Shown here piece after piece: positions 1 through 64,000 of a stretch of DNA of 64,000 nucleotides. The position numbers were made by a program, and so were the translations under genes. Source of the stretch: Sphingomonas sp. (GTDB lineage: Bacteria; Pseudomonadota; Alphaproteobacteria; Sphingomonadales; Sphingomonadaceae); contig NZ_JAQZBC010000007.1 in the NCBI RefSeq assembly GCF_029239295.1, forward strand, positions 62,001-126,000, given 5' to 3'. The notes below the pieces were generated by a model that did no database searches, had not been told where the DNA came from, and was given only the letters and a program-made list of their open reading frames with translations. How positions within the stretch are numbered: the stretch's first letter is position 1; each line of letters opens with the position of its first letter.

Positions 1-674
1 AGAACAAGCCGCCGATCGCGATCGACAACACGTTCCTTGGGCCGCTGTGGGCCAAGCCGTTGCAGCAGGGCGCCGACATCGTCGTCTATTCGCTGACCAA
101 ATATGCCGGCGGCCACTCGGACCTGGTGGCGGGCGGCGTGCTGGGATCGAAGGAGCACATCAACACCATCCGGCTGATGCGCAACACGATCGGCACGATC
201 TGCGACCCGAACACGTCGTGGATGCTGCTGCGGTCGCTGGAAACGCTGGAACTGCGCATGAGCCGCGCGGGCGAGAATGCCGCCAAGGTGTGCGAATTCC
301 TGGCCGCGCATCCCAAGGTGGAAAAGGTCGGCTACCTCGGCTTCCTGGAGCGGGGCGAGGACAAGCGCCAGGCGGACATCTATCGTCGCCATTGCAGCGG
401 TGCGGGTTCGACCTTCTCGCTGTACCTGAAGGGCGGCGAGACCGAGGCGTTCGCGTTCCTCGATGCGCTGAAGATCGCCAAGCTGGCGGTCAGCCTTGGC
501 GGCACCGAGACGCTGGCGAGCCACCCGGCCGGCATGACCCACCTGTCGGTGGCCGATGATCGCAAGGCGGCGCTGGGCATCACCGACAATCTGGTGCGCA
601 TTTCGATCGGCGTCGAGGATGCCGACGATCTGATCGCCGATTTCGAGCAGGCACTGGCCGCGATCAAGGCGTGA
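1..674 (+). CDS. Cys/Met metabolism PLP-dependent lyase, 3' part
   Basis: This is the C-terminal part of a gene that begins before the window; the reading frame starts at base 3 and stops at 672-674. The visible protein opens with a DNTF motif, followed by SLTKYAGGHSD, where the lysine (codon 99-101) is the expected pyridoxal-phosphate Schiff-base residue of the Cys/Met metabolism (gamma-lyase) family. A conserved C-terminal block (LGGTETLASHPAGMTH) also fits. Members include methionine gamma-lyase, cystathionine gamma-synthase/lyase and O-acetylhomoserine sulfhydrylase; the visible part does not decide between them. It probably handles sulfur amino acids in the cytosol. No frame damage is seen. 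Confidence 0.88.
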   Translation, partial: NKPPIAIDNTFLGPLWAKPLQQGADIVVYSLTKYAGGHSDLVAGGVLGSKEHINTIRLMRNTIGTICDPNTSWMLLRSLETLELRMSRAGENAAKVCEFLAAHPKVEKVGYLGFLERGEDKRQADIYRRHCSGAGSTFSLYLKGGETEAFAFLDALKIAKLAVSLGGTETLASHPAGMTHLSVADDRKAALGITDNLVRISIGVEDADDLIADFEQALAAIKA

Positions 675-739
675 CCCGGCGCGGCGTCATCCCGGCAACG
701 GCCGGGGTGGCGCCACCCGACGCTATCGGCCGGAACGTT

Positions 740-1408
740 TCAGGCGGCGGCGACCGCCGGGCGCAGTTTCATCAGATCGCGCTGATAGGCCATCAGCTTT
801 TCCTCGATCTTCGCGCTGAACTCGGGCGTCGCGGCGCCGCGCAGCACCAGCGCATAGCCGAAGCCGACATGCGCCTCGATTTCCTGCACCTCGATTGCGC
901 CCAGCACCCAGGCGAGCATGGCGGCGACGTACACGCCGTCCAGCGCGTGCAGCAGCGGATCAATCTCCAGCGCGGGGAGCAGCGCGCCCTCGTTTCGGCC
1001 CTCGCTCAGCAGCGAGAACCAGAAGCCGTAGCGTTGCGGCGACTGTAGTTCGCCGCGCAATTCCTTGCTGTCGAAGCGCAGCGCCTCGGTCCACAGCGTA
1101 CGGTAGAAATCGGGATCGTCAGCGAGATAGGCGATGGTGATCGACACCGCCTGGAAGATGCGGTCGACCGGGCCCGCGCTGCGCACCTGCGAGAAACGTT
1201 CGTGGAATTCGCGCACGTCCTCGAGCAGCGCGATGACGATCGCGCGCTTCGACCCGAACAGATTGTAGGGCGTGGTGAGCGACACGCCGGCGCGCGCCGC
1301 GATGGCGCGCATCGACAGGCCGGTATCGCCGGTTTCCTTGATCAGATCACGCGCGGCCGCGATGATGCGGTGGCGGCGTTCTGCCTTCGCCTCCTCGCGG
1401 CGGCTCAT
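740..1408 (-). CDS. TetR/AcrR family transcriptional regulator
   Basis: A 222-residue protein with the typical TetR layout: an N-terminal helix-turn-helix at about residues 10-60 (RAIAARAGVS...YNLFGSKRAI) and a helical ligand-binding C-terminal domain. The frame is open further upstream, but the ATG at 1408 is chosen because a strong AGAGGAA ribosome-binding site lies 6-8 bases before it. It is transcribed away from the flavin oxidoreductase at 1566, and the 157-bp space between them holds the AACATGTT-centred motif at 1480-1492. The layout suggests that it represses the neighbouring oxidoreductase genes and itself. The inducer is unknown. Confidence 0.85.
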   Translation of the reverse strand: MSRREEAKAERRHRIIAAARDLIKETGDTGLSMRAIAARAGVSLTTPYNLFGSKRAIVIALLEDVREFHERFSQVRSAGPVDRIFQAVSITIAYLADDPDFYRTLWTEALRFDSKELRGELQSPQRYGFWFSLLSEGRNEGALLPALEIDPLLHALDGVYVAAMLAWVLGAIEVQEIEAHVGFGYALVLRGAATPEFSAKIEEKLMAYQRDLMKLRPAVAAA

Positions 1409-1479
1409 CCGTAATTCCTCTGCATGGCGTGACCCTAGGCACCGCAACCAATAGCCGCAACGCCGCGCCGCGGCAAATT

Positions 1480-1492
1480 ATCATAACATGTT
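1480..1492. promoter_or_regulatory. Operator-like motif shared with 5278-5290
   Basis: The sequence ATCATAACATGTT lies between the divergent TetR gene and flavin oxidoreductase gene. The same 13 bases occur in inverted orientation at 5278-5290, in the other divergent promoter region of this cluster. Its core AACATGTT is a perfect 8-bp palindrome in an AT-rich pocket of very GC-rich DNA. It is a plausible binding site for the adjacent TetR protein; that assignment is inference. Confidence 0.5.
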
Positions 1493-1565
1493 GCAGAATC
1501 CATATGGCCTCGGCTGGTGGCGCGGCGTAGCATCCGCGCCAAACAGGGCAGGAGGAGAGAGAGAA

Positions 1566-2783
1566 ATGGCGGCGGACAAGATTCGCTTCGGGGCGTTCAT
1601 TGCGCCTTTTCACCCGTTGAACGAGAACCCGACGCTGGCGCTGGAGCGCGACCTGGATCTCGTCGTCCACATGGATAAGCTCGGCTATGACGAGGCGTGG
1701 CTGGGCGAACATCATTCCGCCGGTTACGAGCTGATCGCCAGTCCCGAACTGTTCATTGCGACGCTGGCGGAGCGGACGCGCCACATCCGGTTGGGCACCG
1801 GCGTGTCCTCGCTGCCGTACCATCATCCGCTGATGCTGGCGGACCGGATCAACCAGCTGGACCATATCACCCGCGGGCGGGTGATGTTCGGCGTGGGGCC
1901 GGGTGCGCTGCCTTCGGACGCGTTCATGATGGGCATTCCAGTGGCCAAGCAGCGCGACCGGATGGACGAGGCGATCGACGTGCTGGTGCCGCTGCTGCGC
2001 GGCGAGCAGGTGTCGAAGAAGACCGACTGGTTCGAACTGAACGAGGCGCGGTTGCAGATGCTGCCGTACAGCCGGCCGTCGGTGGAGATCAGCGTGGCGA
2101 GCCAGGTGTCGCCATCGGGCGCGACCGCGGCGGGGCGGCATGGCCTGGGCCTCCTGTCGATCGGCGCGACGCAGAGCGGCGGGTTCAACGCGCTGGCATC
2201 GAACTGGGCGATCGCGGAGCAACAGGCGGCCGACAGCGGCACGCGCGTCGACCGCAGCCAGTGGCGGCTGGTCGGGCCGATGCATGTCGCCGCCACGCGC
2301 GAGGAAGCGCGCGCGCAGGTGCGCTTCGGCCTCGACAAATGGCTGTATTATTTTCGCGAGGTGGCGGCGTTGCCGCTTGCGCCAGCCGATGGCAGCGACC
2401 CGGTCGACGCGCTGGTCAATTCGGGCATGGCGGTGATCGGCACGCCCGAGGATGCGATCAAGCAGATCGAGCGGCTGCGCGAGCAATCGGGCGGGTTCGG
2501 CGCGTTCCTGATGATGGATCACAATTGGGCCGAATGGGATAACAAGAAGAAATCCTATGAGCTGATCGCGCGTTACGTCATGCCGGCGGTGAACGGGGTG
2601 AATGCGAACCGCGAGGCTTCGATCGATTGGGCGGCTGCGAACCGCCCGCGCTTCATCGGCGAGGCGCAGGCGGCAGTCGGCGCCCGACTGGCGGACCATA
2701 TCCAGAAGAAGGGCACGGAGAACATCCGGCCGGAAATCCTGGTCGCGATGGGCCTCGACAAGAAATCGGAGGCGGCGGAATGA
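1566..2783 (+). CDS. LLM class flavin-dependent oxidoreductase
   Basis: A 405-residue bacterial luciferase-like monooxygenase. The N-terminus (FGAFIAPFHP), the GYDEAWLGEHHS block and the LGTGVSSLPYHHP block are characteristic of the flavin-binding TIM barrel of this family, which oxidises organic substrates using reduced FMN from a partner reductase. The start at ATG 1566 is preferred over an ATG at 1488 because of the GGAGGAGAGAG ribosome-binding site just before it and the family N-terminus. It is first in an operon with the SDR, overlapping it by ATGA. The nitroreductase or another flavin reductase could supply FMNH2, but no dedicated reductase is adjacent. The substrate is unknown. Confidence 0.88.
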   Translation: MAADKIRFGAFIAPFHPLNENPTLALERDLDLVVHMDKLGYDEAWLGEHHSAGYELIASPELFIATLAERTRHIRLGTGVSSLPYHHPLMLADRINQLDHITRGRVMFGVGPGALPSDAFMMGIPVAKQRDRMDEAIDVLVPLLRGEQVSKKTDWFELNEARLQMLPYSRPSVEISVASQVSPSGATAAGRHGLGLLSIGATQSGGFNALASNWAIAEQQAADSGTRVDRSQWRLVGPMHVAATREEARAQVRFGLDKWLYYFREVAALPLAPADGSDPVDALVNSGMAVIGTPEDAIKQIERLREQSGGFGAFLMMDHNWAEWDNKKKSYELIARYVMPAVNGVNANREASIDWAAANRPRFIGEAQAAVGARLADHIQKKGTENIRPEILVAMGLDKKSEAAE

Positions 2784-3640
2784 GCGGCGCGAGCGAGGGC
2801 GCGCGCGCCAATGGTCGCAAGGCGATCTTCATCACCGGTGCTGCGTCGGGCATGGGGCTGGAAACAGCGCGGCTGTTTGCCAACCACGGCTGGTTCGTCG
2901 GCGGCGTGGACGTCAACGACGACGGGCTGGCGCGGCTGAAGGACGAATTGGGCGCGGAGAATTGCTTCGTCCAGCGGCTGGATGTCACCGATCGCGAGGC
3001 GTATCGCGCGACGCTCGACGCCTTTGCGCAATGCACCGGCGGCAAGCTCGACCTGCTCTACAACAATGCCGGGATCGGGCGCGGCGGGCCGTTCGCCGAC
3101 CAGCCCTGGGACGATGTGCTGGCGGTGGTGCAGGTGAATTTCGTCGGGGTGCTGATCGGCATCCATTTGGCGATCCCGCTGCTGAAGGCGACGCCGGGGT
3201 CGATGTGCTTCACCACATCCTCCTCCTCGGCCACGTACGGCATGCCGATGATCGCGGTCTATTCCGCGACCAAGCACGCGGTGAAGGGACTGACCGAGGC
3301 GCTGGCGATCGAGCTGAAACCCTATGGCGTGCGCGTGGCCGACGTGTTGCCGGCGCTAATCGATACGCCGATCCTGCCGCAGGGCGCGGCGGCGAGTGCG
3401 CCCAAGTCGGGCGTCTTCCGTGCCATTCCGCCGCGCGAAGTGGCCGAGACTGTGTGGGAGGCGTACCACAGCGATAAATTGCACTGGTATGTGCCGCGCG
3501 AACTGGTGCGGCTGGACCATATGGCGACGTTGCAGCCGGAGCGGACGCGCGACGAGATGGCCGCGGGCAAGCTGTTCGCCACGATCGATGCCGAAGTGGC
3601 GGCGGCGACGCCGATCCCGATCGGCGCGACGGCGGGATAA
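2780..3640 (+). CDS. SDR family oxidoreductase
   Basis: A 286-residue classical short-chain dehydrogenase/reductase. It has the nucleotide-binding TGAASGMG (residues 19-26), NNAG (95-98), catalytic serine near 148, and Y161-S-A-T-K165. It should oxidise an alcohol or reduce a ketone with NAD(P). The ATG overlaps the stop of the preceding flavin oxidoreductase in ATGA, indicating translational coupling and a joint pathway. Downstream it converges on the FAD oxidoreductase across a hairpin. Substrate unknown. Confidence 0.87.
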   Translation: MSGASEGARANGRKAIFITGAASGMGLETARLFANHGWFVGGVDVNDDGLARLKDELGAENCFVQRLDVTDREAYRATLDAFAQCTGGKLDLLYNNAGIGRGGPFADQPWDDVLAVVQVNFVGVLIGIHLAIPLLKATPGSMCFTTSSSSATYGMPMIAVYSATKHAVKGLTEALAIELKPYGVRVADVLPALIDTPILPQGAAASAPKSGVFRAIPPREVAETVWEAYHSDKLHWYVPRELVRLDHMATLQPERTRDEMAAGKLFATIDAEVAAATPIPIGATAG

Positions 3641-3648
3641 GCGGGAAT

Positions 3649-3675
3649 GGGGCAGGTGGCGCGGCCGCCTGCCCC
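3649..3675. terminator. Hairpin between convergent genes
   Basis: An 11-bp stem (GGGGCAGGTGG pairing with CCGCCTGCCCC, one G-T pair) with a 5-base loop sits between two convergent genes. It probably terminates transcription from one or both sides. There is no long T run. Confidence 0.5.
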
Positions 3676-3687
3676 TGTCCTGCTTGG

Positions 3688-5214
3688 TCAGGCGGCGAGC
3701 ATGTCCGCCTGTGCATCAAGCCCCAGCCGCGCCATCAGTTCGGGGCGATCCGGGCCCGGCGTCGGGGCATAAGCGGCGGCGTTGCGGCGGCGGCCGCGCG
3801 CCCAATAGCTCAGCACCTTGCCGAGATTCTGCGGCCGTTTCAGCCATGCCTCGGGATGTTCGAGCATGTGGAAGCCGCGCATCATCGCGCGCATCAGATT
3901 GATGTCGGACCGGGCAGCGACCGTGATGCCGTCATCGACGAAGCTCTTGGCGAGCCGTGCCTTCACGCGCGGGCGATGACCCGGTGTCAGCGTGGCGCGC
4001 GCGCGGCGAATGGCGGAGCGATCCTGCTTCAGCATCAGATCGTAATAGGGCTTCACCTCCGCCTGGATGCCGCCGTCATAAACAAGCGTGCGGGCGGCCG
4101 GATCGGCGCTGGAATCGAGTGCACGGCGAAGCACGCCGGCGCTGACCGCCGCGAGCGAACAGCCGCGTCCGTAAAGCGGGTTGGTGCGCACCAGCGCGTC
4201 GCCGATCGCGAAATAGCCGAGCACGGCCGGCTTTCCGTCCGTCACCAGGGTGCGCCAGCGGCTGTGCAGGTCGCCCATGCCGATGACCTTGCCGACCGGT
4301 TCGGATTTCGCCGGATCGACCCAGGGCGCCATGCCGGGCATCGCCATGCAGATACGCTGGAACATGTCGCCGTCCATCACCGCGCGGCGCAGGCCATGTT
4401 CGATCTCCGGCACGCACAAGGTGATCGAGAAACGGTGGTTGTCGGCCGGGAACACGCCGAATTTCAGATAACCGAGATCGCCGGAGGCGGCGATTTCGCC
4501 ACGTGGCGGCTCTTCCTGCCCGTCGTGCAGGCGATAGTGGCGGGTAAAATAAAGCACGCCGGCGGTTTCCGCGGTTTCGCCGATCGGTGCGCCGGCCTTG
4601 ATCAATTGCTCGATCAGATTGGCGGCCTTTCCACCGGCATCGACGATCACGTCGGCGTGGATTTCCTCCCGCCCGTTGGCGGTATCGGCGATCACCCCGG
4701 TGACGTGGATCACGCCATGCTCGTCGCGCTGCTGGATCAGCTCACGCACCTTTACCCCGCTGCGGATCGCGACGCCGGGGAGCTGTTCCACATAGCGGCG
4801 GATGACGAGTTCGAGCGTCGTGCGCCGGCTGGTCAGGATCGTCAGATCCTCGTCGCCGGGCGCGGGGACATAGCGCGCACGCAGCGCCGGGGGCAGCATG
4901 TCGGGAAAGGCGATGTCGCGGCAGCCGGCGGCGTAGAGATCGGCGAGCAGCTGAGGGTGTTCGTCGCGGATGATGTTGCGCAGGCGCGCGAGGAAGGCGT
5001 GGCTCTGGCGCAGCTGGCCGACGCCGCGGCGCTGCCATTGATCGAAGGCGACGTCCGGCCCACCCTCGGGCGGCGCATCGTCGCGCTCCAGCAGCGTCAG
5101 ACGACGGGTGCCACCGCCCAGCCGCAGCGCGGTGCACAGCCCTGCGATGCCGGCGCCGACCACGATGACCTGCTCCTGCCGTTCGCCCGATCCACTGCCC
5201 GAACCGCTAGTCAT
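3688..5214 (-). CDS. FAD-dependent oxidoreductase (monooxygenase-like)
   Basis: A 508-residue flavoprotein. An N-terminal dinucleotide-binding motif GAGIAG (residues 20-25) follows a flexible Gly/Ser-rich start, and a second FAD motif, IGDALVRTNP, lies at about 337-346, as in the p-hydroxybenzoate-hydroxylase-like fold. Flavin halogenase motifs were not seen. A C-terminal region of about 130 residues extends beyond the second motif. It probably oxidises or hydroxylates a hydrophobic substrate. It is divergent from the zinc-type dehydrogenase at 5379, sharing a promoter region with the 5278-5290 motif. No signal peptide, so cytosolic. Confidence 0.8.
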   Translation of the reverse strand: MTSGSGSGSGERQEQVIVVGAGIAGLCTALRLGGGTRRLTLLERDDAPPEGGPDVAFDQWQRRGVGQLRQSHAFLARLRNIIRDEHPQLLADLYAAGCRDIAFPDMLPPALRARYVPAPGDEDLTILTSRRTTLELVIRRYVEQLPGVAIRSGVKVRELIQQRDEHGVIHVTGVIADTANGREEIHADVIVDAGGKAANLIEQLIKAGAPIGETAETAGVLYFTRHYRLHDGQEEPPRGEIAASGDLGYLKFGVFPADNHRFSITLCVPEIEHGLRRAVMDGDMFQRICMAMPGMAPWVDPAKSEPVGKVIGMGDLHSRWRTLVTDGKPAVLGYFAIGDALVRTNPLYGRGCSLAAVSAGVLRRALDSSADPAARTLVYDGGIQAEVKPYYDLMLKQDRSAIRRARATLTPGHRPRVKARLAKSFVDDGITVAARSDINLMRAMMRGFHMLEHPEAWLKRPQNLGKVLSYWARGRRRNAAAYAPTPGPDRPELMARLGLDAQADMLAA

Positions 5215-5277
5215 TCATCCCTCCGACCATTGATCACGGCGAAATACGGCAAAATCCGATCACGTGCAAGAAATACA

Positions 5278-5290
5278 AACATGTTATGAT
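5278..5290. promoter_or_regulatory. Operator-like motif, inverted copy of 1480-1492
   Basis: The sequence AACATGTTATGAT lies between the divergent FAD oxidoreductase and zinc dehydrogenase genes. It is the reverse complement of the 13-base word at 1480-1492. Two copies, each in a divergent promoter region of one metabolic cluster, suggest a common regulator, most simply the TetR protein at 740-1408. Confidence 0.5.
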
Positions 5291-5378
5291 TATGGGGTTG
5301 CGCAGGACGCCACCCCGCGCCACGATGGCGGGATGATCCGGCGGACCACGCCGGGCGACAGGAGAGGGATGGCTTGCG

Positions 5379-6461
5379 ATGCGCGCAGTGGTGAGACGCA
5401 ACAAGCAGTTGGTGTGCGGCGAGGTAGCGGATCCGATACCCGGCCAGGGCGAGGTGTTGGTCAAGACGCTGGCCTGCGGCATTTGCGGTTCCGACCTTCA
5501 CGCCGTCCATTCGTTCGAGAACATGCTGGAACTGGGCGAGCGTACCGGCGAGAAATCGCGCACCGACCCGTCAAAGGACATGATCTTCGGCCATGAATTC
5601 TCGGCCGAGATCCTCGATCACGGGCCAGGATCGGCAAAGACACTGAAGGCGGGGACTCGTGTCGTTTCCATGCCGATCGCGATGAAGCCGCAGGGCTATG
5701 AGGCGATCGGTTATTCGAACAATTATCCCGGTGGCTACAGCGAGCAGATGGTGCTGAGCGAGGCGATGCTGATCGAGGTGCCTAACGGGCTCAGCGACGT
5801 GCAGGCCGCGATGACCGAGCCGTTCGCGGTTGGCGAACATGCCGTCGCGATGTCGGCCGCGGGGCCTGACACGGTGAACCTGGTCATCGGGTGCGGCCCG
5901 GTGGGCCTTGCGGTGATCGCGGCGCTGAAATCGCGCGGGCTGGGACCAGTCGTCGCAGCGGATTTCTCGCCCGCGCGGCGCGCGGTGGCGGAAAAGATGG
6001 GCGCCGACGTCATCGTCGATCCGGCGAAGGAATCGCCGCATAGCAAGTGGAGCGAACTGGGCGTGCCCCGGACCTCGTCCGAGCGGATGGCCGCGATGAT
6101 GAGCGGCCAGACGGGCAAGAAGGCAATCGTCTTCGAATGCGTCGGCGTCCCCGGCGTGCTGCAGAACATCATCGAATCGGTGCCCGTCGGGACGCAGGTG
6201 ATCGTCGCCGGCGTGTGCATGGAAACCGACAAGATCGAGCCGTTCCTGTGCATCAACAAGCAAATCGATTTCCGCTTCGTGCTTGGCTACACCGCGGGCG
6301 AATTCGCCGCGACGCTGGTCAATATCGCCGACGGCAAGATCGACGTGCTGCCGGCGATCACCGACGAGGTCGGGCTGGATGACGTGCCTGCCGCCTTTGT
6401 CGCGCTCGCCGACCCGGAGAAGCAGTGCAAGGTCGTCGTTCGGCCGGAGCTGCGCGCATGA
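5379..6461 (+). CDS. Zinc-binding alcohol dehydrogenase family protein
   Basis: A 360-residue medium-chain dehydrogenase. The catalytic-zinc region is visible as CGICGSDLH (residues 33-41) and GHE (71-73), and the cofactor-binding motif as IGCGPVGLAV near residue 170. The four-cysteine structural zinc lobe of classical alcohol dehydrogenases is not apparent; an unusual SFENMLELGERTGEKS insertion lies between the zinc-ligand regions. It should oxidise an alcohol with NAD(P). A GGAGAGG ribosome-binding site lies 11 bases upstream. The gene overlaps the hydrolase downstream by ATGA. Confidence 0.85.
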   Translation: MRAVVRRNKQLVCGEVADPIPGQGEVLVKTLACGICGSDLHAVHSFENMLELGERTGEKSRTDPSKDMIFGHEFSAEILDHGPGSAKTLKAGTRVVSMPIAMKPQGYEAIGYSNNYPGGYSEQMVLSEAMLIEVPNGLSDVQAAMTEPFAVGEHAVAMSAAGPDTVNLVIGCGPVGLAVIAALKSRGLGPVVAADFSPARRAVAEKMGADVIVDPAKESPHSKWSELGVPRTSSERMAAMMSGQTGKKAIVFECVGVPGVLQNIIESVPVGTQVIVAGVCMETDKIEPFLCINKQIDFRFVLGYTAGEFAATLVNIADGKIDVLPAITDEVGLDDVPAAFVALADPEKQCKVVVRPELRA

Positions 6462-7474
6462 GCGCCCCGATGAACGATGCGATGGAAGCGCCGCGCGCGC
6501 TCGCCGAGGCGATGCCGCCGGTGCAATATGTCGACACCAACGGCATCCGCATGGCCTATTATGAGGTCGGGCCGCGGGGCGAGGGCGTGCCCGTCATCTT
6601 CTGCCACGGCTTTCCCGAACTGGCCTTTTCCTGGCGGCATCAGCTTGCCGCGTTCGAGAAGGCGGGGCGCTGGGCGATCGCGCCGGACCAGCGCGGCTAT
6701 GGGCTGACCAGCCGGCCGGAGAAGGTCGAGGATTACGACCTGGAACACCTGACTGGCGACATCGCCGGATTGATGGATGCGCTGGGCATCGAAAAGGCGA
6801 TTCCCTGCGGCCATGATTGGGGCGGGATGGTCGTGTGGCAATTCGCGCTTCGTTTTCCGGAGCGGTGCGCGGGGGTGATCGGGGTCAACACGCCGTTCCT
6901 GCCACGCGGTGAGAACGATCCGATCGCCGCAATGCGCCACGTCTATGGCGACGACATGTACATCGTCTGGTTCCAGAAACCGGGCGAGGCGGATGCTGCG
7001 CTGGGCGCCGATCCGGAACGGTCAATGCGCTATTTCATGCGCAAGCCGATGCTGACGCTGAAGGAATACGAGAAGCTGCCTGCCGAGCAGCGCACGCTGG
7101 CACTGGGCGAGGGGCTGAAGCTCTATGACCCGGCGACCGACCATCAGCAATTCCTGACCGATGACGAGATCGCAGCCTTCGCACAGACCTTTGCCGCGAC
7201 CGGCTTCACGGGCGGGATCAACTGGTACCGCAATTTCACCCGCAACTGGCAGGCGTCGGCGAACCTCGTCGAAAAGGTCGAGGTGCCGTCGCTGATGGTG
7301 ATGGCGGAGAATGATGTGGTGCTGAGCCCGGCGATGGCCGAGGGGATGGAGCGCTACGTACCCAATCTGGACAAGGTGCTGGTCGAAAAATCCGGCCATT
7401 GGACGCAGCAGGAATATCCCGAGGAGGTGAACCGCGCGATCCTGGGCTGGATGGACAAGCGCTTTCCGCGCTGA
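6458..7474 (+). CDS. Alpha/beta hydrolase, epoxide hydrolase-like
   Basis: A 338-residue alpha/beta hydrolase. The oxyanion motif HGFPE (residues 50-54) and the nucleophile elbow GHDWGG with Asp120 as nucleophile are diagnostic of the epoxide hydrolase/haloalkane dehalogenase branch rather than serine hydrolases. A C-terminal SGHWTQQEYP provides the catalytic histidine. Hydrolysis of an epoxide to a diol would follow naturally from monooxygenases in this cluster, and the co-transcribed dehydrogenase could oxidise the diol; this is inference. Haloalkane dehalogenase activity cannot be excluded by eye. Confidence 0.85.
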   Translation: MSAPMNDAMEAPRALAEAMPPVQYVDTNGIRMAYYEVGPRGEGVPVIFCHGFPELAFSWRHQLAAFEKAGRWAIAPDQRGYGLTSRPEKVEDYDLEHLTGDIAGLMDALGIEKAIPCGHDWGGMVVWQFALRFPERCAGVIGVNTPFLPRGENDPIAAMRHVYGDDMYIVWFQKPGEADAALGADPERSMRYFMRKPMLTLKEYEKLPAEQRTLALGEGLKLYDPATDHQQFLTDDEIAAFAQTFAATGFTGGINWYRNFTRNWQASANLVEKVEVPSLMVMAENDVVLSPAMAEGMERYVPNLDKVLVEKSGHWTQQEYPEEVNRAILGWMDKRFPR

Positions 7475-7506
7475 ACGACGGCGGGAGGAGGGGCTCCCGC
7501 CCGTTC
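7473..7506. terminator. Hairpin between convergent genes
   Basis: An inner 8-bp stem (GGCGGGAG with CTCCCGCC) is extended by GAACG/CGTTC with a small bulge. It starts at the hydrolase stop codon and faces the convergent nitroreductase, so it could serve both strands. Confidence 0.5.
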
Positions 7507-7605
7507 ATCTGGGCCTGTCGGCACCGAACCGCGGCACTCCACGTCGGTTCGGAACGCCGGCAGGCTCTTCTTTTTTCCGGATCGCAGCCTGCCCGCGCGC
7601 GCGCG

Positions 7606-8286
7606 TCAGTCGGCGAAACCGACGAAGCGCGCCGCTTCGCTGACCGATTTGCGGTGCGAGACGACGCCGTTGGCGGGGAAGCTGTCATCGGGCCACCCCA
7701 TCGCGACACAGGTCTGGATCACCTGATCGTCGGGGATGCCGGCATGTTCGCGCACCACCGGCGATTGCATGATCCCCTGGCTGTTGATGACGCAGCCCAG
7801 CCCGCGCGACCAGGCGGCGTTGACCAGCGCAGTGGTGACGGCGCCGCAATCGAACGGTGCAATGTCGCTGCCCAGCAGCACGCGATCATAAGTGACGACG
7901 ATCGACACGGGCGCATCGAACTGGCGGAAGCCGCGCAGCACCCAGTCATGCCGCTTCGCCTTGTCCTCACGCGCGATGTCCATCGCACCGAACAATTGCT
8001 TGGCGATCTCGATCTGCCGCTCGCGGTGGACGCCGCCATAGTCGTCGCCCAGCCGGAATTCGCGCGAATGGGGCACACCGGCGAGGTTGCGCTCGGTATT
8101 GCCCTGGCGAATGCGGTCGAGCGGCTCGCCGGTGAGGACGGTGAAGTTCCACGGCTGCGTATTGAGCGAAGAGGGCGAGCGCATCGCGAGCGCCAGCACT
8201 TCCTCGATCAGTGCGCGGGGGACGGGATCGGGCTTGAACCCGCGGATGCTGCGGCGGCCGTTCACGACGTCGTCATAGGTCTGCAT
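7606..8286 (-). CDS. Nitroreductase family protein
   Basis: A 226-residue FMN-dependent nitroreductase-family oxidoreductase. The N-terminal RRSIRGFKPDPVP phosphate-binding arginines (residues 11-15) and the following SPSSLNTQPW block are family hallmarks. Such enzymes reduce nitro groups, quinones or flavins with NAD(P)H. It converges on the epoxide hydrolase-like gene and may belong functionally to the same cluster, but its own promoter region (8287-8344) lacks the shared 13-bp motif. Confidence 0.87.
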   Translation of the reverse strand: MQTYDDVVNGRRSIRGFKPDPVPRALIEEVLALAMRSPSSLNTQPWNFTVLTGEPLDRIRQGNTERNLAGVPHSREFRLGDDYGGVHRERQIEIAKQLFGAMDIAREDKAKRHDWVLRGFRQFDAPVSIVVTYDRVLLGSDIAPFDCGAVTTALVNAAWSRGLGCVINSQGIMQSPVVREHAGIPDDQVIQTCVAMGWPDDSFPANGVVSHRKSVSEAARFVGFAD

Positions 8287-8344
8287 TGGTGCCTCTCCCG
8301 TATTTTGCGTCGAGCCCTAACACAAACGCCACCGCCGCAAAGGT

Positions 8345-8365
8345 GCAGGATCGACTGGATCCTGC
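8345..8365 (-). terminator. Hairpin downstream of the DUF885 gene
   Basis: An 8-bp perfect stem, GCAGGATC with GATCCTGC, has a 5-base loop. It lies 57 bases past the stop of the minus-strand DUF885 gene and before the nitroreductase start. No U tract follows. Confidence 0.35.
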
Positions 8366-8374
8366 CTCCCTCGC

Positions 8375-8410
8375 GATGGTGGCGCAGATGGTGGCACAGA
8401 TGGCGGAAAG
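8375..8410. repeat. Short tandem repeat, 12-bp unit, three copies
   Basis: Three consecutive 12-base units read GATGGTGGCGCA, GATGGTGGCACA and GATGGCGGAAAG. The first two differ by one base; the third is degenerate. It lies in the non-coding gap just after the DUF885 gene stop. No function is evident. Confidence 0.6.
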
Positions 8411-8421
8411 AGGTGGCGGCG

Positions 8422-10251
8422 TTACGCCTTCAGCATCCGCTCCGTCACCATGCGTTCCAGGATGGTCAGCGGCATCGCGCCGTCGAGCAGCACCGCGTGG
8501 AATTTGCGCGGGTCGAAGGCGGCGCCCTGCTTCTGCTTCACCGCGTCGCGCAGGCGCACCCAGACGGTGTGGCCGATCTTGTAGCTGCACGCCTGGCCCG
8601 GCCAGACGGTGTAGCGATCGATCTCATTCTGGCTGCGGCCGCGCGCGATGCCGGTGGTGGCGATGAAGTAATCGGTCGCCTTCTCGCGGCTCCAGCGCTT
8701 GTGGTGCATGCCCGAGTCCACGACCAGCCGCGTCGCACGGAACAGCAGCGACTGGAGATACCCGACCTGGCCGAGCGGATCGCCCTCGTACATGCCCATC
8801 TCATCCGCGAGCTGTTCGGTATAAAGCGCCCACCCTTCGGTATAGCCGCTGAACCCGCCGCGGCGGCGGATGAGCGGGATGTCCTGCGATTCGAGCGCAG
8901 TCATCACCTGCAGGTGATGGCCCGGGACTGCCTCGTGATAGGACAAGGTGGCGAGGCCGAACTTCGGGCGATCGAAGCTGTCGCGCAGGTTGATGTAATA
9001 GATGCCCGGGCGCGAGCCATCGAGCGAGGCGTTCTGGTAATAGCCGCCCGGCGCGCCCGCCTCGATCGACTTGGGCACGCGGCGAACCTCGACCGGCGCC
9101 TTGGGGATGAAGGAGAATTGCTCGGGCAGGCGCTTCTGCATCGCGACGACCTGCGCGCTGAGCTGCGCAACCAGCTGCTCCTTGCCGGCATCGGTGTTGG
9201 GATAGACCTGATCCGGGCGCTTGTTGAGCGCGACCAGCCGCTCGCCGACGCTGCCCTGCGTCATGCCCTGCGCCTTCAGGATGCCGTCGATCCGGTTGCT
9301 GATCTCCGCCACCTGGGCGAGGCCGAGGCGATGGACTTCCTCGCCGGACATGGCGACCGTCGTCGCGGCCTCGACCGCGGCGGCGTAATAAGCCTCGCCG
9401 TCCGGCAGACGCCAAGCGCCCGCATCATGGACCGCACGACCGCGCAGCTCGGTGACCAGCGCGCGCTGACGATCGAGCGCCGGGAACACCTGCTCGTTCA
9501 TGATCTTGGTCGCTTCGGCGACGCGCGCGTCGGGGAGGTTCGCGGCCTTCAGCTTGCCCGCCAGTGCCGTCACCGGGACGGTGGCGCTCGCCGGCTGATC
9601 GCGCAAACCGCCCATCAGCTTCAGCGTGGTATCGAGGACGTAATCGGGCGCGAAGACGCCGCGCGCGGCATCCGCGCGCTGGCGCTCCGTATCCTGGTCG
9701 ATCGCGGTGGCGAAGGCAGCGACGCGGGCGACGTAGGCGTCGGCGTCGGCAGCATCCTTGATGCGATGCTGCGCGTCGAGGAAATCGGGTACCTCGCGAT
9801 AGGCGCCGGTCAGATGCGTGAGGACGTAAGGCGTGAAACGGCCCATGCTGGCGCCGTAGGTGAACTTCTCGCCACCCGCGACGCTGCGCTGGAGCTGGTA
9901 GGAGACGACCTCATAATCGAGCCGGGCGGCGGGGGAGAGCGAGGCGGGGTTGATCTTGCGCAGCGCGGCCAGCTCGCGCTTCGCCCGCGCAAGATCCTTC
10001 TGCGCGCCAGCGGCCGAGCCATCGTTGAGCTGCGACTTCAGCGCCGCGCGCTCGCCAGTGTCGAGGCCGAGTGCGGTGGCGCCCTCAGGGTTCTCGCCGA
10101 TCCGCTCATAGAAGAAACGGTCGAGCAGCGTGCGCAGCTGCTGGTCGTTGGCGCCGGCGGCAGCCGTCGCGGTCGCCTTTTGCGCGGCGGCGGGAACGGC
10201 AGTCGCCAGTGCGGCGGCGCCGGTGCTGCCGAGGAAGGTGCGACGATCCAT
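8422..10251 (-). CDS. Tat-exported DUF885 family protein (putative metallopeptidase-like)
   Basis: A 609-residue exported protein. The ATG at 10251 gives a twin-arginine signal, MDRRTFLGSTGAAA, ending at about VPAAAQ, and has an AGGAG ribosome-binding site; the open frame extends further upstream but without such features. The C-terminal half contains HEAVPGHH (residues 439-446), the hallmark of the DUF885 family. Family members resemble zinc metallopeptidases, but the substrate is unknown. It is followed upstream on the same strand by another exported hydrolase, so a periplasmic degradation role is plausible. Length is normal for the family. Confidence 0.85.
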   Translation of the reverse strand: MDRRTFLGSTGAAALATAVPAAAQKATATAAAGANDQQLRTLLDRFFYERIGENPEGATALGLDTGERAALKSQLNDGSAAGAQKDLARAKRELAALRKINPASLSPAARLDYEVVSYQLQRSVAGGEKFTYGASMGRFTPYVLTHLTGAYREVPDFLDAQHRIKDAADADAYVARVAAFATAIDQDTERQRADAARGVFAPDYVLDTTLKLMGGLRDQPASATVPVTALAGKLKAANLPDARVAEATKIMNEQVFPALDRQRALVTELRGRAVHDAGAWRLPDGEAYYAAAVEAATTVAMSGEEVHRLGLAQVAEISNRIDGILKAQGMTQGSVGERLVALNKRPDQVYPNTDAGKEQLVAQLSAQVVAMQKRLPEQFSFIPKAPVEVRRVPKSIEAGAPGGYYQNASLDGSRPGIYYINLRDSFDRPKFGLATLSYHEAVPGHHLQVMTALESQDIPLIRRRGGFSGYTEGWALYTEQLADEMGMYEGDPLGQVGYLQSLLFRATRLVVDSGMHHKRWSREKATDYFIATTGIARGRSQNEIDRYTVWPGQACSYKIGHTVWVRLRDAVKQKQGAAFDPRKFHAVLLDGAMPLTILERMVTERMLKA

Positions 10252-10273
10252 GGTTCTTACTCCTGGGGACAGT

Positions 10274-10299
10274 CGTTCGCCGCCGGAAAGCGGCGAACG
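10274..10299 (-). terminator. Hairpin after the amidohydrolase gene
   Basis: A 10-bp perfect stem, CGTTCGCCGC with GCGGCGAACG, and a 6-base loop lie between the amidohydrolase stop (10335) and the DUF885 start. It probably separates the two minus-strand transcripts, although no U tract follows. Confidence 0.45.
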
Positions 10300-10334
10300 C
10301 AAGGTTGCAACTGAATGTTAGGAAGGAAGACGGC

Positions 10335-13300
10335 TCAGTCGGCGGTGCCATTTTCCCAGAAATAGCGACCGCGCTTGGCCGATCCGGTCGCGACCTCGTT
10401 GAGCGTCGCGGCATCGTACAGGCGCCCACCCAGCATCACCTGACGGACCTTGTCGCTGTTGCGGATGTCGGCCGTAGGATCGGCATCGAGCACCACCAGA
10501 TCGGCGAGTTTTCCCACCTCCAGCGAGCCGATGTCGCGCGCCATGCCAAGCGACTGGGCAGAGACGATCGTGCCTGCGCGCAGCGCCTCCAGCGGGGTCA
10601 TCCCGCCGCGCACGAACGACCACAATTCCCAATGCGCGCCGATGCCGGCCTGCTGGCCGTGCGCGCCGATCGAGACGAGCACGCCGCGCTTGGCGAGCCT
10701 GTGCGCCTCACGCGCATTGTCGTCGTCGACGAAGTTATCGTCCGGCGCCTTGATGCGGCGGGCGTTGTCGGCGAGCAATCGCGTTGGCGGAGTGTGTGCC
10801 TTCAGCAGCGGATGCGCGAAGACGTCGGTCGCCTGGCGCCAATAAGGATCGCCGGCAAGCCCGCCGTAGCTGACCACCAGCGTCGGCGTGTAATTCGTCT
10901 TCGACGCCGAGAAGAACTGCAGCACGTCATCGTAGAAGGTTTCGAGCGGGATATTGTGCTCCAGCGTCGAATTGCCGTCGGCGATGTGAGTCATGTCGAG
11001 GCCGAAGAGCGATCCGCCCTCCGCCACGACCTGCATGTTCTCGCGCCGGCCCGCCTCGGTCACCTGCTGGCGCTGGTCACGGCGCGGCTGGTTGTAGTTC
11101 TTCACGCTGTGGCCGCCCTGCGCCTTCAGCCGGCGGACGTGCGCCAGCGCATCGTCGAGGCTGTCGATCTGCGCGTACACGTCCGCGGCCTTTGCGCCAT
11201 AGACGATCTCGCCGGTCGAGAAGATGCGCGGGGCGAGGATCAGGCCGGCACGCTGCATTTCCGCGGCAGCGAAGATCTCACTCGATCGGTTCGACGGATC
11301 GTGCAGCGTCGTGGTGCCAAGCGCCAGGTTCTGCATCATCGACCAGTTGCGCTGCGGCACCAGTTCATCGGTGCCGGCCGGCCCGTGTGCGTGCGCATCG
11401 ATCAGTCCGGGGATGATCGTCGTGCCCGCCGCGTCGATCGCGGTTGCGCCGGCGGGGATCGCGGTCGAGGCACGCGGACCGACCGCGACGATGCGGTCGC
11501 CGCGGATCACCACCACGCCATCGTCGATGATGCCGCCATCCTCGCCGGCCATGGTGACGAGCCGCGCGCCGGTGATCGCGACGGTGCCGGTCGGCTTGGC
11601 CGCCGCCTGCTCCATCGCGAGGCTGATGCCGCTGGTCGGCGGGGTAAAGGCCGGCGTTCCGTCCGCGCGCGGCGCGGCGGGAAACAGGCTGGCGGTCGAC
11701 GCGGTGTAGAGCGTCGGTCCCAGGCTCCAGTGCAGCTGCGTGCCGTCGGTCGACCAGTTGATATAGTCGGCGCCGCCGGCGCTGACCTTCGTCACCGGCA
11801 GCGTCTTGCTGTCGGGCGACAGTGAGACCGTCTGTCCGCCCGGCATCAGCGGCACGACATAAGCGGCGTAATTCTGGCGGAAGGCGACATATTCGCCGGT
11901 CGGGGACACGATATAGTCGGTCGCCAGTTCGCCATTGGCGTGGACGCGCTTGTCCTGACCCGACAGGTCAGTGCTGACGAGCTGGCGCACCGACTTTCCG
12001 TCCTTGCGCTCATCCTCCAGCATGAAGATGCGGTCGTTGCCCGCACCGAACTGCGGCGAGGCGGCGCCGCGCAGCACGCGCGTGACATCGCCGCCGGTGC
12101 TCGCCACGCGGTACACGCCGGCATCCTGCGCCCATTTCGGGCTGGTGAGCCCGCCATGGCCGCTGCGCTCAAACACGATCGTCTTGCCATCGGGCGAGAA
12201 GCGCGGTCGCGCGTAATGGCCTGGCTGGCCGATCACATCACGCGCGGTGCCGCCATTGGCACCGATGACGCGGAGCCGGCCGAGGCCATCATCGGTCCAG
12301 CTGACATAAACCAGCGACTTGCCGTCACGCGACCAGCTGGGGAACAGCTCGAACGCGTCCGTGTCACGCGTCAGCCGGCGAGCGGCACCGCCTGCGACCG
12401 GCTTCACCCACAATTTGCCGAGCGTTTCGAACACCACCTGTCGGCCATCGGGCGAGACGCTGGCGAAACGCGGCATCGCGGTAGTGAAGCGATCCGGCGC
12501 GACGGCGATCTGCGGATGCGGCGCATCGAGGATGCCGCGCGTATCGTTGACGGTGAACGGGATCTCGCGCGCGTTGCTGCCATCGGCATTGATGCGACGG
12601 ATCTTGCCCTTGGCCCAGAACACGACGCCCGAATTGTCGGGCAGCCATGCCATGTTGGGGTAGACGCCGGTGACTGCCCAGGTCTCCTGCGAATCCTGGT
12701 CCAGATCGTCGTAGATCTTGCGCTCCTCACCCGAGGCGAGATCCTTGACGTACAGCTTGGACCGGGTTGCCTCGCGGCGGACAAAGGCGATCTTCTTGCC
12801 ATCGGGCGACGGCGTCGGACGGACCGCGCCACCGGCGCCGGTCACCGCCTTGGTCACTTCGCCGCTGTCGAGGTCATAACGCTCGATATCGAACAGGTTG
12901 GTGTTCGAATCCTGCGCGTATTCAAAGATCGGGCCGGGCGTGACGTTGCGGGTGTAGAACACCGACTTGCCGTCCGCCGCATACACCGGCTCGCCCAGTT
13001 CCTTCTGGTGGGTTTCGTTGGGGCGCTTGACCAGCAACACGCCGCTGCCGCCGGAGACGTGGTACATCCACACCTCGCCGGTGCCGAGCGAACGGCCGGT
13101 GGTGAAATGCTTCTTGGCGACGATGAAGCGGCCGTCCTTGCTCCAGCTGGGCTGGTTGAGGAGGCGGAAATCCTCCTTGGTCACCTGGCGCTTGTCGCTG
13201 CCGTCGGTGTTCATCACCCAGATGTTGTCGCCGCCGCCCCGATCGGAGGTGAAGGCGATGCGCCGGCCGTCGGGGGAGAAGCGCGGCTGCACCTCATAAG

Positions 13301-13568
13301 CGAGGCCTTCGGCGATCCGCGTCGGCGTGCCACCGGCGATCGGCATGGTATAGATGTCGCCCAGCAGCGAGAAGGCGAGGGTACGGCCATCGGGGCTGAC
13401 GTCCACGTCCATCCAGCTGCCCTCGGTGGTGCGGATGGGAACCTCGCGGATGGTGGCGCCGGCGGGCGCGTTGACATCCCACTTGGGCTTGGCGGCCGGC
13501 GTTTCGGCGGAGGCGCTGTGCGCAACAAGCGCGACGAGAGAGACGAGCGAAGCCGCCGTGAATTTCAT
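10335..13568 (-). CDS. Exported TolB-like beta-propeller / amidohydrolase fusion protein
   Basis: A 1077-residue two-domain protein with a Sec signal peptide (MKFTAASLVSLVALVAHSASA). Residues about 35-640 hold repeated SPDGRTLAF / SPDGRRIAF / SPDGKKIAF blades, a TolB/WD40-like PD40 propeller. Residues about 665-1075 form an amidohydrolase-type metal hydrolase with the metal-binding HAH at 726-728 (LIDAHAHGP) and the closing GKLADLVVLDADP segment. The family cleaves C-N bonds of cyclic amides or peptides in the periplasm; the propeller may present substrate or partners. The specific substrate is not readable. Propeller-amidohydrolase fusions occur in other proteobacteria. A hairpin follows. 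Confidence 0.88.
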   Translation of the reverse strand: MKFTAASLVSLVALVAHSASAETPAAKPKWDVNAPAGATIREVPIRTTEGSWMDVDVSPDGRTLAFSLLGDIYTMPIAGGTPTRIAEGLAYEVQPRFSPDGRRIAFTSDRGGGDNIWVMNTDGSDKRQVTKEDFRLLNQPSWSKDGRFIVAKKHFTTGRSLGTGEVWMYHVSGGSGVLLVKRPNETHQKELGEPVYAADGKSVFYTRNVTPGPIFEYAQDSNTNLFDIERYDLDSGEVTKAVTGAGGAVRPTPSPDGKKIAFVRREATRSKLYVKDLASGEERKIYDDLDQDSQETWAVTGVYPNMAWLPDNSGVVFWAKGKIRRINADGSNAREIPFTVNDTRGILDAPHPQIAVAPDRFTTAMPRFASVSPDGRQVVFETLGKLWVKPVAGGAARRLTRDTDAFELFPSWSRDGKSLVYVSWTDDGLGRLRVIGANGGTARDVIGQPGHYARPRFSPDGKTIVFERSGHGGLTSPKWAQDAGVYRVASTGGDVTRVLRGAASPQFGAGNDRIFMLEDERKDGKSVRQLVSTDLSGQDKRVHANGELATDYIVSPTGEYVAFRQNYAAYVVPLMPGGQTVSLSPDSKTLPVTKVSAGGADYINWSTDGTQLHWSLGPTLYTASTASLFPAAPRADGTPAFTPPTSGISLAMEQAAAKPTGTVAITGARLVTMAGEDGGIIDDGVVVIRGDRIVAVGPRASTAIPAGATAIDAAGTTIIPGLIDAHAHGPAGTDELVPQRNWSMMQNLALGTTTLHDPSNRSSEIFAAAEMQRAGLILAPRIFSTGEIVYGAKAADVYAQIDSLDDALAHVRRLKAQGGHSVKNYNQPRRDQRQQVTEAGRRENMQVVAEGGSLFGLDMTHIADGNSTLEHNIPLETFYDDVLQFFSASKTNYTPTLVVSYGGLAGDPYWRQATDVFAHPLLKAHTPPTRLLADNARRIKAPDDNFVDDDNAREAHRLAKRGVLVSIGAHGQQAGIGAHWELWSFVRGGMTPLEALRAGTIVSAQSLGMARDIGSLEVGKLADLVVLDADPTADIRNSDKVRQVMLGGRLYDAATLNEVATGSAKRGRYFWENGTAD

Positions 13569-13637
13569 GATGTCCCCGGATTACGACAATAAGATTGCCG
13601 CACCTAATGCGCGAAGGTGCCCGGGTGCAATGGCTTA

Positions 13638-13669
13638 GGTGCGCCCGGGCCACATCGCCCGGGCGCACC
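13638..13669. terminator. Strong hairpin between minus-strand genes
   Basis: A 12-bp perfect stem, GGTGCGCCCGGG with CCCGGGCGCACC, and an 8-base loop start 9 bases after the stop of the dehydrogenase at 13678. It probably ends that transcript before the amidohydrolase gene. Confidence 0.5.
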
Positions 13670-13677
13670 GCAGCGGG

Positions 13678-14682
13678 TCAGATGTCGAGGACGATCTTGC
13701 CGAAATGCTTCCCCGATTCCTGGTGGCGGAAGGCGTCGGCGATCTGTTCGAGCGGGAAATGGCGGTCGATGATCGGGCGAATGCCATTCGCCTCGATCGC
13801 GCGCACCATGTCCTGCTGATGGCGGCGGGCGCCAACCGTGAGGCCGATGATCCGCTGATTGCCCTGCATCACGTACATCGTCGGCACGTTGCCGGCGATC
13901 CCGGCGAGAACGCCGATCAGCGCGATATGGCCGCCGATGCGCGTGGCCGCGATCGATTGCGGCATGGTGCCGGACCCGCCGATCTCGACCACATGGTCAA
14001 CGCCGCGGCCGCCGGTCAGCCGGCGCGCGGTCTCGCCCCATTTCTCGTCTTCGCGATAATTGATGACGTGATCGGCGCCCATGCTGCGTAGCCGCTCCAT
14101 CTTCTCGGCCGAGGACGAGGTGGCGATCACCGTTGCGCCGGCGGCCTTGGCGAACTGAAGCGCGAAGATCGAGACGCCGCCTGTGCCCTGCACCAGCACC
14201 GTGTCGCCGGCCTTCATCTGACCGTTGACCACCAGCGCGCGCCAGGCGGTGAGGCCGGCGCAGGTCAGCGTGGCGGATTCGGCATCCGAAAAGCCATTCG
14301 GCGCGCGGGTGAAGGAAGTGGTCGGCGCAGTAACGAATTCGCGCGCGAAGCCGTCCGCCCCGTCGCCCGGCACGTCGAGCATCACTTCCAGTGCGGGTTC
14401 GCCATCCATCCAGTGCGGGAAGAAGGTGGAGACCACCTTGTCCCCCACGGCAAATTCGGTGACGCCTTCGCCCACCTCCACCACTTCACCCGCACCGTCC
14501 GACATCGGGATGCGACCCTCGGGGGTCGGGATCATCCCGGTGACGACGGCGTAATCGTGGAAGTTGAGCGAACTGGCGCCGATGCGCACGACGATTTCGC
14601 CGCGGCCGGGCGCTACCCGCTCGCTTTCGGCAACCTGAAGGCGGTCCAGCCCGCCGGGCTTCTGTAACTTGATGGTGCGCAT
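13678..14682 (-). CDS. NAD(P)-dependent alcohol dehydrogenase, quinone oxidoreductase type
   Basis: A 334-residue medium-chain dehydrogenase. It has the LNFHDYAVVTG segment, the cofactor-binding VLVQGTGGVSIFALQFAKAAG at about residues 160-180 and no zinc-ligand cysteines, placing it with zinc-independent quinone oxidoreductase-like enzymes. It likely reduces quinones or enones using NADPH. The start ATG follows a GGGAGAGA ribosome-binding site that abuts a GC-rich hairpin (14691-14721), so translation could be influenced by that structure. No operon partner is obvious. Confidence 0.85.
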   Translation of the reverse strand: MRTIKLQKPGGLDRLQVAESERVAPGRGEIVVRIGASSLNFHDYAVVTGMIPTPEGRIPMSDGAGEVVEVGEGVTEFAVGDKVVSTFFPHWMDGEPALEVMLDVPGDGADGFAREFVTAPTTSFTRAPNGFSDAESATLTCAGLTAWRALVVNGQMKAGDTVLVQGTGGVSIFALQFAKAAGATVIATSSSAEKMERLRSMGADHVINYREDEKWGETARRLTGGRGVDHVVEIGGSGTMPQSIAATRIGGHIALIGVLAGIAGNVPTMYVMQGNQRIIGLTVGARRHQQDMVRAIEANGIRPIIDRHFPLEQIADAFRHQESGKHFGKIVLDI

Positions 14683-14690
14683 CGATCTCT

Positions 14691-14721
14691 CCCCCGGCGC
14701 TCGTGGCCGTTGCGCCGGGGG
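14691..14721 (-). terminator. Hairpin between helicase gene and dehydrogenase gene
   Basis: A 10-bp perfect stem, CCCCCGGCGC with GCGCCGGGGG, and an 11-base loop. It lies 59 bases past the helicase stop and 8 bases before the dehydrogenase start. It may terminate the helicase transcript or be a 5' leader structure of the next gene. Confidence 0.4.
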
Positions 14722-14780
14722 TAATGCGCGCGGAAGTTGCGCGCAATGAGATTTAAGTCGATGCGATTAAAGTGGGGCGA

Positions 14781-16505
14781 TCAGCCCCGGTCGTGACTGC
14801 GACGCGGGCCGCCACGGGGAGGACCGCTGCGCGGCGGGCCGCTGCGGGCGGGGCCGCTGCGAGCCGGACCGGAGGCGCGCGGCCCCGACGGGGCGCGGCC
14901 CTGTGCGGGTGGCTGATCCGACACTTCGATCATCACATCATCGTCGCCCGCGCTCTTCGCGACGGCAGCCATGAACTTGTTGGCCAGCTGACGTGGAACC
15001 TGGAACGATGTTTCGTTCGGACCGATGCGGATCGCACCGACGTCGTTGCGGGTCAGATTGCCGCGGCGGCAGATGAGCGGCAGCACCCAGCGCGGATCGG
15101 CATTCTGCCGGCGGCCGAGGTTCATGCGGAACCACACCACATCGTCGAAGCCGGGGCGATGCTTCTCGCGCTGCGCTGCGCGGTGTGCTTCCGGCGTGGC
15201 GGCGACCAGTTCCTCGGGCTGCGGCATGGCGGCGCGATAAGCGCGCACCAGCGCGGCGGCGATATCGGCCGGCGTCTTCTGCGCCATCACCTGCTCGGCG
15301 AGCGCGGCGTCTTCCTCATCCACCTCGATCGGGGCGAGCAACTGTTCGAGCAACCGGTCGCGATCCTTGGCGCGCACGTCCTCGGGTGTCGGCGCCTCGA
15401 CCCACTCGACCGGGATGCGCGCGTTGCGCAGCATCGATTCGGCCCAGCGGCGGCGCTGGTACGGTACGATGAGGACGGCGGTGCCCTTCTTGCCCGCGCG
15501 CCCGGTACGGCCGGACCGGTGCTGAAGCGTCTCCCCATCGCGCGGCAGCTCGACGTGGATGACGAGGCTGAGGCTCGGCAGATCGATGCCCCGCGCGGCG
15601 ACGTCGGTCGCGACGCAGACGCGGGCGCGGCGATCGCGCAGCGCCTGAAGCGCAGCGTTACGCTCGTTCTGGCTGTGCTCACCTGACAGGGCGACGGCGG
15701 CGAAGCCACGCTCGACCAGGCTGGCGTGAAGGTGGCGGACATTGTCACGCGTGGCGCAGAACAGCATCGCCGTCTCCGCTTCGTACAGGCGGAGCAGGTT
15801 GATCACCGCATGTTCGATGTCAGACGGGCTGACGGCGACAGCCTGGTAGCTGATGTCGCCATGGCCGCGATCTTCCTCGACCGTGGAGATGCGCAGCGCG
15901 TCCTTCTGGTAGCGCTTGGCCAGCTGAACGATGGGCTTTGGCATCGTCGCCGAGAACAGCAACGTGCGGCGGGTATCGGGCGTCGCATCGAGAATCTCCT
16001 CCAGATCCTCGCGGAAGCCCATGTCGAGCATCTCGTCCGCTTCGTCGAGCACCGCGACCTTCAGCGCTGAAAGTTCCAGCGCGCCGCGCTCCAGATGGTC
16101 GCGCAGGCGGCCCGGAGTCCCGACGACGATGTGCGCGCCGTGGTTGAGGTTACGACGCTCCTTGGAAGCATCCATGCCGCCAACGCAGGTGACGATGCGC
16201 GCGCCCGTGGGGCCGTAAAGCCAGATCAGTTCGCGGCTGACCTGAAGCGCCAGTTCGCGAGTCGGCGCGATGACCAGCGCATGCGGTTCGCGCGACGGGA
16301 TGATGCGATCGTCCTCGCCCAGCAGCTCGGATGCCATCGCCATGCCGAAGGCGACGGTCTTGCCGGAACCGGTCCGGGCGGAAACGATGAGGTCGCGTCC
16401 GGCGGCCTCGGGTTCGATTACGGCGGCCTGAACTGGGGTAGGCGCCTGATAGCCGCGTTCGGCTAACGCGCCAGCAAGCGGCGCGGGAAGAGTGTCAAAT
16501 GTCAT
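14781..16505 (-). CDS. DEAD/DEAH-box RNA helicase (DbpA-like)
   Basis: A 574-residue ATP-dependent RNA helicase. All core motifs are present: Q motif around PTPVQ, Walker A ARTGSGKT (43-50), PTREL, DEAD (154-157), SAT, TDVAARGID and HRSGRTGRAG. A C-terminal segment (NLTRNDVGAIRIGPNETSFQV) resembles the DbpA RNA-binding domain, which targets 23S rRNA in E. coli, suggesting a role in ribosome assembly or cold growth. It ends in an Arg/Ser/Gly/Pro-rich tail of repeated RSGP units, common in RNA-binding helicases. The start lies at the edge of an AT-rich promoter region shared with the divergent MFS gene. Confidence 0.92.
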   Translation of the reverse strand: MTFDTLPAPLAGALAERGYQAPTPVQAAVIEPEAAGRDLIVSARTGSGKTVAFGMAMASELLGEDDRIIPSREPHALVIAPTRELALQVSRELIWLYGPTGARIVTCVGGMDASKERRNLNHGAHIVVGTPGRLRDHLERGALELSALKVAVLDEADEMLDMGFREDLEEILDATPDTRRTLLFSATMPKPIVQLAKRYQKDALRISTVEEDRGHGDISYQAVAVSPSDIEHAVINLLRLYEAETAMLFCATRDNVRHLHASLVERGFAAVALSGEHSQNERNAALQALRDRRARVCVATDVAARGIDLPSLSLVIHVELPRDGETLQHRSGRTGRAGKKGTAVLIVPYQRRRWAESMLRNARIPVEWVEAPTPEDVRAKDRDRLLEQLLAPIEVDEEDAALAEQVMAQKTPADIAAALVRAYRAAMPQPEELVAATPEAHRAAQREKHRPGFDDVVWFRMNLGRRQNADPRWVLPLICRRGNLTRNDVGAIRIGPNETSFQVPRQLANKFMAAVAKSAGDDDVMIEVSDQPPAQGRAPSGPRASGPARSGPARSGPPRSGPPRGGPRRSHDRG

Positions 16506-16654
16506 GATTGAACGCTAAATGGCCCGTTCCGCGCGCACTGCAAGGCTTGTTTGTGTGCGATCGTGCTTAAAATGAACGGCGTTGTATTCCAGTCGCGCCA
16601 TGTTGTGCGCAATTTTTCGGGTTTTTTGGGGTGGTGCACGATCGTGCGGATCTG

Positions 16655-17863
16655 ATGGTTGATACGCGCCTCTTTGCACCCGGCGATCGGCGATCGGCTG
16701 GCTTCCTGCTGCTTTTTGCGCTCGCGAATGCGGGCGGTGTCATCGCCTATCAACCGCTGCTGGCACTGCTGCTGCCGCTGAAGATCGAGCAGATCGCCGG
16801 CGACGCACGGATCGGACTGTTCAGTGCGATCGTCATCGTCGGCGCCTTGGTGGCGAGCGGTTCAAACATCCTGTTCGGATGGCTGAGCGATCGATCGGTT
16901 GTGCGCGGCGGCGGGCGGCGACGCTGGATCGCATTCGGACTGGTCGCCACCGCCGTCTCCTTCGCCGGCATCACCTTCGCCCAGACGCCATGGGCGATCA
17001 TGGCGGCGGTTGCGGTGTTCCAGGCGTCAGTCAACGCGCTGCTCGGACCGATGCTGGCGATCATGGCGGACGAGGTGCCGGACGGCCAAAAAGGCGTGAC
17101 CGGCGGCCTGCTCGCGGCCGCGGTGCCAATCGCATCGGCCGTGTCCGCCATGCTGGTCGGCCTCGCGTGGGCGAGCGAGGGAATGCGGCTGGCGATGGTC
17201 GCGGCGATCACCTGGGCAACGGTGACGCCGCTGTTGCTGATCCGTGCGCGGCGGGCCGCGTCGTCGGCGCCGCCCGCGGGCGAGGTAGCGATGCGGCGGC
17301 AGGACATCGTCATCTCCTTTGCCGCGCGATTGCTGGTGCAGGTCGCCGGCAATGCGCTGTCGCTGTACCTGCTCTATTATTTTCAGAGCATCGTGCCGAG
17401 TGCGTCGGCCGCCGCGCTGGCGCCGCGGGTGGGGCAGCTGCTGACGGTCGGCTTCGTCTTGTCACTGCCCATCGCGCTGATCGCCGGGCGCGCCTCGGAC
17501 CGATCGGCGCGGCGCAAGCCTGCGCTGATTGGCGGCGCGGTGGTGGCAGCAGTCGGGCTGGCCGGCATGGCGATGGCGCCCGACTGGCGCTGGGCGGCGG
17601 GTGCCTTTGTCGCTTATGCGATCGGCTCTGCGGTATTCCTGGCGCTGCACGCGGCCTTCGCCATGCAATTGCTGCCCAGCCCGGCGCATCGCGGGCGCGA
17701 CCTGGGTCTGCTGAACCTTACCAATACCCTGCCAGCGCTGCTTGGCCCGCTGCTCGCCTGGATGCTGGCGACGCCGAGTGATTTCAGCGCGGTGCTGCTG
17801 GTACTGGCGGCGCTGACGCTTGCCGGCGGGCTGGCAATGCTGGGCGTGCGCAGCCGACAGTGA
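16655..17863 (+). CDS. MFS transporter
   Basis: A transporter of about 402 residues with about 12 hydrophobic segments and the major-facilitator signature GWLSDRSVVRGGGRRRW after the second helix. An inner-membrane secondary carrier; the substrate cannot be read. ATG 16655 is chosen; a GTG at 16631 in the same frame would add 8 residues, and neither has a clear ribosome-binding site. It is divergent from the helicase gene, and the 149-bp spacer contains a 12-bp palindrome GCACGATCGTGC (16636-16647). A hairpin follows the gene. Confidence 0.85.
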   Translation: MVDTRLFAPGDRRSAGFLLLFALANAGGVIAYQPLLALLLPLKIEQIAGDARIGLFSAIVIVGALVASGSNILFGWLSDRSVVRGGGRRRWIAFGLVATAVSFAGITFAQTPWAIMAAVAVFQASVNALLGPMLAIMADEVPDGQKGVTGGLLAAAVPIASAVSAMLVGLAWASEGMRLAMVAAITWATVTPLLLIRARRAASSAPPAGEVAMRRQDIVISFAARLLVQVAGNALSLYLLYYFQSIVPSASAAALAPRVGQLLTVGFVLSLPIALIAGRASDRSARRKPALIGGAVVAAVGLAGMAMAPDWRWAAGAFVAYAIGSAVFLALHAAFAMQLLPSPAHRGRDLGLLNLTNTLPALLGPLLAWMLATPSDFSAVLLVLAALTLAGGLAMLGVRSRQ

Positions 17864-17885
17864 CGTCGGCGCCGCTGCGCTGACG
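17864..17885. terminator. Hairpin between convergent genes
   Basis: A 9-bp stem (CGTCGGCGC with GCGCTGACG, one wobble pair) with a 4-base loop lies immediately after the MFS stop and faces the convergent dehydratase gene. Confidence 0.45.
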
Positions 17886-17902
17886 CACGCCAGTGGCATC
17901 AA

Positions 17903-18196
17903 TCAGCCGTCCAGGATGGCGTCGATTGCGGTCGCCAGGTCGATGTCGCGCGCCGACAGCCCGCCTGCGTCATGCGTTGTCAGCGTGATCTCGACGCGAT
18001 TCCACACGTTGGTCCACTCAGGATGGTGGTCGGCCCGCTCCGCGATCAGCGCGACCTGAGTCATGAACCCGAACGCTTCGGCAAAGTCGGTGAACACGAT
18101 TGAGCGGGTGATCGCATCGCGTCCCTCGTCATAATCCCAGTCGGCCAGGGCATCGAGCGCCTCTGCGCGTTCGGCTTCGCTCAATTGATCGACCAT
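17903..18196 (-). CDS. phhB: Pterin-4a-carbinolamine dehydratase
   Basis: A 97-residue protein of normal family length. The conserved core [20 protein letters not shown], with the catalytic histidines, and the following [11 protein letters not shown] are clear. It dehydrates the 4a-hydroxy-pterin made by aromatic amino acid hydroxylases, regenerating the cofactor. No phenylalanine hydroxylase gene is adjacent. The ATG at 18196 is chosen by family length; the frame is open far upstream but that part is antisense to the zincin and ccmA genes. It is divergent from the zincin gene, 42 bp away. Confidence 0.9.
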
Positions 18197-18238
18197 CGCT
18201 GCGCTCCCAAAGCTTGTCGCGTCCAAGGCGCAACGCCT

Positions 18239-18661
18239 ATGGCGACAGGCATGAGCGGACAAGAGCTTCCGGGCGAACCGCCCTCGCTGGCAGCGATCGA
18301 ACGACACGCCCTTGGTGTGATCGATCGCCTGCCCCCCGCATTCCGTGCGCATCTCGGCGATGTGGTGCTGCTGGTCGAGGAGGAGGCGGATGAGGAAACG
18401 CTCGCCAGCCTCGGCCTGGAGCATCCGCTCGAGCTGAGCGGCGTCTATCACGGCCGGCCGGTGGGCGAGAAATCGGCGTTCGACAGCGGCGCGATGCCTG
18501 ATCGCATCCATCTGTATCGTCAGGCGATCCTGGCGGAATGGTGCGAAACGGGGGTGCGGCTGGACGATCTGGTGGCGCATGTCACCATTCACGAGATCGG
18601 CCATCATTTCGGCCTCAGCGACGATGACATGCACGCGCTCGAGGACGCAGTGAGCGATTGA
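18239..18661 (+). CDS. Zincin-like metallopeptidase family protein
   Basis: A 140-residue protein of the zincin-1 (PF06262-like) family. The C-terminal [14 protein letters not shown] supplies the HExxH zinc site. There is no signal peptide, so it acts in the cytosol; function in the family is poorly defined. ATG 18239 and ATG 18251 are both possible starts. Its stop overlaps the TTG start of ccmA, so it is the first gene of a zincin-ccmA-ccmB operon. Confidence 0.82.
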
Positions 18662-19260
18662 GCGCCTCGCTCGCGCTGGATGATGTCGCCTGCAGGCGGG
18701 GTGGGCGGCTGCTGTTCGCGGGCGTTTCATTGACGTTGGGCGCGGGCGATGCGGCGCTGGTGACCGGGCCGAACGGGTGCGGCAAATCGAGCCTGTTGCG
18801 GCTGGCGGCCGGCCTGCTGCCACCGTTTGCCGGAACCGTGGAGGCGCGTGGCCGACTGGCGCTGCTGGGGGAAGCAAGCGCGCTCGATCCCGAACGTCGG
18901 CTGGGTGAGGCATTGCTGCTATGGGCGCGGCTGGATGCGTTGCCCGCGCCCGCCGACCGGATGGCGCGCGCGCTGGACATGGTCGCGCTGGGCGATCTGG
19001 CCGATGTCCCGGTGCGGATGCTGTCGACCGGCCAGCGGCGGCGGGCATCGCTGGCGCGGGTGATCGCGGCGGGGGCGGCGATCTGGCTGCTCGATGAACC
19101 GGCGACCGGGCTGGATGTCGCCTCTATCGACCTGCTCGAAAAAGCGATGGCACGGCATCGGGCAGAGGGCGGCATCGTGATGGTGGCCACTCATCAGCCG
19201 CTCGACGTGCCGGGCGCAATCGTGCTCGACCTTCAGGCCCATCAGGAAATGGCGGCATGA
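18658..19260 (+). CDS. ccmA: Heme ABC exporter ATP-binding protein CcmA
   Basis: A 200-residue ABC ATPase with Walker A GPNGCGKS (37-44), signature [12 protein letters not shown] and Walker [12 protein letters not shown]. With CcmB downstream it forms the CcmAB ATPase unit of cytochrome c maturation system I, which drives release of holo-CcmE. The start is a TTG overlapping the zincin stop; no better ATG precedes the first beta strand. It overlaps ccmB by ATGA. ccmC, ccmD, ccmE and ccmF are not in the window. Confidence 0.9.
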
Positions 19261-19892
19261 TCGCATTGGCATTGCGCGAGGCGCGGCGCGGCTATGCCGG
19301 GGGCGGTGCGGCGATGACGGTCGGCTTTTTCCTGCTGGTTGCGATCCTCTTTCCCTTCGCCATTGGTCCTGACGCCGCTTTGCTGGCGCGGATCGGCGGC
19401 GGGGTGATCTGGGCGGCCGCCTTGCTGGCGGCGCTGCTGCCGGTTGATCGATTGATCGGGCCGGATCTGGAAGCGGGTGTGTTCGATCAGCTCGCGGTGC
19501 GGGGCCAGTCACTGGCGGCGGCGGCGGCGGCGAAGATGCTCGGGCATTGGCTTGCCTTTGCGCCGCCGGTGATGGTGGCGGCGCTGATCGCGGCCGGGTT
19601 GATGGGAGTCGACGCGCGAACGCTGCTGTTGGTGGAGGCGGGGCTGGCGATCGGCACGCCGGGGCTGGCCGCGCTGGCGGTGGCGACGGGCGCACTCACC
19701 GCCGGGCTGCGCGGCGCGGGCGCGATCGCGGGACTGGTGCTGCTGCCGCTCGCCATCCCGTTGCTGATATTTGGCGCGGGCGCGATCGACGGCGGCGCGG
19801 GCGGGCTGAAGCTGCTGGGAGCGGTCAGCCTGCTGCTGGTCGCAGGGGCGCCGTTCGTCGCGGCGGCGGCGATCCGGATCGGCATGGAATAG
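19257..19892 (+). CDS. ccmB: Heme exporter membrane protein CcmB
   Basis: A 211-residue hydrophobic protein with about six membrane segments, the usual CcmB size. The N-terminal ALREARRGY and internal PVDRLIGPDLEAGVFDQL are typical of CcmB. It is the permease partner of CcmA in cytochrome c maturation at the inner membrane. Its ATG overlaps the ccmA stop. Confidence 0.9.
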   Translation: MIALALREARRGYAGGGAAMTVGFFLLVAILFPFAIGPDAALLARIGGGVIWAAALLAALLPVDRLIGPDLEAGVFDQLAVRGQSLAAAAAAKMLGHWLAFAPPVMVAALIAAGLMGVDARTLLLVEAGLAIGTPGLAALAVATGALTAGLRGAGAIAGLVLLPLAIPLLIFGAGAIDGGAGGLKLLGAVSLLLVAGAPFVAAAAIRIGME

Positions 19893-19919
19893 CCGCGCCG
19901 CCGCTCGCCCGCGTGACGC

Positions 19920-20963
19920 TTAATGCAGCGGTTTGCCGCTGTCCTTCCACCGATCGAGGATCTGCGACTCAGGTGTCGGCGGCGCAACGGAAACTGGCGC
20001 TGGCGTGCCCTCCGGCTGCAAGGGGGTGCTGCTGTCGCGATGCTTTGGCTGGATCTGCGCCGCGGCCAGCCCGACAAGCGGCGCGGTGGGGGCGATCGCA
20101 ATCGCGTGGTTGAGCGCAATCACCGGCGTCGCGATCCGCGGGGCCGGGCCCGCGACCGGCTCTGACCCGGCGTAGCGCTGATGAAAGGCGGCGGCGGTGC
20201 CCCAGAACCCTTTCCAGCGGTGGAAGAAGTGCGCGCCCACCACGTCCGTCATCACCAGCGTCCGGTTCCAGGCCGGGGTCACCGCATAGGTATGGTAATG
20301 GGTGGCGAGCCCCACCGGCGTATAGACATAGCCGCCGAGCGCCGCCGCCGCGACTCGTGCCGCGCGTGCCCAGCCGGCGCGTGCGGGGACGCGCGTCGCC
20401 GCACCGTCGCAGGCGAAGCTGAACTGGCAGCCGCGTCCGCGCTCCACGCCCTGATAGACAACGCCGCAGACGCTGGCGGGGAAGGCGGGATGGCGCACGC
20501 GGTTCAACACCACCTGCGCCACCGCGCGCAGCCCGTCGTCGGGCTCCGACACCGCTTCATAATAGAGCGCAGCGGTGAGGCATTCGGTCGCCCGCGCGCG
20601 ATCGAGCGCGCTTGCGCCGCGCAGGCTGAAGGGCGCGGCCGGGCTCACGCCGGTCGCCGCGCTGTTGGCCGCCATCAGCCGCCCCGCAGGCTCGGCCGGA
20701 AGCGGGGCCGTGCCCGTGGTGCCGCTGCCAGGCGATGCCAGCGCCGGATCGCTCCCGCTGATCGGCACGGTCATGCGCGATGAGGACGTCCATCCATCCC
20801 GGTCGATCGCCCCCGACCAGACAAGTGCCGCAGCGAGCAGGACGGCGAGGACAAGCGTGATCGGCAGCGCGATCAGCGCTGCCTGACGCCATACACGCCA
20901 TCCACCGGGCGCGCGCTGACGGCGCAGCGCCGCACGCTCGCTGGAATGCAGCGCGACTGCCAC
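19920..20963 (-). CDS. Membrane-anchored cell wall hydrolase, SleB-type
   Basis: A 347-residue protein with one N-terminal membrane segment (about residues 29-50, ALIALPITLVLAVLLAAALV) followed by a periplasmic part. The region ECLTAALYYEAVSEP to CQFSFACDG matches the SleB/CwlJ hydrolase domain, which cleaves peptidoglycan; the catalytic Glu is in the YYEA motif. A Pro/Ala-rich tail of about 70 residues follows. It probably remodels the cell wall in vegetative cells, since this lineage does not sporulate. Confidence 0.85.
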   Translation of the reverse strand: MAVALHSSERAALRRQRAPGGWRVWRQAALIALPITLVLAVLLAAALVWSGAIDRDGWTSSSRMTVPISGSDPALASPGSGTTGTAPLPAEPAGRLMAANSAATGVSPAAPFSLRGASALDRARATECLTAALYYEAVSEPDDGLRAVAQVVLNRVRHPAFPASVCGVVYQGVERGRGCQFSFACDGAATRVPARAGWARAARVAAAALGGYVYTPVGLATHYHTYAVTPAWNRTLVMTDVVGAHFFHRWKGFWGTAAAFHQRYAGSEPVAGPAPRIATPVIALNHAIAIAPTAPLVGLAAAQIQPKHRDSSTPLQPEGTPAPVSVAPPTPESQILDRWKDSGKPLH

Positions 20964-21073
20964 GGTCAGCCTTGCCCGGAATGACTAGGAGACGTCATGC
21001 GCGCGCTGTAGCGGATCACGCGGCCGCGCGCGCCGCCTGTTTTGGCAGTGTCCAGCGATTGAACAGATTCTGG

Positions 21074-21286
21074 TTAATGCGCGGCGGTGCGGATCGCCCG
21101 TTGGGGCACTGGCGCTGCAACGGGCATGGCGGCGGGCTGACCGGGCGGGGCCGTTGCGAGCGGCGTTCGGTCGGCCGCTTCGAGATCGTGGCCGCGCTCC
21201 CGATAGAGCGCGGGATCGGCCATTTGGGCCAGTGCGGCGGTCGACAGTGCGATCAGCGTGACGCTGACGGTGGCGGCAAGGCGCAT
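21074..21286 (-). CDS. Small secreted hypothetical protein
   Basis: A 70-residue product with a convincing signal peptide (MRLAATVSVTLIALSTAALAQ) and a short Pro/Ala-rich mature part. The longer frame to 21385 runs into the terminator hairpin, so ATG 21286 is preferred. The ribosome-binding site is weak. No family is recognised; it may be a periplasmic peptide or lipid-free wall-associated protein. The 110 bases between it and the wall-hydrolase start show nothing clear. Confidence 0.5.
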   Translation of the reverse strand: MRLAATVSVTLIALSTAALAQMADPALYRERGHDLEAADRTPLATAPPGQPAAMPVAAPVPQRAIRTAAH

Positions 21287-21356
21287 GCAAACATACTCGG
21301 CAAAAAAACAGTGCAGGTCGAAAAGACGAGGGGAGTGGAGCGGGAGAAAACGAAAA

Positions 21357-21383
21357 GGGCCCGGCAGGGTTGCTGCCGGGCCC
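21357..21383 (-). terminator. Rho-independent terminator after the Thr-rich secreted gene
   Basis: A perfect 11-bp stem, GGGCCCGGCAG with CTGCCGGGCCC, and a GGTTG loop are followed on the minus strand by TTTTCGTTTTC. This is the best terminator in the window; it ends the 21407-21703 gene. Confidence 0.85.
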
Positions 21384-21406
21384 AAATATTCCGCAGTGAC
21401 AGGGGA

Positions 21407-21703
21407 TTAGCCGCGCGGCGGGACCGTAGGTGAGGTGGTCGACGGCGAGGTCGACGGGCTCATCGTGCTATCGGTGGGATCATTGGGATCCATCGTCGAC
21501 TGAGTGGTTGACGGCGAGGTCGGCGTACGGGTGGACGGCGTCATCGTATCGTCTTCCGTAGTCGTCGTGCCGGTCGTGCCCGTGGTCGTGTCACCCGGCA
21601 TCGTGCTGCCTGGGGCCGACTGCGGCGTGGTAGTTGCGGTCTGTGCCATCGCGACGGTCGGGACGACAAGGGCAGCAGCTGCTACGAGTCCAAGATACTT
21701 CAT
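21407..21703 (-). CDS. Secreted Thr/Ser/Pro-rich low-complexity protein
   Basis: A 98-residue product: a clear signal peptide (MKYLGLVAAAALVVPTVAMAQ) and a mature chain of about 77 residues made almost only of Thr, Ser, Pro, Asp and Gly, with recurring SPSTT / STMSP / TSPST units. It carries an in-frame DNA repeat (21435-21522) and its own terminator, so it is a genuine single-gene unit. It is intrinsically disordered and may be a surface or periplasmic spacer. No family is recognised. Confidence 0.7.
   Translation of the reverse strand: MKYLGLVAAAALVVPTVAMAQTATTTPQSAPGSTMPGDTTTGTTGTTTTEDDTMTPSTRTPTSPSTTQSTMDPNDPTDSTMSPSTSPSTTSPTVPPRG
21435..21522. repeat. In-frame direct repeat inside the Thr-rich gene
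   Basis: The 19-base word GTGGTCGACGGCGAGGTCG at 21435-21453 recurs at 21504-21522 with one C-to-T change. The offset is 69 bases (23 codons), so the repeat is in frame and encodes SPST-type units. It could mediate length change by recombination. Confidence 0.7.
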
Positions 21704-21856
21704 GTGATACTCTCCTGCTGTTCTATCTAAGTGCTGAGAGTAGAATGCATCAGATCACAGAAAGTTCTTCCAGTCGTCGCGGGATTCACGTCAATTCATC
21801 CCAAAGTCGTCAGCCGAGCGTCGGATTCGACCATTCACCACTGGGCGAATGTTGTT

Positions 21857-22933
21857 TCAGCGGGCCGTTCCGATCTGTCCGCGATGCATCAGGAACTGGT
21901 CGGCAAGGACCAGCGCGACCATCGCTTCCACGACCGGCACACCGCGAATGCCGACGCACGGATCGTGACGGCCGCGGGTGGCGATCTGCGCGGCCTCTCC
22001 GCTGCGGCTGATCGTTTCCACCGGAGTCAGGATCGAACTGGTCGGCTTGAAGGCGGCGCGCACACGAATCGGCTGACCGGTGGCGATCCCGCCGGCGATG
22101 CCGCCAGCGTGATTGGCCAGGAACTGCGGCGCACCGTCGCCCGGCCGCATCGCATCGGCGTTCTCTTCGCCGGACAGCGCCGCGGCGGCAAAGCCATCGC
22201 CGATCTCCACCCCCTTCACGGCGTTGATCGACATGATCGCGGCGGCCAGCTCGCTGTCGAGCTTGGCATAGAGCGGTGCGCCCCAACCCGCAGGGACGCC
22301 GGTCGCCTCGCACGCCACGACGGCGCCCAGCGAGGAGCCGGCCTTGCGCGCGGCATCGACCTTTTCCTCCCAGCGCGCGGCGGCGGCGGCGTCGGGGCAG
22401 AAGAACGGATTGGCGTCTATCTGCGCGTCGTCGAAGGCGGCCGGGTCGATCGAGTCGCCACCGATCGCCTCCACCCAGGCACGGATCCGCACCCCGGGGA
22501 TCACCGCGCGCGCCACCGCGCCGGCTGCGACCCGCGCCGCCGTCTCCCGCGCGGAGGATCGCCCGCCGCCGCGATAGTCGCGGAAGCCGTATTTGGCATC
22601 ATAGGCATAATCGGCATGGCCCGGCCGATAGGCCAGCGCGACCTCCGAATAATCCTTCGATCGCTGGTCGACATTCTCGATCATCAGGCTGATCGGCGTG
22701 CCGGTCGTGCGCCCCTCGAACACGCCCGACAGGATGCGGACCTGGTCGGGCTCACGCCGCTGAGTGGTGAAGCGCGACGTGCCGGGGCGCCGCTTGTCGA
22801 GCCATGGCTGGATATCCGCTTCTTCCAGCGTGATCCCCGGCGGGCAGCCATCGACCACCGCGCCCAGCGCCGGCCCGTGCGATTCGCCCCAGGTGGTGAA
22901 GCGGAACATCCGGCCGAAGGTATTGAAGCTCAT
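21857..22933 (-). CDS. aroC: Chorismate synthase
   Basis: A 358-residue enzyme of standard length that makes chorismate from EPSP with reduced FMN, the last shikimate step. The N-terminus [20 protein letters not shown] is characteristic, and [18 protein letters not shown] is the conserved central signature. The ATG at 22933 overlaps the stop of the acetyltransferase gene; the longer frame upstream has no family match. It is last in the dnaJ-like/yihY/fabI/GNAT/aroC series. The 153 bases between 21704 and 21856 hold no gene. Confidence 0.97.
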
Positions 22934-23454
22934 GCCGCCCCCAGTCGTGCAAAGGCCGGCGCGTGGCGCGCCCCCTCGCGTACGCCACATGGCGTCAATC
23001 CGCCTTGCAGCGGCAATGCCATGAAATTGTCGCCGGCGTAGGGCGATTCGAAGTTACGGGCGACTGCGGCGTCATAGCCGAAGCGGTTGTAGAAGGCGGG
23101 ATCGCCCAGCACGAAGCTCAGCACCACGCCCGCCCGCTCAAGCTGTTCGTGCGCCGCCTGGACCAGCGCCTCCGCCACGCCCTGCCGCCGATAGGCGGGA
23201 GCGACGGCGAGCGGCGCCAGCGCGACCGCCGCCACCTGCTTGCCCGCGACGGTCACGTCCATCCGGCTGAACACGATGGCGCCGGCGAGCGTATCGTCGT
23301 CCTCGTCATGTGCGATCAGCGTCAGCACCATGTCGCCCGCGATGCACAGGTCGCGCACCAGATCGGCCTCCTCCGGACAGGGGAAGCTGGCACGCAGCAG
23401 CGCATCGATCGCGGCGACATCGCTGCCGGCGGCCGGACGGATCGCAATCGTCAC
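22930..23454 (-). CDS. GNAT family N-acetyltransferase
   Basis: A 174-residue GNAT protein resembling the YhbS branch. The acetyl-CoA-binding motif is visible as [15 protein letters not shown] (about residues 89-103), with [12 protein letters not shown] after it. It transfers an acetyl group to an unknown amine. It starts 5 bases after the fabI stop and overlaps aroC, so it is embedded in that operon. Confidence 0.85.
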
Positions 23455-23458
23455 GGCG

Positions 23459-24262
23459 TTACGACAGCGCGATGTCGGGCGCGTCCTCGGCCTTCATGCC
23501 GATCACATTGTAGCCGGCGTCGACATGATGGATCTCGCCCGTCACGCCGCTCGCCAGATCGGACAGTAGGTAAAGGCCGGCGCCGCCGACGTCGTCGATC
23601 GTCACGTTGCGGCGCATGGGTGAATTCAGCTCATTCCACTTCAGGATGTAGCGGAAATCGCCGATCCCGCTGGCGGCGAGCGTCTTGATCGGGCCGGCGC
23701 TGATCGCGTTGACGCGGATGTTTTCCGGGCCAAGGTCCATCGCCAGATACTTCACGCTAGTTTCCAGCGCCGCTTTCGCCACGCCCATGACGTTGTAGTG
23801 GGGAACGACCTTTTCCGCGCCGTAATAGCTCAGCGTCAGCAAGCTGCCGCCCTCAGGCATCATCGCGCGCGCGCGCTTCGCCACGGCGACGAAGCTGTAG
23901 GCGGAGATGTTCATCGTCATCAGGAAGTTGTCGAGGCTGGTGTCGACATATTTGCCGCGCAGCTCGTTCTTGTCCGAGAAGCCGATCGCATGGACGACGA
24001 AGTCGATCGTCGGCCAGTCCTTCGCCAGTTCGTCGAACGCCGCATCGAGCGCCGCCATGTCGGACACGTCGCAATTGATCAGCCGGCTGGAGCCAAGCTG
24101 CTCAGCCAGCGGGCGCACCCGCTTCGCCAGCGATTCCCCCTGGTAGGAAAAGGCCAGGTCCGCGCCTGCCTGCGCCAGCTTCTGCGCAATCCCCCAGGCA
24201 AGCGACTTGTCATTGGCGAGGCCCATGATGAGCCCACGCTTGCCCGCCATCAATCCATTCAC
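23459..24262 (-). CDS. fabI: Enoyl-[acyl-carrier-protein] reductase (NADH), FabI
   Basis: A 267-residue enzyme that reduces trans-2-enoyl-ACP in the last step of each fatty acid elongation cycle. The N-terminus GLMAGKRGLIMGLANDKSLAWG and the catalytic Tyr156-x6-Lys163 in HYNVMGVAK are diagnostic. It is a known target of triclosan-type inhibitors. The GTG start at 24262, with AAAGG 7 bases upstream, gives the usual N-terminus and overlaps the yihY stop; ATG 24250 is an alternative. Confidence 0.95.
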   Translation of the reverse strand: MNGLMAGKRGLIMGLANDKSLAWGIAQKLAQAGADLAFSYQGESLAKRVRPLAEQLGSSRLINCDVSDMAALDAAFDELAKDWPTIDFVVHAIGFSDKNELRGKYVDTSLDNFLMTMNISAYSFVAVAKRARAMMPEGGSLLTLSYYGAEKVVPHYNVMGVAKAALETSVKYLAMDLGPENIRVNAISAGPIKTLAASGIGDFRYILKWNELNSPMRRNVTIDDVGGAGLYLLSDLASGVTGEIHHVDAGYNVIGMKAEDAPDIALS

Positions 24263-25224
24263 ATCGTTGCCTTTGCTTCCGAACCCGGGGGGGCTCCCTC
24301 TAGCCCGTTCTCCGGTGGTTCCGCCAGCGCTGCGTTGAGATGCGCGCCGAAGACGAGACCAAGCCCGATCAGATAGAAGAACAGCAGCATGACTACCACC
24401 CCCGCAAGGCTGCCGTAGGTGAGATCATAGCCGCCAAGGTTGGACAAAACCATGGGCAAGCCCGCCGTCATGCCCACCCACCACGCGGTCGTGAACAAGG
24501 CGCCGGGCCACACCCGGTTGCCCGAATAGCGATATTTGGACGGCGTGACGAAGTAGAACAGCATCCACAGCGCGCCGAACATGACGACGCCCGGGATCGC
24601 GCGGCTGAACCCGATCCAGCGCGCGATGTCCTGTGCGAAGGGCAGCAGATTGTAGATGAATTGTTCCGCGGCGGTCAGGATGCCCTGCACCAGGAACGAG
24701 ATCAGCGCGAGCAGGACCGAGACGACGATGCCGAACGTCAGGCCAAGCCGCGCGCGCCACAGCGACTGCGAACTGCGCGTGCCATAGGCGCGGCGGAAAA
24801 TCTCCCGGATCGCCTCGACGAAGCTGCCGACGGTCCAAAGCCCGATCAGCGCGCCGAGCCACAGGAGCCCCCCCGTCCGCGCGGCGAGCACATCGGAAAT
24901 CGGCTTGCGCAGGATGCTGGCAACGTCGGGCGGCAGGACGTGGAGAAACGATTCCACCGCCTGCCGCGTGCCGTAATCCTGCCCCAGCGCCCCGAGCACG
25001 GCGGCCGCCACGATGAAGAACGGAAACACCGTCATCAGCGCGAGATAGGCAAGGTTGCCGGCGTGAATGAACCCGTCGTTGTAGACGCCCACGCACGCCC
25101 GCTTCACCACCTCATAGGCGTAGCTGCCGGGCCGAACCTTCGCGAGTTGATGGTCGAGCTTGGTGCGGGCGTGGCCGTGATGCTTGCGATCCTCCGGCGT
25201 CAGCGATCCCGCTTCCTCACTCAA
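24259..25224 (-). CDS. YihY/virulence factor BrkB family membrane protein
   Basis: A 321-residue inner-membrane protein with about six hydrophobic segments and the family patterns NLAYLALMTVFPFF, GSFVEAIREIFRRAY and GSLAGVVVMLLFFYLIGLGLVFGAHLNA. Family members were once called ribonuclease BN but are membrane proteins of unclear transport or envelope function. It overlaps fabI downstream and follows the J-domain gene by 27 bases. Confidence 0.9.
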   Translation of the reverse strand: MSEEAGSLTPEDRKHHGHARTKLDHQLAKVRPGSYAYEVVKRACVGVYNDGFIHAGNLAYLALMTVFPFFIVAAAVLGALGQDYGTRQAVESFLHVLPPDVASILRKPISDVLAARTGGLLWLGALIGLWTVGSFVEAIREIFRRAYGTRSSQSLWRARLGLTFGIVVSVLLALISFLVQGILTAAEQFIYNLLPFAQDIARWIGFSRAIPGVVMFGALWMLFYFVTPSKYRYSGNRVWPGALFTTAWWVGMTAGLPMVLSNLGGYDLTYGSLAGVVVMLLFFYLIGLGLVFGAHLNAALAEPPENGLEGAPPGSEAKATM

Positions 25225-25251
25225 AACATGCTCCCTTGTCGCTGTGAAAGG

Positions 25252-26196
25252 TCAGACGCCCATGTCGGCGCGCGGGTTCCCGCCGCCGGACCAGCTGTCC
25301 ACGAAGCTGTCGAGCGCAGCGTCGTCGGCCGGGATCTGGATCATCAGCGTGACAAGCTGGTCGCCGCGCGTGCCGTCCTTGCGGTGGAAACCCTTGCCCT
25401 TCAGCCGCAGCGTGCGACCCGACGACGAGCCCTTGGGCACGGTCAGCATCACCGGTTTCTGCACGGTCGGTACCTTCACCGGGCCGCCCTTCACCGCCTC
25501 GCTGAGCGTGATCGGCAGGTCGAGGCGGACGTCGTCGCCGTCGCGGGTGAAGAAACGGTGCGGCTGGATGTCGATCGTGACGATCGCGTCACCGGCGCCG
25601 CCCGGGCCCTGCTCGCCCTTGCCCGACAGCCGCATCTGGGTGCCGGTCTCAACGCCCGGCGGCAGCTTCAGGTCGATCGTCTTGCCATCGGCGAGCGTGA
25701 TCCGCTGCGGTTCGAGCGCGGCGGCATCGACGAAGGGGACGCGCAGCCGATAAGCGACATTCTCGCCCTTTGGCGCAGCGCGCTGACGCCGGCCGAAGCC
25801 GCTGGAAAACCCGCCGCCCGGCCCGCCGGTGCGGCCGCCGAACAGCCCTTCGAAGATGTCGGACATGTCGACGCCCTCGGCGCCGCCGAAATCCTCGCTG
25901 CGGAAGCCGCCGCTGGTCGAACGTCCACCGGCAAAGCCGCCGCCGCCGAACCCTGCGCCGAACGGCGAGGTGGGATTGCCATCGGCATCGATCTCGCCGC
26001 GGTCGAACCGGGCGCGCTTGTCCTTGTCGCTCAGCAGGTCATAGGCGTTGGTGACCTGGCTGAACCGCTCCGCCGCCTTGGGATTGTCCTGATTGCGGTC
26101 GGGATGCAGCTCCTTTGCGAGCTTGCGATATGCATTCTTGATCTCGGCCTCGGAGGCGCCACGCGCCACGCCGAGCGTCGAATATGGATCCGCCAT
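25252..26196 (-). CDS. DnaJ-type co-chaperone, CbpA-like (type II J-protein)
   Basis: A 314-residue J-domain protein. The J domain spans about residues 3-70 with HPD at 31-33; a Gly/Phe/Ser-rich linker (about 75-135) follows, then the C-terminal substrate-binding domains. The four CXXCXGXG zinc repeats of DnaJ are absent, so it is a type II protein like CbpA. It stimulates DnaK ATPase and delivers clients. It appears to be the first gene of the operon running to aroC. Confidence 0.9.
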   Translation of the reverse strand: MADPYSTLGVARGASEAEIKNAYRKLAKELHPDRNQDNPKAAERFSQVTNAYDLLSDKDKRARFDRGEIDADGNPTSPFGAGFGGGGFAGGRSTSGGFRSEDFGGAEGVDMSDIFEGLFGGRTGGPGGGFSSGFGRRQRAAPKGENVAYRLRVPFVDAAALEPQRITLADGKTIDLKLPPGVETGTQMRLSGKGEQGPGGAGDAIVTIDIQPHRFFTRDGDDVRLDLPITLSEAVKGGPVKVPTVQKPVMLTVPKGSSSGRTLRLKGKGFHRKDGTRGDQLVTLMIQIPADDAALDSFVDSWSGGGNPRADMGV

Positions 26197-26411
26197 TGTA
26201 GCCCCGTTGGTGTATTAGTCGGCTATGTGGGGCAGCGCCGGGTTGAGTGCAATGCAGGTTATCCGCCATCTCTGCGCCGGTTGGGTGCGGAGCGGCGATG
26301 CCGGCGCTGGGCGCGGCGGATCGGCAGCTGGCCCGGCCATCGGCACGGCTGACAGGATTTACCATCTATCGGGCTTTCCGCCGCTTGCCCGGCACGGCAA
26401 AGGACGGGACC

Positions 26412-26591
26412 ATGAACGCCGAGGTATATTGTGGCTCCGACCGCCCGTTGGTCGATGTCATCCGTGAAGCATTGCGTATGGCCGACGTGCTCGGGCTGTC
26501 GACCACCAGCCTTCACCTGAATGCCGCGCTGGTCACGCTGGACGGCGAGGGTGTGTCTCCGCCGACCGACGCGGCCTATGCGCATTGCTGA
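26412..26591 (+). CDS. Small hypothetical protein
   Basis: A 59-residue product starting at ATG 26412 behind AGGAC. The sequence LVDVIREALRMADVLGLSTTSLHLNAALVTLDGEG is amphipathic and non-random in composition, suggesting a real small cytosolic protein. No family is recognised. It stands alone between the J-protein gene and a secreted protein gene; the 215 bases before it hold no other feature I can support. Confidence 0.5.
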   Translation: MNAEVYCGSDRPLVDVIREALRMADVLGLSTTSLHLNAALVTLDGEGVSPPTDAAYAHC

Positions 26592-26653
26592 TCGCCGGCT
26601 GACGCGGGCAAATGGTCAGCGCACGTTCAGCCATTGGGGTTGATCGTTGCGCC

Positions 26654-27055
26654 ATGAAGATGTTCGCACCCGTCCTGATCGCCGCGACCGTCCTGGCCGC
26701 CCCTGCTACCGCCGCCGCGCGCGACACGCCGGAGGTTCAGCTGCAAAAGGCGCTCGCCGGGCGCGTCGCGGGGGAGCCGGTGCGCTGCATCAGCACCACC
26801 GCGATCACGTCGACGCAGATCATCGACAAGAAAGCAATCATCTACCGCGTCGGCAGCACCATCTACGTCAACGAGCCGCAGACCGGCGCTGACCAGCTCG
26901 ACGATCTCGACGTGCTGCTGAACCGGACGACCGGAACGCAATTGTGCCGCCTCGATACGCTCCAGCTGCTCGACCGCAATTCGCGGATCCAGCGTGGATT
27001 TGTCGTGCTCGGCGATTTCGTGCCTTACAGAAGGGCGCCAGCGGCGAAGAAATAA
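26654..27055 (+). CDS. Secreted hypothetical protein
   Basis: A 133-residue product with a signal peptide (MKMFAPVLIAATVLAAPATAAA) and a compact mature domain containing two cysteines (C in VRCIS and in QLCRL), possibly a disulfide. Segments IIYRVGSTIYVNEP and RGFVVLGDFVPYR are regularly patterned beta strands. A periplasmic location is expected; no function is recognised. It precedes cobO by 43 bases on the same strand, but a functional link is not apparent. Confidence 0.7.
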   Translation: MKMFAPVLIAATVLAAPATAAARDTPEVQLQKALAGRVAGEPVRCISTTAITSTQIIDKKAIIYRVGSTIYVNEPQTGADQLDDLDVLLNRTTGTQLCRLDTLQLLDRNSRIQRGFVVLGDFVPYRRAPAAKK

Positions 27056-27098
27056 GCGGCCGGTTGCCAGCCGCGCGGCACATGACGATAGCGCGGGC

Positions 27099-27713
27099 AT
27101 GACCGACCAGATCGACGATCACGCCCGCCACAACGAACGGATGCGCCGCATGAAGGTGGCGCGCGACCGGATGCAGGCGCGCCGCACGCTCGAACGCGGG
27201 CTGCTGATCGTCCACACCGGCAACGGCAAGGGGAAGTCCTCCGCCGCCTTCGGCATGGCGATCCGCTCGATCGGCTGGGGAATGCGAGTCGCGATCCTGC
27301 AGTTCGTGAAGGGCACTTGGGAAACCGGCGAGCGCAACTTCTTCACCGATCATCCGTCCGACCTCGTCAGCTTCGAAAGCATGGGGGAGGGGTTCACCTG
27401 GGACACGCAGGATCGCGCGCGCGACATCGCCGCGGCGCGGCGCGGGTGGGAGCGGGCGCAGGAGCTGATCCTCGATCCCGAGATCGACTTCGTGATCCTC
27501 GACGAACTCAACATCGTACTGGCTGATGATACGCTGCCTTCGGCCGAGGTGCTGGCATTCCTCAAGGATCGCCCGCTGACCAAGCATATCTGCGTCACCG
27601 GGCGCGGCGCGCGGCCCGAACTTGTCGAAATCGCCGATCTGGTGACCGAGTTCGGCGAGGTGAAGCACCCCTTCAACGCGGGCTTCAACGCGCAGAAGGG
27701 CGTCGAATATTGA
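27099..27713 (+). CDS. cobO: Cob(I)yrinic acid a,c-diamide adenosyltransferase
   Basis: A 204-residue CobO/BtuR enzyme that transfers the adenosyl group of ATP to cob(I)alamin or cob(I)yrinic acid diamide. The P-loop GNGKGKSS (41-48) and the downstream VILDELNIVL motif are diagnostic. The start at 27099 is chosen because family members begin about 30-40 residues before the P-loop; the open frame upstream lies inside the previous gene. It sits just before the cobalamin riboswitch and btu genes, so imported B12 can be adenosylated here. The riboswitch lies downstream of it and does not control it directly. Confidence 0.93.
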   Translation: MTDQIDDHARHNERMRRMKVARDRMQARRTLERGLLIVHTGNGKGKSSAAFGMAIRSIGWGMRVAILQFVKGTWETGERNFFTDHPSDLVSFESMGEGFTWDTQDRARDIAAARRGWERAQELILDPEIDFVILDELNIVLADDTLPSAEVLAFLKDRPLTKHICVTGRGARPELVEIADLVTEFGEVKHPFNAGFNAQKGVEY

Positions 27714-27737
27714 CGAAGCCGGGCCGCCGGCCCTAGG

Positions 27738-27930
27738 GGCGCGGCCGCGAACGGTTCCCGGAGACGGGATGAAAAGGGAAGTCGGGAAGGGCATCAGCCC
27801 CATGCCCGCGCTGCCCCCGCAACTGTGATCGGCGAGTGCCGTCCATCCGCGCCACTGGAGCCTGAGGCTTCCGGGAAGGCCGGGCGGCACGCTGACCCGA
27901 GAGCCAGGAGACCTGCCGGTCGCACGTCGA
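27738..27930 (+). promoter_or_regulatory. Cobalamin (AdoCbl) riboswitch
   Basis: The 342-base gap before btuB contains the conserved B12 box GAGCCAGGAGACCTGCC at 27901-27917, preceded by the CGGTTCCCGGAGACGGGATGAAAAGGGAA entry region in two blocks around 27750-27780, the CGCAACTGTGATCGG core near 27817 and a GAGCCTGAGG/CTTCCGGG arm. This is the order found in cobalamin riboswitches. It should shut down translation or transcription of the btu operon when B12 is plentiful. Boundaries are approximate. Confidence 0.93.
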
Positions 27931-28055
27931 TCCATCGCGCGGACGGGGTGTGCCGGGCGGACGAGGCCGAAACCCTCGAGCGAACGACAAGAGGGATCGG
28001 CTGACGGGCGGTGCATGGAGGCGCCGGCCGCAGCCCTTTTGTTGGGGCAATAACA

Positions 28056-29903
28056 ATGAAGACCATCCACTGGCTGGCGGCATCCGCCACCCTGATCGCG
28101 GCGCCCGCGCTCGCGCAGGACGCATCGCCGCGCGGCGACATCGTGGTGACGGCCAGCGGCGTGCCGCAGGATGTCGATACCACCGGCCAGGCGGTGACCA
28201 TCATCGACCGCGAGACGATCGAACAGCGGCAGACGGTGGTGCTCAGCGACCTGTTGCAGACCACGCCGGGGGTGACCGTGACTCGCAACGGCGGCGTCGG
28301 CACCGTCAACTACGTGCGCATCCGCGGTGCAGAGGCGGATCAGACGCTGACGCTGATCGATGGCGTGCGCGTCAACGATCCGTCGTCGCCGGGCGGCGCA
28401 TTCGATTTCGCCAATCTGCTCACTGCCTCGGTGGAGCGGGTCGAGGTGGTGCGCGGGCCCAATTCGGTGCCATGGGGCAGCCAGGCAATCGGCGGCGTGG
28501 TCAACGTGATCACCCAGGCGCCGACGCAGCAGCTGCGCGCACGCGGCAATGTTGAATATGGCGCGATGGACACGGTGTTCGCCAGCGGCGGCATTTCGGG
28601 CGGGAGCGGGATCGTTTCGGGCTCGCTCACCGGCGGTTACCTGCGCACCGATGGGATCTCCGCCTATGATCGCGGGACCGAGCGTGACGGCTATCGCCAA
28701 TATGGCGCCAGCGGCCGCGTGGAAGTGGCGTTCGCGCCCAACATCCGCCTCGACCTGCGTGGTTATTGGGCCGACAGCCGCACGGAGCTGGATGGCTTTC
28801 CCGCGCCCGCCTTCGCCTTTGCCGACACCCGCGAATATTCGACCGCGCAGGAACTGTACGGCTATGCCGGGCTGAACGCGGATTTCCTCGACGGCCGGTT
28901 CCGCAACGTCCTGGCGTTCCAGATCGCCGACATCGACCGCGACAATTACGATCGTGATGTCGGGGCCGCCCCGCTGTTCCTGTCGCGCGGGCGCAGCGAA
29001 CGCTACACCTACAAGGGCGACCTGCAGGCGAACGACCAGATCCGCGTCGTGCTCGGCGCCGAGCATGAGACGACGCGTCTGAACGACGGCACCGACCGGT
29101 TCAGCCGGGGCACCACCAGCTTCTGGGGTGAAGTGATCCTGACCCCGCTCGCCGGGCTCGCCGTCACTGGCGGTGTGCGCCACGACGATGACGATGCCTT
29201 TGGCGGGCGCACCACCTTTGCCGCCAACGCCGCTTATACGCTGCCGACCGGCACCACGCTGCGCGGGAGTTATGCCGAAGGGTTCAAGGCGCCGACGCTG
29301 TACCAGCTGTACGCGCCCTTCTACGGCACGCCGACGCTGGATGCGGAGACCGCCAGGAGCTGGGACGCAGGGGTGGAACAGCGGCTGATCGACGACCGGC
29401 TGGTCGCCAGCGCGACCTATTTCAACCGCCACACGCGCAACCAGATCGATTTCGACGCGCTGACCTTCACCTACAGCAACATCGCGCGGACCAACGCGGA
29501 AGGCGTGGAAATCGGGCTGCTGATGCGTCCGGTCGATCGCTTCACGATCAACGCATCCTATAGCCATATCGACAGCGAGAACCGCAGTGCCGGCTTCGTC
29601 GGCAACGATCTGGCGCGCCGGCCCGAGGACAGCGTCAGCGTGTCGGCGGATTACCGCTTCCCCTTCGGCCTCGCGCTGGGCGCAACGGTGCTGACGGTGG
29701 GCGACAGTTTCGACAATGCGGCCAATACCGTGCGGCTCGACGGCTATACGCTGACCAACCTGCGCGCCGAGCTGCCGTTGAATGACCGCTTGTCGATCTA
29801 TGGCCGGTTCGAGAATGTGTTCGACGCCGATTATCGCGTCGTGGCCAATTACGGCACGATCGGGCGCGCGGCCTATGGCGGTCTGCGCGTGAAACTGGAT
29901 TGA
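28056..29903 (+). CDS. btuB: TonB-dependent cobalamin receptor BtuB
   Basis: A 615-residue outer-membrane receptor. A signal peptide (MKTIHWLAASATLIAAPALAQ) precedes a TonB box DIVVTAS, a plug domain (about 45-150) and a 22-strand barrel ending in an aromatic-rich terminal strand (AYGGLRVKLD). Its size matches BtuB, and the upstream B12 riboswitch plus downstream BtuF/C/D make cobalamin the substrate with good confidence. ATG 28056 is preferred over one at 28011 because it starts the signal peptide. Confidence 0.92.
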   Translation: MKTIHWLAASATLIAAPALAQDASPRGDIVVTASGVPQDVDTTGQAVTIIDRETIEQRQTVVLSDLLQTTPGVTVTRNGGVGTVNYVRIRGAEADQTLTLIDGVRVNDPSSPGGAFDFANLLTASVERVEVVRGPNSVPWGSQAIGGVVNVITQAPTQQLRARGNVEYGAMDTVFASGGISGGSGIVSGSLTGGYLRTDGISAYDRGTERDGYRQYGASGRVEVAFAPNIRLDLRGYWADSRTELDGFPAPAFAFADTREYSTAQELYGYAGLNADFLDGRFRNVLAFQIADIDRDNYDRDVGAAPLFLSRGRSERYTYKGDLQANDQIRVVLGAEHETTRLNDGTDRFSRGTTSFWGEVILTPLAGLAVTGGVRHDDDDAFGGRTTFAANAAYTLPTGTTLRGSYAEGFKAPTLYQLYAPFYGTPTLDAETARSWDAGVEQRLIDDRLVASATYFNRHTRNQIDFDALTFTYSNIARTNAEGVEIGLLMRPVDRFTINASYSHIDSENRSAGFVGNDLARRPEDSVSVSADYRFPFGLALGATVLTVGDSFDNAANTVRLDGYTLTNLRAELPLNDRLSIYGRFENVFDADYRVVANYGTIGRAAYGGLRVKLD

Positions 29904-29982
29904 GCCATCGCCATCCCGTCCGCCTTGGCGCGGCCATTTTGGTCGCGACGCGGCGGGTCGCGGGGCGGTAGGCTGGTGCACG

Positions 29983-30804
29983 ATGCGGCTGGTCCTTCTC
30001 CTTGCGCTGTTGCTCGCCGGCTGCTCCGGCGGGGTGCCGACGCGTGAGGGGATGAGCCGGGGCGGGATCGTCTCGCTCAATCCCTGTGCCGATCAGTTGC
30101 TCTTGTCGCTGGTGCCGCCGCGACAGATCGCGGCGATCAGCCATTATTCGCACGATCCCCGCGCGACCTCGCTCCCGCTTGATGTGGCGCGGCGGTTCCG
30201 CGCCACGGCGGGCACGGCGGAGGAAGTGATTGCGCTGGCGCCGGATCTGGTGATCGCCAGCAGCTTCACGTCGCCCACCACTCGCGCGGCGTTCGACCGC
30301 GCGGGGCTTCGCACCTTGTACCTCGATTCGCCGACCACCATTGCGGCGAGCCGCGCACAGATCGCCGAAGTCGCCGCCGCGGTCGGCGCAGCGGATCGTG
30401 GCCACGCGCTCGACGCGCGGATTGCGCGGGCGCTGGCGCACAGCCGGGGTATTGGAAAGCCGCTCCCGACCTTGCTGTTCATCGGCGGTGACCTCGCCAA
30501 TGGCGACGGCACGCTGCTGCACGAGATGATGAGCCACGCCGGACTACGCGATGCCGCGGCCGATTACGGGCTGGCGATGACCGGCCGCCTGCCGATCGAG
30601 ACGATCGTTGCCGATCCCCCCGCGCTGATCCTGTCTCCCGACAACGGGGGGCGGACAGCAGAGACGCGCCGGCGCCTTCTCGCCGCGACCGGTGCACCGA
30701 CGCGCGAGGCGCCATTCCCCCGCGCGCTGGTTAACTGCGGCGGGCCGACCATTCCGGCGGCGCTTGAACGGCTCGCCGCGGTTCGCCGGAGCGCCGGTGC
30801 ATGA
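29983..30804 (+). CDS. btuF: Cobalamin ABC transporter substrate-binding lipoprotein BtuF
   Basis: A 273-residue periplasmic binding protein of the TroA/BtuF fold. The lipobox LLLAGCS places the lipid-attached cysteine at residue 14, so it is tethered to a membrane. SLNPCADQLLL and VIALAPDLVIAS are typical of the class. It delivers cobalamin from the periplasm to BtuCD. It overlaps btuC by ATGA. The assignment depends on the riboswitch and BtuB context; iron-chelate binding proteins look similar. Confidence 0.87.
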   Translation: MRLVLLLALLLAGCSGGVPTREGMSRGGIVSLNPCADQLLLSLVPPRQIAAISHYSHDPRATSLPLDVARRFRATAGTAEEVIALAPDLVIASSFTSPTTRAAFDRAGLRTLYLDSPTTIAASRAQIAEVAAAVGAADRGHALDARIARALAHSRGIGKPLPTLLFIGGDLANGDGTLLHEMMSHAGLRDAAADYGLAMTGRLPIETIVADPPALILSPDNGGRTAETRRRLLAATGAPTREAPFPRALVNCGGPTIPAALERLAAVRRSAGA

Positions 30805-31769
30805 GCCGCCTATCGCTTAATCTCGCGCTGGTGCTGCTGGTCACGCTGCTGTTCGCCGGCTCGCTGATGGCGGGCAAGGCATGGGTGCCGCTGGATGCCT
30901 GGTGGTCGAGCGATCCGCGCTGGATGATCATTGTCGAACTTCGGCTGCCGCGCGCGCTGCTGGCGCTGGTGCTGGGCGCGGTCCTTGGGCTGTCGGGCGC
31001 GGTGTTGCAGGGGTGGCTGCGCAATCCGCTGGCCGATCCGGGTGTGCTCGGCGTGTCTTCGGCAGCAGCATTGGGTGCTGTCGCTGCGCTGGTGCTCGGC
31101 GTGGGAAGCCAATGGGGAGTGTTTGCAGCGGCAATGGCGGCGGCGATCGGCGCAATGGCGCTGCTGGCGGCGCTGACATGGCGCGCGGAAAGCGCGGCGG
31201 CGTTCGTGCTGGCCGGGTCGGTGCTCGCCAGCCTCGCCGCCGCGCTCACCGCCTTTCTCATTTCGATTGCGCCCAATCCCTATGTCGTCGCCGAAGTGCT
31301 CGACTGGCTGATGGGCGCGCTGACTGATCGCAGCTTTGCAGATCTGGGCCATGCCGCGCCGTTCATGCTGGCCGGCGCGGTGCTGCTGCTCATCACCGGG
31401 CGCAGCCTTGATGCGTTGACCTTGGGCAGCGATGCGGCGCGGTCGCTCGGGGTCGACCTGCGGCGCTTGCAGGCGCTGGTCATCGCGGGAACCGGCCTCG
31501 CGGTCGGCGCCGGGGTGGCGGTGACCGGCGTGATCGGTTTCGTCGGGCTGGTCGTACCGCATCTGCTGCGCCCGCTGGTCGGCGCGCGTCCGTCGGCGCT
31601 GCTGGTGCCAAGTGCGCTGGGCGGCGCGGCGCTGGTGCTGGGCGCCGACACGCTATGCCGGCTGGTTCCCGGCGCTGGCGAGGTGCGGCTGGGTGTGGCG
31701 ATGGCGCTGATCGGCGCGCCCTTCTTCCTGGCGCTGCTGCTGGGTGAGCGGGGGCGATCATGGGGCTGA
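30801..31769 (+). CDS. btuC: Cobalamin ABC transporter permease BtuC (FecCD family)
   Basis: A 322-residue inner-membrane permease with about ten hydrophobic segments. LRLPRALLALVLGAVLGLSG, the conserved GNPLADPG-like segment (RNPLADPGVLGVSSAA) and GFVGLVVPHLLRPLVG are FecCD signatures. It pairs with BtuD. It starts in overlap with btuF and ends overlapping btuD by 10 bases, showing tight operon structure. Confidence 0.92.
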   Translation: MSRLSLNLALVLLVTLLFAGSLMAGKAWVPLDAWWSSDPRWMIIVELRLPRALLALVLGAVLGLSGAVLQGWLRNPLADPGVLGVSSAAALGAVAALVLGVGSQWGVFAAAMAAAIGAMALLAALTWRAESAAAFVLAGSVLASLAAALTAFLISIAPNPYVVAEVLDWLMGALTDRSFADLGHAAPFMLAGAVLLLITGRSLDALTLGSDAARSLGVDLRRLQALVIAGTGLAVGAGVAVTGVIGFVGLVVPHLLRPLVGARPSALLVPSALGGAALVLGADTLCRLVPGAGEVRLGVAMALIGAPFFLALLLGERGRSWG

Positions 31770-32512
31770 CGGCCGGCGGCCTATCCGTGAGCCTACGGGG
31801 ACGGCGCATCCTGCATGGGATCAACGCCACCTTTGCACCGGGGCGGGTCACCGTGGTGCTGGGCGCGAATGGCGCGGGCAAGAGCACGCTGCTGCGCGCC
31901 GCCGCGGCGCTGGTACCGTGCGCGGCGGGCAGCGTGACGATCGATGGTAGGGATGTCGCCGCCCTTTCGCCGCGCGAGCGGGCCTGCACGATCGGCTATC
32001 TGCCGCAGGATTCGGTCGTGCATTGGAACATGCGCGTGCGTGATCTGGTGGCGCTCGGCCGTCTGCCGCACGGCGATGGTGACGCGGGCGCAGTGGCCCG
32101 CGCGCTGGAGGCTACCCGCACAGCTGACCTTGGAGAGCGCGCGGTGCGCGATTTGTCGGGGGGCGAGCGGGCGCGCGTGCTGCTGGCGCGGGTGCTCGCC
32201 GGCGCGCCCCACTGGCTGCTGGCCGATGAACCGCTCGCGAGCCTCGATCCACTCCATCAGCTCGAAACGCTGGCGTTGCTGCGTGCGGCGGCGGCGGGGG
32301 GCATGGGCGTCGTGGTGGTGCTGCACGATCTGACCCAGGCGGCGGCCGTCGCCGATGACGTGCTGCTGCTGAAGGACGGTGCGGTGCTGGCGCACGGGCC
32401 GACCGATGTTGTGATGACTGCCGAGCATCTCGCCCAGGCCTATGGCGTAGCGGTGGAGGTGCTCGATCGCGCCGATGGGCGCCGGGTGATCGTGGCGACC
32501 AACACGCTCTGA
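31760..32512 (+). CDS. btuD: Cobalamin ABC transporter ATP-binding protein BtuD
   Basis: A 250-residue ABC ATPase. Walker A GANGAGKS (35-42), the DSVVHWNMRVRDLVALGR Q-loop region, signature LSGGERARVLLAR and Walker B LLADEPLASLD are intact. It energises the BtuC permease for B12 import. It ends 15 bases before the palindrome that precedes the metH genes, so the btu operon probably stops here or reads through into metH. Confidence 0.92.
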   Translation: MGLTAGGLSVSLRGRRILHGINATFAPGRVTVVLGANGAGKSTLLRAAAALVPCAAGSVTIDGRDVAALSPRERACTIGYLPQDSVVHWNMRVRDLVALGRLPHGDGDAGAVARALEATRTADLGERAVRDLSGGERARVLLARVLAGAPHWLLADEPLASLDPLHQLETLALLRAAAAGGMGVVVVLHDLTQAAAVADDVLLLKDGAVLAHGPTDVVMTAEHLAQAYGVAVEVLDRADGRRVIVATNTL

Positions 32513-32526
32513 CCACCTGGCTTGAA

Positions 32527-32548
32527 CATATAAAGATATCTTTATATG
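32527..32548. promoter_or_regulatory. 22-bp perfect palindrome upstream of metH (SahR-like operator)
   Basis: The half-site CATATAAAGAT is followed directly by its exact reverse complement ATCTTTATATG. A perfect 22-bp AT-rich palindrome in such GC-rich DNA is very unlikely by chance. ArsR-family regulators of the SahR type, which sense S-adenosylhomocysteine and control methionine-cycle genes, have been predicted to use operators of this AT-rich form; assignment to that regulator is inference from memory and context. The regulator gene is not in the window. Confidence 0.75.
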
Positions 32549-32557
32549 ATGCGCTTC

Positions 32558-33631
32558 ATGCCTAGCCACGCCCAATCTGCGCCCGATGGCGCCCGCGAAG
32601 CCCTGCTCGCTGCCGCGCGCGAACGTATCCTCGTCACGGACGGCGCATTCGGCACCGAGATCCAGAACTGGAAGCTGTCGGAGGCGGATTACGCCGGCAC
32701 GCTGGGGCTGTCGCACGATCAGAAGGGCAACAATGACATCCTCGCGCTGACCAAGCCGGAGGTGCCCGAATCGATTCACCGCGCCTATTTCGAGGCGGGC
32801 GCGGACATTGCCGAGACCAACACCTTTTCGGCCAATCGCATCAGCCAGGCCGATTACGGTGCCGAGAATCTGGTGCGCGAGATCAACGTCGAAAGCGCCG
32901 CGATGGCGCGCCGCATCGCCGACGAATTTGCTTCGCGTGATGGCCGCCGCCGCTTCGTCGCTGGGGCGATCGGCCCGACCAACAAGACGCTGTCGCTGTC
33001 GCCCGACGTCAACGATCCCGGCTTTCGCGAGATCGACTTCGATTATCTGAAGCAGGTCTATCGCGAACAGGCCGACGCCCTGATCGAGGGCGGGGCGGAC
33101 TTCATCCTGATCGAAACGGTGTTCGACACGCTGAACGCCAAGGCCGGCGTGATGGCGGCGCAGGAGGCCGGCGCCGCGATCGGGCGCGACGTGCCGATCA
33201 TGCTGTCGATGACGCTGACCGACCTGTCGGGCCGCAACCTGTCGGGTCACACGGTTGAGGCGTTCTGGCACGCCGTTCGCCATGCGAAGCCAGTGACGAT
33301 CGGGCTGAACTGCTCGTTCGGCGCGCAGCAGCTTCGTCCGCATGTGAAGACGCTGAGCGAGATCTGCGACACGCTGATCATGGTCTATCCCAACGCCGGG
33401 CTGCCCAACGAACTGGGCGCCTATGACGAGGCGCCGGAGACGACCGCCGGGCTGGTCAAGGAATGGGCCGACGCGGGCCAGGTCAATGTGCTGGGCGGCT
33501 GCTGCGGTTCGACGCCGGCGCATATCAACGCCATCGCCGATGCAGTGCGCGGGCTGTCGCCGCGGACGATCCCGGTGCCGCCGGTGCGCACGCGCCTCGC
33601 GGGGCTCGAGCCGTTCACCATGGCGGCCTAG
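32558..33631 (+). CDS. metH: Methionine synthase, homocysteine-binding module (split MetH, part 1)
   Basis: About 357 residues forming the homocysteine S-methyltransferase barrel of cobalamin-dependent methionine synthase. Zinc ligands are present in GLNCSFGAQ (Cys252) and GGCCGS (Cys315, Cys316), counted from ATG 32558. ATGs at 32546 and 32549 are in frame but lie within or against the palindrome, so 32558 is preferred; no clear ribosome-binding site is seen. It stops 87 bases before part 2. The break falls at the natural domain boundary after the first module, so it looks like a stable gene split, not a frameshift. Confidence 0.9.
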
Positions 33632-33718
33632 GCCGTCCTTTTCCGCCCGTTCGCCCGTGTCGGGGCGGGTCCGGGCGCGCGCGTCGACACGTCCAGTGCG
33701 AACGGAATTTCTGATACC

Positions 33719-36439
33719 ATGGCCTCTCAACCGACCTCCTCCACCCAGTTCGTCAACATCGGTGAGCGTACCAACGTCACGGGTTCCGCGGCGTTCAAGA
33801 AGCTGATCATGGCGGGCGACTATGACGCCGCCGTCACCGTCGCGCTCAACCAGGTCGAGAACGGCGCGCAGATCATCGACGTCAACATGGACGAAGGTCT
33901 GCTCGACGCGGTCGAGGCGATGACCACCTTCCTGAAGCGGATCGCCGCCGAACCCGACATCGCGCGAGTCCCCGTGATGATCGACAGCTCCAAATGGGAG
34001 GTGATCGAGGCCGGTCTGAAATGCGTGTCGGGCAAGCCGATCGTCAATTCGATCAGCATGAAGGAGGGCGAGGAGAAGTTCCTCGCCGAGGCCCGGAAGT
34101 GCATGGCCTATGGCGCCGCCGTCGTCGTCATGGCGTTCGACGAGGTCGGGCAGGCCGATACCGAGGATCGCAAGGTCGAGATCTGCCAGCGCGCCTACAA
34201 GCTGCTGACCGGCATCGGCTTCCCGCCCGAGGACATCATCTTCGATCCCAACGTGTTTGCGGTGGCGACCGGGATCGACGAGCACAACAATTACGGCGTT
34301 GATTTCATCAATGCGGTGAAGCGGATCAAGGCGAGCTGCCCGCATGTCCATTTCTCGGGCGGGTTGTCGAACCTGTCGTTCAGCTTCCGCGGTAACGAGC
34401 CGGTGCGCCGCGCGATGCATTCGGTGTTCCTCTACCATGCGATTCCCGCGGGCCTCGACATGGCAATCGTCAACGCCGGTCAGCTCGACGTCTATGACCA
34501 GATCGATCCGGAACTGCGCGAGGCGTGCGAGGATGTGATCCTCAACCGTCCGGCGCGGCGCGAAGATGAGACACCGACCGAGCGGCTGATCGCGATTGCC
34601 GAGCGGTTCCGCGGGCAGAAGGGCGCCGTCGCCGACGACACCGCCGCACTGGAATGGCGCAGCTGGCCGGTCGCCAAGCGGCTGGAACACGCGCTGGTCC
34701 GTGGCATCGACGCCTTCGTGGTCGAGGATACCGAAGAAGCGCGGCAGCAGGCCACCAAGCCGATCGAGGTGATCGAAGGCCCGTTGATGGACGGCATGAA
34801 CGTCGTCGGCGACCTGTTCGGTTCGGGCAAGATGTTCCTGCCGCAGGTGGTGAAATCCGCGCGCGTGATGAAGAAGGCGGTGGCACACCTGTTGCCGTAC
34901 ATCGAGGCATCGAAGGAGCCGGGGGCCAAGGGCAAGGGCAAGATCGTGCTCGCGACCGTGAAGGGCGATGTCCACGATATCGGCAAGAACATCGTCGGCG
35001 TGGTGCTCCAGTGCAACGGCTTCGAGATCGTCGATCTGGGCGTCATGGTGCCTTGGACCCGCATTCTCGAGGCTGCGGTGGAGCATGATGCCGACATGAT
35101 CGGCCTGTCGGGCCTCATCACCCCCTCGCTCGACGAGATGGTGACGGTGGCGGAGGAGATGCAGCGCGCGGGCATGACGATGCCGCTGCTGATCGGCGGC
35201 GCGACGACGAGCCGCGTCCACACCGCACTGAGGATCGATCCGGCGTACAAGGGCGCGGTGGTCCATGTGCTCGACGCGAGCCGGGCGGTCGGCGTGTGCA
35301 CGTCGCTGGTGTCCGAGACGCAATCGATCGAGTTCGCCGCGAAGACCAAGGCCGATTACGAGGACGTGCGCGTCAAACGCGCCAACGCCAGCGGATCCAA
35401 CCTGGTCCCGCTGGAAAAGGCGCGCGCCAACGGCTTCGTCGCCGATATGGCGCTGAAGCCTGGCGCGCCGCTCCAGCCCGGCCTCCACCGCTTTGACGAT
35501 TGGGATCTGGCCGACCTGCGCGAGCTGATCGACTGGACGCCATTCTTCCGTTCGTGGGAACTCGCCGGCAATTTTCCGGCTATCCTCGATGACGCGATCG
35601 TCGGCGAAAGCGCGCGGTCGCTCTACGCCGATGCGCAGGCAATGCTCGACACCATTATTGCGGAAAAGTGGCTCACCGCGCGCGGCGTCGTGGGGCTGTG
35701 GCCGTGCCATCGGGGCCAGGGACCATGGGGCGACGACGTGTTCGTCCAGCATCGCCATTCGGACGACCATCGCACGCCCGACGGCGGCAGCGTGCCCGAG
35801 CATATCCGCGTGCCCGATCTCGACCGCCGGAACGAGGACAGCCGCCGGCTTTGCTTCCTGCGCCAGCAGATCGCGAAGCGCGAGGGGCGGGCCAATATGT
35901 GCCTTGCCGATTTCATCGATACGCACGGCGACTGGATGGGCGGCTTCGCGGTGGCGATCCACGGCATCGATCCGCACCTCGCCCGGTTCAAGGCCGACGT
36001 CGACGATTACAACGACATCCTGCTGAAGGCGCTGGCCGATCGCTTCGCCGAGGCGTTTGCCGAGCGGCTGCACCAGCATGTCCGCACGACTTTATGGGGC
36101 TATGCGCCCGACGAGCAGCTGACCAACGAGGCGCTGATCCGTGAGCAATATCGCGGCATCCGCCCGGCACCGGGCTATCCCGCCTGCCCCGATCACACGT
36201 TGAAGCCCGAATTGTTCGAGATGCTGGCCGATGAGGCCGGCGACGTCGCGGGAATCACGCTCACCGAAAGTATGGCGATGCTGCCGACCGCGGCAGTCTC
36301 CGGCTTCTACTTCGGGCATCCGCAGGCGGCGTATTTCGGTGTCGCGCAGATCGGCCAGGATCAGGTGGCCGATTATGCGACGCGTCGTGGCCGCCCGAAG
36401 GACGAGGTCGAACGCTGGTTGCGCCCTAACCTCAGCTAG
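33719..36439 (+). CDS. metH: Methionine synthase, folate/B12/activation modules (split MetH, part 2)
   Basis: A 906-residue protein with the remaining MetH modules in order: the methyltetrahydrofolate-binding barrel from about residue 5 ([13 protein letters not shown]), the cap and B12-binding domain with Asp417-x-His419-x-x-Gly422 (GDVHDIGKN), and the AdoMet-dependent activation domain ending with [12 protein letters not shown]. With part 1 it methylates homocysteine to methionine using methyl-B12. The activation module shows that it can be reactivated by flavodoxin and AdoMet. Placing it behind B12 import genes makes physiological sense. Confidence 0.95.
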
Positions 36440-36461
36440 GCGTTTTGTTCAGGCGGGCGGG

Positions 36462-36641
36462 TCAGCAGCAGCGCCCGCCGCCGCTCCCGTAGCGCGCCTG
36501 CTGGCGATCGCGGAAGAATTCCGCCCGCGTCATCGGCGTACGCTCCGGGTGATGATCGGCCAGGTGCCGGCAATAAGCGTCATAATCAGGGAGGCCGACC
36601 ATCAGCCGCGCGGTCTGTGCCGCCATCGCCAGAAAGCTCAT
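36462..36641 (-). CDS. YbdD/YjiX family small protein
   Basis: A 59-residue protein of the family always found next to CstA. The conserved patterns LMVGLPDYDAYCRH and HPERTPMTRAEFFRDRQQARYG are clear, and the C-terminus ends with two cysteines. Its ATG overlaps the cstA stop by ATGA. In E. coli the equivalent pair (BtsT/YjiX, CstA/YbdD) acts in pyruvate or peptide uptake. Confidence 0.92.
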   Translation of the reverse strand: MSFLAMAAQTARLMVGLPDYDAYCRHLADHHPERTPMTRAEFFRDRQQARYGSGGGRCC

Positions 36642-38689
36642 CGTGCGACCTCCAGGGCAGGCGGAATTTCGGTGACGCTCGGCCGGTCGATGCGTGCCGC
36701 CGCGCGGCAGGTTCGCACGGTGTAGAACAGGATCGCTGCCACCACGACGAGGAACAGCGCGCATAGTGCCGCGTCGATCCGGTCGTTGAAGACGATGCGC
36801 GCCATCTCACCCATCGATTCGGCCGGCTTCAGCACCTCACCGCGCGCGATCGCATCGGAGAAAACCTGCGCATGCGCCAGGAAGCCGATCTTCGGATCGG
36901 GGTGGAACAGCTTCATCAGCCCCGCCGTGCCGGTACACAGCACCAGCCAGCCGGCGGGAACGATCGTCACCCAGGCCATCCGCTCGCGCTTCATGCGGAA
37001 CAGCACCACCGTCGCCAGCATCAGCGCGACGGCCGCGAGCATCTGGTTGGAAATGCCGAACAGCGGCCACAGCGTGTTCACCCCGCCAAGCGGATCGGTG
37101 ACGCCCTGATAGAGGAAGAAGCCCCAGGCGCCGACGCACAGCAGCGTTGCGATCAACCCCGGCATGAAGCTGGACGTTTCCTTGAACCGCGGCGCGGCAA
37201 GGCCGAGCAGGTCCTGCAGCATGAAGCGGCCGGCGCGCGTGCCCGCGTCGACCGCAGTCAGGATGAACAGCGCCTCGAACAGGATCGCGAAATGGTACCA
37301 GAAAGCCTTCATGCCCGGCCCGCCCAGGATCGCGCTGAAGATTTCCGCCATGGCGACGGCCAGTGTCGGCGCGCCGCCGGCGCGGCTGACGATGGTCGTC
37401 TCGCCCACCTCGCGCGCGGTGTTCGCCAGTGTTTCCGCTGACACCGGGAAGCCCATCGCCGTTACCGCGGCGGCTGCGGTGACAGGATCGCCCCCGGTGA
37501 TCGCGGTCGGCGCGTTCATCGCGAAATAGATGCCGGGATCGAGGATCGACGCGGCGATCAGCGCCATGATCGCGACGGCGCTTTCCATCAGCATCGCGCC
37601 ATAGCCGATGAACGGCGCATCACCCTCGCTTGCGATCAGCTTGGGCGTGGTGCCGCTGGAAATCAGCGCGTGGAAGCCGGAGACGGCGCCGCACGCGATG
37701 GTGATGAACAGGAACGGGAACAGCGGCCCGGCCCAGACCGGCCCAGTGCCGGTGAAGGCGAATTTGGTCAGCGCCGGCATCCGCAGCGGCGGGGCGAGCA
37801 CGACGATGCCGATCGCCAGTGCCGCGATCGCGCCGATCTTCAGGAAGGTCGACAGGTAATCGCGCGGTGCCAGCAGCAGCCACACCGGCAGCAGCGAGGC
37901 AATCGCGCCATAAGCGATCAGGCCGAAGCACAATTGCACCGGCGTCAGCGTGAAGATCGGCCCCCAGACGGCGCTTTCCGCGACCGACTGGCCCAGGATG
38001 ATCGCGGCGATCAGGCCGATGAAACCGATCACCGATACCTCGCCGATCGCGCCAGGCCGGATCCATCGGGTATAGACGCCCATTACCATGGCCAGCGGCA
38101 CCGTCGCGATCACGGTGAACAGCCCCCACGGGCTTTCTGCCAGCGCACGCACCACGATCAGCGCCAGTACGGCGAGGATGATGACCATGATCATGAAGGC
38201 GCCGACCAGCGCGATCGTGCCGGGGATTGCGCCCATTTCCATGCGCACCAGTTCGCCCAGCGACTTGCCGTCGCGGCGCATGGAGATGAACAGGATCATG
38301 AAATCCTGCACCGCCCCGGCGATCACGACGCCGGCCAGGATCCACAAGGTGCCGGGAAGATAGCCCATCTGCGCCGCCAGCACCGGGCCCACCAACGGGC
38401 CGGCACCGGCGATCGCGGCGAAATGGTGCCCGAACAGCACGCGCCGGTCGGTGGGGATGAAATCCAGGCCGTCGGCGCGGCGTACCGCTGGCGTTGGCCG
38501 CGACGGATCGATGCCGACCACCGCACGCGCGATGAACAGCGCATAATAACGATAGGCGATGAGATAGACCGATATCGCCGCGGCGACGATCCACAGCGCG
38601 TTGATCGGCTCACCCCTGACCGTCGCGATGACGCCCAGGCTGATAGCGCCGACGATGGCCAGCACGATCCAGGGAAGATGCCGCGTCAT
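36638..38689 (-). CDS. cstA: Carbon starvation protein CstA family transporter
   Basis: A 683-residue inner-membrane protein with many hydrophobic segments, close to the length of E. coli CstA. The motifs HHFAAIAGAGPLVGPVLAAQMGYLPG and GGVNTLWPLFGISNQMLA are family signatures. Members import pyruvate or peptides during carbon limitation. It is followed in operon by the YbdD-type gene. A converging-free 160-base gap (38690-38851) to the next plus-strand gene holds no feature I can support. Confidence 0.93.
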   Translation of the reverse strand: MTRHLPWIVLAIVGAISLGVIATVRGEPINALWIVAAAISVYLIAYRYYALFIARAVVGIDPSRPTPAVRRADGLDFIPTDRRVLFGHHFAAIAGAGPLVGPVLAAQMGYLPGTLWILAGVVIAGAVQDFMILFISMRRDGKSLGELVRMEMGAIPGTIALVGAFMIMVIILAVLALIVVRALAESPWGLFTVIATVPLAMVMGVYTRWIRPGAIGEVSVIGFIGLIAAIILGQSVAESAVWGPIFTLTPVQLCFGLIAYGAIASLLPVWLLLAPRDYLSTFLKIGAIAALAIGIVVLAPPLRMPALTKFAFTGTGPVWAGPLFPFLFITIACGAVSGFHALISSGTTPKLIASEGDAPFIGYGAMLMESAVAIMALIAASILDPGIYFAMNAPTAITGGDPVTAAAAVTAMGFPVSAETLANTAREVGETTIVSRAGGAPTLAVAMAEIFSAILGGPGMKAFWYHFAILFEALFILTAVDAGTRAGRFMLQDLLGLAAPRFKETSSFMPGLIATLLCVGAWGFFLYQGVTDPLGGVNTLWPLFGISNQMLAAVALMLATVVLFRMKRERMAWVTIVPAGWLVLCTGTAGLMKLFHPDPKIGFLAHAQVFSDAIARGEVLKPAESMGEMARIVFNDRIDAALCALFLVVVAAILFYTVRTCRAAARIDRPSVTEIPPALEVAR

Positions 38690-38851
38690 GATCGATCCTC
38701 TCTTCCACGCCTGGCTTGCATCGTACGCCCGGCCGTTCTGTTGGCGCCCCTAATCCAAGCGCTCGGCCATCTCCAGTGCGCGTGTCGCGGAACCGCGCCG
38801 CCGCTTCCCGCGATAAGGCAGTTCTGAAAACTCAGCGAGCCGGAGACTGGA

Positions 38852-39121
38852 ATGGCGGAAGCGACATGGGGCGAGGGAAAACCGCCGTCGATCGACTGGA
38901 AAATGAGTGCCTCGCTGGAGAATGTCACGCGCGGCGATGCGGCGGTGCCCGAGGTCACCAATCTGGAGGCTGCGGTGCGCGAATGGCAGGATCTGGACCC
39001 CGCGATGAAGGCCGACGCGGTGCTGAAGCTGGAGCGTCCGGTGTGGCTGACGCCCGAGATGCCACTGGACACCTTCGCCGGGGACGGCATTGGCGATCTG
39101 GTGCGCATGCTTCCCGCGTGA
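38852..39121 (+). CDS. Hypothetical protein
   Basis: An 89-residue acidic protein without signal peptide or membrane segment. Conserved-looking elements are the N-terminal WGEGKPPSIDWKMSASL and the C-terminal LDTFAGDGIGDLVRMLPA. A GGAGACTGGA sequence precedes the ATG. No domain is recognised. The next gene is 55 bases downstream on the same strand. Confidence 0.6.
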   Translation: MAEATWGEGKPPSIDWKMSASLENVTRGDAAVPEVTNLEAAVREWQDLDPAMKADAVLKLERPVWLTPEMPLDTFAGDGIGDLVRMLPA

Positions 39122-39176
39122 CCAGCGGTCCGCCGGGGCATGGCCATTGATTTTGACGAACAGAAGGACAGGCACG

Positions 39177-39449
39177 ATGTCGCAAGGCCAGATTGAAATC
39201 GACAACAACAGCATTCTCGACAACATCGACGCCGAACTGGTCGAGTTCACCGCAGAGGTCGATGGGGATGATTACGAGTTCGCCGTGCAATATGATCTGC
39301 TGGAGGCGCTGAGCGGCGACCGGCCCGACGGCGACGGGGTGGAGATGGTAAACCGCTTCATCGATCAGGTAAGCGACGCCGCGCTGTCGGCGCTGTCGCG
39401 CAACTCCGATGCGAACCCGATTGTGGTCAGCGAGGCCGATCTGGAATAG
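39177..39449 (+). CDS. DUF1488-like protein
   Basis: A 90-residue acidic protein. The order of features (EFTAEVDGDDYEFAVQYDLLEAL, then a helix, then ALSALSRNSDANPIVVSEADLE) resembles the DUF1488 family of small cytosolic proteins of unknown function. AGGACAGG precedes the ATG at 39177. It may share a transcript with the 38852 gene. Confidence 0.6.
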   Translation: MSQGQIEIDNNSILDNIDAELVEFTAEVDGDDYEFAVQYDLLEALSGDRPDGDGVEMVNRFIDQVSDAALSALSRNSDANPIVVSEADLE

Positions 39450-39569
39450 TCCAAGGGGCGGCCGGTGGTGCGCGCGATCCCCGCGCCACCACTCGGCAGC
39501 CAGAGACCGTTGCATGCACTTTCCACCGGCAGCCATGGCGCTGCCCCTCCGCTTCCGCGCCGGCCTGCG

Positions 39570-39824
39570 ATGAGCAAGCTTCATCCGCCAGACGGCGGCT
39601 TCGTCGGTCCGATCAAGCGATCGATCACCATCGCCGGCCACGCGACCTCGATCAGCCTTGAACCATTATTCTGGCAGTCGCTGGAGCGTGCCGCCGTTCT
39701 GCGCGCGCTTCCGCTGTCTGCCTTGGTGGCGCAGATCGACGCCTTGCGCATTGCCGACGACGACCCTCCCAATCTTGCCAGTGCGCTGCGCACATGGATC
39801 CTCTCGGAGGCGCTACAAACATAA
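39570..39824 (+). CDS. Ribbon-helix-helix domain protein
   Basis: An 84-residue protein. The segment KRSITIAGHATSISLEPLFWQSLERAA followed by ALPLSALVAQID fits the RHH_4-type ribbon-helix-helix domain of alphaproteobacteria. It may bind DNA as a dimer. ATG 39570 is preferred; an upstream GTG at 39465 extends the frame with an unlikely composition. Its stop codon lies inside a Fur-box-like site, so it is unlikely to be co-transcribed with the receptor downstream. Confidence 0.7.
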   Translation: MSKLHPPDGGFVGPIKRSITIAGHATSISLEPLFWQSLERAAVLRALPLSALVAQIDALRIADDDPPNLASALRTWILSEALQT

Positions 39825-39841
39825 TAATCACTCGCATTATC
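39823..39841 (-). promoter_or_regulatory. Fur box-like site
   Basis: Read on the minus strand, GATAATGCGAGTGATTATT matches 14 of 19 bases of the classical Fur box GATAATGATAATCATTATC. It lies 68 bases before the siderophore receptor start. Fur is known to repress such receptors when iron is sufficient. Confidence 0.6.
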
Positions 39842-39849
39842 GTTGACAG

Positions 39850-39864
39850 TGCGAACGACTCTCA
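39850..39864 (+). promoter_or_regulatory. Second Fur-like palindrome
   Basis: TGCGAACGACTCTCA matches 12 of 15 bases of the Fur-type palindrome TGAGAATGATTCTCA. Together with the site 9 bases upstream it could form a tandem operator for the receptor and piuC genes. Confidence 0.45.
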
Positions 39865-39908
39865 ATAGCTTCTCGGACATAATTTGATACAGTTCGGGGG
39901 CACCATCC

Positions 39909-42317
39909 ATGGTTGAACGAGTAGGATCGGCAGGCGCACCGGCGTTCCTGGCGCTGGCGGCAGTCGGCTTCATCGCGACGGCACCGGCGCACGCGGAGGC
40001 TGTTTCTGCCCCGGCCGCGTCCGCCAGCGCCGATCCCGCCGGCCAGCAGGTCACCACTGAGGATCGCCGCCGCGACGACATCATCGTCACTGGCCAACAA
40101 GTGACGTCCGAACAGGCCAGCGCCCGGACGACGCGTCCCGTGCGCGATACGCCGCAGACCGTCACCATCCTCACCAACAAGACGATCGAGGAGCAGAACC
40201 TGCTCACCCTGCGCGACGTCCTGTCGACCGTGCCGGGCATCACCTTTGGCGCGGCGGAGGGCGGGGTGGCGCCGTCCGACCAGATCACGCTTCGCGGTTA
40301 TTCGGCGTCGAGCGACATCACGGTCGATAACGTGCGCGACAGCGGGCAATATACCCGCGGCGACCCCTTCGTGATCGAACAGGTGGAGGTCGTGAACGGC
40401 GCCAACTCGGTCTATTCCGGCGCCGGCTCGGTCGGCGGCTCGATCAACCTGGTGACGAAGCTGCCGCAGGCGGACACCGCGATCCGCGTCGATGGCGGGA
40501 TCGGCACCGACGATTACTACCGCACCACCATCGACGCGAACGTGCGTGCCACTGACACGCTGGCGCTGCGGCTGAACGCCATGGCGCACCACAATGACGT
40601 GCCGGGCCGCGACGTCGAATACAACAAGCGCTGGGGCATCGCGCCCTCCGCCACGCTCGGCCTCGGCGGGCCCACACGGCTGACGGTGCATTACTTCCAC
40701 GAGGAAGACGACAACATCCCGCAATATGGCGTTCCCTATTACAAGAATGCCTTCAACAACGGGCCGCTGCCCGGCGTCGATCGCAGCGACTATTTCGGCT
40801 ATCGCAATGTCGATACGCAGGACATCACGATCGACCGTGCCACGCTGATCTTCGAACATGAATTCAGCGACCGGGTGTCGCTGCGCAATCTGGCGCGGTG
40901 GCAGAATGTGCAGCAGCTATCGATCGTTGGCCCGCCGCAGGGTACCTATTGCCTGCCCGGCAACGTCCAGCCGACGGGCGCGGACTGCCCGGCAACGACG
41001 CCGGTCGGCTATTATCTGATCAGCGGCCCGCGCGGCAATTACCGCGATGTCACCAACCTGCTGATGTACGACCAGCTCGATCTGCGGGCGACGGTCAGCA
41101 CCGGCGCGATCGAACATACGCTGGTGCTCGGCGGATCGTACAGCTGGGAGGAATTCACGCTGTCGACCGGCAATGTGTACCGCAACCCGAACGGCACCGC
41201 TGCTTATGCCTCCTTCCCGCTGATCAACTACACCAATCCCAACGTCGTGGTGCCCGGTCCGGCGGGGCGCGTGTACGGCAGCAACGTCTACACCGGCCCG
41301 ATCAACCGCCTCGAATCCGGTCGCCAGCGCGGTGAGGTCAGCAATTGGGCCGTCTATCTGTTCGACACCATGAAGCTCGGCAAGATCGAGCTGAACGGCG
41401 GGCTGCGGCTTGAGGACAATCGCGGCAATTACCAGACCGACGCACTCGCCGCGAACACCGGCGCAACGGCCACCACGCCGCAGGGCCCGATCATTCCTGG
41501 CCCGCGCCTCACCAACAATGCGACCTTGTTCTCGTACCGCGTCGGGCTGGTCTACAAGCCGATCGAGGCGGTGAGCCTCTACGCCGCCTACGGCAATTCG
41601 ATGACGCCGTCGCAGAATGCCGTGAACGGCGCGTGCACAATCGCGACCTGCAACGTCGATCCCGAAACCGCCAAAAATTACGAGATCGGCGCGAAGGCGG
41701 AGCTGTTCGGCGGACGCCTGCTGCTGACCGCCGCGGCCTTCCGCAACGAACGCGACAAATATCGCGTCGCCTCCAACGATCCGACCCTGCCGGATCAGGC
41801 GCTCGACGGCCGCTCGCGCGTCGACGGCATCTCGCTGGGCGCGGTCGGCAAGATCACGCCCGATTGGGACATCACCGCCAATTACACCTATTTGAAGCCG
41901 AAGCTGCTCCAGTCGGTGTCCGATTTCTGCCTCGCCAATCCCAGCGCGGCATGCGGCAACACCGCGGCCAATCCCGATCCCGCCCGCGGCGCCCCGCTGC
42001 AGAACACGCCCGATCATTCCGGCAGCCTGTTCACCACCTATCGCCTGCCGTTCGGGCTGACGATCGGCTATGGCGTCACGTATCAGGGATCGTTCGCGTT
42101 CAACCTGCCGACGGTGACTGCGCCGACCATATATCGCTCGGACGATTATTGGGTGCACAATGGCTATCTCGCCTATGACATCACACCCAGGCTCACCGCG
42201 CAGCTGAACGTGAAGAACATCGGTGACGAACTGTATTTCACGCGTATCCGCAATAATGGCTGGGCGACGCCCGGCGACGCGCGGTCGGCGGTCTTGACGG
42301 TCGCCTACCGCTATTGA
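39909..42317 (+). CDS. TonB-dependent siderophore receptor (Fiu/FhuA-like)
   Basis: An 802-residue outer-membrane receptor. A signal peptide of about 33 residues precedes a TonB box DDIIVTGQ, a plug with TPQTVTILTNKTIEEQN, RDVLSTVPGITFG and VEVVNGANSVYSGAGSVGG patterns typical of siderophore receptors, and a barrel ending AVLTVAYRY. Residues around 345-360 contain two cysteines in an extracellular loop (YCLPGNVQPTGADCPA). The adjoining PiuC-type gene and Fur-like sites support iron-chelate uptake, probably catecholate; the actual ligand is unknown. Confidence 0.9.
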   Translation: MVERVGSAGAPAFLALAAVGFIATAPAHAEAVSAPAASASADPAGQQVTTEDRRRDDIIVTGQQVTSEQASARTTRPVRDTPQTVTILTNKTIEEQNLLTLRDVLSTVPGITFGAAEGGVAPSDQITLRGYSASSDITVDNVRDSGQYTRGDPFVIEQVEVVNGANSVYSGAGSVGGSINLVTKLPQADTAIRVDGGIGTDDYYRTTIDANVRATDTLALRLNAMAHHNDVPGRDVEYNKRWGIAPSATLGLGGPTRLTVHYFHEEDDNIPQYGVPYYKNAFNNGPLPGVDRSDYFGYRNVDTQDITIDRATLIFEHEFSDRVSLRNLARWQNVQQLSIVGPPQGTYCLPGNVQPTGADCPATTPVGYYLISGPRGNYRDVTNLLMYDQLDLRATVSTGAIEHTLVLGGSYSWEEFTLSTGNVYRNPNGTAAYASFPLINYTNPNVVVPGPAGRVYGSNVYTGPINRLESGRQRGEVSNWAVYLFDTMKLGKIELNGGLRLEDNRGNYQTDALAANTGATATTPQGPIIPGPRLTNNATLFSYRVGLVYKPIEAVSLYAAYGNSMTPSQNAVNGACTIATCNVDPETAKNYEIGAKAELFGGRLLLTAAAFRNERDKYRVASNDPTLPDQALDGRSRVDGISLGAVGKITPDWDITANYTYLKPKLLQSVSDFCLANPSAACGNTAANPDPARGAPLQNTPDHSGSLFTTYRLPFGLTIGYGVTYQGSFAFNLPTVTAPTIYRSDDYWVHNGYLAYDITPRLTAQLNVKNIGDELYFTRIRNNGWATPGDARSAVLTVAYRY

Positions 42318-42377
42318 TCGGCAGCGCGGGGAGGGCGCATCCTTCCCCGCCGCAAACGGAAGGACGCACGACAGGCC

Positions 42378-43061
42378 ATGCTGATCGCCATCCCCGACCT
42401 GCTCGATGCCGCAGCGGTCGCCCGGCTGCGCGGTATCATCGACGCGGCCGACTGGGTCGACGGCAATGTGACGTCAGGCCACCAGTCCGCGCTTGCCAAG
42501 CGCAACGAGCAATTGCCGGAGGACAGCGCGGCCGCGCGCGAGGCGGGGCAGATGGTGCTCGACGCCCTGGGCCGCTCGCCGCTGTTCTTCGCCGCGACGC
42601 TGCCGCTGAAGGTGTTCCCGCCGCTGTTCAACCGCTACGGCATCGGGCAGACCTTCGGCACGCATGTCGACAATGCGATCCGCATCCAGCGCGGGACCGA
42701 TTTTCGCATCCGCGCCGACATATCCTGCACCCTCTTCCTGGAGGACGCGGCCGACTATGACGGTGGCGAGCTGGTGATCGAGGATCTGTTCGGGGTCCAA
42801 CGGGTGAAGCTGCCCGCGGGCCATGCGGTCGTCTATCCCTCGTCCAGCCTCCACCATGTGACGCCGGTGACTCGCGGCACGCGGGTCGCGTCCTTCTTCT
42901 GGCTGCAATCCATGGTGCGCGATGACGGCGACCGGCGGATACTGTTCGATCTCGACCGCGCGGTGCAGACGATCGGCGCCGACCGGGGGCAGGGTGACCA
43001 GGCGGTGATCCAGCTGACCGGCGTGTACCACAATCTGCTGCGCCGCTGGGCCGACGCCTGA
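42378..43061 (+). CDS. PiuC-type Fe(II)/2-oxoglutarate-dependent dioxygenase (PKHD-type)
   Basis: A 227-residue PKHD-type hydroxylase of the PiuC/YbiX family. The iron triad is His96 and Asp98 (THVDNAI) with His159 ([10 protein letters not shown]); Arg169 in RGTR would bind 2-oxoglutarate. These genes are classically paired with Fiu/PiuA siderophore receptors, exactly as here, and are iron-regulated. The substrate is not established in general. Confidence 0.9.
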
Positions 43062-43062
43062 C

Positions 43063-43091
43063 GCCGGCCGGATCGTCACGACCCGGCCGGC
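43063..43091. terminator. Hairpin between convergent piuC-like and SDR genes
   Basis: A 9-bp stem, GCCGGCCGG with CCGGCCGGC, and an 11-base loop start just after the dioxygenase stop and end 13 bases before the SDR stop. It is placed to serve both strands. Confidence 0.5.
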
Positions 43092-43103
43092 AGCGGGACT
43101 GGA

Positions 43104-43997
43104 TCAGGCCGGTGCGCCGTCGCTTGCACGCTGCGCGCTGGCAACTTCGCGCTCCGCCTGGGTGAAGCCATAAGCGGGCACGATCTCGCCGCTGCGATCG
43201 GATACCTGCTCGAACTTCGCCAGCAACGTCTCGCCCGCGTCCGCGCCGCCACCAACGTAGCAGCCTTCGGTGAGCGTCACGTTGGCGCAGGCGAAATGCC
43301 CGGCGCCGGCGTTCAGGATCGTGCGCGTCGGCGCTTCGGGGCCGACCAGCGCGAGCAGCCCGGGGCTGACCAGCGCCGGGTCGAGCGCGGCGAGGCTCTC
43401 GCTCGACAGCACACCCGCGGTCATCTGCGTTGCCGCGGTCGGCGCCAGGCTGTTCACGCGGATGCCGTATTTCTCGCCCTCGATCGCCAGCGTCTGCATC
43501 AGGCCGATGAGCGCCATCTTCGCCGCGCCATAATTCGCCTGACCGAAATTGCCGTACAGGCCAGAGGAGGACGTCGTCATCACGATCCGGCCATAACCCT
43601 GCGCGCGCATCGTCTCCCACACTGCCTTGCAGCAGATCGCCGCACCCATCAGGTGAACGTCCACGACCAGGCGAAAATCGTCGATCGTCATCTTCGCGAA
43701 GCTCTTGTCGCGCAGGATGCCGGCATTGTTGATCAGGATGTCGATCCGGCCCCAATCGTCGGTCACCTTGGCGACCATCGCGCCGACGGCCGCTTCGTCG
43801 GTAACCGATGCCGCAATCGCCATCGCGCGGCCGCCCTGCGCCCTGATCTCGTCCGCGACCTTCTCGGCCGCCTCGAGCGCCAGATCGTTGACGACGACAC
43901 TCGCCCCCTTGCTGGCGAGGTACAGCGCATGGGTGCGGCCCAGCCCGCCGCCTGCGCCCGTGACGATTGCGACCTTTCCGTCCAGCATCTTGCTCAT
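43104..43997 (-). CDS. SDR family NAD(P)-dependent oxidoreductase
   Basis: A 297-residue short-chain dehydrogenase. TGAGGGLGR (13-21), INNAG and a catalytic Tyr in NYGAAK are present, with a C-terminal extension of about 50 residues as in multifunctional beta-oxidation-type hydroxyacyl dehydrogenases. It likely oxidises a hydroxyacyl-CoA or reduces a ketone. It lies downstream of the TetR gene with its own promoter region holding a TetR-type inverted repeat, and extends the uptake/activation operon functionally. Confidence 0.85.
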   Translation of the reverse strand: MSKMLDGKVAIVTGAGGGLGRTHALYLASKGASVVVNDLALEAAEKVADEIRAQGGRAMAIAASVTDEAAVGAMVAKVTDDWGRIDILINNAGILRDKSFAKMTIDDFRLVVDVHLMGAAICCKAVWETMRAQGYGRIVMTTSSSGLYGNFGQANYGAAKMALIGLMQTLAIEGEKYGIRVNSLAPTAATQMTAGVLSSESLAALDPALVSPGLLALVGPEAPTRTILNAGAGHFACANVTLTEGCYVGGGADAGETLLAKFEQVSDRSGEIVPAYGFTQAEREVASAQRASDGAPA

Positions 43998-44008
43998 CCT
44001 TCTAGACC

Positions 44009-44028
44009 TTCACTAACCAGCCAGTGAA
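44009..44028. promoter_or_regulatory. TetR-type inverted repeat before the SDR gene
   Basis: The sequence TTCACT-N8-AGTGAA forms a 20-bp inverted repeat 12 bases upstream of the SDR start. Its position over the likely promoter or ribosome-entry region and the adjacent TetR gene make it a candidate operator. Confidence 0.5.
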
Positions 44029-44043
44029 TATTGTAGATGTGGC

Positions 44044-44064
44044 GAGGCGGCGTCGTGCCGCCTC
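44044..44064 (-). terminator. Hairpin at the TetR gene end
   Basis: An 8-bp perfect stem, GAGGCGGC with GCCGCCTC, and a GTCGT loop overlap the TetR stop codon. On the minus strand it would end or attenuate the operon transcript before the SDR. Confidence 0.45.
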
Positions 44065-44821
44065 AACCCTTTGCCCGTTCCGCACAGATCTCGCGCAGCC
44101 CCGCCGCCATGAACGATGCCATGCGCGCCTTTACCGCGGTGAAATCATCCGACCGGCACAGCCCGTTGGACAGTTTGTCGATGCGGCCCGTGCGCGCCAG
44201 CGTGACCATCAGCGCGCCCGTGACGAAGTGATAGCCCCAGTAAATGTCTTCTTCCGCACAGTCGGGCAACGCCCGCTTGAGCAGTGCGATCAGCCGCAGG
44301 ACGACGGGGTCAAAATGTTCGTCCATCAATTCGGCGCCCCATTCGGGGGTATTGGCGACCAGCGCCCCGAGGGCGCCATAGTTCTTCCAGCCCTCGCCGC
44401 CCTCGATGTACAGGTCGAGGTCGGTGTCGAGAAACGCGCGCAACGCGCCTTCCACCGTCGGCTTCTCGCCGTTCGCCGCCTCATACTCGTCCAGCGCGCG
44501 CATCCGCTGTTCGCTCGTCACCACCGCGCGGCGCGCAAAGACCGCGTCGAACAGCTTCTTCTTGTCCTCGAAATAATAATTCATCAGCGTGTGATGAACG
44601 CCGACGCGTTTGGCGACATCCTTCAGCGTCACGCCGTGCAGGCCGTGTTTGGAAAACAGGAACTCCGCTTCGTCGAGGATCTGCTCCATCGTGTCGGCGC
44701 GCTGTTCGGCCTTGGTCGCGCGCCGGCGCGTTTTCTTCTCCGGCTTTTCGGTAACGGTCACGCGGTCGACTGTCCCTTTTCTTGGCACGCCTCGCCCGCC
44801 GCTCTCCTCAAGCGCCTCCAT
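44063..44821 (-). CDS. TetR/AcrR family transcriptional regulator
   Basis: A 252-residue regulator. A basic N-terminal arm (KKTRRRATKAEQR) precedes the helix-turn-helix (TLKDVAKRVGVHHTLMNYYFEDKKKLFDAVF, about residues 58-88) and a ligand-binding domain. ATG 44821 overlaps the end of the ligase gene by 14 bases; a more internal start near the basic arm is possible. It probably controls the TonB/MFS/esterase/ligase operon and the SDR in response to a pathway intermediate, perhaps an acyl-CoA. That is inference from the layout. Confidence 0.85.
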   Translation of the reverse strand: MEALEESGGRGVPRKGTVDRVTVTEKPEKKTRRRATKAEQRADTMEQILDEAEFLFSKHGLHGVTLKDVAKRVGVHHTLMNYYFEDKKKLFDAVFARRAVVTSEQRMRALDEYEAANGEKPTVEGALRAFLDTDLDLYIEGGEGWKNYGALGALVANTPEWGAELMDEHFDPVVLRLIALLKRALPDCAEEDIYWGYHFVTGALMVTLARTGRIDKLSNGLCRSDDFTAVKARMASFMAAGLREICAERAKG

Positions 44822-46379
44822 GCTCGGCCCGCAAGCGTATCTTGTCGATCTTACCCGTAGGGGCAAGCGGCATGGCAGGCAGCCTGACGACGGCGTCAGG
44901 CACCCACCAGGGCGCGACATGCCCGCTAAGCGCACCGAGCAGGTCGTCGTCGCTGAGCGCCGCATCGCGCAGTTCGACCAGCAGGACCGGCCGCTCGCCC
45001 CATTTGGGATCGACACGCCCGATCACCGCGGCCTGCGCCACCTCCGGCAGCGCGCCGACGATCGCCTCGATCTCGGCCGGATTGATCCACTCGCCGCCCG
45101 ACTTGATCAGGTCCTTGGCACGGCCGGTGATGATGAGGTTACCCTCGCGGTCGATCCGCGCGAGATCGCCGGTGGCGAACCAGCCACGCGCATCCGTGGC
45201 AGGGGCGTCCTGCCCGAAATAGCGCTCGATCACCGCGGCGCCGCGCACGCGCAAATGCCCCTCGACATCGCGCTGTTCGGGGAGCGCCACGCCATTCGCA
45301 TCGGTCAGCAACAGGTCGACGCCGATCGCGGGCTTGCCCGAAACCGCCGCGGTGCGCGCCGGATCATGCGGCGGCGCCACGGTGCCAGACGGGGACAGTT
45401 CGGTCATGCCCCAGCTGGTCTGCACGGTCACGCCGAGCCGCTGTTCCAGCCGCTCCATCAGCGCGGGCGGCATCGGTGTGCCGCCGACGATGATCCGCTT
45501 CAGGCTCGGCACCTCACCGCCCGTCGCGTCGAGATGCTCGACCAGCCCGAGCCACACCGTCGGCACGCCGACGCCGACCGTCACCTGCGCCTGCGTGATC
45601 AGCCGCGCCAGGCTCGCGCCATCATTGCGCCGCCCCGGCAGTACCAGCCGGCCGCCCGCCGCCGGCACGGCAAAGGGGAGGCCCCAGGCGTTGGCATGGA
45701 ACATCGGCACCACCGTCAGCACCGCGTCCGTCCGCGCGATCGCCATCACGTCCGCCTGCAAGGTTCGCAGCGTATGCAGGAAGCTGGAGCGATGGGTGTA
45801 GGTCACGCCCTTCGGCGCGCCGGTGGTGCCGGACGTGAAGCACAGGCCCGACGGCGCCGTCTCGGGGAAATTCCCCCAGGCGACATGAGTGGTGGTGGCC
45901 ACGATCATCGGTTCCAGCGCCTCGCCCACCGCGCCGTCCGGCACCTCGCCGTCAATGACCAGGACGTGCCGGATTGTCGTCGCGGCTTCTGCGATCGCCG
46001 TGGCAAGCGGGAGCAGGTCGGCGCTCGCCACCAGCAGCTTGGCCTGCGACTGCATCGCCATGTCGGCCAGCTGCGCCGCGGTCAGGCGCGGGTTCAGCGT
46101 GTGGCAGACTGCCCCCATGCCCATGACGCCATACCATGTTTCGACATGTGCCTGGCTGTTCCACGCCAGCGTGGCTACCCGGTCGCCCGTCCTGATGCCC
46201 AGATCCGCCAGCACGCCCGACACGCGACCTGCGCGCGCATGCAGCGCGGCATAGCCGATCCGCGTGAGCGCGCCGTCGTCGCCGGCCGTGACCACCTCCG
46301 CGTCGGGATGCCACTTGGCCGCATGCGCCAGGAACTTGTCCAGCGTCAGCGGGAAATCCTGCATCGTTCCGTCGATCAT
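44808..46379 (-). CDS. AMP-dependent acyl-CoA synthetase/ligase
   Basis: A 523-residue ANL-superfamily enzyme. The AMP-binding motif SGTTGAPKGVTYTH, the TSWGMTELSP motif, GWFATGDLARID and the C-terminal GRAKDLIKSGGEWI with APTGKIDK lysine are complete. It activates a carboxylic acid through acyl-AMP to acyl-CoA. ATG 46379 overlaps the esterase stop by ATGA; the longer frame runs antisense-like into the esterase. Substrate is likely the acid released by the upstream esterase. Confidence 0.92.
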   Translation of the reverse strand: MIDGTMQDFPLTLDKFLAHAAKWHPDAEVVTAGDDGALTRIGYAALHARAGRVSGVLADLGIRTGDRVATLAWNSQAHVETWYGVMGMGAVCHTLNPRLTAAQLADMAMQSQAKLLVASADLLPLATAIAEAATTIRHVLVIDGEVPDGAVGEALEPMIVATTTHVAWGNFPETAPSGLCFTSGTTGAPKGVTYTHRSSFLHTLRTLQADVMAIARTDAVLTVVPMFHANAWGLPFAVPAAGGRLVLPGRRNDGASLARLITQAQVTVGVGVPTVWLGLVEHLDATGGEVPSLKRIIVGGTPMPPALMERLEQRLGVTVQTSWGMTELSPSGTVAPPHDPARTAAVSGKPAIGVDLLLTDANGVALPEQRDVEGHLRVRGAAVIERYFGQDAPATDARGWFATGDLARIDREGNLIITGRAKDLIKSGGEWINPAEIEAIVGALPEVAQAAVIGRVDPKWGERPVLLVELRDAALSDDDLLGALSGHVAPWWVPDAVVRLPAMPLAPTGKIDKIRLRAEHGGA

Positions 46380-48022
46380 CGGCAACCGGCCGCCTTTGTC
46401 AGTAGGGGGGAGGCAAGCCCCGTGTTCCAGTTCCACGGCTGGTTCCCCGCTGCGCGGCGGCGGCACATCGCCGCCTCGTGCAGCGCGAACATGCCGGGCG
46501 ACAGCCTCGTGCCCGGCGTTGGCGCCTGCGCAAACGCCATGAAATGCGCCGCCTCGCCATAGGGCTGCCATTTGGGCTGGCCGTCCGCCACCGGCTGCCC
46601 AGTGCGCGCGAACGACAGCCAATAATCCATCATCGCCGCCGACAACCGCCGGTCGATCACCCCATCGGGGTTCTTCGGCCACAAGGGCGGCGTGCTGCCA
46701 TTGGTGCCGAAGACGTACGGGATCTCGGCGGCATGAAAGGCGTGAAGTCCGTTCTCGCTCGTCGCCGGATAGGCGTGGTCGAAATAATAGAGGTAGCCGG
46801 GCCGCCCGATCGCGGTCTGGCCGATCGCCAGCCGTTGCGACGTCCAGCCGTAGAGCGCGTCGCGCGTCGTCGCGAGCATGGATTCGCCCACGTCGCTCGA
46901 CGGGTAAAGCCGCAGGAACGGCTCGGCGAGGTCGCCGTACCGCTCCTTGATCGTCGCCTCATAGGCCGCGGCATCGGCCGGGGCGGGGGGCAGCAACATG
47001 CGCAGCGATCGGATCTCGCCCGCATTGTAGCCGGTCAGCACCGGCACCGGCGCCTGCTCGCCGCGATCCCACGTGTCGACCAACTGGCGCTTCAGGAGCT
47101 TGCCGTCGACGGTGCCCCACGGACCATAGCCCTTCATCGCCGCATTCTGCGTCAGCGTCTCTGCGTCCATGCCGCGCAGGTCGGCGAGATCCTTGGCACC
47201 CAGCGTCGTCATGATCTGCGCGCCGGCGTCCTCCGCCGAGGGCAGGCCATGGCGCGCCTGTTTCAGCTCGGGCGCGGTGATCATGTAGGCGCTCTGCGCG
47301 ATCGCGCGCTGGAACAGGCCGCCCGCTTCGGGGCTGGCCATCAGATACATGACGCTGAGCGCGCCGGCGGACTCGCCAGCAATGGTGACATTGGCCGGAT
47401 CGCCGCCGAACGCCGCGATATTGCGCTGGACCCAGCGCAGCGCCGCCATCTGATCCATCAGGCCGTAATTGCCCGAAATCTCGTCCGGCGATTCCCGGCT
47501 CAATTCGGGATGCGCAAGATAGCCGAGGATGCCGAGCCGATAGTTGATCGACACCACGATCGCGCCGCGCGCCGCCATCTTCGCGCCGTCGTACATCGCC
47601 TCATGGCCATAGCCGCTGACCAGCGCGCCGCCGTGGATCCATACGATCACCGGCAGGTCCTTCGCCTCGCGCGGCGCCCAGATGTTGAGCGCCAGGCAGT
47701 CCTCGCTCATCCGTTGCGGCGGATTGGCGTAGATGCTGGGCGCAGAGGACCGCGGCTGGACGCAGGCGGCGGCGAACGACGTCGCCTCGCGTACCTCGGC
47801 CCATGGCGTGGCCGGCACCGGCGGCTTCCACCGCAGCGGGCCGATCGGTGCCTGGGCATAGGGAATGCCCTTGAACACCCGCACCTTGCCCTGCGTGCTC
47901 CCCGCCACCGCGCCATCGGGCGCGCGGACGATCGGGGCACCGGCAGGCGCGGCGGAGGCGGCCGCCGGAACGGCCGCGCTGAGCAGGGACGCCGCCAGTG
48001 CGGCGCCGGTCAGTGATATCAT
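46376..48022 (-). CDS. Exported carboxylesterase, type B
   Basis: A 548-residue carboxylesterase with a signal peptide (MISLTGAALAASLLSAAVPAAASA). The oxyanion hole WIHGGALVSG, the nucleophile GESAGALSV and the catalytic histidine in LHAFHAAEIPYVFG are all visible; EDCLALNIWAP is the second family signature. It hydrolyses carboxylic esters in the periplasm. It overlaps both flanking genes by ATGA-type junctions, so it is tightly coupled with the MFS carrier and ligase. Confidence 0.92.
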   Translation of the reverse strand: MISLTGAALAASLLSAAVPAAASAAPAGAPIVRAPDGAVAGSTQGKVRVFKGIPYAQAPIGPLRWKPPVPATPWAEVREATSFAAACVQPRSSAPSIYANPPQRMSEDCLALNIWAPREAKDLPVIVWIHGGALVSGYGHEAMYDGAKMAARGAIVVSINYRLGILGYLAHPELSRESPDEISGNYGLMDQMAALRWVQRNIAAFGGDPANVTIAGESAGALSVMYLMASPEAGGLFQRAIAQSAYMITAPELKQARHGLPSAEDAGAQIMTTLGAKDLADLRGMDAETLTQNAAMKGYGPWGTVDGKLLKRQLVDTWDRGEQAPVPVLTGYNAGEIRSLRMLLPPAPADAAAYEATIKERYGDLAEPFLRLYPSSDVGESMLATTRDALYGWTSQRLAIGQTAIGRPGYLYYFDHAYPATSENGLHAFHAAEIPYVFGTNGSTPPLWPKNPDGVIDRRLSAAMMDYWLSFARTGQPVADGQPKWQPYGEAAHFMAFAQAPTPGTRLSPGMFALHEAAMCRRRAAGNQPWNWNTGLASPLLTKAAGCR

Positions 48023-49326
48023 GCGCGATTTCCCTCGCGGCGAAGCAGCCGCGCCAGCCACAGGAACAGCGCGATCGCGATGAGATAGAAGGGCGTCAGG
48101 GTATAAAGCGCGGTCTGCAGCGCATGGGCATCGCCCTGCGCCTTGAACCAGTCGCTCGCCTGGCCGACCCACGTCGGCCCCAGGCCCAGCCCGATGAAGT
48201 TCATGATGAGCAGCAGCAGCGCGCCCGACAGCACGCGTTGGTCCGGCCGCACCTCTTCCTGCACCAGCGCCACCGACGCCGAGAGGTAGAAATAGTTGAA
48301 CACCATGACCACCGACAGCAGCATCAGTGCCATCGGCCAGCTCGGCGCCCAGATGAAGCCGAGGTAGAATGGCATCGCGATCGCCAGCGACATCGCCGGG
48401 GCGGTCGCATAGCCAGTGCGCGTGCGGCGCGTCATGCGATCGATGATCCGGCCGGAGAGCACCATGCCGCCGCCCATGCCGATCGCGAGCACCAGCGCGT
48501 ACCAGATGGCGACGTCGCTCAGCTCCATGCCCTTTTCGCGCATCAGGAACAGGACGGCGAAATTGCCCAGGCCATAGGTGACGAACTGGGTCGCCCCGCT
48601 GCCCAGCGCCGCCAGCATCAGCACGGGGTTGGTCAGGAACATGCGCACGGTGGACCAGAAGCCTGCCGGCGGCACCGCCGCGATCGCCTTGGCCCCCTCC
48701 GGATCGGTCGCGCCGCGCGCCGGTTCGCGCATGAAGATGCGCAGCAGCACGGCAGTCACGATGCCGATCACGCCGATGATGATGAACGGCATCCGCCAGC
48801 CGAAATGTTCCGCGATCAGCGCGCCGAACGCGACGCCGATCGCAGCGCCGATCGCCGGGCCGAGATTGAAGATACCGAACGCGGCCGCGCGCTTGCCCGG
48901 CGGATAGGTGTCGGTAATGATCGCATAGGATGGCGGCACGCCGCCCGCTTCGCCGAAGCCGACGGTCATGCGCGCGATCACCAGTTGGGTGTAATTCTGC
49001 GCCAGCCCGCAGGCGACGGTCGCGCCGCTCCAGATCGCGCAGGCCAGCGACAGCACGGTCACGCGGCTGGATCGATCCGCCAGCCAGCCGACGGGGATCG
49101 CGATGAAGCAATAGAACATCGCGAAATACAGCCCGCCGATCAGGCCCAGCTGGCCGTCGGTAACGCCCAGCGAATCCTGGATCGGCTTGGCCACGATGCC
49201 AATCAGCTGGCGATCGAGGAAGTTCAGCACATAGACGAAGGTCAACGTCACCAGCACCCAGGCCGGCCGCTGCGCACGGGGACCAGCCCCGTGCGCTTCA
49301 ACCGGCGCGCCCGTCGCCGCGCTCAT
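48019..49326 (-). CDS. MFS transporter
   Basis: A 435-residue carrier with about 12 membrane segments. VLNFLDRQLIGIVAKPIQDSLG and GWLADRSSRVTVLSLACAIWSG (the motif A region) place it in the sphingomonad MFS group of aromatic-acid or organic-anion carriers such as spinster-like proteins. It starts 3 bases after the TonB receptor stop, so a joint outer- and inner-membrane import route is likely. The solute is unknown. Confidence 0.9.
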   Translation of the reverse strand: MSAATGAPVEAHGAGPRAQRPAWVLVTLTFVYVLNFLDRQLIGIVAKPIQDSLGVTDGQLGLIGGLYFAMFYCFIAIPVGWLADRSSRVTVLSLACAIWSGATVACGLAQNYTQLVIARMTVGFGEAGGVPPSYAIITDTYPPGKRAAAFGIFNLGPAIGAAIGVAFGALIAEHFGWRMPFIIIGVIGIVTAVLLRIFMREPARGATDPEGAKAIAAVPPAGFWSTVRMFLTNPVLMLAALGSGATQFVTYGLGNFAVLFLMREKGMELSDVAIWYALVLAIGMGGGMVLSGRIIDRMTRRTRTGYATAPAMSLAIAMPFYLGFIWAPSWPMALMLLSVVMVFNYFYLSASVALVQEEVRPDQRVLSGALLLLIMNFIGLGLGPTWVGQASDWFKAQGDAHALQTALYTLTPFYLIAIALFLWLARLLRREGNRA

Positions 49327-49329
49327 CGA

Positions 49330-51675
49330 TCAGATCCCGTAGCCGAGGCGGATGCCCACGGTGCGCGGGCGCAGCGTGCCGAAGCGGCTGACCAGGAACG
49401 CCTCCGGGTGGATGTAGGTGATCGAGTGATCGTCGAACACGTTCTCGACATACAGCTGCCCCGTCCATGCGCCCCGCTTCACGCCGAGGTTCAGATTGAC
49501 GTTCACATATTCGTCGGTCTGGCCAAAGGTCGACAGGCGCAGGTTCGGGTTGCCCGGCGTGTTGGGGAACGAGCTGTTGTACGACCCCACATATTGCGCG
49601 TTCACCGCGAAGGTGCCCTTGCTGCTTTCGCCCAGGTCAAACCCGATCGAGGTGTACATCGCGCCCTGAAGCCGCGGTGCGGACAGGCGATGGCCAAGCA
49701 CCGCGCCGGAGATCGCGGCTTCTTCCGCGGTCAGGCTGGTGATCTTGGAATCGTTGTACGCCGCGTTGAAGCCGATGAAGACGTCGGTCGCGGGAATGAT
49801 CCCCATCTCGACCTCGAAGCCCTTGCTGCGCGCCGCACCGATGTTGGTGGCGAACTGCACCGAATCCGACACGCGGTTGGCTTGCGCCTGGATGTTGCTC
49901 CAGTCGATCAGATACGCCGCCAGGTTGATCGTCACGCGGCCGTCGAGCCAGCGGCCCTTGGCGCCGATCTCGTAGCTTTCCAGGCGATCGGATGACGCGC
50001 CGTCGGGAATGATGATGTCATTCTGGTCGACCACGCTCGCGCGGCCGGCAAAGGCGTTGACGATCGGGGCGCGGAAGCCGGTGGAGAAGGTGGCGTAGGT
50101 CGTCACCGTCTCGGTCGGCTTGTACGATGCGCTGGCCTTCCACTGCGGCTTCTGGCCCTTGGCCTTCACGCCGGTGACCGCTTCGTATGCCGGGAAGCGA
50201 TTGAACGCGAGGTTGCGCCCATCGCCCAACGCCAGCTGCAGATAGTTCAGGTCGACGCCATATTCCGGATAGGTCGCCATCGCGAGATAGCCACCGGCCT
50301 CGGTGAAGCCCTGCGCGGAGATGCGGCCGTAGCGCATGCCACCGGTCACCCAGAAGCGATCGGAGAAGCGATAGGTCAGCTCACCGAAGGCGGCGAGTTC
50401 CTCGTTCTTCTGATAGGTATATTGCTTCTGATAATATTGATCCGGCAGGCCGGTCAGGCCGCGCGCCGCCAGGAACGAGTCGGACGAACGGTAGAAGAAA
50501 TCGGTGTCACGGCGACGGTTGAGATAGAATCCGCCCAGCGTGAATTGCAGCGGACCGTCGAGCGTCGATACCAGTCGCGTCTCCTGCACGAACACCTTGT
50601 CATAGGCGTTGGCATCGAGGCCGAAGGCGATCGGCGAGCCGGGGAAGGCGCCCTGCGGGAAGGTGCCGGCCAGATCGAGCCAGAAACGCTGGTCGAAATC
50701 CGAGAAGGTCGAGGAGCTGGTCAGCCGCGCGAAATCGAACTCATAGTCGATCGTCGCATTGGCGATCAGCTGCTTGCCGGTGAAGCGGTCGGGCTGGTCC
50801 GAAATGCGCTTCTCGCGGCCCAGCGACGGACTGGTGAGCGAGGAATCCTTCGGATCGCTGTCCTCGTACGAACCCAGCAGCTTGATCGACAGGCGGTCGG
50901 TGGGCTTCCACAGCAGCGCCACGCGGCCACCGGCGTTCACCAGCGTGTTCGAATTGCGCACGCCGGTCCCGACATTGTCGAGATAGCCTTCTTCATGGCG
51001 GTAGAAACCGACCGCGCGGATCGCGAGCTTGTCGTCGATGATCGGCACGTTGACCATCACGTTATACCGCTGGCGCAGGCTGTCGCGGCCGGTCAGGCCG
51101 ATGTCGATCAGCGCCGACGTGTCGAAATGATTGAGGTCCGGGCTCTTGGTCAGGATGCGCATCGCGCCCGACAGCGAACCCGAACCGAACAGCGTGCCCT
51201 GCGGCCCGCGCAGGAACTCGACCCGCTCGACGTCGAACAGGTTCGGGTCGACGACGGTGGTGTTGCCAATCGTGGAGACCGGCAGCTCGTCGATATAGAC
51301 CGCGACCGAGCTCTGCAGGTTCGCATTATAGCCGTTGGTGGCGATGCCGCGCGCGGTGAAATTGTTGAAATTCTGCGTCGGGCGGTTCAGCACTACGCCC
51401 GGCGTTTCACGCGCAATGCCTTCGAAACCGACGATGCCCTTTTCGGTCAGCTCCTGCTGCTGGAAGGCGCTGACGCTGATCGGCACATCCTGGATGCGCT
51501 CCGCACGGCGCGTCGCCGTGACAAAGATGTCGCCGCTTTCCGTCGTCTCGTCAGCCGCCTGGCCCACGGTCGCATCGGTTGCGGTCTGCGCTGGAACTGC
51601 CGCGTCCTGCGCAGCTGCCGGTGCAATGGAAAAAAGCGTCATCGCCGTGGCGGACGCGAGCAACATGGCCCTCAC
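49330..51675 (-). CDS. TonB-dependent receptor
   Basis: A 781-residue outer-membrane receptor. A GTG at 51675, with AGGGAGGGG just before it, begins a signal peptide (through FSIAPAAAQ); ATG 51666 is an alternative. A TonB box DIFVTATRR, plug motifs (GFEGIARETPGVVLN, VEFLRGPQGTLFGSGSLSGAMRI) and a barrel ending RPRTVGIRLGYGI follow. It is the sphingomonad type often tied to aromatic or carbohydrate uptake rather than iron. It is the first gene of the operon. Confidence 0.9.
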   Translation of the reverse strand: MRAMLLASATAMTLFSIAPAAAQDAAVPAQTATDATVGQAADETTESGDIFVTATRRAERIQDVPISVSAFQQQELTEKGIVGFEGIARETPGVVLNRPTQNFNNFTARGIATNGYNANLQSSVAVYIDELPVSTIGNTTVVDPNLFDVERVEFLRGPQGTLFGSGSLSGAMRILTKSPDLNHFDTSALIDIGLTGRDSLRQRYNVMVNVPIIDDKLAIRAVGFYRHEEGYLDNVGTGVRNSNTLVNAGGRVALLWKPTDRLSIKLLGSYEDSDPKDSSLTSPSLGREKRISDQPDRFTGKQLIANATIDYEFDFARLTSSSTFSDFDQRFWLDLAGTFPQGAFPGSPIAFGLDANAYDKVFVQETRLVSTLDGPLQFTLGGFYLNRRRDTDFFYRSSDSFLAARGLTGLPDQYYQKQYTYQKNEELAAFGELTYRFSDRFWVTGGMRYGRISAQGFTEAGGYLAMATYPEYGVDLNYLQLALGDGRNLAFNRFPAYEAVTGVKAKGQKPQWKASASYKPTETVTTYATFSTGFRAPIVNAFAGRASVVDQNDIIIPDGASSDRLESYEIGAKGRWLDGRVTINLAAYLIDWSNIQAQANRVSDSVQFATNIGAARSKGFEVEMGIIPATDVFIGFNAAYNDSKITSLTAEEAAISGAVLGHRLSAPRLQGAMYTSIGFDLGESSKGTFAVNAQYVGSYNSSFPNTPGNPNLRLSTFGQTDEYVNVNLNLGVKRGAWTGQLYVENVFDDHSITYIHPEAFLVSRFGTLRPRTVGIRLGYGI

Positions 51676-51974
51676 GTAATCCCCTCCCTGAAACCCGTAA
51701 TGCGAGTTTGATGCTGCTCGATTGCCCACGATCCCGGATCGAGTCAATACTCACTCTCAAGCGGGTGAACGTTTTGCGCAGGGGTACTTAGGGAGGGGCT
51801 GGACATCCTCTCGGACGGGAGTGCAGCGCTGTCGGTCGCGTAAGTCATTCCCCTTCGCGCGGTTTCCCGCTAGCGATACGCTGTCGATCCGTTCAGGAAC
51901 TCGACAGCGAACGGAGTTAGGCACCGGCGGTGACGCGCCTGCCGGTGTGCGTGCACAAGAAGAAGGAAGCCGCG
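51676..51974. other. Divergent intergenic region, TonB receptor / ferritin-like gene
   Basis: About 299 non-coding bases hold the promoters of two divergent units. On the minus strand a TTGACT (-35-like) lies near 51747. A near-palindrome CGATCCCGGATCG occurs at 51729-51741. CCGTTC and GAACGG (51889-51914) form an imperfect inverted repeat upstream of the ferritin-like gene. No gene or RNA is recognised. Confidence 0.4.
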
Positions 51975-52985
51975 ATGTCGCAGACGGATCCGTTGATTGA
52001 GGCGCCGCAGGCGTCCGGCACTGCGGGGGTGCACCGCCGCGGTTTCTTCACTGCCGTGGCTGGCGCCGCTGCCGTCGGTGCGGGCGCACTGGCGCTGGGC
52101 ACCCCGGCCAGCGCGCAATCGCTGGGCGAAGTCGATCCGATCAATTTCGCGCTGAACCTGGAATATCTGCAGGCTAATTTCCTCGCCGTCGCGACGACCG
52201 GCAAGGTGTTGGTCGCCGCCGACATCTCGGGCACGGGCACCGCTGGCGCGGCCAACGGCGGCCGGCAGAAGACCTTTGCCGATCCCGCGCTCGCCTCCAT
52301 CGCGCAGGAAATGGCCGCCGATGCGCTGGCGCATGTGAAGTTTCTGCGCTCGCAGGCCAGCACGGTCTATGCCGTCGCGCAGCCGGCGATCGATCTCGGC
52401 ACCGCGCCGACCAGCGCGTTCAGCACGCTTGCCCGCGCGGCCGGCCTCATCGGTGCCGGCGCCGGCTTCGATCCCTATGGCAGCGATGACGACTTCCTGC
52501 TCGGCCTCTATATGCTGAAGGACGTCAGCGTCACCGCTTACGCCGGCATCCTGGGCTTCCTTGGCACGCCGACGACGGCGGAGGCAGTGGCCGGCATCAT
52601 GCAGGTGGAGGCCGAACATGCCGCCACCGTGCGTCTCGCGCTGTACCGCCGCGGCCTGACCGTGCCGTCGCTGATCGACGCGACGGAGGCGATCTCCAAC
52701 TATCGCGACACTCTGGACGGCACGTCCAGCGATTTCGACCAGGGGGTTCGCCCGACCACCGACGCCGCCGGCGCGACGGTCGCGAATGTGGCGCCGCTCG
52801 ACAGCAAGGGGCAGGTGTTCACCCGCACCCCGGCGGAGGTGCTGAACATCCTGTACCTGAACGCGGCGACCGGGATCTCGACCGGCGGCTTCTTCCCCGC
52901 CGGGCTGAACGGCACGATCAAGTCGACCACGACGCCGGCCCCTACGCCGACGCCAACCCCGTCACCGACCCCGACCCGCGGCTGA
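51975..52985 (+). CDS. Tat-exported ferritin-like domain protein (paralogue 1)
   Basis: A 336-residue protein. A twin-arginine signal (HRRGFFTAVAG, residues 20-30; cleavage near ASAQ48) leads into a four-helix ferritin-like (PF13668-type) domain. Candidate metal ligands are Glu63 in NLEYLQANF and the E-A-E-H set in MQVEAEHAAT. A conserved SNYRDTLDG and GGFFPAGLNG follow. The C-terminus is a Pro/Thr spacer (PTPTPTPSPTPT). AGAAGAAGGAAG precedes ATG 51975. Members may store or handle metal, or protect on desiccation; the role is not established. Confidence 0.85.
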   Translation: MSQTDPLIEAPQASGTAGVHRRGFFTAVAGAAAVGAGALALGTPASAQSLGEVDPINFALNLEYLQANFLAVATTGKVLVAADISGTGTAGAANGGRQKTFADPALASIAQEMAADALAHVKFLRSQASTVYAVAQPAIDLGTAPTSAFSTLARAAGLIGAGAGFDPYGSDDDFLLGLYMLKDVSVTAYAGILGFLGTPTTAEAVAGIMQVEAEHAATVRLALYRRGLTVPSLIDATEAISNYRDTLDGTSSDFDQGVRPTTDAAGATVANVAPLDSKGQVFTRTPAEVLNILYLNAATGISTGGFFPAGLNGTIKSTTTPAPTPTPTPSPTPTRG

Positions 52986-53034
52986 GGCGGCGCCTGCCGC
53001 GCCCGTCTGTCCCCGTTTCCAGGATCCTTTCGCC

Positions 53035-54027
53035 ATGACCGACCAGGACACCATTCCGCCGATGCTCGACGCCGCCGAGGCGCGCCGCGCAGAACGCCGC
53101 CGTTTCCTCCAGCTTGCCGGGGGCGCCTCGATCGCCGCTGGCGGCCTTGCCCTGCTGTCGGCCTGCGGCGGCGATGACGATGACGGCGATGGCCCCGCGC
53201 CGGGTCCGTCGCCCACCCCGTCACCGACGCCGACGTCGACCAGCAACGCCGATCGCGCCGCGCTGAACTTCGCGCTCCAGCTCGAATATCTCCAGGCGCA
53301 ATTCTTCTCCTACGCGACGACCGGCACCGGCCTCGATGCCGCGCTGCTGAGCGGCACGGGCGCGCTGGGCGGCGTGACGGGCGGGGCGGCAGTGCCCTTC
53401 GCCGATCGCGTGATTGGTGCCTGCGCGCGCGAGATCGCGCAGGATTCGCGGGCGCGCGTCGCATTCCTGCGCAGCCTGATCGGGGTCGAGGGCGTGGCCC
53501 AGCCAGCGATCAACATTTCCGGTGCGGCCGATGGCGCCTTCACCGTCGCCGCGCGCAACGCCACGGCGGTCGGGGCAGGGGAGCTGTTCAGCCCCTATGC
53601 CAATGAGGACAATTTCCTGCTTGCCGCCTTCTTCCTGCAGGACGTGATCGTCACCGCCTACAAGGGGCTGGTCGCACTCGCCAATCTCAACACCACGCGG
53701 CTGGCGTTCACCGGCATCGCGGGCGCGCAGGCATATCACGCCGGCTTCATCCGCACCGCCATCTACGAACGGCCCTCGATCCGCGCGCGTGCCGGGCTGC
53801 TGAGCGACTATCGCGATTCGCTCGATGGCGGCGCGGATCTCGACCAGGGCGTCGTCAGCGCGAGCGGCGCGGCCAACATCACCCCGGCGGACGGCAACGG
53901 CATCATCTTCAGCCGCTCGGCGCCGCAGGTGCTGAACGTCTTCTATCTCAACAAGGCAGCGGTGACGTCTGGCGGCTTCTTCCCCGCCGGGCTGAACGGC
54001 GACGTGAAGTCGAGCGCGGCCAACTGA
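53035..54027 (+). CDS. Tat-exported ferritin-like domain protein (paralogue 2)
   Basis: A 330-residue paralogue of the preceding gene, 49 bases downstream. The twin-arginine motif RRRFLQ (21-26) is followed by LLSACGGDDDD, so Cys44 may be a lipid-attachment site after export. The Pro/Thr/Ser spacer (PGPSPTPSPTPTSTS) here lies at the N-terminus. NFALQLEYLQAQF and GGFFPAGLNG mirror paralogue 1, but the helix motif reads QAYHAGF where paralogue 1 has EAEHAAT, so a metal ligand may be lost. A hairpin terminator follows. Confidence 0.85.
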   Translation: MTDQDTIPPMLDAAEARRAERRRFLQLAGGASIAAGGLALLSACGGDDDDGDGPAPGPSPTPSPTPTSTSNADRAALNFALQLEYLQAQFFSYATTGTGLDAALLSGTGALGGVTGGAAVPFADRVIGACAREIAQDSRARVAFLRSLIGVEGVAQPAINISGAADGAFTVAARNATAVGAGELFSPYANEDNFLLAAFFLQDVIVTAYKGLVALANLNTTRLAFTGIAGAQAYHAGFIRTAIYERPSIRARAGLLSDYRDSLDGGADLDQGVVSASGAANITPADGNGIIFSRSAPQVLNVFYLNKAAVTSGGFFPAGLNGDVKSSAAN

Positions 54028-54034
54028 TCATTCT

Positions 54035-54060
54035 CGGGCGCGGCATCCCCGCGCCCGGCT
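54035..54060 (+). terminator. Hairpin after the ferritin-like pair
   Basis: A 9-bp stem, CGGGCGCGG with CCGCGCCCG, and a 5-base loop begin 8 bases past the stop codon, followed by GCTTTACC. It likely ends the two-gene transcript before the TPP riboswitch. Confidence 0.6.
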
Positions 54061-54094
54061 TTACCGCGCCGCTCGGGGCGCGTAGAACGGCCAC

Positions 54095-54187
54095 ATCCCC
54101 GGGGGACCGCTGACGGCGGTTGAGAGGGGGGCACGAGCCCCCGACCCGCTGAACCTGATCCGGTTGACACCGGCGGAGGGAGGGAGC
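54095..54187 (+). promoter_or_regulatory. TPP riboswitch (THI element)
   Basis: The conserved thi-box core is present in order: a GGTTGAGAGGGGG arm (54118-54130), CCGACCCGCTGAACCTGATC (54141-54160), CGGTTGACACCGGCGGAGGGA (54161-54181, given as a stretch of the 3' arm). This pattern binds thiamine pyrophosphate and represses thiC. It lies about 60 bases before the thiC start. Ends are approximate. Confidence 0.93.
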
Positions 54188-54240
54188 GGCAAGCCACTAC
54201 CGGCAATCCGTCTTTCACTCTTCGACCATGAGGAGAGTGA

Positions 54241-56103
<1,863 letters not shown>

Positions 56104-56129
56104 GTCGGTGTCACACCGCTGAACCTCAC

Positions 56130-56166
56130 GTACCCGCGGCCCACCAGCCGCGGGTACAATCGTTTT
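56130..56166 (+). terminator. Rho-independent terminator after thiC
   Basis: An 11-bp perfect stem, GTACCCGCGGC with GCCGCGGGTAC, and a CCACCA loop are followed by AATCGTTTT. It lies 26 bases past the thiC stop. Confidence 0.8.
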
Positions 56167-56306
56167 GGGGGTCACGCCCGGCGGGGTGCCCGGCTAGCGT
56201 TGGAACCGTTCACGGACTCTACATGCGTCCTAGCGGACGCGAACACGATTGAGCATACTTAAGCCGGCCGCTACCACCTCAGTGTTGCGAAAAGGGGAGC
56301 GAGAGT

Positions 56307-57227
56307 TTGGCTAGCGTGTTCGGTCGAACGATCCAGCTCTTCTTGGTCGATGGCACACCTACGGGATTGCGCAAGGCCACAATCCACGGATGGACGGGGC
56401 TCACGTTTGTGGCGACCGATGCCACGTTTGCTGCACTGACGGCGCGGCCAGAACTGGATCGAACCGGAGTCTACATTCTCTATGGTCCCGACCCTATAAA
56501 GGACGGGGCTACTCGTGCTTACATCGGCTCAGCGAACAGCGTCGCCGAGAGAATCAAACAAAGCGCGGGCCAGCGGGGATTCTGGCAAACCGCAATTGCC
56601 GTGACCACCAGCGATGACGATCTTTCAAAGGGACACGTCGAGTATCTTGAAGCACGGCTGATTCAGATGGCGCTTAGCGCAAAGCGCACTGAACTCGACA
56701 ACGGCACCTTCCCTGCCGAGCACCGCCGTCGTCTGCCCGAGGCTGATCAGGCAAACATGGAGCAGTTTCTTTTGAACCTGCAGATCATTTTGCCGGTGGT
56801 GGGTTTGGACATGCTGAAGCCTCAGCCAAGAGCAGTGGCTGAACTGTCAACACCGGCAGCGCAGAGAACGGCGCACGACATCAAATTTGAAATCCGGCAC
56901 CGGTCGGGTGTCACGGCGGAGGCGGTTGAAGAGGACGGGGAGTTTGTCGTTCTCGAAGGCTCCCGATGTCTCACGGACACTGGATACGTTGGCACCACTT
57001 ATTCGGTACTGAAGCAGACGCTAATCGACGAGCAATTCCTGAAGCCGGCGGGAGACGGCCTCTTGGAGTTCGTCAGGCCTTACTCGTTCAGTAGTCCGTC
57101 TGCGGCAGCCGCAGTAATCCTCGATCGGAATTCAAACGGACGAACAGAGTGGAAGGTGAAAGACTCTAAACAGACGTATGCCGACTGGAAGATCCAACAG
57201 GCGGTGAACACCCCGACTTCTCAATAA
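56307..57227 (+). CDS. GIY-YIG nuclease-like protein with DUF4357 C-terminus
   Basis: A 306-residue protein. The nuclease fold shows GVY (54-56) and AYIG (71-74) with Arg82 and Glu115 in the expected places of the GIY-YIG active site. The C-terminal third (GVTAEAVEEDGEFVVLEGS, then SSPSAAAAVILDRNSNGRTEW) matches the DUF4357 region, a small domain found with restriction or nuclease proteins. The start is TTG with GGGGAG about 8 bases before it. Base composition is lower in GC than the neighbours (hand count 52% for 56641-56700), suggesting acquisition. It may act in DNA defence or repair; function is not established. Confidence 0.8.
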   Translation: MASVFGRTIQLFLVDGTPTGLRKATIHGWTGLTFVATDATFAALTARPELDRTGVYILYGPDPIKDGATRAYIGSANSVAERIKQSAGQRGFWQTAIAVTTSDDDLSKGHVEYLEARLIQMALSAKRTELDNGTFPAEHRRRLPEADQANMEQFLLNLQIILPVVGLDMLKPQPRAVAELSTPAAQRTAHDIKFEIRHRSGVTAEAVEEDGEFVVLEGSRCLTDTGYVGTTYSVLKQTLIDEQFLKPAGDGLLEFVRPYSFSSPSAAAAVILDRNSNGRTEWKVKDSKQTYADWKIQQAVNTPTSQ

Positions 57228-57487
57228 TGATACCGGCACTGCGCGATCTCCAGCGTCTGGGCCTCACCACTGCCGCTCACCCGATACACCAGACGATGTT
57301 CGCGATTGATCCGGCGGGACCACCAGCCGGTCAGGTTGCCGGCGAGCGGCTCCGGCTTGCCGGTACCGCGAAACGGATCGCGCTGGCATTCCTTGATCAG
57401 CGCATTGACGCGCTCCAGTCCGCGCCGATCGTCGCCCTGCCAGTGCAAATACTGGTTCCAGGCGCGGTCGGAGAACATCAGCCTCAC
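57221..57487 (-). CDS. yoeB: Txe/YoeB family ribosome-dependent mRNA interferase toxin
   Basis: An 88-residue RelE-superfamily toxin. LMFSDRAWNQYLHWQGDD, PEPLAGNLTGWWSRRINREHRLVYRV and the C-terminal CRYHY are hallmarks of YoeB, whose Glu, Arg and His residues cut mRNA on the ribosome. It overlaps the antitoxin stop by ATGA and its end overlaps the convergent nuclease gene by 7 bases. Confidence 0.95.
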   Translation of the reverse strand: MRLMFSDRAWNQYLHWQGDDRRGLERVNALIKECQRDPFRGTGKPEPLAGNLTGWWSRRINREHRLVYRVSGSGEAQTLEIAQCRYHY

Positions 57488-57738
57488 GGTTCGATCAGGT
57501 CGCGCTCGCTGCCCTTGCCCGCGTCAAGCTCGGCGATGCTCGCCAGCAATTCGCGTGCGTTCGCCGGCGATTGCAGCAGGTAGAGCGTCTCCTCGATCGA
57601 GGCCCATTCGCTTTCGGATATCAGCACCGCGCCCTCGCCCTTCTGGCGCGTGATCGCAATCGGCGCCTTGTCGGCCACCACACGATCCACCAGCGCCTTC
57701 ATGTTGGCACGCGCCTCGGAAATGCTGATCGATTGCAT
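57484..57738 (-). CDS. yefM: YefM/Phd family antitoxin
   Basis: An 84-residue antitoxin starting MQSISISEARANMKALVDRV, the standard YefM N-terminus that dimerises and binds DNA. An in-frame ATG at 57765 lies inside the inverted repeat, so 57738 is preferred on family alignment; neither has a good ribosome-binding site. It neutralises YoeB and, with it, represses its own promoter. No frame damage is seen. Confidence 0.93.
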   Translation of the reverse strand: MQSISISEARANMKALVDRVVADKAPIAITRQKGEGAVLISESEWASIEETLYLLQSPANARELLASIAELDAGKGSERDLIEP

Positions 57739-57743
57739 CAAGG

Positions 57744-57767
57744 CAATGTACGTATCTTTGTACATTG
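57744..57767. promoter_or_regulatory. YefM-YoeB operator: inverted repeat
   Basis: CAATGTAC, eight bases, then GTACATTG form a 24-bp inverted repeat just before the antitoxin start. TGTAC cores are the known recognition element of YefM in E. coli (TGTACA), so autoregulation is expected. Confidence 0.8.
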
Positions 57768-57875
57768 TTCAAGCGGTGTCGCGATGCGAGCGGGGCGCCC
57801 GTCAGCAAAACCCGCCCGCCACACACAGCCCAACAAGGGGACTGCGCTCCCGCACATCCCTGCTACACCCCCGCC

Positions 57876-58610
57876 ATGCCTCCCGAATCCCCGCTCGAGC
57901 AACTCGCCGCGACGCCCGCCACGCCGGATCAGACCGCGCCCGGCGGGATCAGTCATCCGCCCTACGTCTTCATCGCGCTCGCGGCGCTCGCCGGGGCAGT
58001 GCTGATCGTCACGCTGCTCGGCGGAACGATCGCACGCGGGACCCAGTTCGATTTCGATCATGCGATCATGCTCGCGCTGCGCACTCCGGGTGATCAGTCC
58101 GTGCCGATCGGCCCCTCATGGCTGCAGGGGGCGATGATCGATATCACCGCGCTGGGTGGCGGCACCGTGCTGACGCTCATCGTCGTGCTCGCGCTCGGAT
58201 TTCTCGTGGCCTGCCGCCACTTCCTCACCGCGGCGCTGGTGCTGGGCGGCACCGTATCCGGCTCGCTCGCCATCTCGCTGGGCAAACAGCTGGTCGGGCG
58301 CGATCGGCCGGCACTGGTCGATCATCTGGTGGAGGTCGCCTCCGCCAGTTTTCCCAGTGGCCATGCCGGCAACAGCGCGATCATCTATTTCACCATCACG
58401 CTGATGGTGATGCAGATCGTGCCGCGTGCCGCCGCGCGCTGGTACCTGTTCGGCGCCACCATCGTGCTGGTCGGGCTGATCGGGTTCAGCCGGGTCTATC
58501 TGGGCGTGCACTGGCCCAGTGACGTGCTGGCGGGATGGAGCGCTGGCATCCTTTGGGCGTTCGCCTGGTGGGCGCTTGGCTCATGGCTGCGGCTGCGGCG
58601 ACACAGCTGA
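57876..58610 (+). CDS. PAP2 family phosphatase, membrane-bound
   Basis: A 244-residue membrane protein with about six hydrophobic segments. The three catalytic PAP2 motifs are present in order: KQLVGRDRP, SFPSGHAG and SRVYLGVHWPSDV. It removes phosphate from lipid phosphates such as phosphatidate, undecaprenyl pyrophosphate or sphingolipid precursors. ATG 57876 is preferred over the frame's upstream start inside the antitoxin promoter. The following gene is 93 bases away. Confidence 0.9.
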   Translation: MPPESPLEQLAATPATPDQTAPGGISHPPYVFIALAALAGAVLIVTLLGGTIARGTQFDFDHAIMLALRTPGDQSVPIGPSWLQGAMIDITALGGGTVLTLIVVLALGFLVACRHFLTAALVLGGTVSGSLAISLGKQLVGRDRPALVDHLVEVASASFPSGHAGNSAIIYFTITLMVMQIVPRAAARWYLFGATIVLVGLIGFSRVYLGVHWPSDVLAGWSAGILWAFAWWALGSWLRLRRHS

Positions 58611-58703
58611 TCGCCGCCAGCACACCGACGACAACGCTGCCGCTGTCCTACACGCGGCCAGCCGTGGCAGGGGATGCTCCGGAACACAAGGAGAACATTT
58701 CCG

Positions 58704-59165
58704 ATGCGGATGCTGGAGGAGCGCGGGATCGCGCCGGACGGACGGCTGGTGGCGCGCCAGCGCGGGCGGCGCAGCGTCACCGTCAACGTGGCCGAATCGC
58801 CGCTGTCGTGGCTGCGCGCGCGCGGCTTCGTCGACGCACGGCAGGTGGAGGCGGGCGAGCGACTGCGCGCCGATTACGAACGCGCCGCGATTGCACCCTC
58901 GGTCACGATGCGCTGGTCCGCGCGCGTCGACGGCGGCTCGGGCACCGGGCTTGATCCGACCACCGCCCATCTCGCCGCCAAGCGGCGCTTCGATGCGGCG
59001 ATCGCCGGCGTCGGGCGCGGCCTCTCCGACGTGCTGTGGCGGGTGGTGTGCGCAGGCGAGGGGCTGCCCGTCGCAGAAAAGGCGCTCGGCTGGCCCGCCC
59101 GCTCCGGCCGCCTCGTCCTTACCATGGCGCTCGATCGCCTCGCCGATCACTACCGGCTGGCATAG
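58704..59165 (+). CDS. DUF6456 domain-containing protein
   Basis: A 153-residue protein common in sphingomonads. The C-terminal two-thirds (ARQVEAGERLRADYERAAI, then RRFDAAIAGVGRGLSDVLWRVVCAGEGLPVAEKALGW) fits the DUF6456 domain, rich in helices. AAGGAGAAC precedes ATG 58704. The helical DUF6456 region may bind nucleic acid, but no function is established. It precedes dapF by 58 bases on the same strand. Confidence 0.75.
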   Translation: MRMLEERGIAPDGRLVARQRGRRSVTVNVAESPLSWLRARGFVDARQVEAGERLRADYERAAIAPSVTMRWSARVDGGSGTGLDPTTAHLAAKRRFDAAIAGVGRGLSDVLWRVVCAGEGLPVAEKALGWPARSGRLVLTMALDRLADHYRLA

Positions 59166-59223
59166 CAGCAACTCCCCCGCCGCCGCTTGCGTAGCGGGGG
59201 CGGGCGGCCGATATGCCGGCGCC

Positions 59224-60147
59224 ATGCGCTTCGACATCATCAAATGCCACGGCTCGGGAAACGATTTCGCGCTGATCGACGCGCGCGGCGCCGACCTTTC
59301 CGATCACGCCTGGGCGGATGTCGCCCGCGCGCTGGCGGATCGCGATGGCCCGGTCGGTGGTGACGGCATCCTCCTGCTCACCGATGGCAACGACGCCGCC
59401 GCCTTCGGCATGCGCATCTTCAATGCCGACGGCTCCGAACCCGAAACCTGCCTCAATGGCCTGCGCTGTGTCGCGCGCGCCGGGCTGGAGGCGCTCGGGC
59501 TCGACCAGGCGATCGTTCAGCTGAAGACCAGCCGCGCGGCGGTGGCGCGCGATGGGGATCTCGCCGCCGGTGTCTATACCGTGCGCGAGACCGCCGGGCC
59601 CGCGACGCTCTCGATCGCCGACTGGCCGCTCCATGGCGAGGGGGACGAGATCATCGACCGCCCGATCGCGCGCCTGTCGCCGACGCTCGCCTTCACCGCC
59701 GTCGCCATCCCCAACCCGCACCTCATCGCCTTCGTCGACCAGGTTGATGAGGCGGAACTGGTCCGCATCGGCACCATCTGCGAATCCGCGCCCGACTGGC
59801 TGCCCAATCGCGCCAACGTCTCCTTCGTCCAGCAGCGCAGCGATCGCGAGCTGTTCGTCCGCACCTTCGAACGCGGCGTCGGCCTCACCAATGCGTGCGG
59901 CAGCGCGATGGGCGCGTCGACGTTCGTGGCGGGGCTGACCGGGCGGCTGCCGTTCGATCAGCCGGTCACGGTGCGCAATCGCGGCGGCCTGGTGCGTGCC
60001 TCGGCCGCGGCCGACGGCATGGTCACGCTCAGCGGCAATGCGACTTTTGAATGGTCGGGGTCGGTAACGGTGGAGGCGGGCCGCGCCAGCGACCTGATCG
60101 TGGCCGAGCGCCGTTCGGACGAGATCGAGGCCTGGTCACGGATCTGA
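59224..60147 (+). CDS. dapF: Diaminopimelate epimerase
   Basis: A 307-residue epimerase. KCHGSGNDFALIDARG at the N-terminus and the two catalytic-cysteine motifs, TCLNGLRC (Cys76) and NACGSAMGAS (Cys225), match DapF, which interconverts LL- and meso-diaminopimelate for lysine and peptidoglycan. Relative to the usual CGNGARC the first motif reads CLNGLRC, and the second reads ACGSAMG rather than ACGTGA. It is about 30 residues longer than typical. A related amino-acid racemase function is possible. Confidence 0.85.
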   Translation: MRFDIIKCHGSGNDFALIDARGADLSDHAWADVARALADRDGPVGGDGILLLTDGNDAAAFGMRIFNADGSEPETCLNGLRCVARAGLEALGLDQAIVQLKTSRAAVARDGDLAAGVYTVRETAGPATLSIADWPLHGEGDEIIDRPIARLSPTLAFTAVAIPNPHLIAFVDQVDEAELVRIGTICESAPDWLPNRANVSFVQQRSDRELFVRTFERGVGLTNACGSAMGASTFVAGLTGRLPFDQPVTVRNRGGLVRASAAADGMVTLSGNATFEWSGSVTVEAGRASDLIVAERRSDEIEAWSRI

Positions 60148-60179
60148 TCCCGCCGCCGGCTGCGCAGGCGGCGGCGGGA
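60148..60179. terminator. Hairpin between convergent dapF and DsbA-like genes
   Basis: An 11-bp stem, TCCCGCCGCCG with CGGCGGCGGGA, and a 10-base loop begin right after the dapF stop and end 13 bases before the convergent gene. It likely stops both transcripts. Confidence 0.6.
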
Positions 60180-60192
60180 CCGACAGGCGGGA

Positions 60193-60936
60193 TCAGGCGC
60201 CGGCGGCCTTCAACGCCTGTTCGATCTGCGGCCAGCTAGCCGCGTCGATCTTCTCGCCGTTGAGGAAGAACGTCGGCGTGCCGGTCACCTGCTTGTCGCG
60301 CATCGCCACTTCGGAAACCTTGGCCAGTTCCTCGATCTGCTGCGTGTTGGTCAGGCACTGGCGCGCCTGCGCCTCGGTCAGCCCGCGCTGCTTCACGAAA
60401 TCGAGATAGCCCAGATGCTCGGCCCAGGCAGTCGCCTGCTGCGCCGGCGTCATGCTCTGGAGGCGCTGCTGGAAATCCTGCGGCACGCTTTCCAGCTTCG
60501 ACAGGAACTGGTCCTGGTCGACGAACATCTGCTCCAGCATGCCGAAGAACGGTGCCGGACCGGCGCACTGGCCGAGCAGCGCGACGCCAAGATCGGGCGC
60601 ATGGACCAGGAAGTCGCGGAATTCGTACGAAACCTTGCCGCTCTTGATGTAATTGTCTTCCAGCGGCCGCGTGGCGGTCCGGCCAAAATTGCCGCACGTC
60701 GGGCAGGTGCGCGATCCATATTCGACCAGCTTCAGCGGCGCGTTGGGATTGCCCATCACATAGCCGCCATCCGCCGTCTTCGACACGGTCTGCGTCCAAT
60801 CCTGCCCTGCTGGTGCCGGCGCGGCCGCGATCGAATTGGGCGCTGCGGTGTTGGTGGTGTTGCCGTCGCCACAGGCGGCGAGCAGCGCCAGCGCGGCGCC
60901 CATGATCGGTGCGGTGGCGGCAAGACGCAGGTTCAT
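60193..60936 (-). CDS. DsbA family thioredoxin-like lipoprotein
   Basis: A 247-residue protein with a lipobox LLAACG (Cys22), so it is membrane-anchored in the periplasm. The thioredoxin active site is C78-P-T-C81 within YGSRTCPTCGNF, and a proline in VTGTPTFFLNG is the cis-Pro loop. It handles thiol-disulfide exchange. It follows the second DsbA-like gene by 37 bases on the same strand. The CPTC site is unusual beside DsbA's CPHC. Confidence 0.88.
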   Translation of the reverse strand: MNLRLAATAPIMGAALALLAACGDGNTTNTAAPNSIAAAPAPAGQDWTQTVSKTADGGYVMGNPNAPLKLVEYGSRTCPTCGNFGRTATRPLEDNYIKSGKVSYEFRDFLVHAPDLGVALLGQCAGPAPFFGMLEQMFVDQDQFLSKLESVPQDFQQRLQSMTPAQQATAWAEHLGYLDFVKQRGLTEAQARQCLTNTQQIEELAKVSEVAMRDKQVTGTPTFFLNGEKIDAASWPQIEQALKAAGA

Positions 60937-60973
60937 GCTTTTACTCCGTTGAACGATTATTCGGGTGTCGGGC

Positions 60974-61645
60974 TTACTTCGCGCCCGCTTTGCGCAGCAT
61001 TGGTTCGAGCGTCGTCCAGTCGGCGTTCTCGATCAGCTTGCCGTTCAGTTCAAAGGTCGGCGTGCCCTTGATCTTCCCCTGCATCGCCTGCGCGACCTTC
61101 AGCGTCGCGGCGACATTGGCCTCGTTGGTGAAGCAGGCGTTGATCGCAGGCTCGGTCATCCCGGCCGCCTTGGCGATGTCCACCAGCCCCGCGCCCTTGG
61201 CGAGCGTCCGCATCTTTTCGCCCTGGCTGTTGCCCGCCGGGTTCTGGCCACCGACGGGATCGAAGGCGACGGCCTTGTTCAGCCACTCCTCCTGCCGGTC
61301 GAACAGCAATTGGTGCATCCGGGGGAACAGTGCGGGCCCCGAACAGCGCGCCAGCGTCGCGGCAACCAGATCGTAGCGATCATGGACCGAGCTGCGGATC
61401 TCCACGCTGGTGGAGCCGGATGCGATCATCTGGTCCTTCAGCACCTTGGCCGAATCGCGCGTGAAATGCCCGCAATGGGGGCAGGTGTAGCTGACATATT
61501 CGACCAGCTTCACCTTCGCGGCGGGGTTGCCGATCACGAAGCTTCCCTGCGGTGCAGGGGTCGCCACACTGGCCCAGGGGCGCTGGGTGGCTGCGGACAA
61601 GGGCGCCGTGATGGCGAGCGCGGCGAGCAGGGCGAGCTTCTTCAT
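60974..61645 (-). CDS. DsbA family thiol:disulfide oxidoreductase
   Basis: A 223-residue periplasmic protein with a signal peptide (MKKLALLAALAITAPLSAA) and active site C55-P-H-C58 (SYTCPHCGHF), the classic DsbA site. TPTFELNGKLI is the cis-Pro loop. It likely introduces disulfides into exported proteins. The ATG overlaps the DUF721 stop by ATGA. It is a paralogue of the next gene, which carries CPTC instead. Confidence 0.9.
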   Translation of the reverse strand: MKKLALLAALAITAPLSAATQRPWASVATPAPQGSFVIGNPAAKVKLVEYVSYTCPHCGHFTRDSAKVLKDQMIASGSTSVEIRSSVHDRYDLVAATLARCSGPALFPRMHQLLFDRQEEWLNKAVAFDPVGGQNPAGNSQGEKMRTLAKGAGLVDIAKAAGMTEPAINACFTNEANVAATLKVAQAMQGKIKGTPTFELNGKLIENADWTTLEPMLRKAGAK

Positions 61646-62166
61646 CTGATGCTGGGCAATCCACTGGTGGCGCCGATCCCGGCGGCAAGCGCCTCCAGTA
61701 CGGCCTTCAATTCGGGGTCTTCGATCGTTTTCAGGCTGGCCCCCAGTTCGGGCGGCACGGGGCGTGGCTCGGGCGCGGTGCGCGGCTTGGGCCGGGCGGC
61801 GACGTCGCCCTGGCGGATCGCCACCTTGGCCACTGCCGGATAGCCGAAGAACAGGTTCACCCGCTCCATGATCTCGGGCGTCACATGCTGGATCATCACC
61901 GCATGCGCGCCGCGCGCGACCAGCGTCAGCGTGCCGTCCTGCTTCTTGCCGACGGGAAATTTGATCGATTCGGGCGCGCTGGCGGCGGCCAGCCGCTCGC
62001 CGACGATCTCGGGCCAGCGGGTGACGATCGACGATTGCACGAAACCGAAGCGACGAAACGCCGCGCCCCCCACGCTGGGGAGCAGTTCTGACACCTGGCG
62101 CGAACGATTGGATCGTGCCGGTTCAGCTTCGGAGGCGCGGACCCGCTTGCTCATCCCGCGTCCCAT
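61642..62166 (-). CDS. DUF721 (DciA-like) protein
   Basis: A 174-residue DUF721 protein. The conserved core RWPEIVGERLAAASAPESIKF with ARGAHAVMIQHVTPEIMERVNLFFGY matches the DciA fold, which loads or supports the DnaB replicative helicase in bacteria lacking DnaC. A basic N-terminal arm precedes it. ATG 62166 and ATG 62154 are both possible starts. It lies 14 bases from the divergent mutY start. Confidence 0.85.
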   Translation of the reverse strand: MGRGMSKRVRASEAEPARSNRSRQVSELLPSVGGAAFRRFGFVQSSIVTRWPEIVGERLAAASAPESIKFPVGKKQDGTLTLVARGAHAVMIQHVTPEIMERVNLFFGYPAVAKVAIRQGDVAARPKPRTAPEPRPVPPELGASLKTIEDPELKAVLEALAAGIGATSGLPSIR

Positions 62167-62180
62167 GCCATAGCCGGCAT

Positions 62181-63254
62181 GTGGACGCCAAGCGCTCGAT
62201 CGCCGACAAATTGCTGAGCTGGTACGATCGGCACCGCCGCACCCTGCCGTGGCGTGCCCTGCCGGGTGAGCGGCCGGACCCCTATCGCGTGTGGCTGTCG
62301 GAGATCATGCTCCAGCAGACGACCGTGGCGACGGTGCGGCCGCGCTTCGAGGCCTGGGTGGCGCGCTGGCCCGATGTGCAAAGCCTTGCTGCGGCCGACG
62401 AGGCGGCGGTGATGGCTGCCTGGGCCGGGCTTGGCTATTATGCCCGGGCCCGCAATCTGGTGCGCGCGGCAAGAGCGATCGTCACCGATCATGGCGGCTG
62501 CTTGCCCGATGACGAGGCGGGGCTTCGCGCGCTGCCGGGCCTGGGCGATTATACCGCTGCGGCGGTGGCGGCGATCGCCTTCGGGCGGCGCGCGGTGGTG
62601 ATCGACGCCAATGTCGAGCGAGTGGTCGCTCGCCTGTTCCGTGCCGCGGACAAGAAAGCGGTGCGGGTGGCCGCTGAGACGATCACGCCGCCGGCACGCG
62701 CCGGCGATTTTGCCCAGGCGATGATGGATCTGGGATCCGCCATCTGTTCGCCGAAACGGCCCAAATGCCTGTTGTGCCCGCTGCAGGACGCATGCGCCGC
62801 GCATGCCGCCGGGGTCGAGGAAGCCTATCCGGTCAAGCCGGCGAAGAAGGCCCGGCCGGTCCGCTTCGGCACGATCTTCTGGCTGGAACGCGACGCCGCG
62901 CCTATCGCGACGGGGGCGCCCGACGGCGCCGCGCTGCGCGAAGTGCTGCTCGTCCGCCGTCCGCCGCGTGGCCTGCTCGGCGGGATGCGCGCGCTTCCGA
63001 CCGGTGAGTGGTGCGATGCGCCGCCCGGTCTGGCGGGCGCGCCGCAAGGCTGCGATTGGGTCATGCTCAACGATCGCGTGACCCACGGATTCACCCATTT
63101 CACGCTTGAACTGTCGCTTGCCCGCGGGCGTTGGGACGCGCATTCAGCGGTGGATGCGGGAGAGTGGTGGCCGGTCGATGATCTCGATGCGGCTGGTCTT
63201 CCGACGATATTCGCCAAGGCGGCGGCAGCGATGGGGAGGATGGGATGCACATAA
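62181..63254 (+). CDS. mutY: A/G-specific adenine glycosylase MutY
   Basis: A 357-residue base-excision enzyme that removes adenine opposite 8-oxoguanine. The catalytic Glu41 (WLSEIMLQQT), the helix-hairpin-helix LPGLGDYTAAAV, the Asp in VIDANVERVVAR and the 4Fe-4S cysteines C189-x6-C196-x2-C199-x5-C205 are intact, followed by a NUDIX-like C-terminal domain that recognises the oxidised base. The start is taken as GTG 62181, based on the first family residues; an upstream ATG at 62115 would place it inside the divergent DUF721 gene. It overlaps the next gene by 10 bases. Confidence 0.92.
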   Translation: MDAKRSIADKLLSWYDRHRRTLPWRALPGERPDPYRVWLSEIMLQQTTVATVRPRFEAWVARWPDVQSLAAADEAAVMAAWAGLGYYARARNLVRAARAIVTDHGGCLPDDEAGLRALPGLGDYTAAAVAAIAFGRRAVVIDANVERVVARLFRAADKKAVRVAAETITPPARAGDFAQAMMDLGSAICSPKRPKCLLCPLQDACAAHAAGVEEAYPVKPAKKARPVRFGTIFWLERDAAPIATGAPDGAALREVLLVRRPPRGLLGGMRALPTGEWCDAPPGLAGAPQGCDWVMLNDRVTHGFTHFTLELSLARGRWDAHSAVDAGEWWPVDDLDAAGLPTIFAKAAAAMGRMGCT

Positions 63255-64000
63255 GGTGGCTCACTGCGGCAGTTGCCGCGACGGCGGTGATCGCGGGTAC
63301 CAGCATCGCGCGACAGGCGCAGTTGGCGCCGCAACCCGCACCTGCGATCAAGCCGGCGGGCAATGCCCGCCTCCCGGCAACGCAGGCGCTGTTCGACAAT
63401 CTGGTTCAGACAAACAAGATGCCAGGCATCGTCGCCGCGTTCGGTATCGGTGATCGCCCGCCCGAGTTCGTCGCCGCTGGGCGGATAGCCGACGGCGCCA
63501 ACGCCGGCACCGCCGGCCCCGACAGTCTGTGGCGGATCTACTCGATGACGAAGCCCATCACCGGCATCGCCGCGATGCTGCTGGTCGAGGATGGGAAGCT
63601 CAACCTCGATGATCCGGTCAGCAAATATTTCCCTGCCTTCGCCAACATGCGGGTGCTCACCAATCCCGACACCTCGCTCGACAGCGTGCCGGCGAAGAAC
63701 CCGATCCTGATCCGTCACTTGCTCACCCACACCGCGGGGCTCGCGTACAACATCTCGGCCAAGGGGCCGTTGCTGAAGGAATATGAGCGGCTCGGCATCC
63801 TCCCGGGGCAGGTGAACCGCCAGCTGGAGGGCCGCGCCCGCGCCGCGCGCCCGACCAATCTTGCCGAGTTCGCCAACCGTGTGGCCTCGGTCCCGCTGAT
63901 TGCGGAGCCGGGCACCAAGTGGAGCTATTCGATCGGCCTCGATGTCATGGGCGCGGTGATCGAGAAGGCGAGCGGCATGCCGTTCGACCGCTTCGTCCAG
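63245..64000 (+). CDS. Beta-lactamase family serine hydrolase, 5' part
   Basis: The gene runs off the window end; 252 residues are visible from ATG 63245. A hydrophobic signal-like N-terminus (WLTAAVAATAVIAGTSIA) precedes a serine-hydrolase fold. The catalytic S100-x-x-K103 (YSMTK) lies in WRIYSMTKPITG, followed by HLLTHTAGLAYN and YSIGLDVMGAVIEKASG. These motifs belong to class C beta-lactamases and related esterases or DD-peptidases. It is expected in the periplasm. It overlaps the mutY stop in a different frame. Substrate unknown. Confidence 0.88.
   Translation, partial: MHIRWLTAAVAATAVIAGTSIARQAQLAPQPAPAIKPAGNARLPATQALFDNLVQTNKMPGIVAAFGIGDRPPEFVAAGRIADGANAGTAGPDSLWRIYSMTKPITGIAAMLLVEDGKLNLDDPVSKYFPAFANMRVLTNPDTSLDSVPAKNPILIRHLLTHTAGLAYNISAKGPLLKEYERLGILPGQVNRQLEGRARAARPTNLAEFANRVASVPLIAEPGTKWSYSIGLDVMGAVIEKASGMPFDRFVQ

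Follow-up and report, generated by a model that had tools for sequence, protein, structure and literature searches.

A predicted SahR operator at the promoter of metH behind a cobalamin riboswitch-led btu-like operon in Sphingomonas

In the 64,000-nucleotide stretch of Sphingomonas sp. DNA analysed here, which we refer to as the window, a perfect 22-bp palindrome, CATATAAAGATATCTTTATATG, lies at positions 32527-32548. Judged by its length, its palindromy and the regulon genes that share it, this palindrome is very probably the operator of the regulator SahR, through which the metH promoter would stay blocked until S-adenosylhomocysteine (SAH) accumulates. The arrangement that is new, as read from the DNA, is that metH in the clade of the window sits behind a riboswitch-led btu-like operon and has a putative SahR-type operator of its own. 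Amongst the literature matches listed, which were limited to openly accessible main texts, there was no report of SahR binding in Sphingomonas and none of metH behind btu genes.

The palindrome and its copies at methionine genes

Re-reading the window confirmed the sequence and coordinates of the palindrome as given by an earlier note, with the correction that its second half is the reverse complement of the first and not, as worded there, its "exact complement". The note had called it very AT-rich within GC-rich DNA, and it is 82% AT in a window that is 66.7% GC. It is the longest perfect palindrome in the window and the only one of more than 18 bp. The window holds 8 perfect palindromes of at least 14 bp, and the other seven, of 14-18 bp, do not exceed 44% AT; the second longest is the perfect 18-bp CATCACCTGCAGGTGATG at 8902-8919. 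As 48 of 200 dinucleotide shuffles of the window contained a perfect palindrome of at least 20 bp and 18 contained one of at least 22 bp, whereas none of the 200 contained one of at least 20 bp with more than 70% AT, length by itself is not decisive, but length together with composition is. A search with the 22-mer, allowing up to 3 mismatches, gave a single match in the window and none in any of 100 shuffles. The palindrome begins 14 bp after the stop codon of a btuD-like gene (32512) and includes a conserved 20-bp core, ATATAAAGATATCTTTATAT, at 32528-32547; as a predicted operator (32527-32548, no strand) it has the length of about 20 bp that is expected of a SahR site.

Further copies were found at methionine genes of the same genome. 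We scanned its 3.47 Mb with the 16-bp core ATAAAGATATCTTTAT and with the 20-mer ATATAAAGATATCTTTATAT, taking each sequence backwards as the control. With up to 3 mismatches, the 16-mer matched 6 places (1 for the control) and the 20-mer 5 (0 for the control). The five 20-mer sites are those of metH, ahcY (G000:C10), sahR-metF (G000:C35), metK (G000:C11) and mesX-mesD (G000:C12), and the Pfam families encoded at the sites are HTH_5 with Methyltransf_11, MTHFR, S-AdoMet synthetase, AdoHcyase, MesX and Meth_synt_2. The SAM-cycle genes sahR, ahcY, metH, metF and metK of one genome thus share the palindrome, the fifth site being that of mesX-mesD. The earlier note had expected copies near ahcY, metF, metK or an ArsR-type gene and had named their absence from methionine genes as evidence against its reading; copies at all of these were found, together with that at mesX-mesD, and 5/5 sites are at methionine genes. 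The sixth 16-mer match (G000:C18:20091, 2 mismatches) dropped out of the 20-mer search, where it exceeds the limit of 3 mismatches. Its position is within a minus-strand ORF of 221 aa and reaches the start of another ORF, of 139 aa; no methionine gene was seen there, and we treated it as a chance match, as the single backwards-control match of the 16-mer search allows.

The site is widely conserved amongst relatives. We searched 61 genomes, comprising that of the window, 36 of the genus and 24 of the order, and found the 16-bp core with at most 1 mismatch in 60 of them (backwards control, 1/61). In five clade genomes (that of the window, IC-11, Ag1, S. mucosissima and S. dokdonensis), all 24 of the 24 matches to the 20-mer with up to 3 mismatches are at metH, sahR-metF, ahcY, metK or mesX. 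A 20-mer site with at most 2 mismatches precedes sahR in 100/100 analysed loci (from 106, the other six lacking a sahR match in the stretch) and mesX in 10/10. Before ahcY, sites were present in 27/27 loci with at most 4 mismatches and in 23/27 with at most 2 (27 of 30 loci were analysed, 2 being without the N-terminus and 1 having a short upstream region). Sites before metK are often degenerate, with at most 4 mismatches in 26/30 loci, at most 2 in 12/30 and more than 4 in 4/30. Where metH1 lies behind btu genes the site is exact in 6/8 loci, the other two being Croceibacterium loci without a good site. The backwards control with up to 4 mismatches gave 1/100 for sahR, 0/27 for ahcY, 0/30 for metK, 0/10 for mesX and 0/8 for metH1, and a second, made-up control gave 0 in every gene group.

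Placement of metH behind btu-like genes

In the window, metH is split into two ORFs (32558-36439) with an 87-bp gap between them: part 1, with the homocysteine S-methyltransferase domain (32558-33631, plus strand, ATG 32558 being the preferred start), and part 2, whose domain families are those for pterin binding, B12 binding and activation (33719-36439, plus strand). A two-part metH has already been reported for Sphingomonas koreensis, which likewise has mesX-mesD alongside it in one genome (PMC7857596). The gene run upstream, also on the plus strand, is headed by a cobalamin riboswitch aptamer (27748-27922; RF00174, 92.1 bits). The run comprises a btuB-like TonB-dependent receptor (28011-29903, from a mechanical ORF start) whose best NCBIfam match is the B12 receptor TIGR01779 (317.6 bits, cut-off 599.7), a btuF-like binding protein (29983-30804) and a btuC-like permease (30801-31769), both named from gene order, and a btuD-like ABC ATPase (31760-32512), named from context, with heme, F420-0 and corrinoid ATPases as its best NCBIfam matches, all below cut-off. 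This upstream operon probably serves B12 uptake, its genes being named from their order, from the riboswitch and from weak matches to families. Elsewhere in the window there is a TPP riboswitch aptamer (54090-54198; RF00059, 68.9 bits).

The ordinary order in Sphingomonas is sahR-metF-metH1-metH2, with the operator before sahR. The named metH loci were the best 80 of 368, and 74 of these lie outside the window clade and Croceibacterium; sahR and metF are upstream of metH in 70 of the 74, the other 4 being incomplete, and in none of these 70 ordinary loci from the best 80 of 368 did the 300 bp upstream of metH1 contain a site, even when 5 mismatches were allowed. Because 9 of 11 order-level loci also have sahR and metF beside metH (one has metF only and one is incomplete), the sahR-metF-metH order is probably ancestral. 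A record titled Arthrobacter sp. TPD3018 (L124) has a typical Sphingomonas sahR-metF-metH locus that groups with S. aquatilis, and is probably mislabelled or contaminated.

The window clade departs from this common order, in which metH is served by the operator before sahR-metF-metH. Its metH1-metH2 follow btu-like genes and an exact operator in the genome of the window, G001, IC-11, Ag1, S. mucosissima and S. dokdonensis, this last apparently being the same genome as G001. In the genome of the window and four named clade genomes, sahR-metF is at a separate place with an operator of its own, and the cobalamin riboswitch heads the btu-like run in the window and the four named clade loci. The arrangement may have arisen by a move of metH or by its replacement with a copy acquired through transfer. 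Similarly to the run in the window, cobalamin riboswitches precede btuB-type genes in Sphingomonas haloaromaticamans, whose MetH is B12-dependent and is not accompanied by MetE; the accessible part of that report describes three riboswitch loci and names no metH behind them (PMC6970198).

The btu-metH order is also present in Croceibacterium ferulae and C. mercuriale (L117, L135, L278, L279). A quick tree without bootstrap, from which 9 of 93 loci were excluded as incomplete, joins the Croceibacterium MetH to that of the window clade (SH-aLRT 99), amongst Sphingomonas rows and away from the order-level relatives, which suggests horizontal transfer in one direction or the other. In the two Croceibacterium genomes no site was found with 3 or fewer mismatches. 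They do encode a SahR of 55-56% identity, and degenerate look-alikes of the palindrome occur in the sahR-metF gap of both species and, in C. mercuriale, also ahead of metH; as sahR is kept and such look-alikes are present, the SahR motif may have drifted in this genus. Taxon-specific substitutions are known to occur in SahR motifs (PMC5343134).

Promoter geometry at metH and at the other targets

A consensus scan of 32300-32800 found TTGAAC-N17-TATGAT at 32522-32550, where 0.1 matches were expected; a second match has the same -10. In this predicted promoter (plus strand) the -35, TTGAAC, occupies 32522-32527 and the -10, TATGAT, occupies 32545-32550, the 17-bp spacer being filled by the operator. 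TTGA is found at this place in 5/5 distinct clade sequences, the six clade metH rows counting as five because L050 (G001) and L112 share one sequence, and the -10 bases read TATGCT (L109, L110, L112) or TATGCA (L111) in relatives. Zymomonas belongs to the same order as Sphingomonas. Its mapped promoters have the form TTGNNN, 17 bp, TANNNN and a 6-bp discriminator, and leaderless cases make up 119 of its 2,675 start-gene pairs (PMC7566282). Applied to metH, this spacing places the predicted transcription start at 32557 on the plus strand, one base before ATG 32558.

As the earlier note had pointed out, the palindrome overlaps the first possible start codons of metH part 1. In-frame ATGs are located at 32546, formed by the last three bases of the palindrome, at 32549 and at 32558. 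Of these, the one that closes the palindrome does not share the metH reading frame in S. mucosissima, and ATG 32558 is kept in 6/6 clade loci (5 distinct sequences). Because of this conservation and the predicted promoter, the note's preference for a start at 32558 is supported, and the metH mRNA, with its predicted start at about 32557, is probably translated near-leaderless from this codon. The note had also taken the overlap to imply a direct block of transcription or translation initiation; a transcriptional block is favoured, whereas a translational one is less likely since the predicted mRNA begins downstream of the palindrome.

Given possible read-through from the upstream genes, the element at 32522-32550 may not be the sole promoter of metH. 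Of the alternatives to the operator acting at this promoter, the one that survives best has it chiefly as a roadblock: most metH transcription would come from polymerase running on out of the riboswitch-led btu genes, and SahR would halt that polymerase. The btu-like genes and metH are indeed co-directional, the operator begins 14 bp after the btuD stop, a scan of 32300-32800 gave no terminator-like site (G+C-rich hairpin plus T run), and the riboswitch heads the run here and in the four named clade loci. We nevertheless consider this improbable, as the operator is bracketed by a promoter-like pair, and read-through alone under the riboswitch would lower metH expression when B12 is plentiful, which is ill-suited to a B12-dependent enzyme. 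The roles of roadblock and of repression at metH's own promoter can coexist.

The geometry at the other targets was read from distinct rows with up to 4 mismatches (sahR, 91 of 100; ahcY, 27; metK, 26 of 30; mesX, 10; metH1, 5 of 8). Leaving aside 11 order-level sahR rows, 80 near-relative rows remain, of which 76 have a TTGAC that starts 8 bp before the operator and 4 have one that starts 7 bp before it; the start codon comes 8 to 13 nt after the operator in 80/80, and the gap between operator and start contains a Shine-Dalgarno-like string in 3/80. Amongst the 11 order-level relatives TTGAC at -8 was found in 0, and 25 to 83 nt separate the site from the start codon. The TTGA of metH begins 6 bp before the operator in 5/5 rows, 2 bp closer than in most sahR promoters and unlike the 8 bp (76/80) or 7 bp (4/80) found there; that metH simply captured a sahR promoter is accordingly unsupported. 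At ahcY, TTG directly follows the operator in 17/27 rows, and at metK 19/26 rows have a -10-like TA(G/A)(G/A) in the 22 bp that precede the site, a count without a control. At mesX, TTGAC comes after the operator, starting at a distance of 5 bp in 9/10 rows and of 6 bp in the remaining one (L253). Most of these placements fit steric repression, while that at mesX would allow activation too.

The mesX-mesD locus has a further element. In 10/10 loci (L010:4290-4512, L249-L258), the operator and the TTGAC 5-6 bp downstream are followed by a cobalamin riboswitch before the gene; mesX was found in 10 of the 61 genomes searched. MesX-MesD is a folate-independent methionine synthase, and the main text of the report describing it does not contain the word riboswitch (PMC7857596).

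The candidate regulator and the proposed switch

The candidate SahR is encoded at L008:5597-6580 on the minus strand, with the operator 9 nt before its start and metF as the next gene downstream. The 327-aa product has an ArsR-type HTH_5 domain at residues 13-56 (42.5 bits), a C-terminal Methyltransf_11 fold at 154-250 (79.6 bits) that may bind SAM or SAH, a single cysteine and a DIGTGTG motif that is invariant in 9/9 aligned proteins; relatives were present in 30/30 genomes searched. This gene therefore unites an ArsR-type HTH, an operator at its own promoter and methionine-cycle neighbours. The SahR-type operator that the earlier note had proposed gains support from the agreement of this predicted protein and of the gene set with the published regulon. 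Leyn et al. (2014) describe the alphaproteobacterial SahR motif as a 20-bp palindrome and the regulon core as sahR, ahcY, metH, metH2, metF and metK, with metE and metE2 in some genomes, and give a SahR regulon for 7/7 Sphingomonadales (PMC4239095). The sites found here resemble those operators in their 20-bp palindrome and gene set, within an order that the study includes. The SahR proteins of Desulfovibrio and Ensifer aridi are likewise ArsR-type, with predicted sites before sahR, ahcY, metH and metK, and have bhmT as an extra target where the genome of the window has mesX-mesD (PMC8877191). In E. aridi, sahR expression is highest in a sahR deletion, from which the authors infer autoregulation; SAH as the effector is taken from work on Desulfovibrio, for which they cite Novichkov 2014, and on a repressor role they go no further than speculation (PMC8877191).

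It is very unlikely that another methionine-cycle regulator, whether MetJ, MetR or an arsenic-type ArsR, binds the palindrome. The genome does contain six PF01022 matches, sahR included, so other ArsR-type proteins exist, but sahR is the only one of the six near any of the five sites, and a site precedes sahR in 100/100 loci. MetJ boxes are tandem AGACGTCT, which are absent from the palindrome. With its single cysteine, the candidate protein is a poor fit to a cysteine-based arsenic or metal sensor. In the accessible part of the regulon study, a MetJ or MetR regulon is given for no Sphingomonadales (PMC4239095). Even less credible is that the palindrome is an RNA or transcription feature, such as a hairpin or terminator that closes the btu operon, or a switch that controls translation at the metH start. 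The RNA could form an A-U rich hairpin of 9 pairs with a 4-base loop there, only 14 bp after the btuD stop, but its fold z-score is -1.18 with 27 of 200 shuffles folding equally well, terminator-like sites were absent from 32300-32800, no Rfam family matched the palindrome at gathering threshold, and the same palindrome is variously placed relative to promoter-like elements of unlinked genes, which fits DNA binding.

With the palindrome read as a SahR operator, we infer SahR binding, SAH as the effector, repression and the start point. A SahR dimer would sit between the -35 TTGAAC and the -10 TATGAT of metH and shut out RNA polymerase. Upon accumulation of SAH, SahR would release the operator and metH would be transcribed from about 32557 and translated near-leaderless from ATG 32558. 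Co-induction of metH with ahcY, sahR-metF, metK and mesX-mesD would then recycle homocysteine to methionine and SAM.

More tentatively, and as one possibility that we do not favour, metH may have brought no operator along to its place behind the btu genes, since none precedes metH in 70/70 ordinary loci, and may there have gained a new promoter-operator with the SahR site in the spacer. It would then receive two inputs, SAH at its own promoter and B12 through read-through that SahR can roadblock; mesX-mesD would have both inputs in the other order, and SahR might activate there.

These predictions link a palindrome that had no annotation with a named regulator whose regulon would comprise five operons, and they indicate the likely start codon of metH, with a geometry, an operator in the -35/-10 spacer and a near-leaderless start, that is readable from sequence. 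The mechanism would be ordinary, a SahR switch of known type, and the evolutionary interest is modest, lying in the placement of metH behind btu genes with its own operator. This placement offers a clean case of a gene whose neighbours have changed and which would still belong to its regulon by way of an operator of its own.
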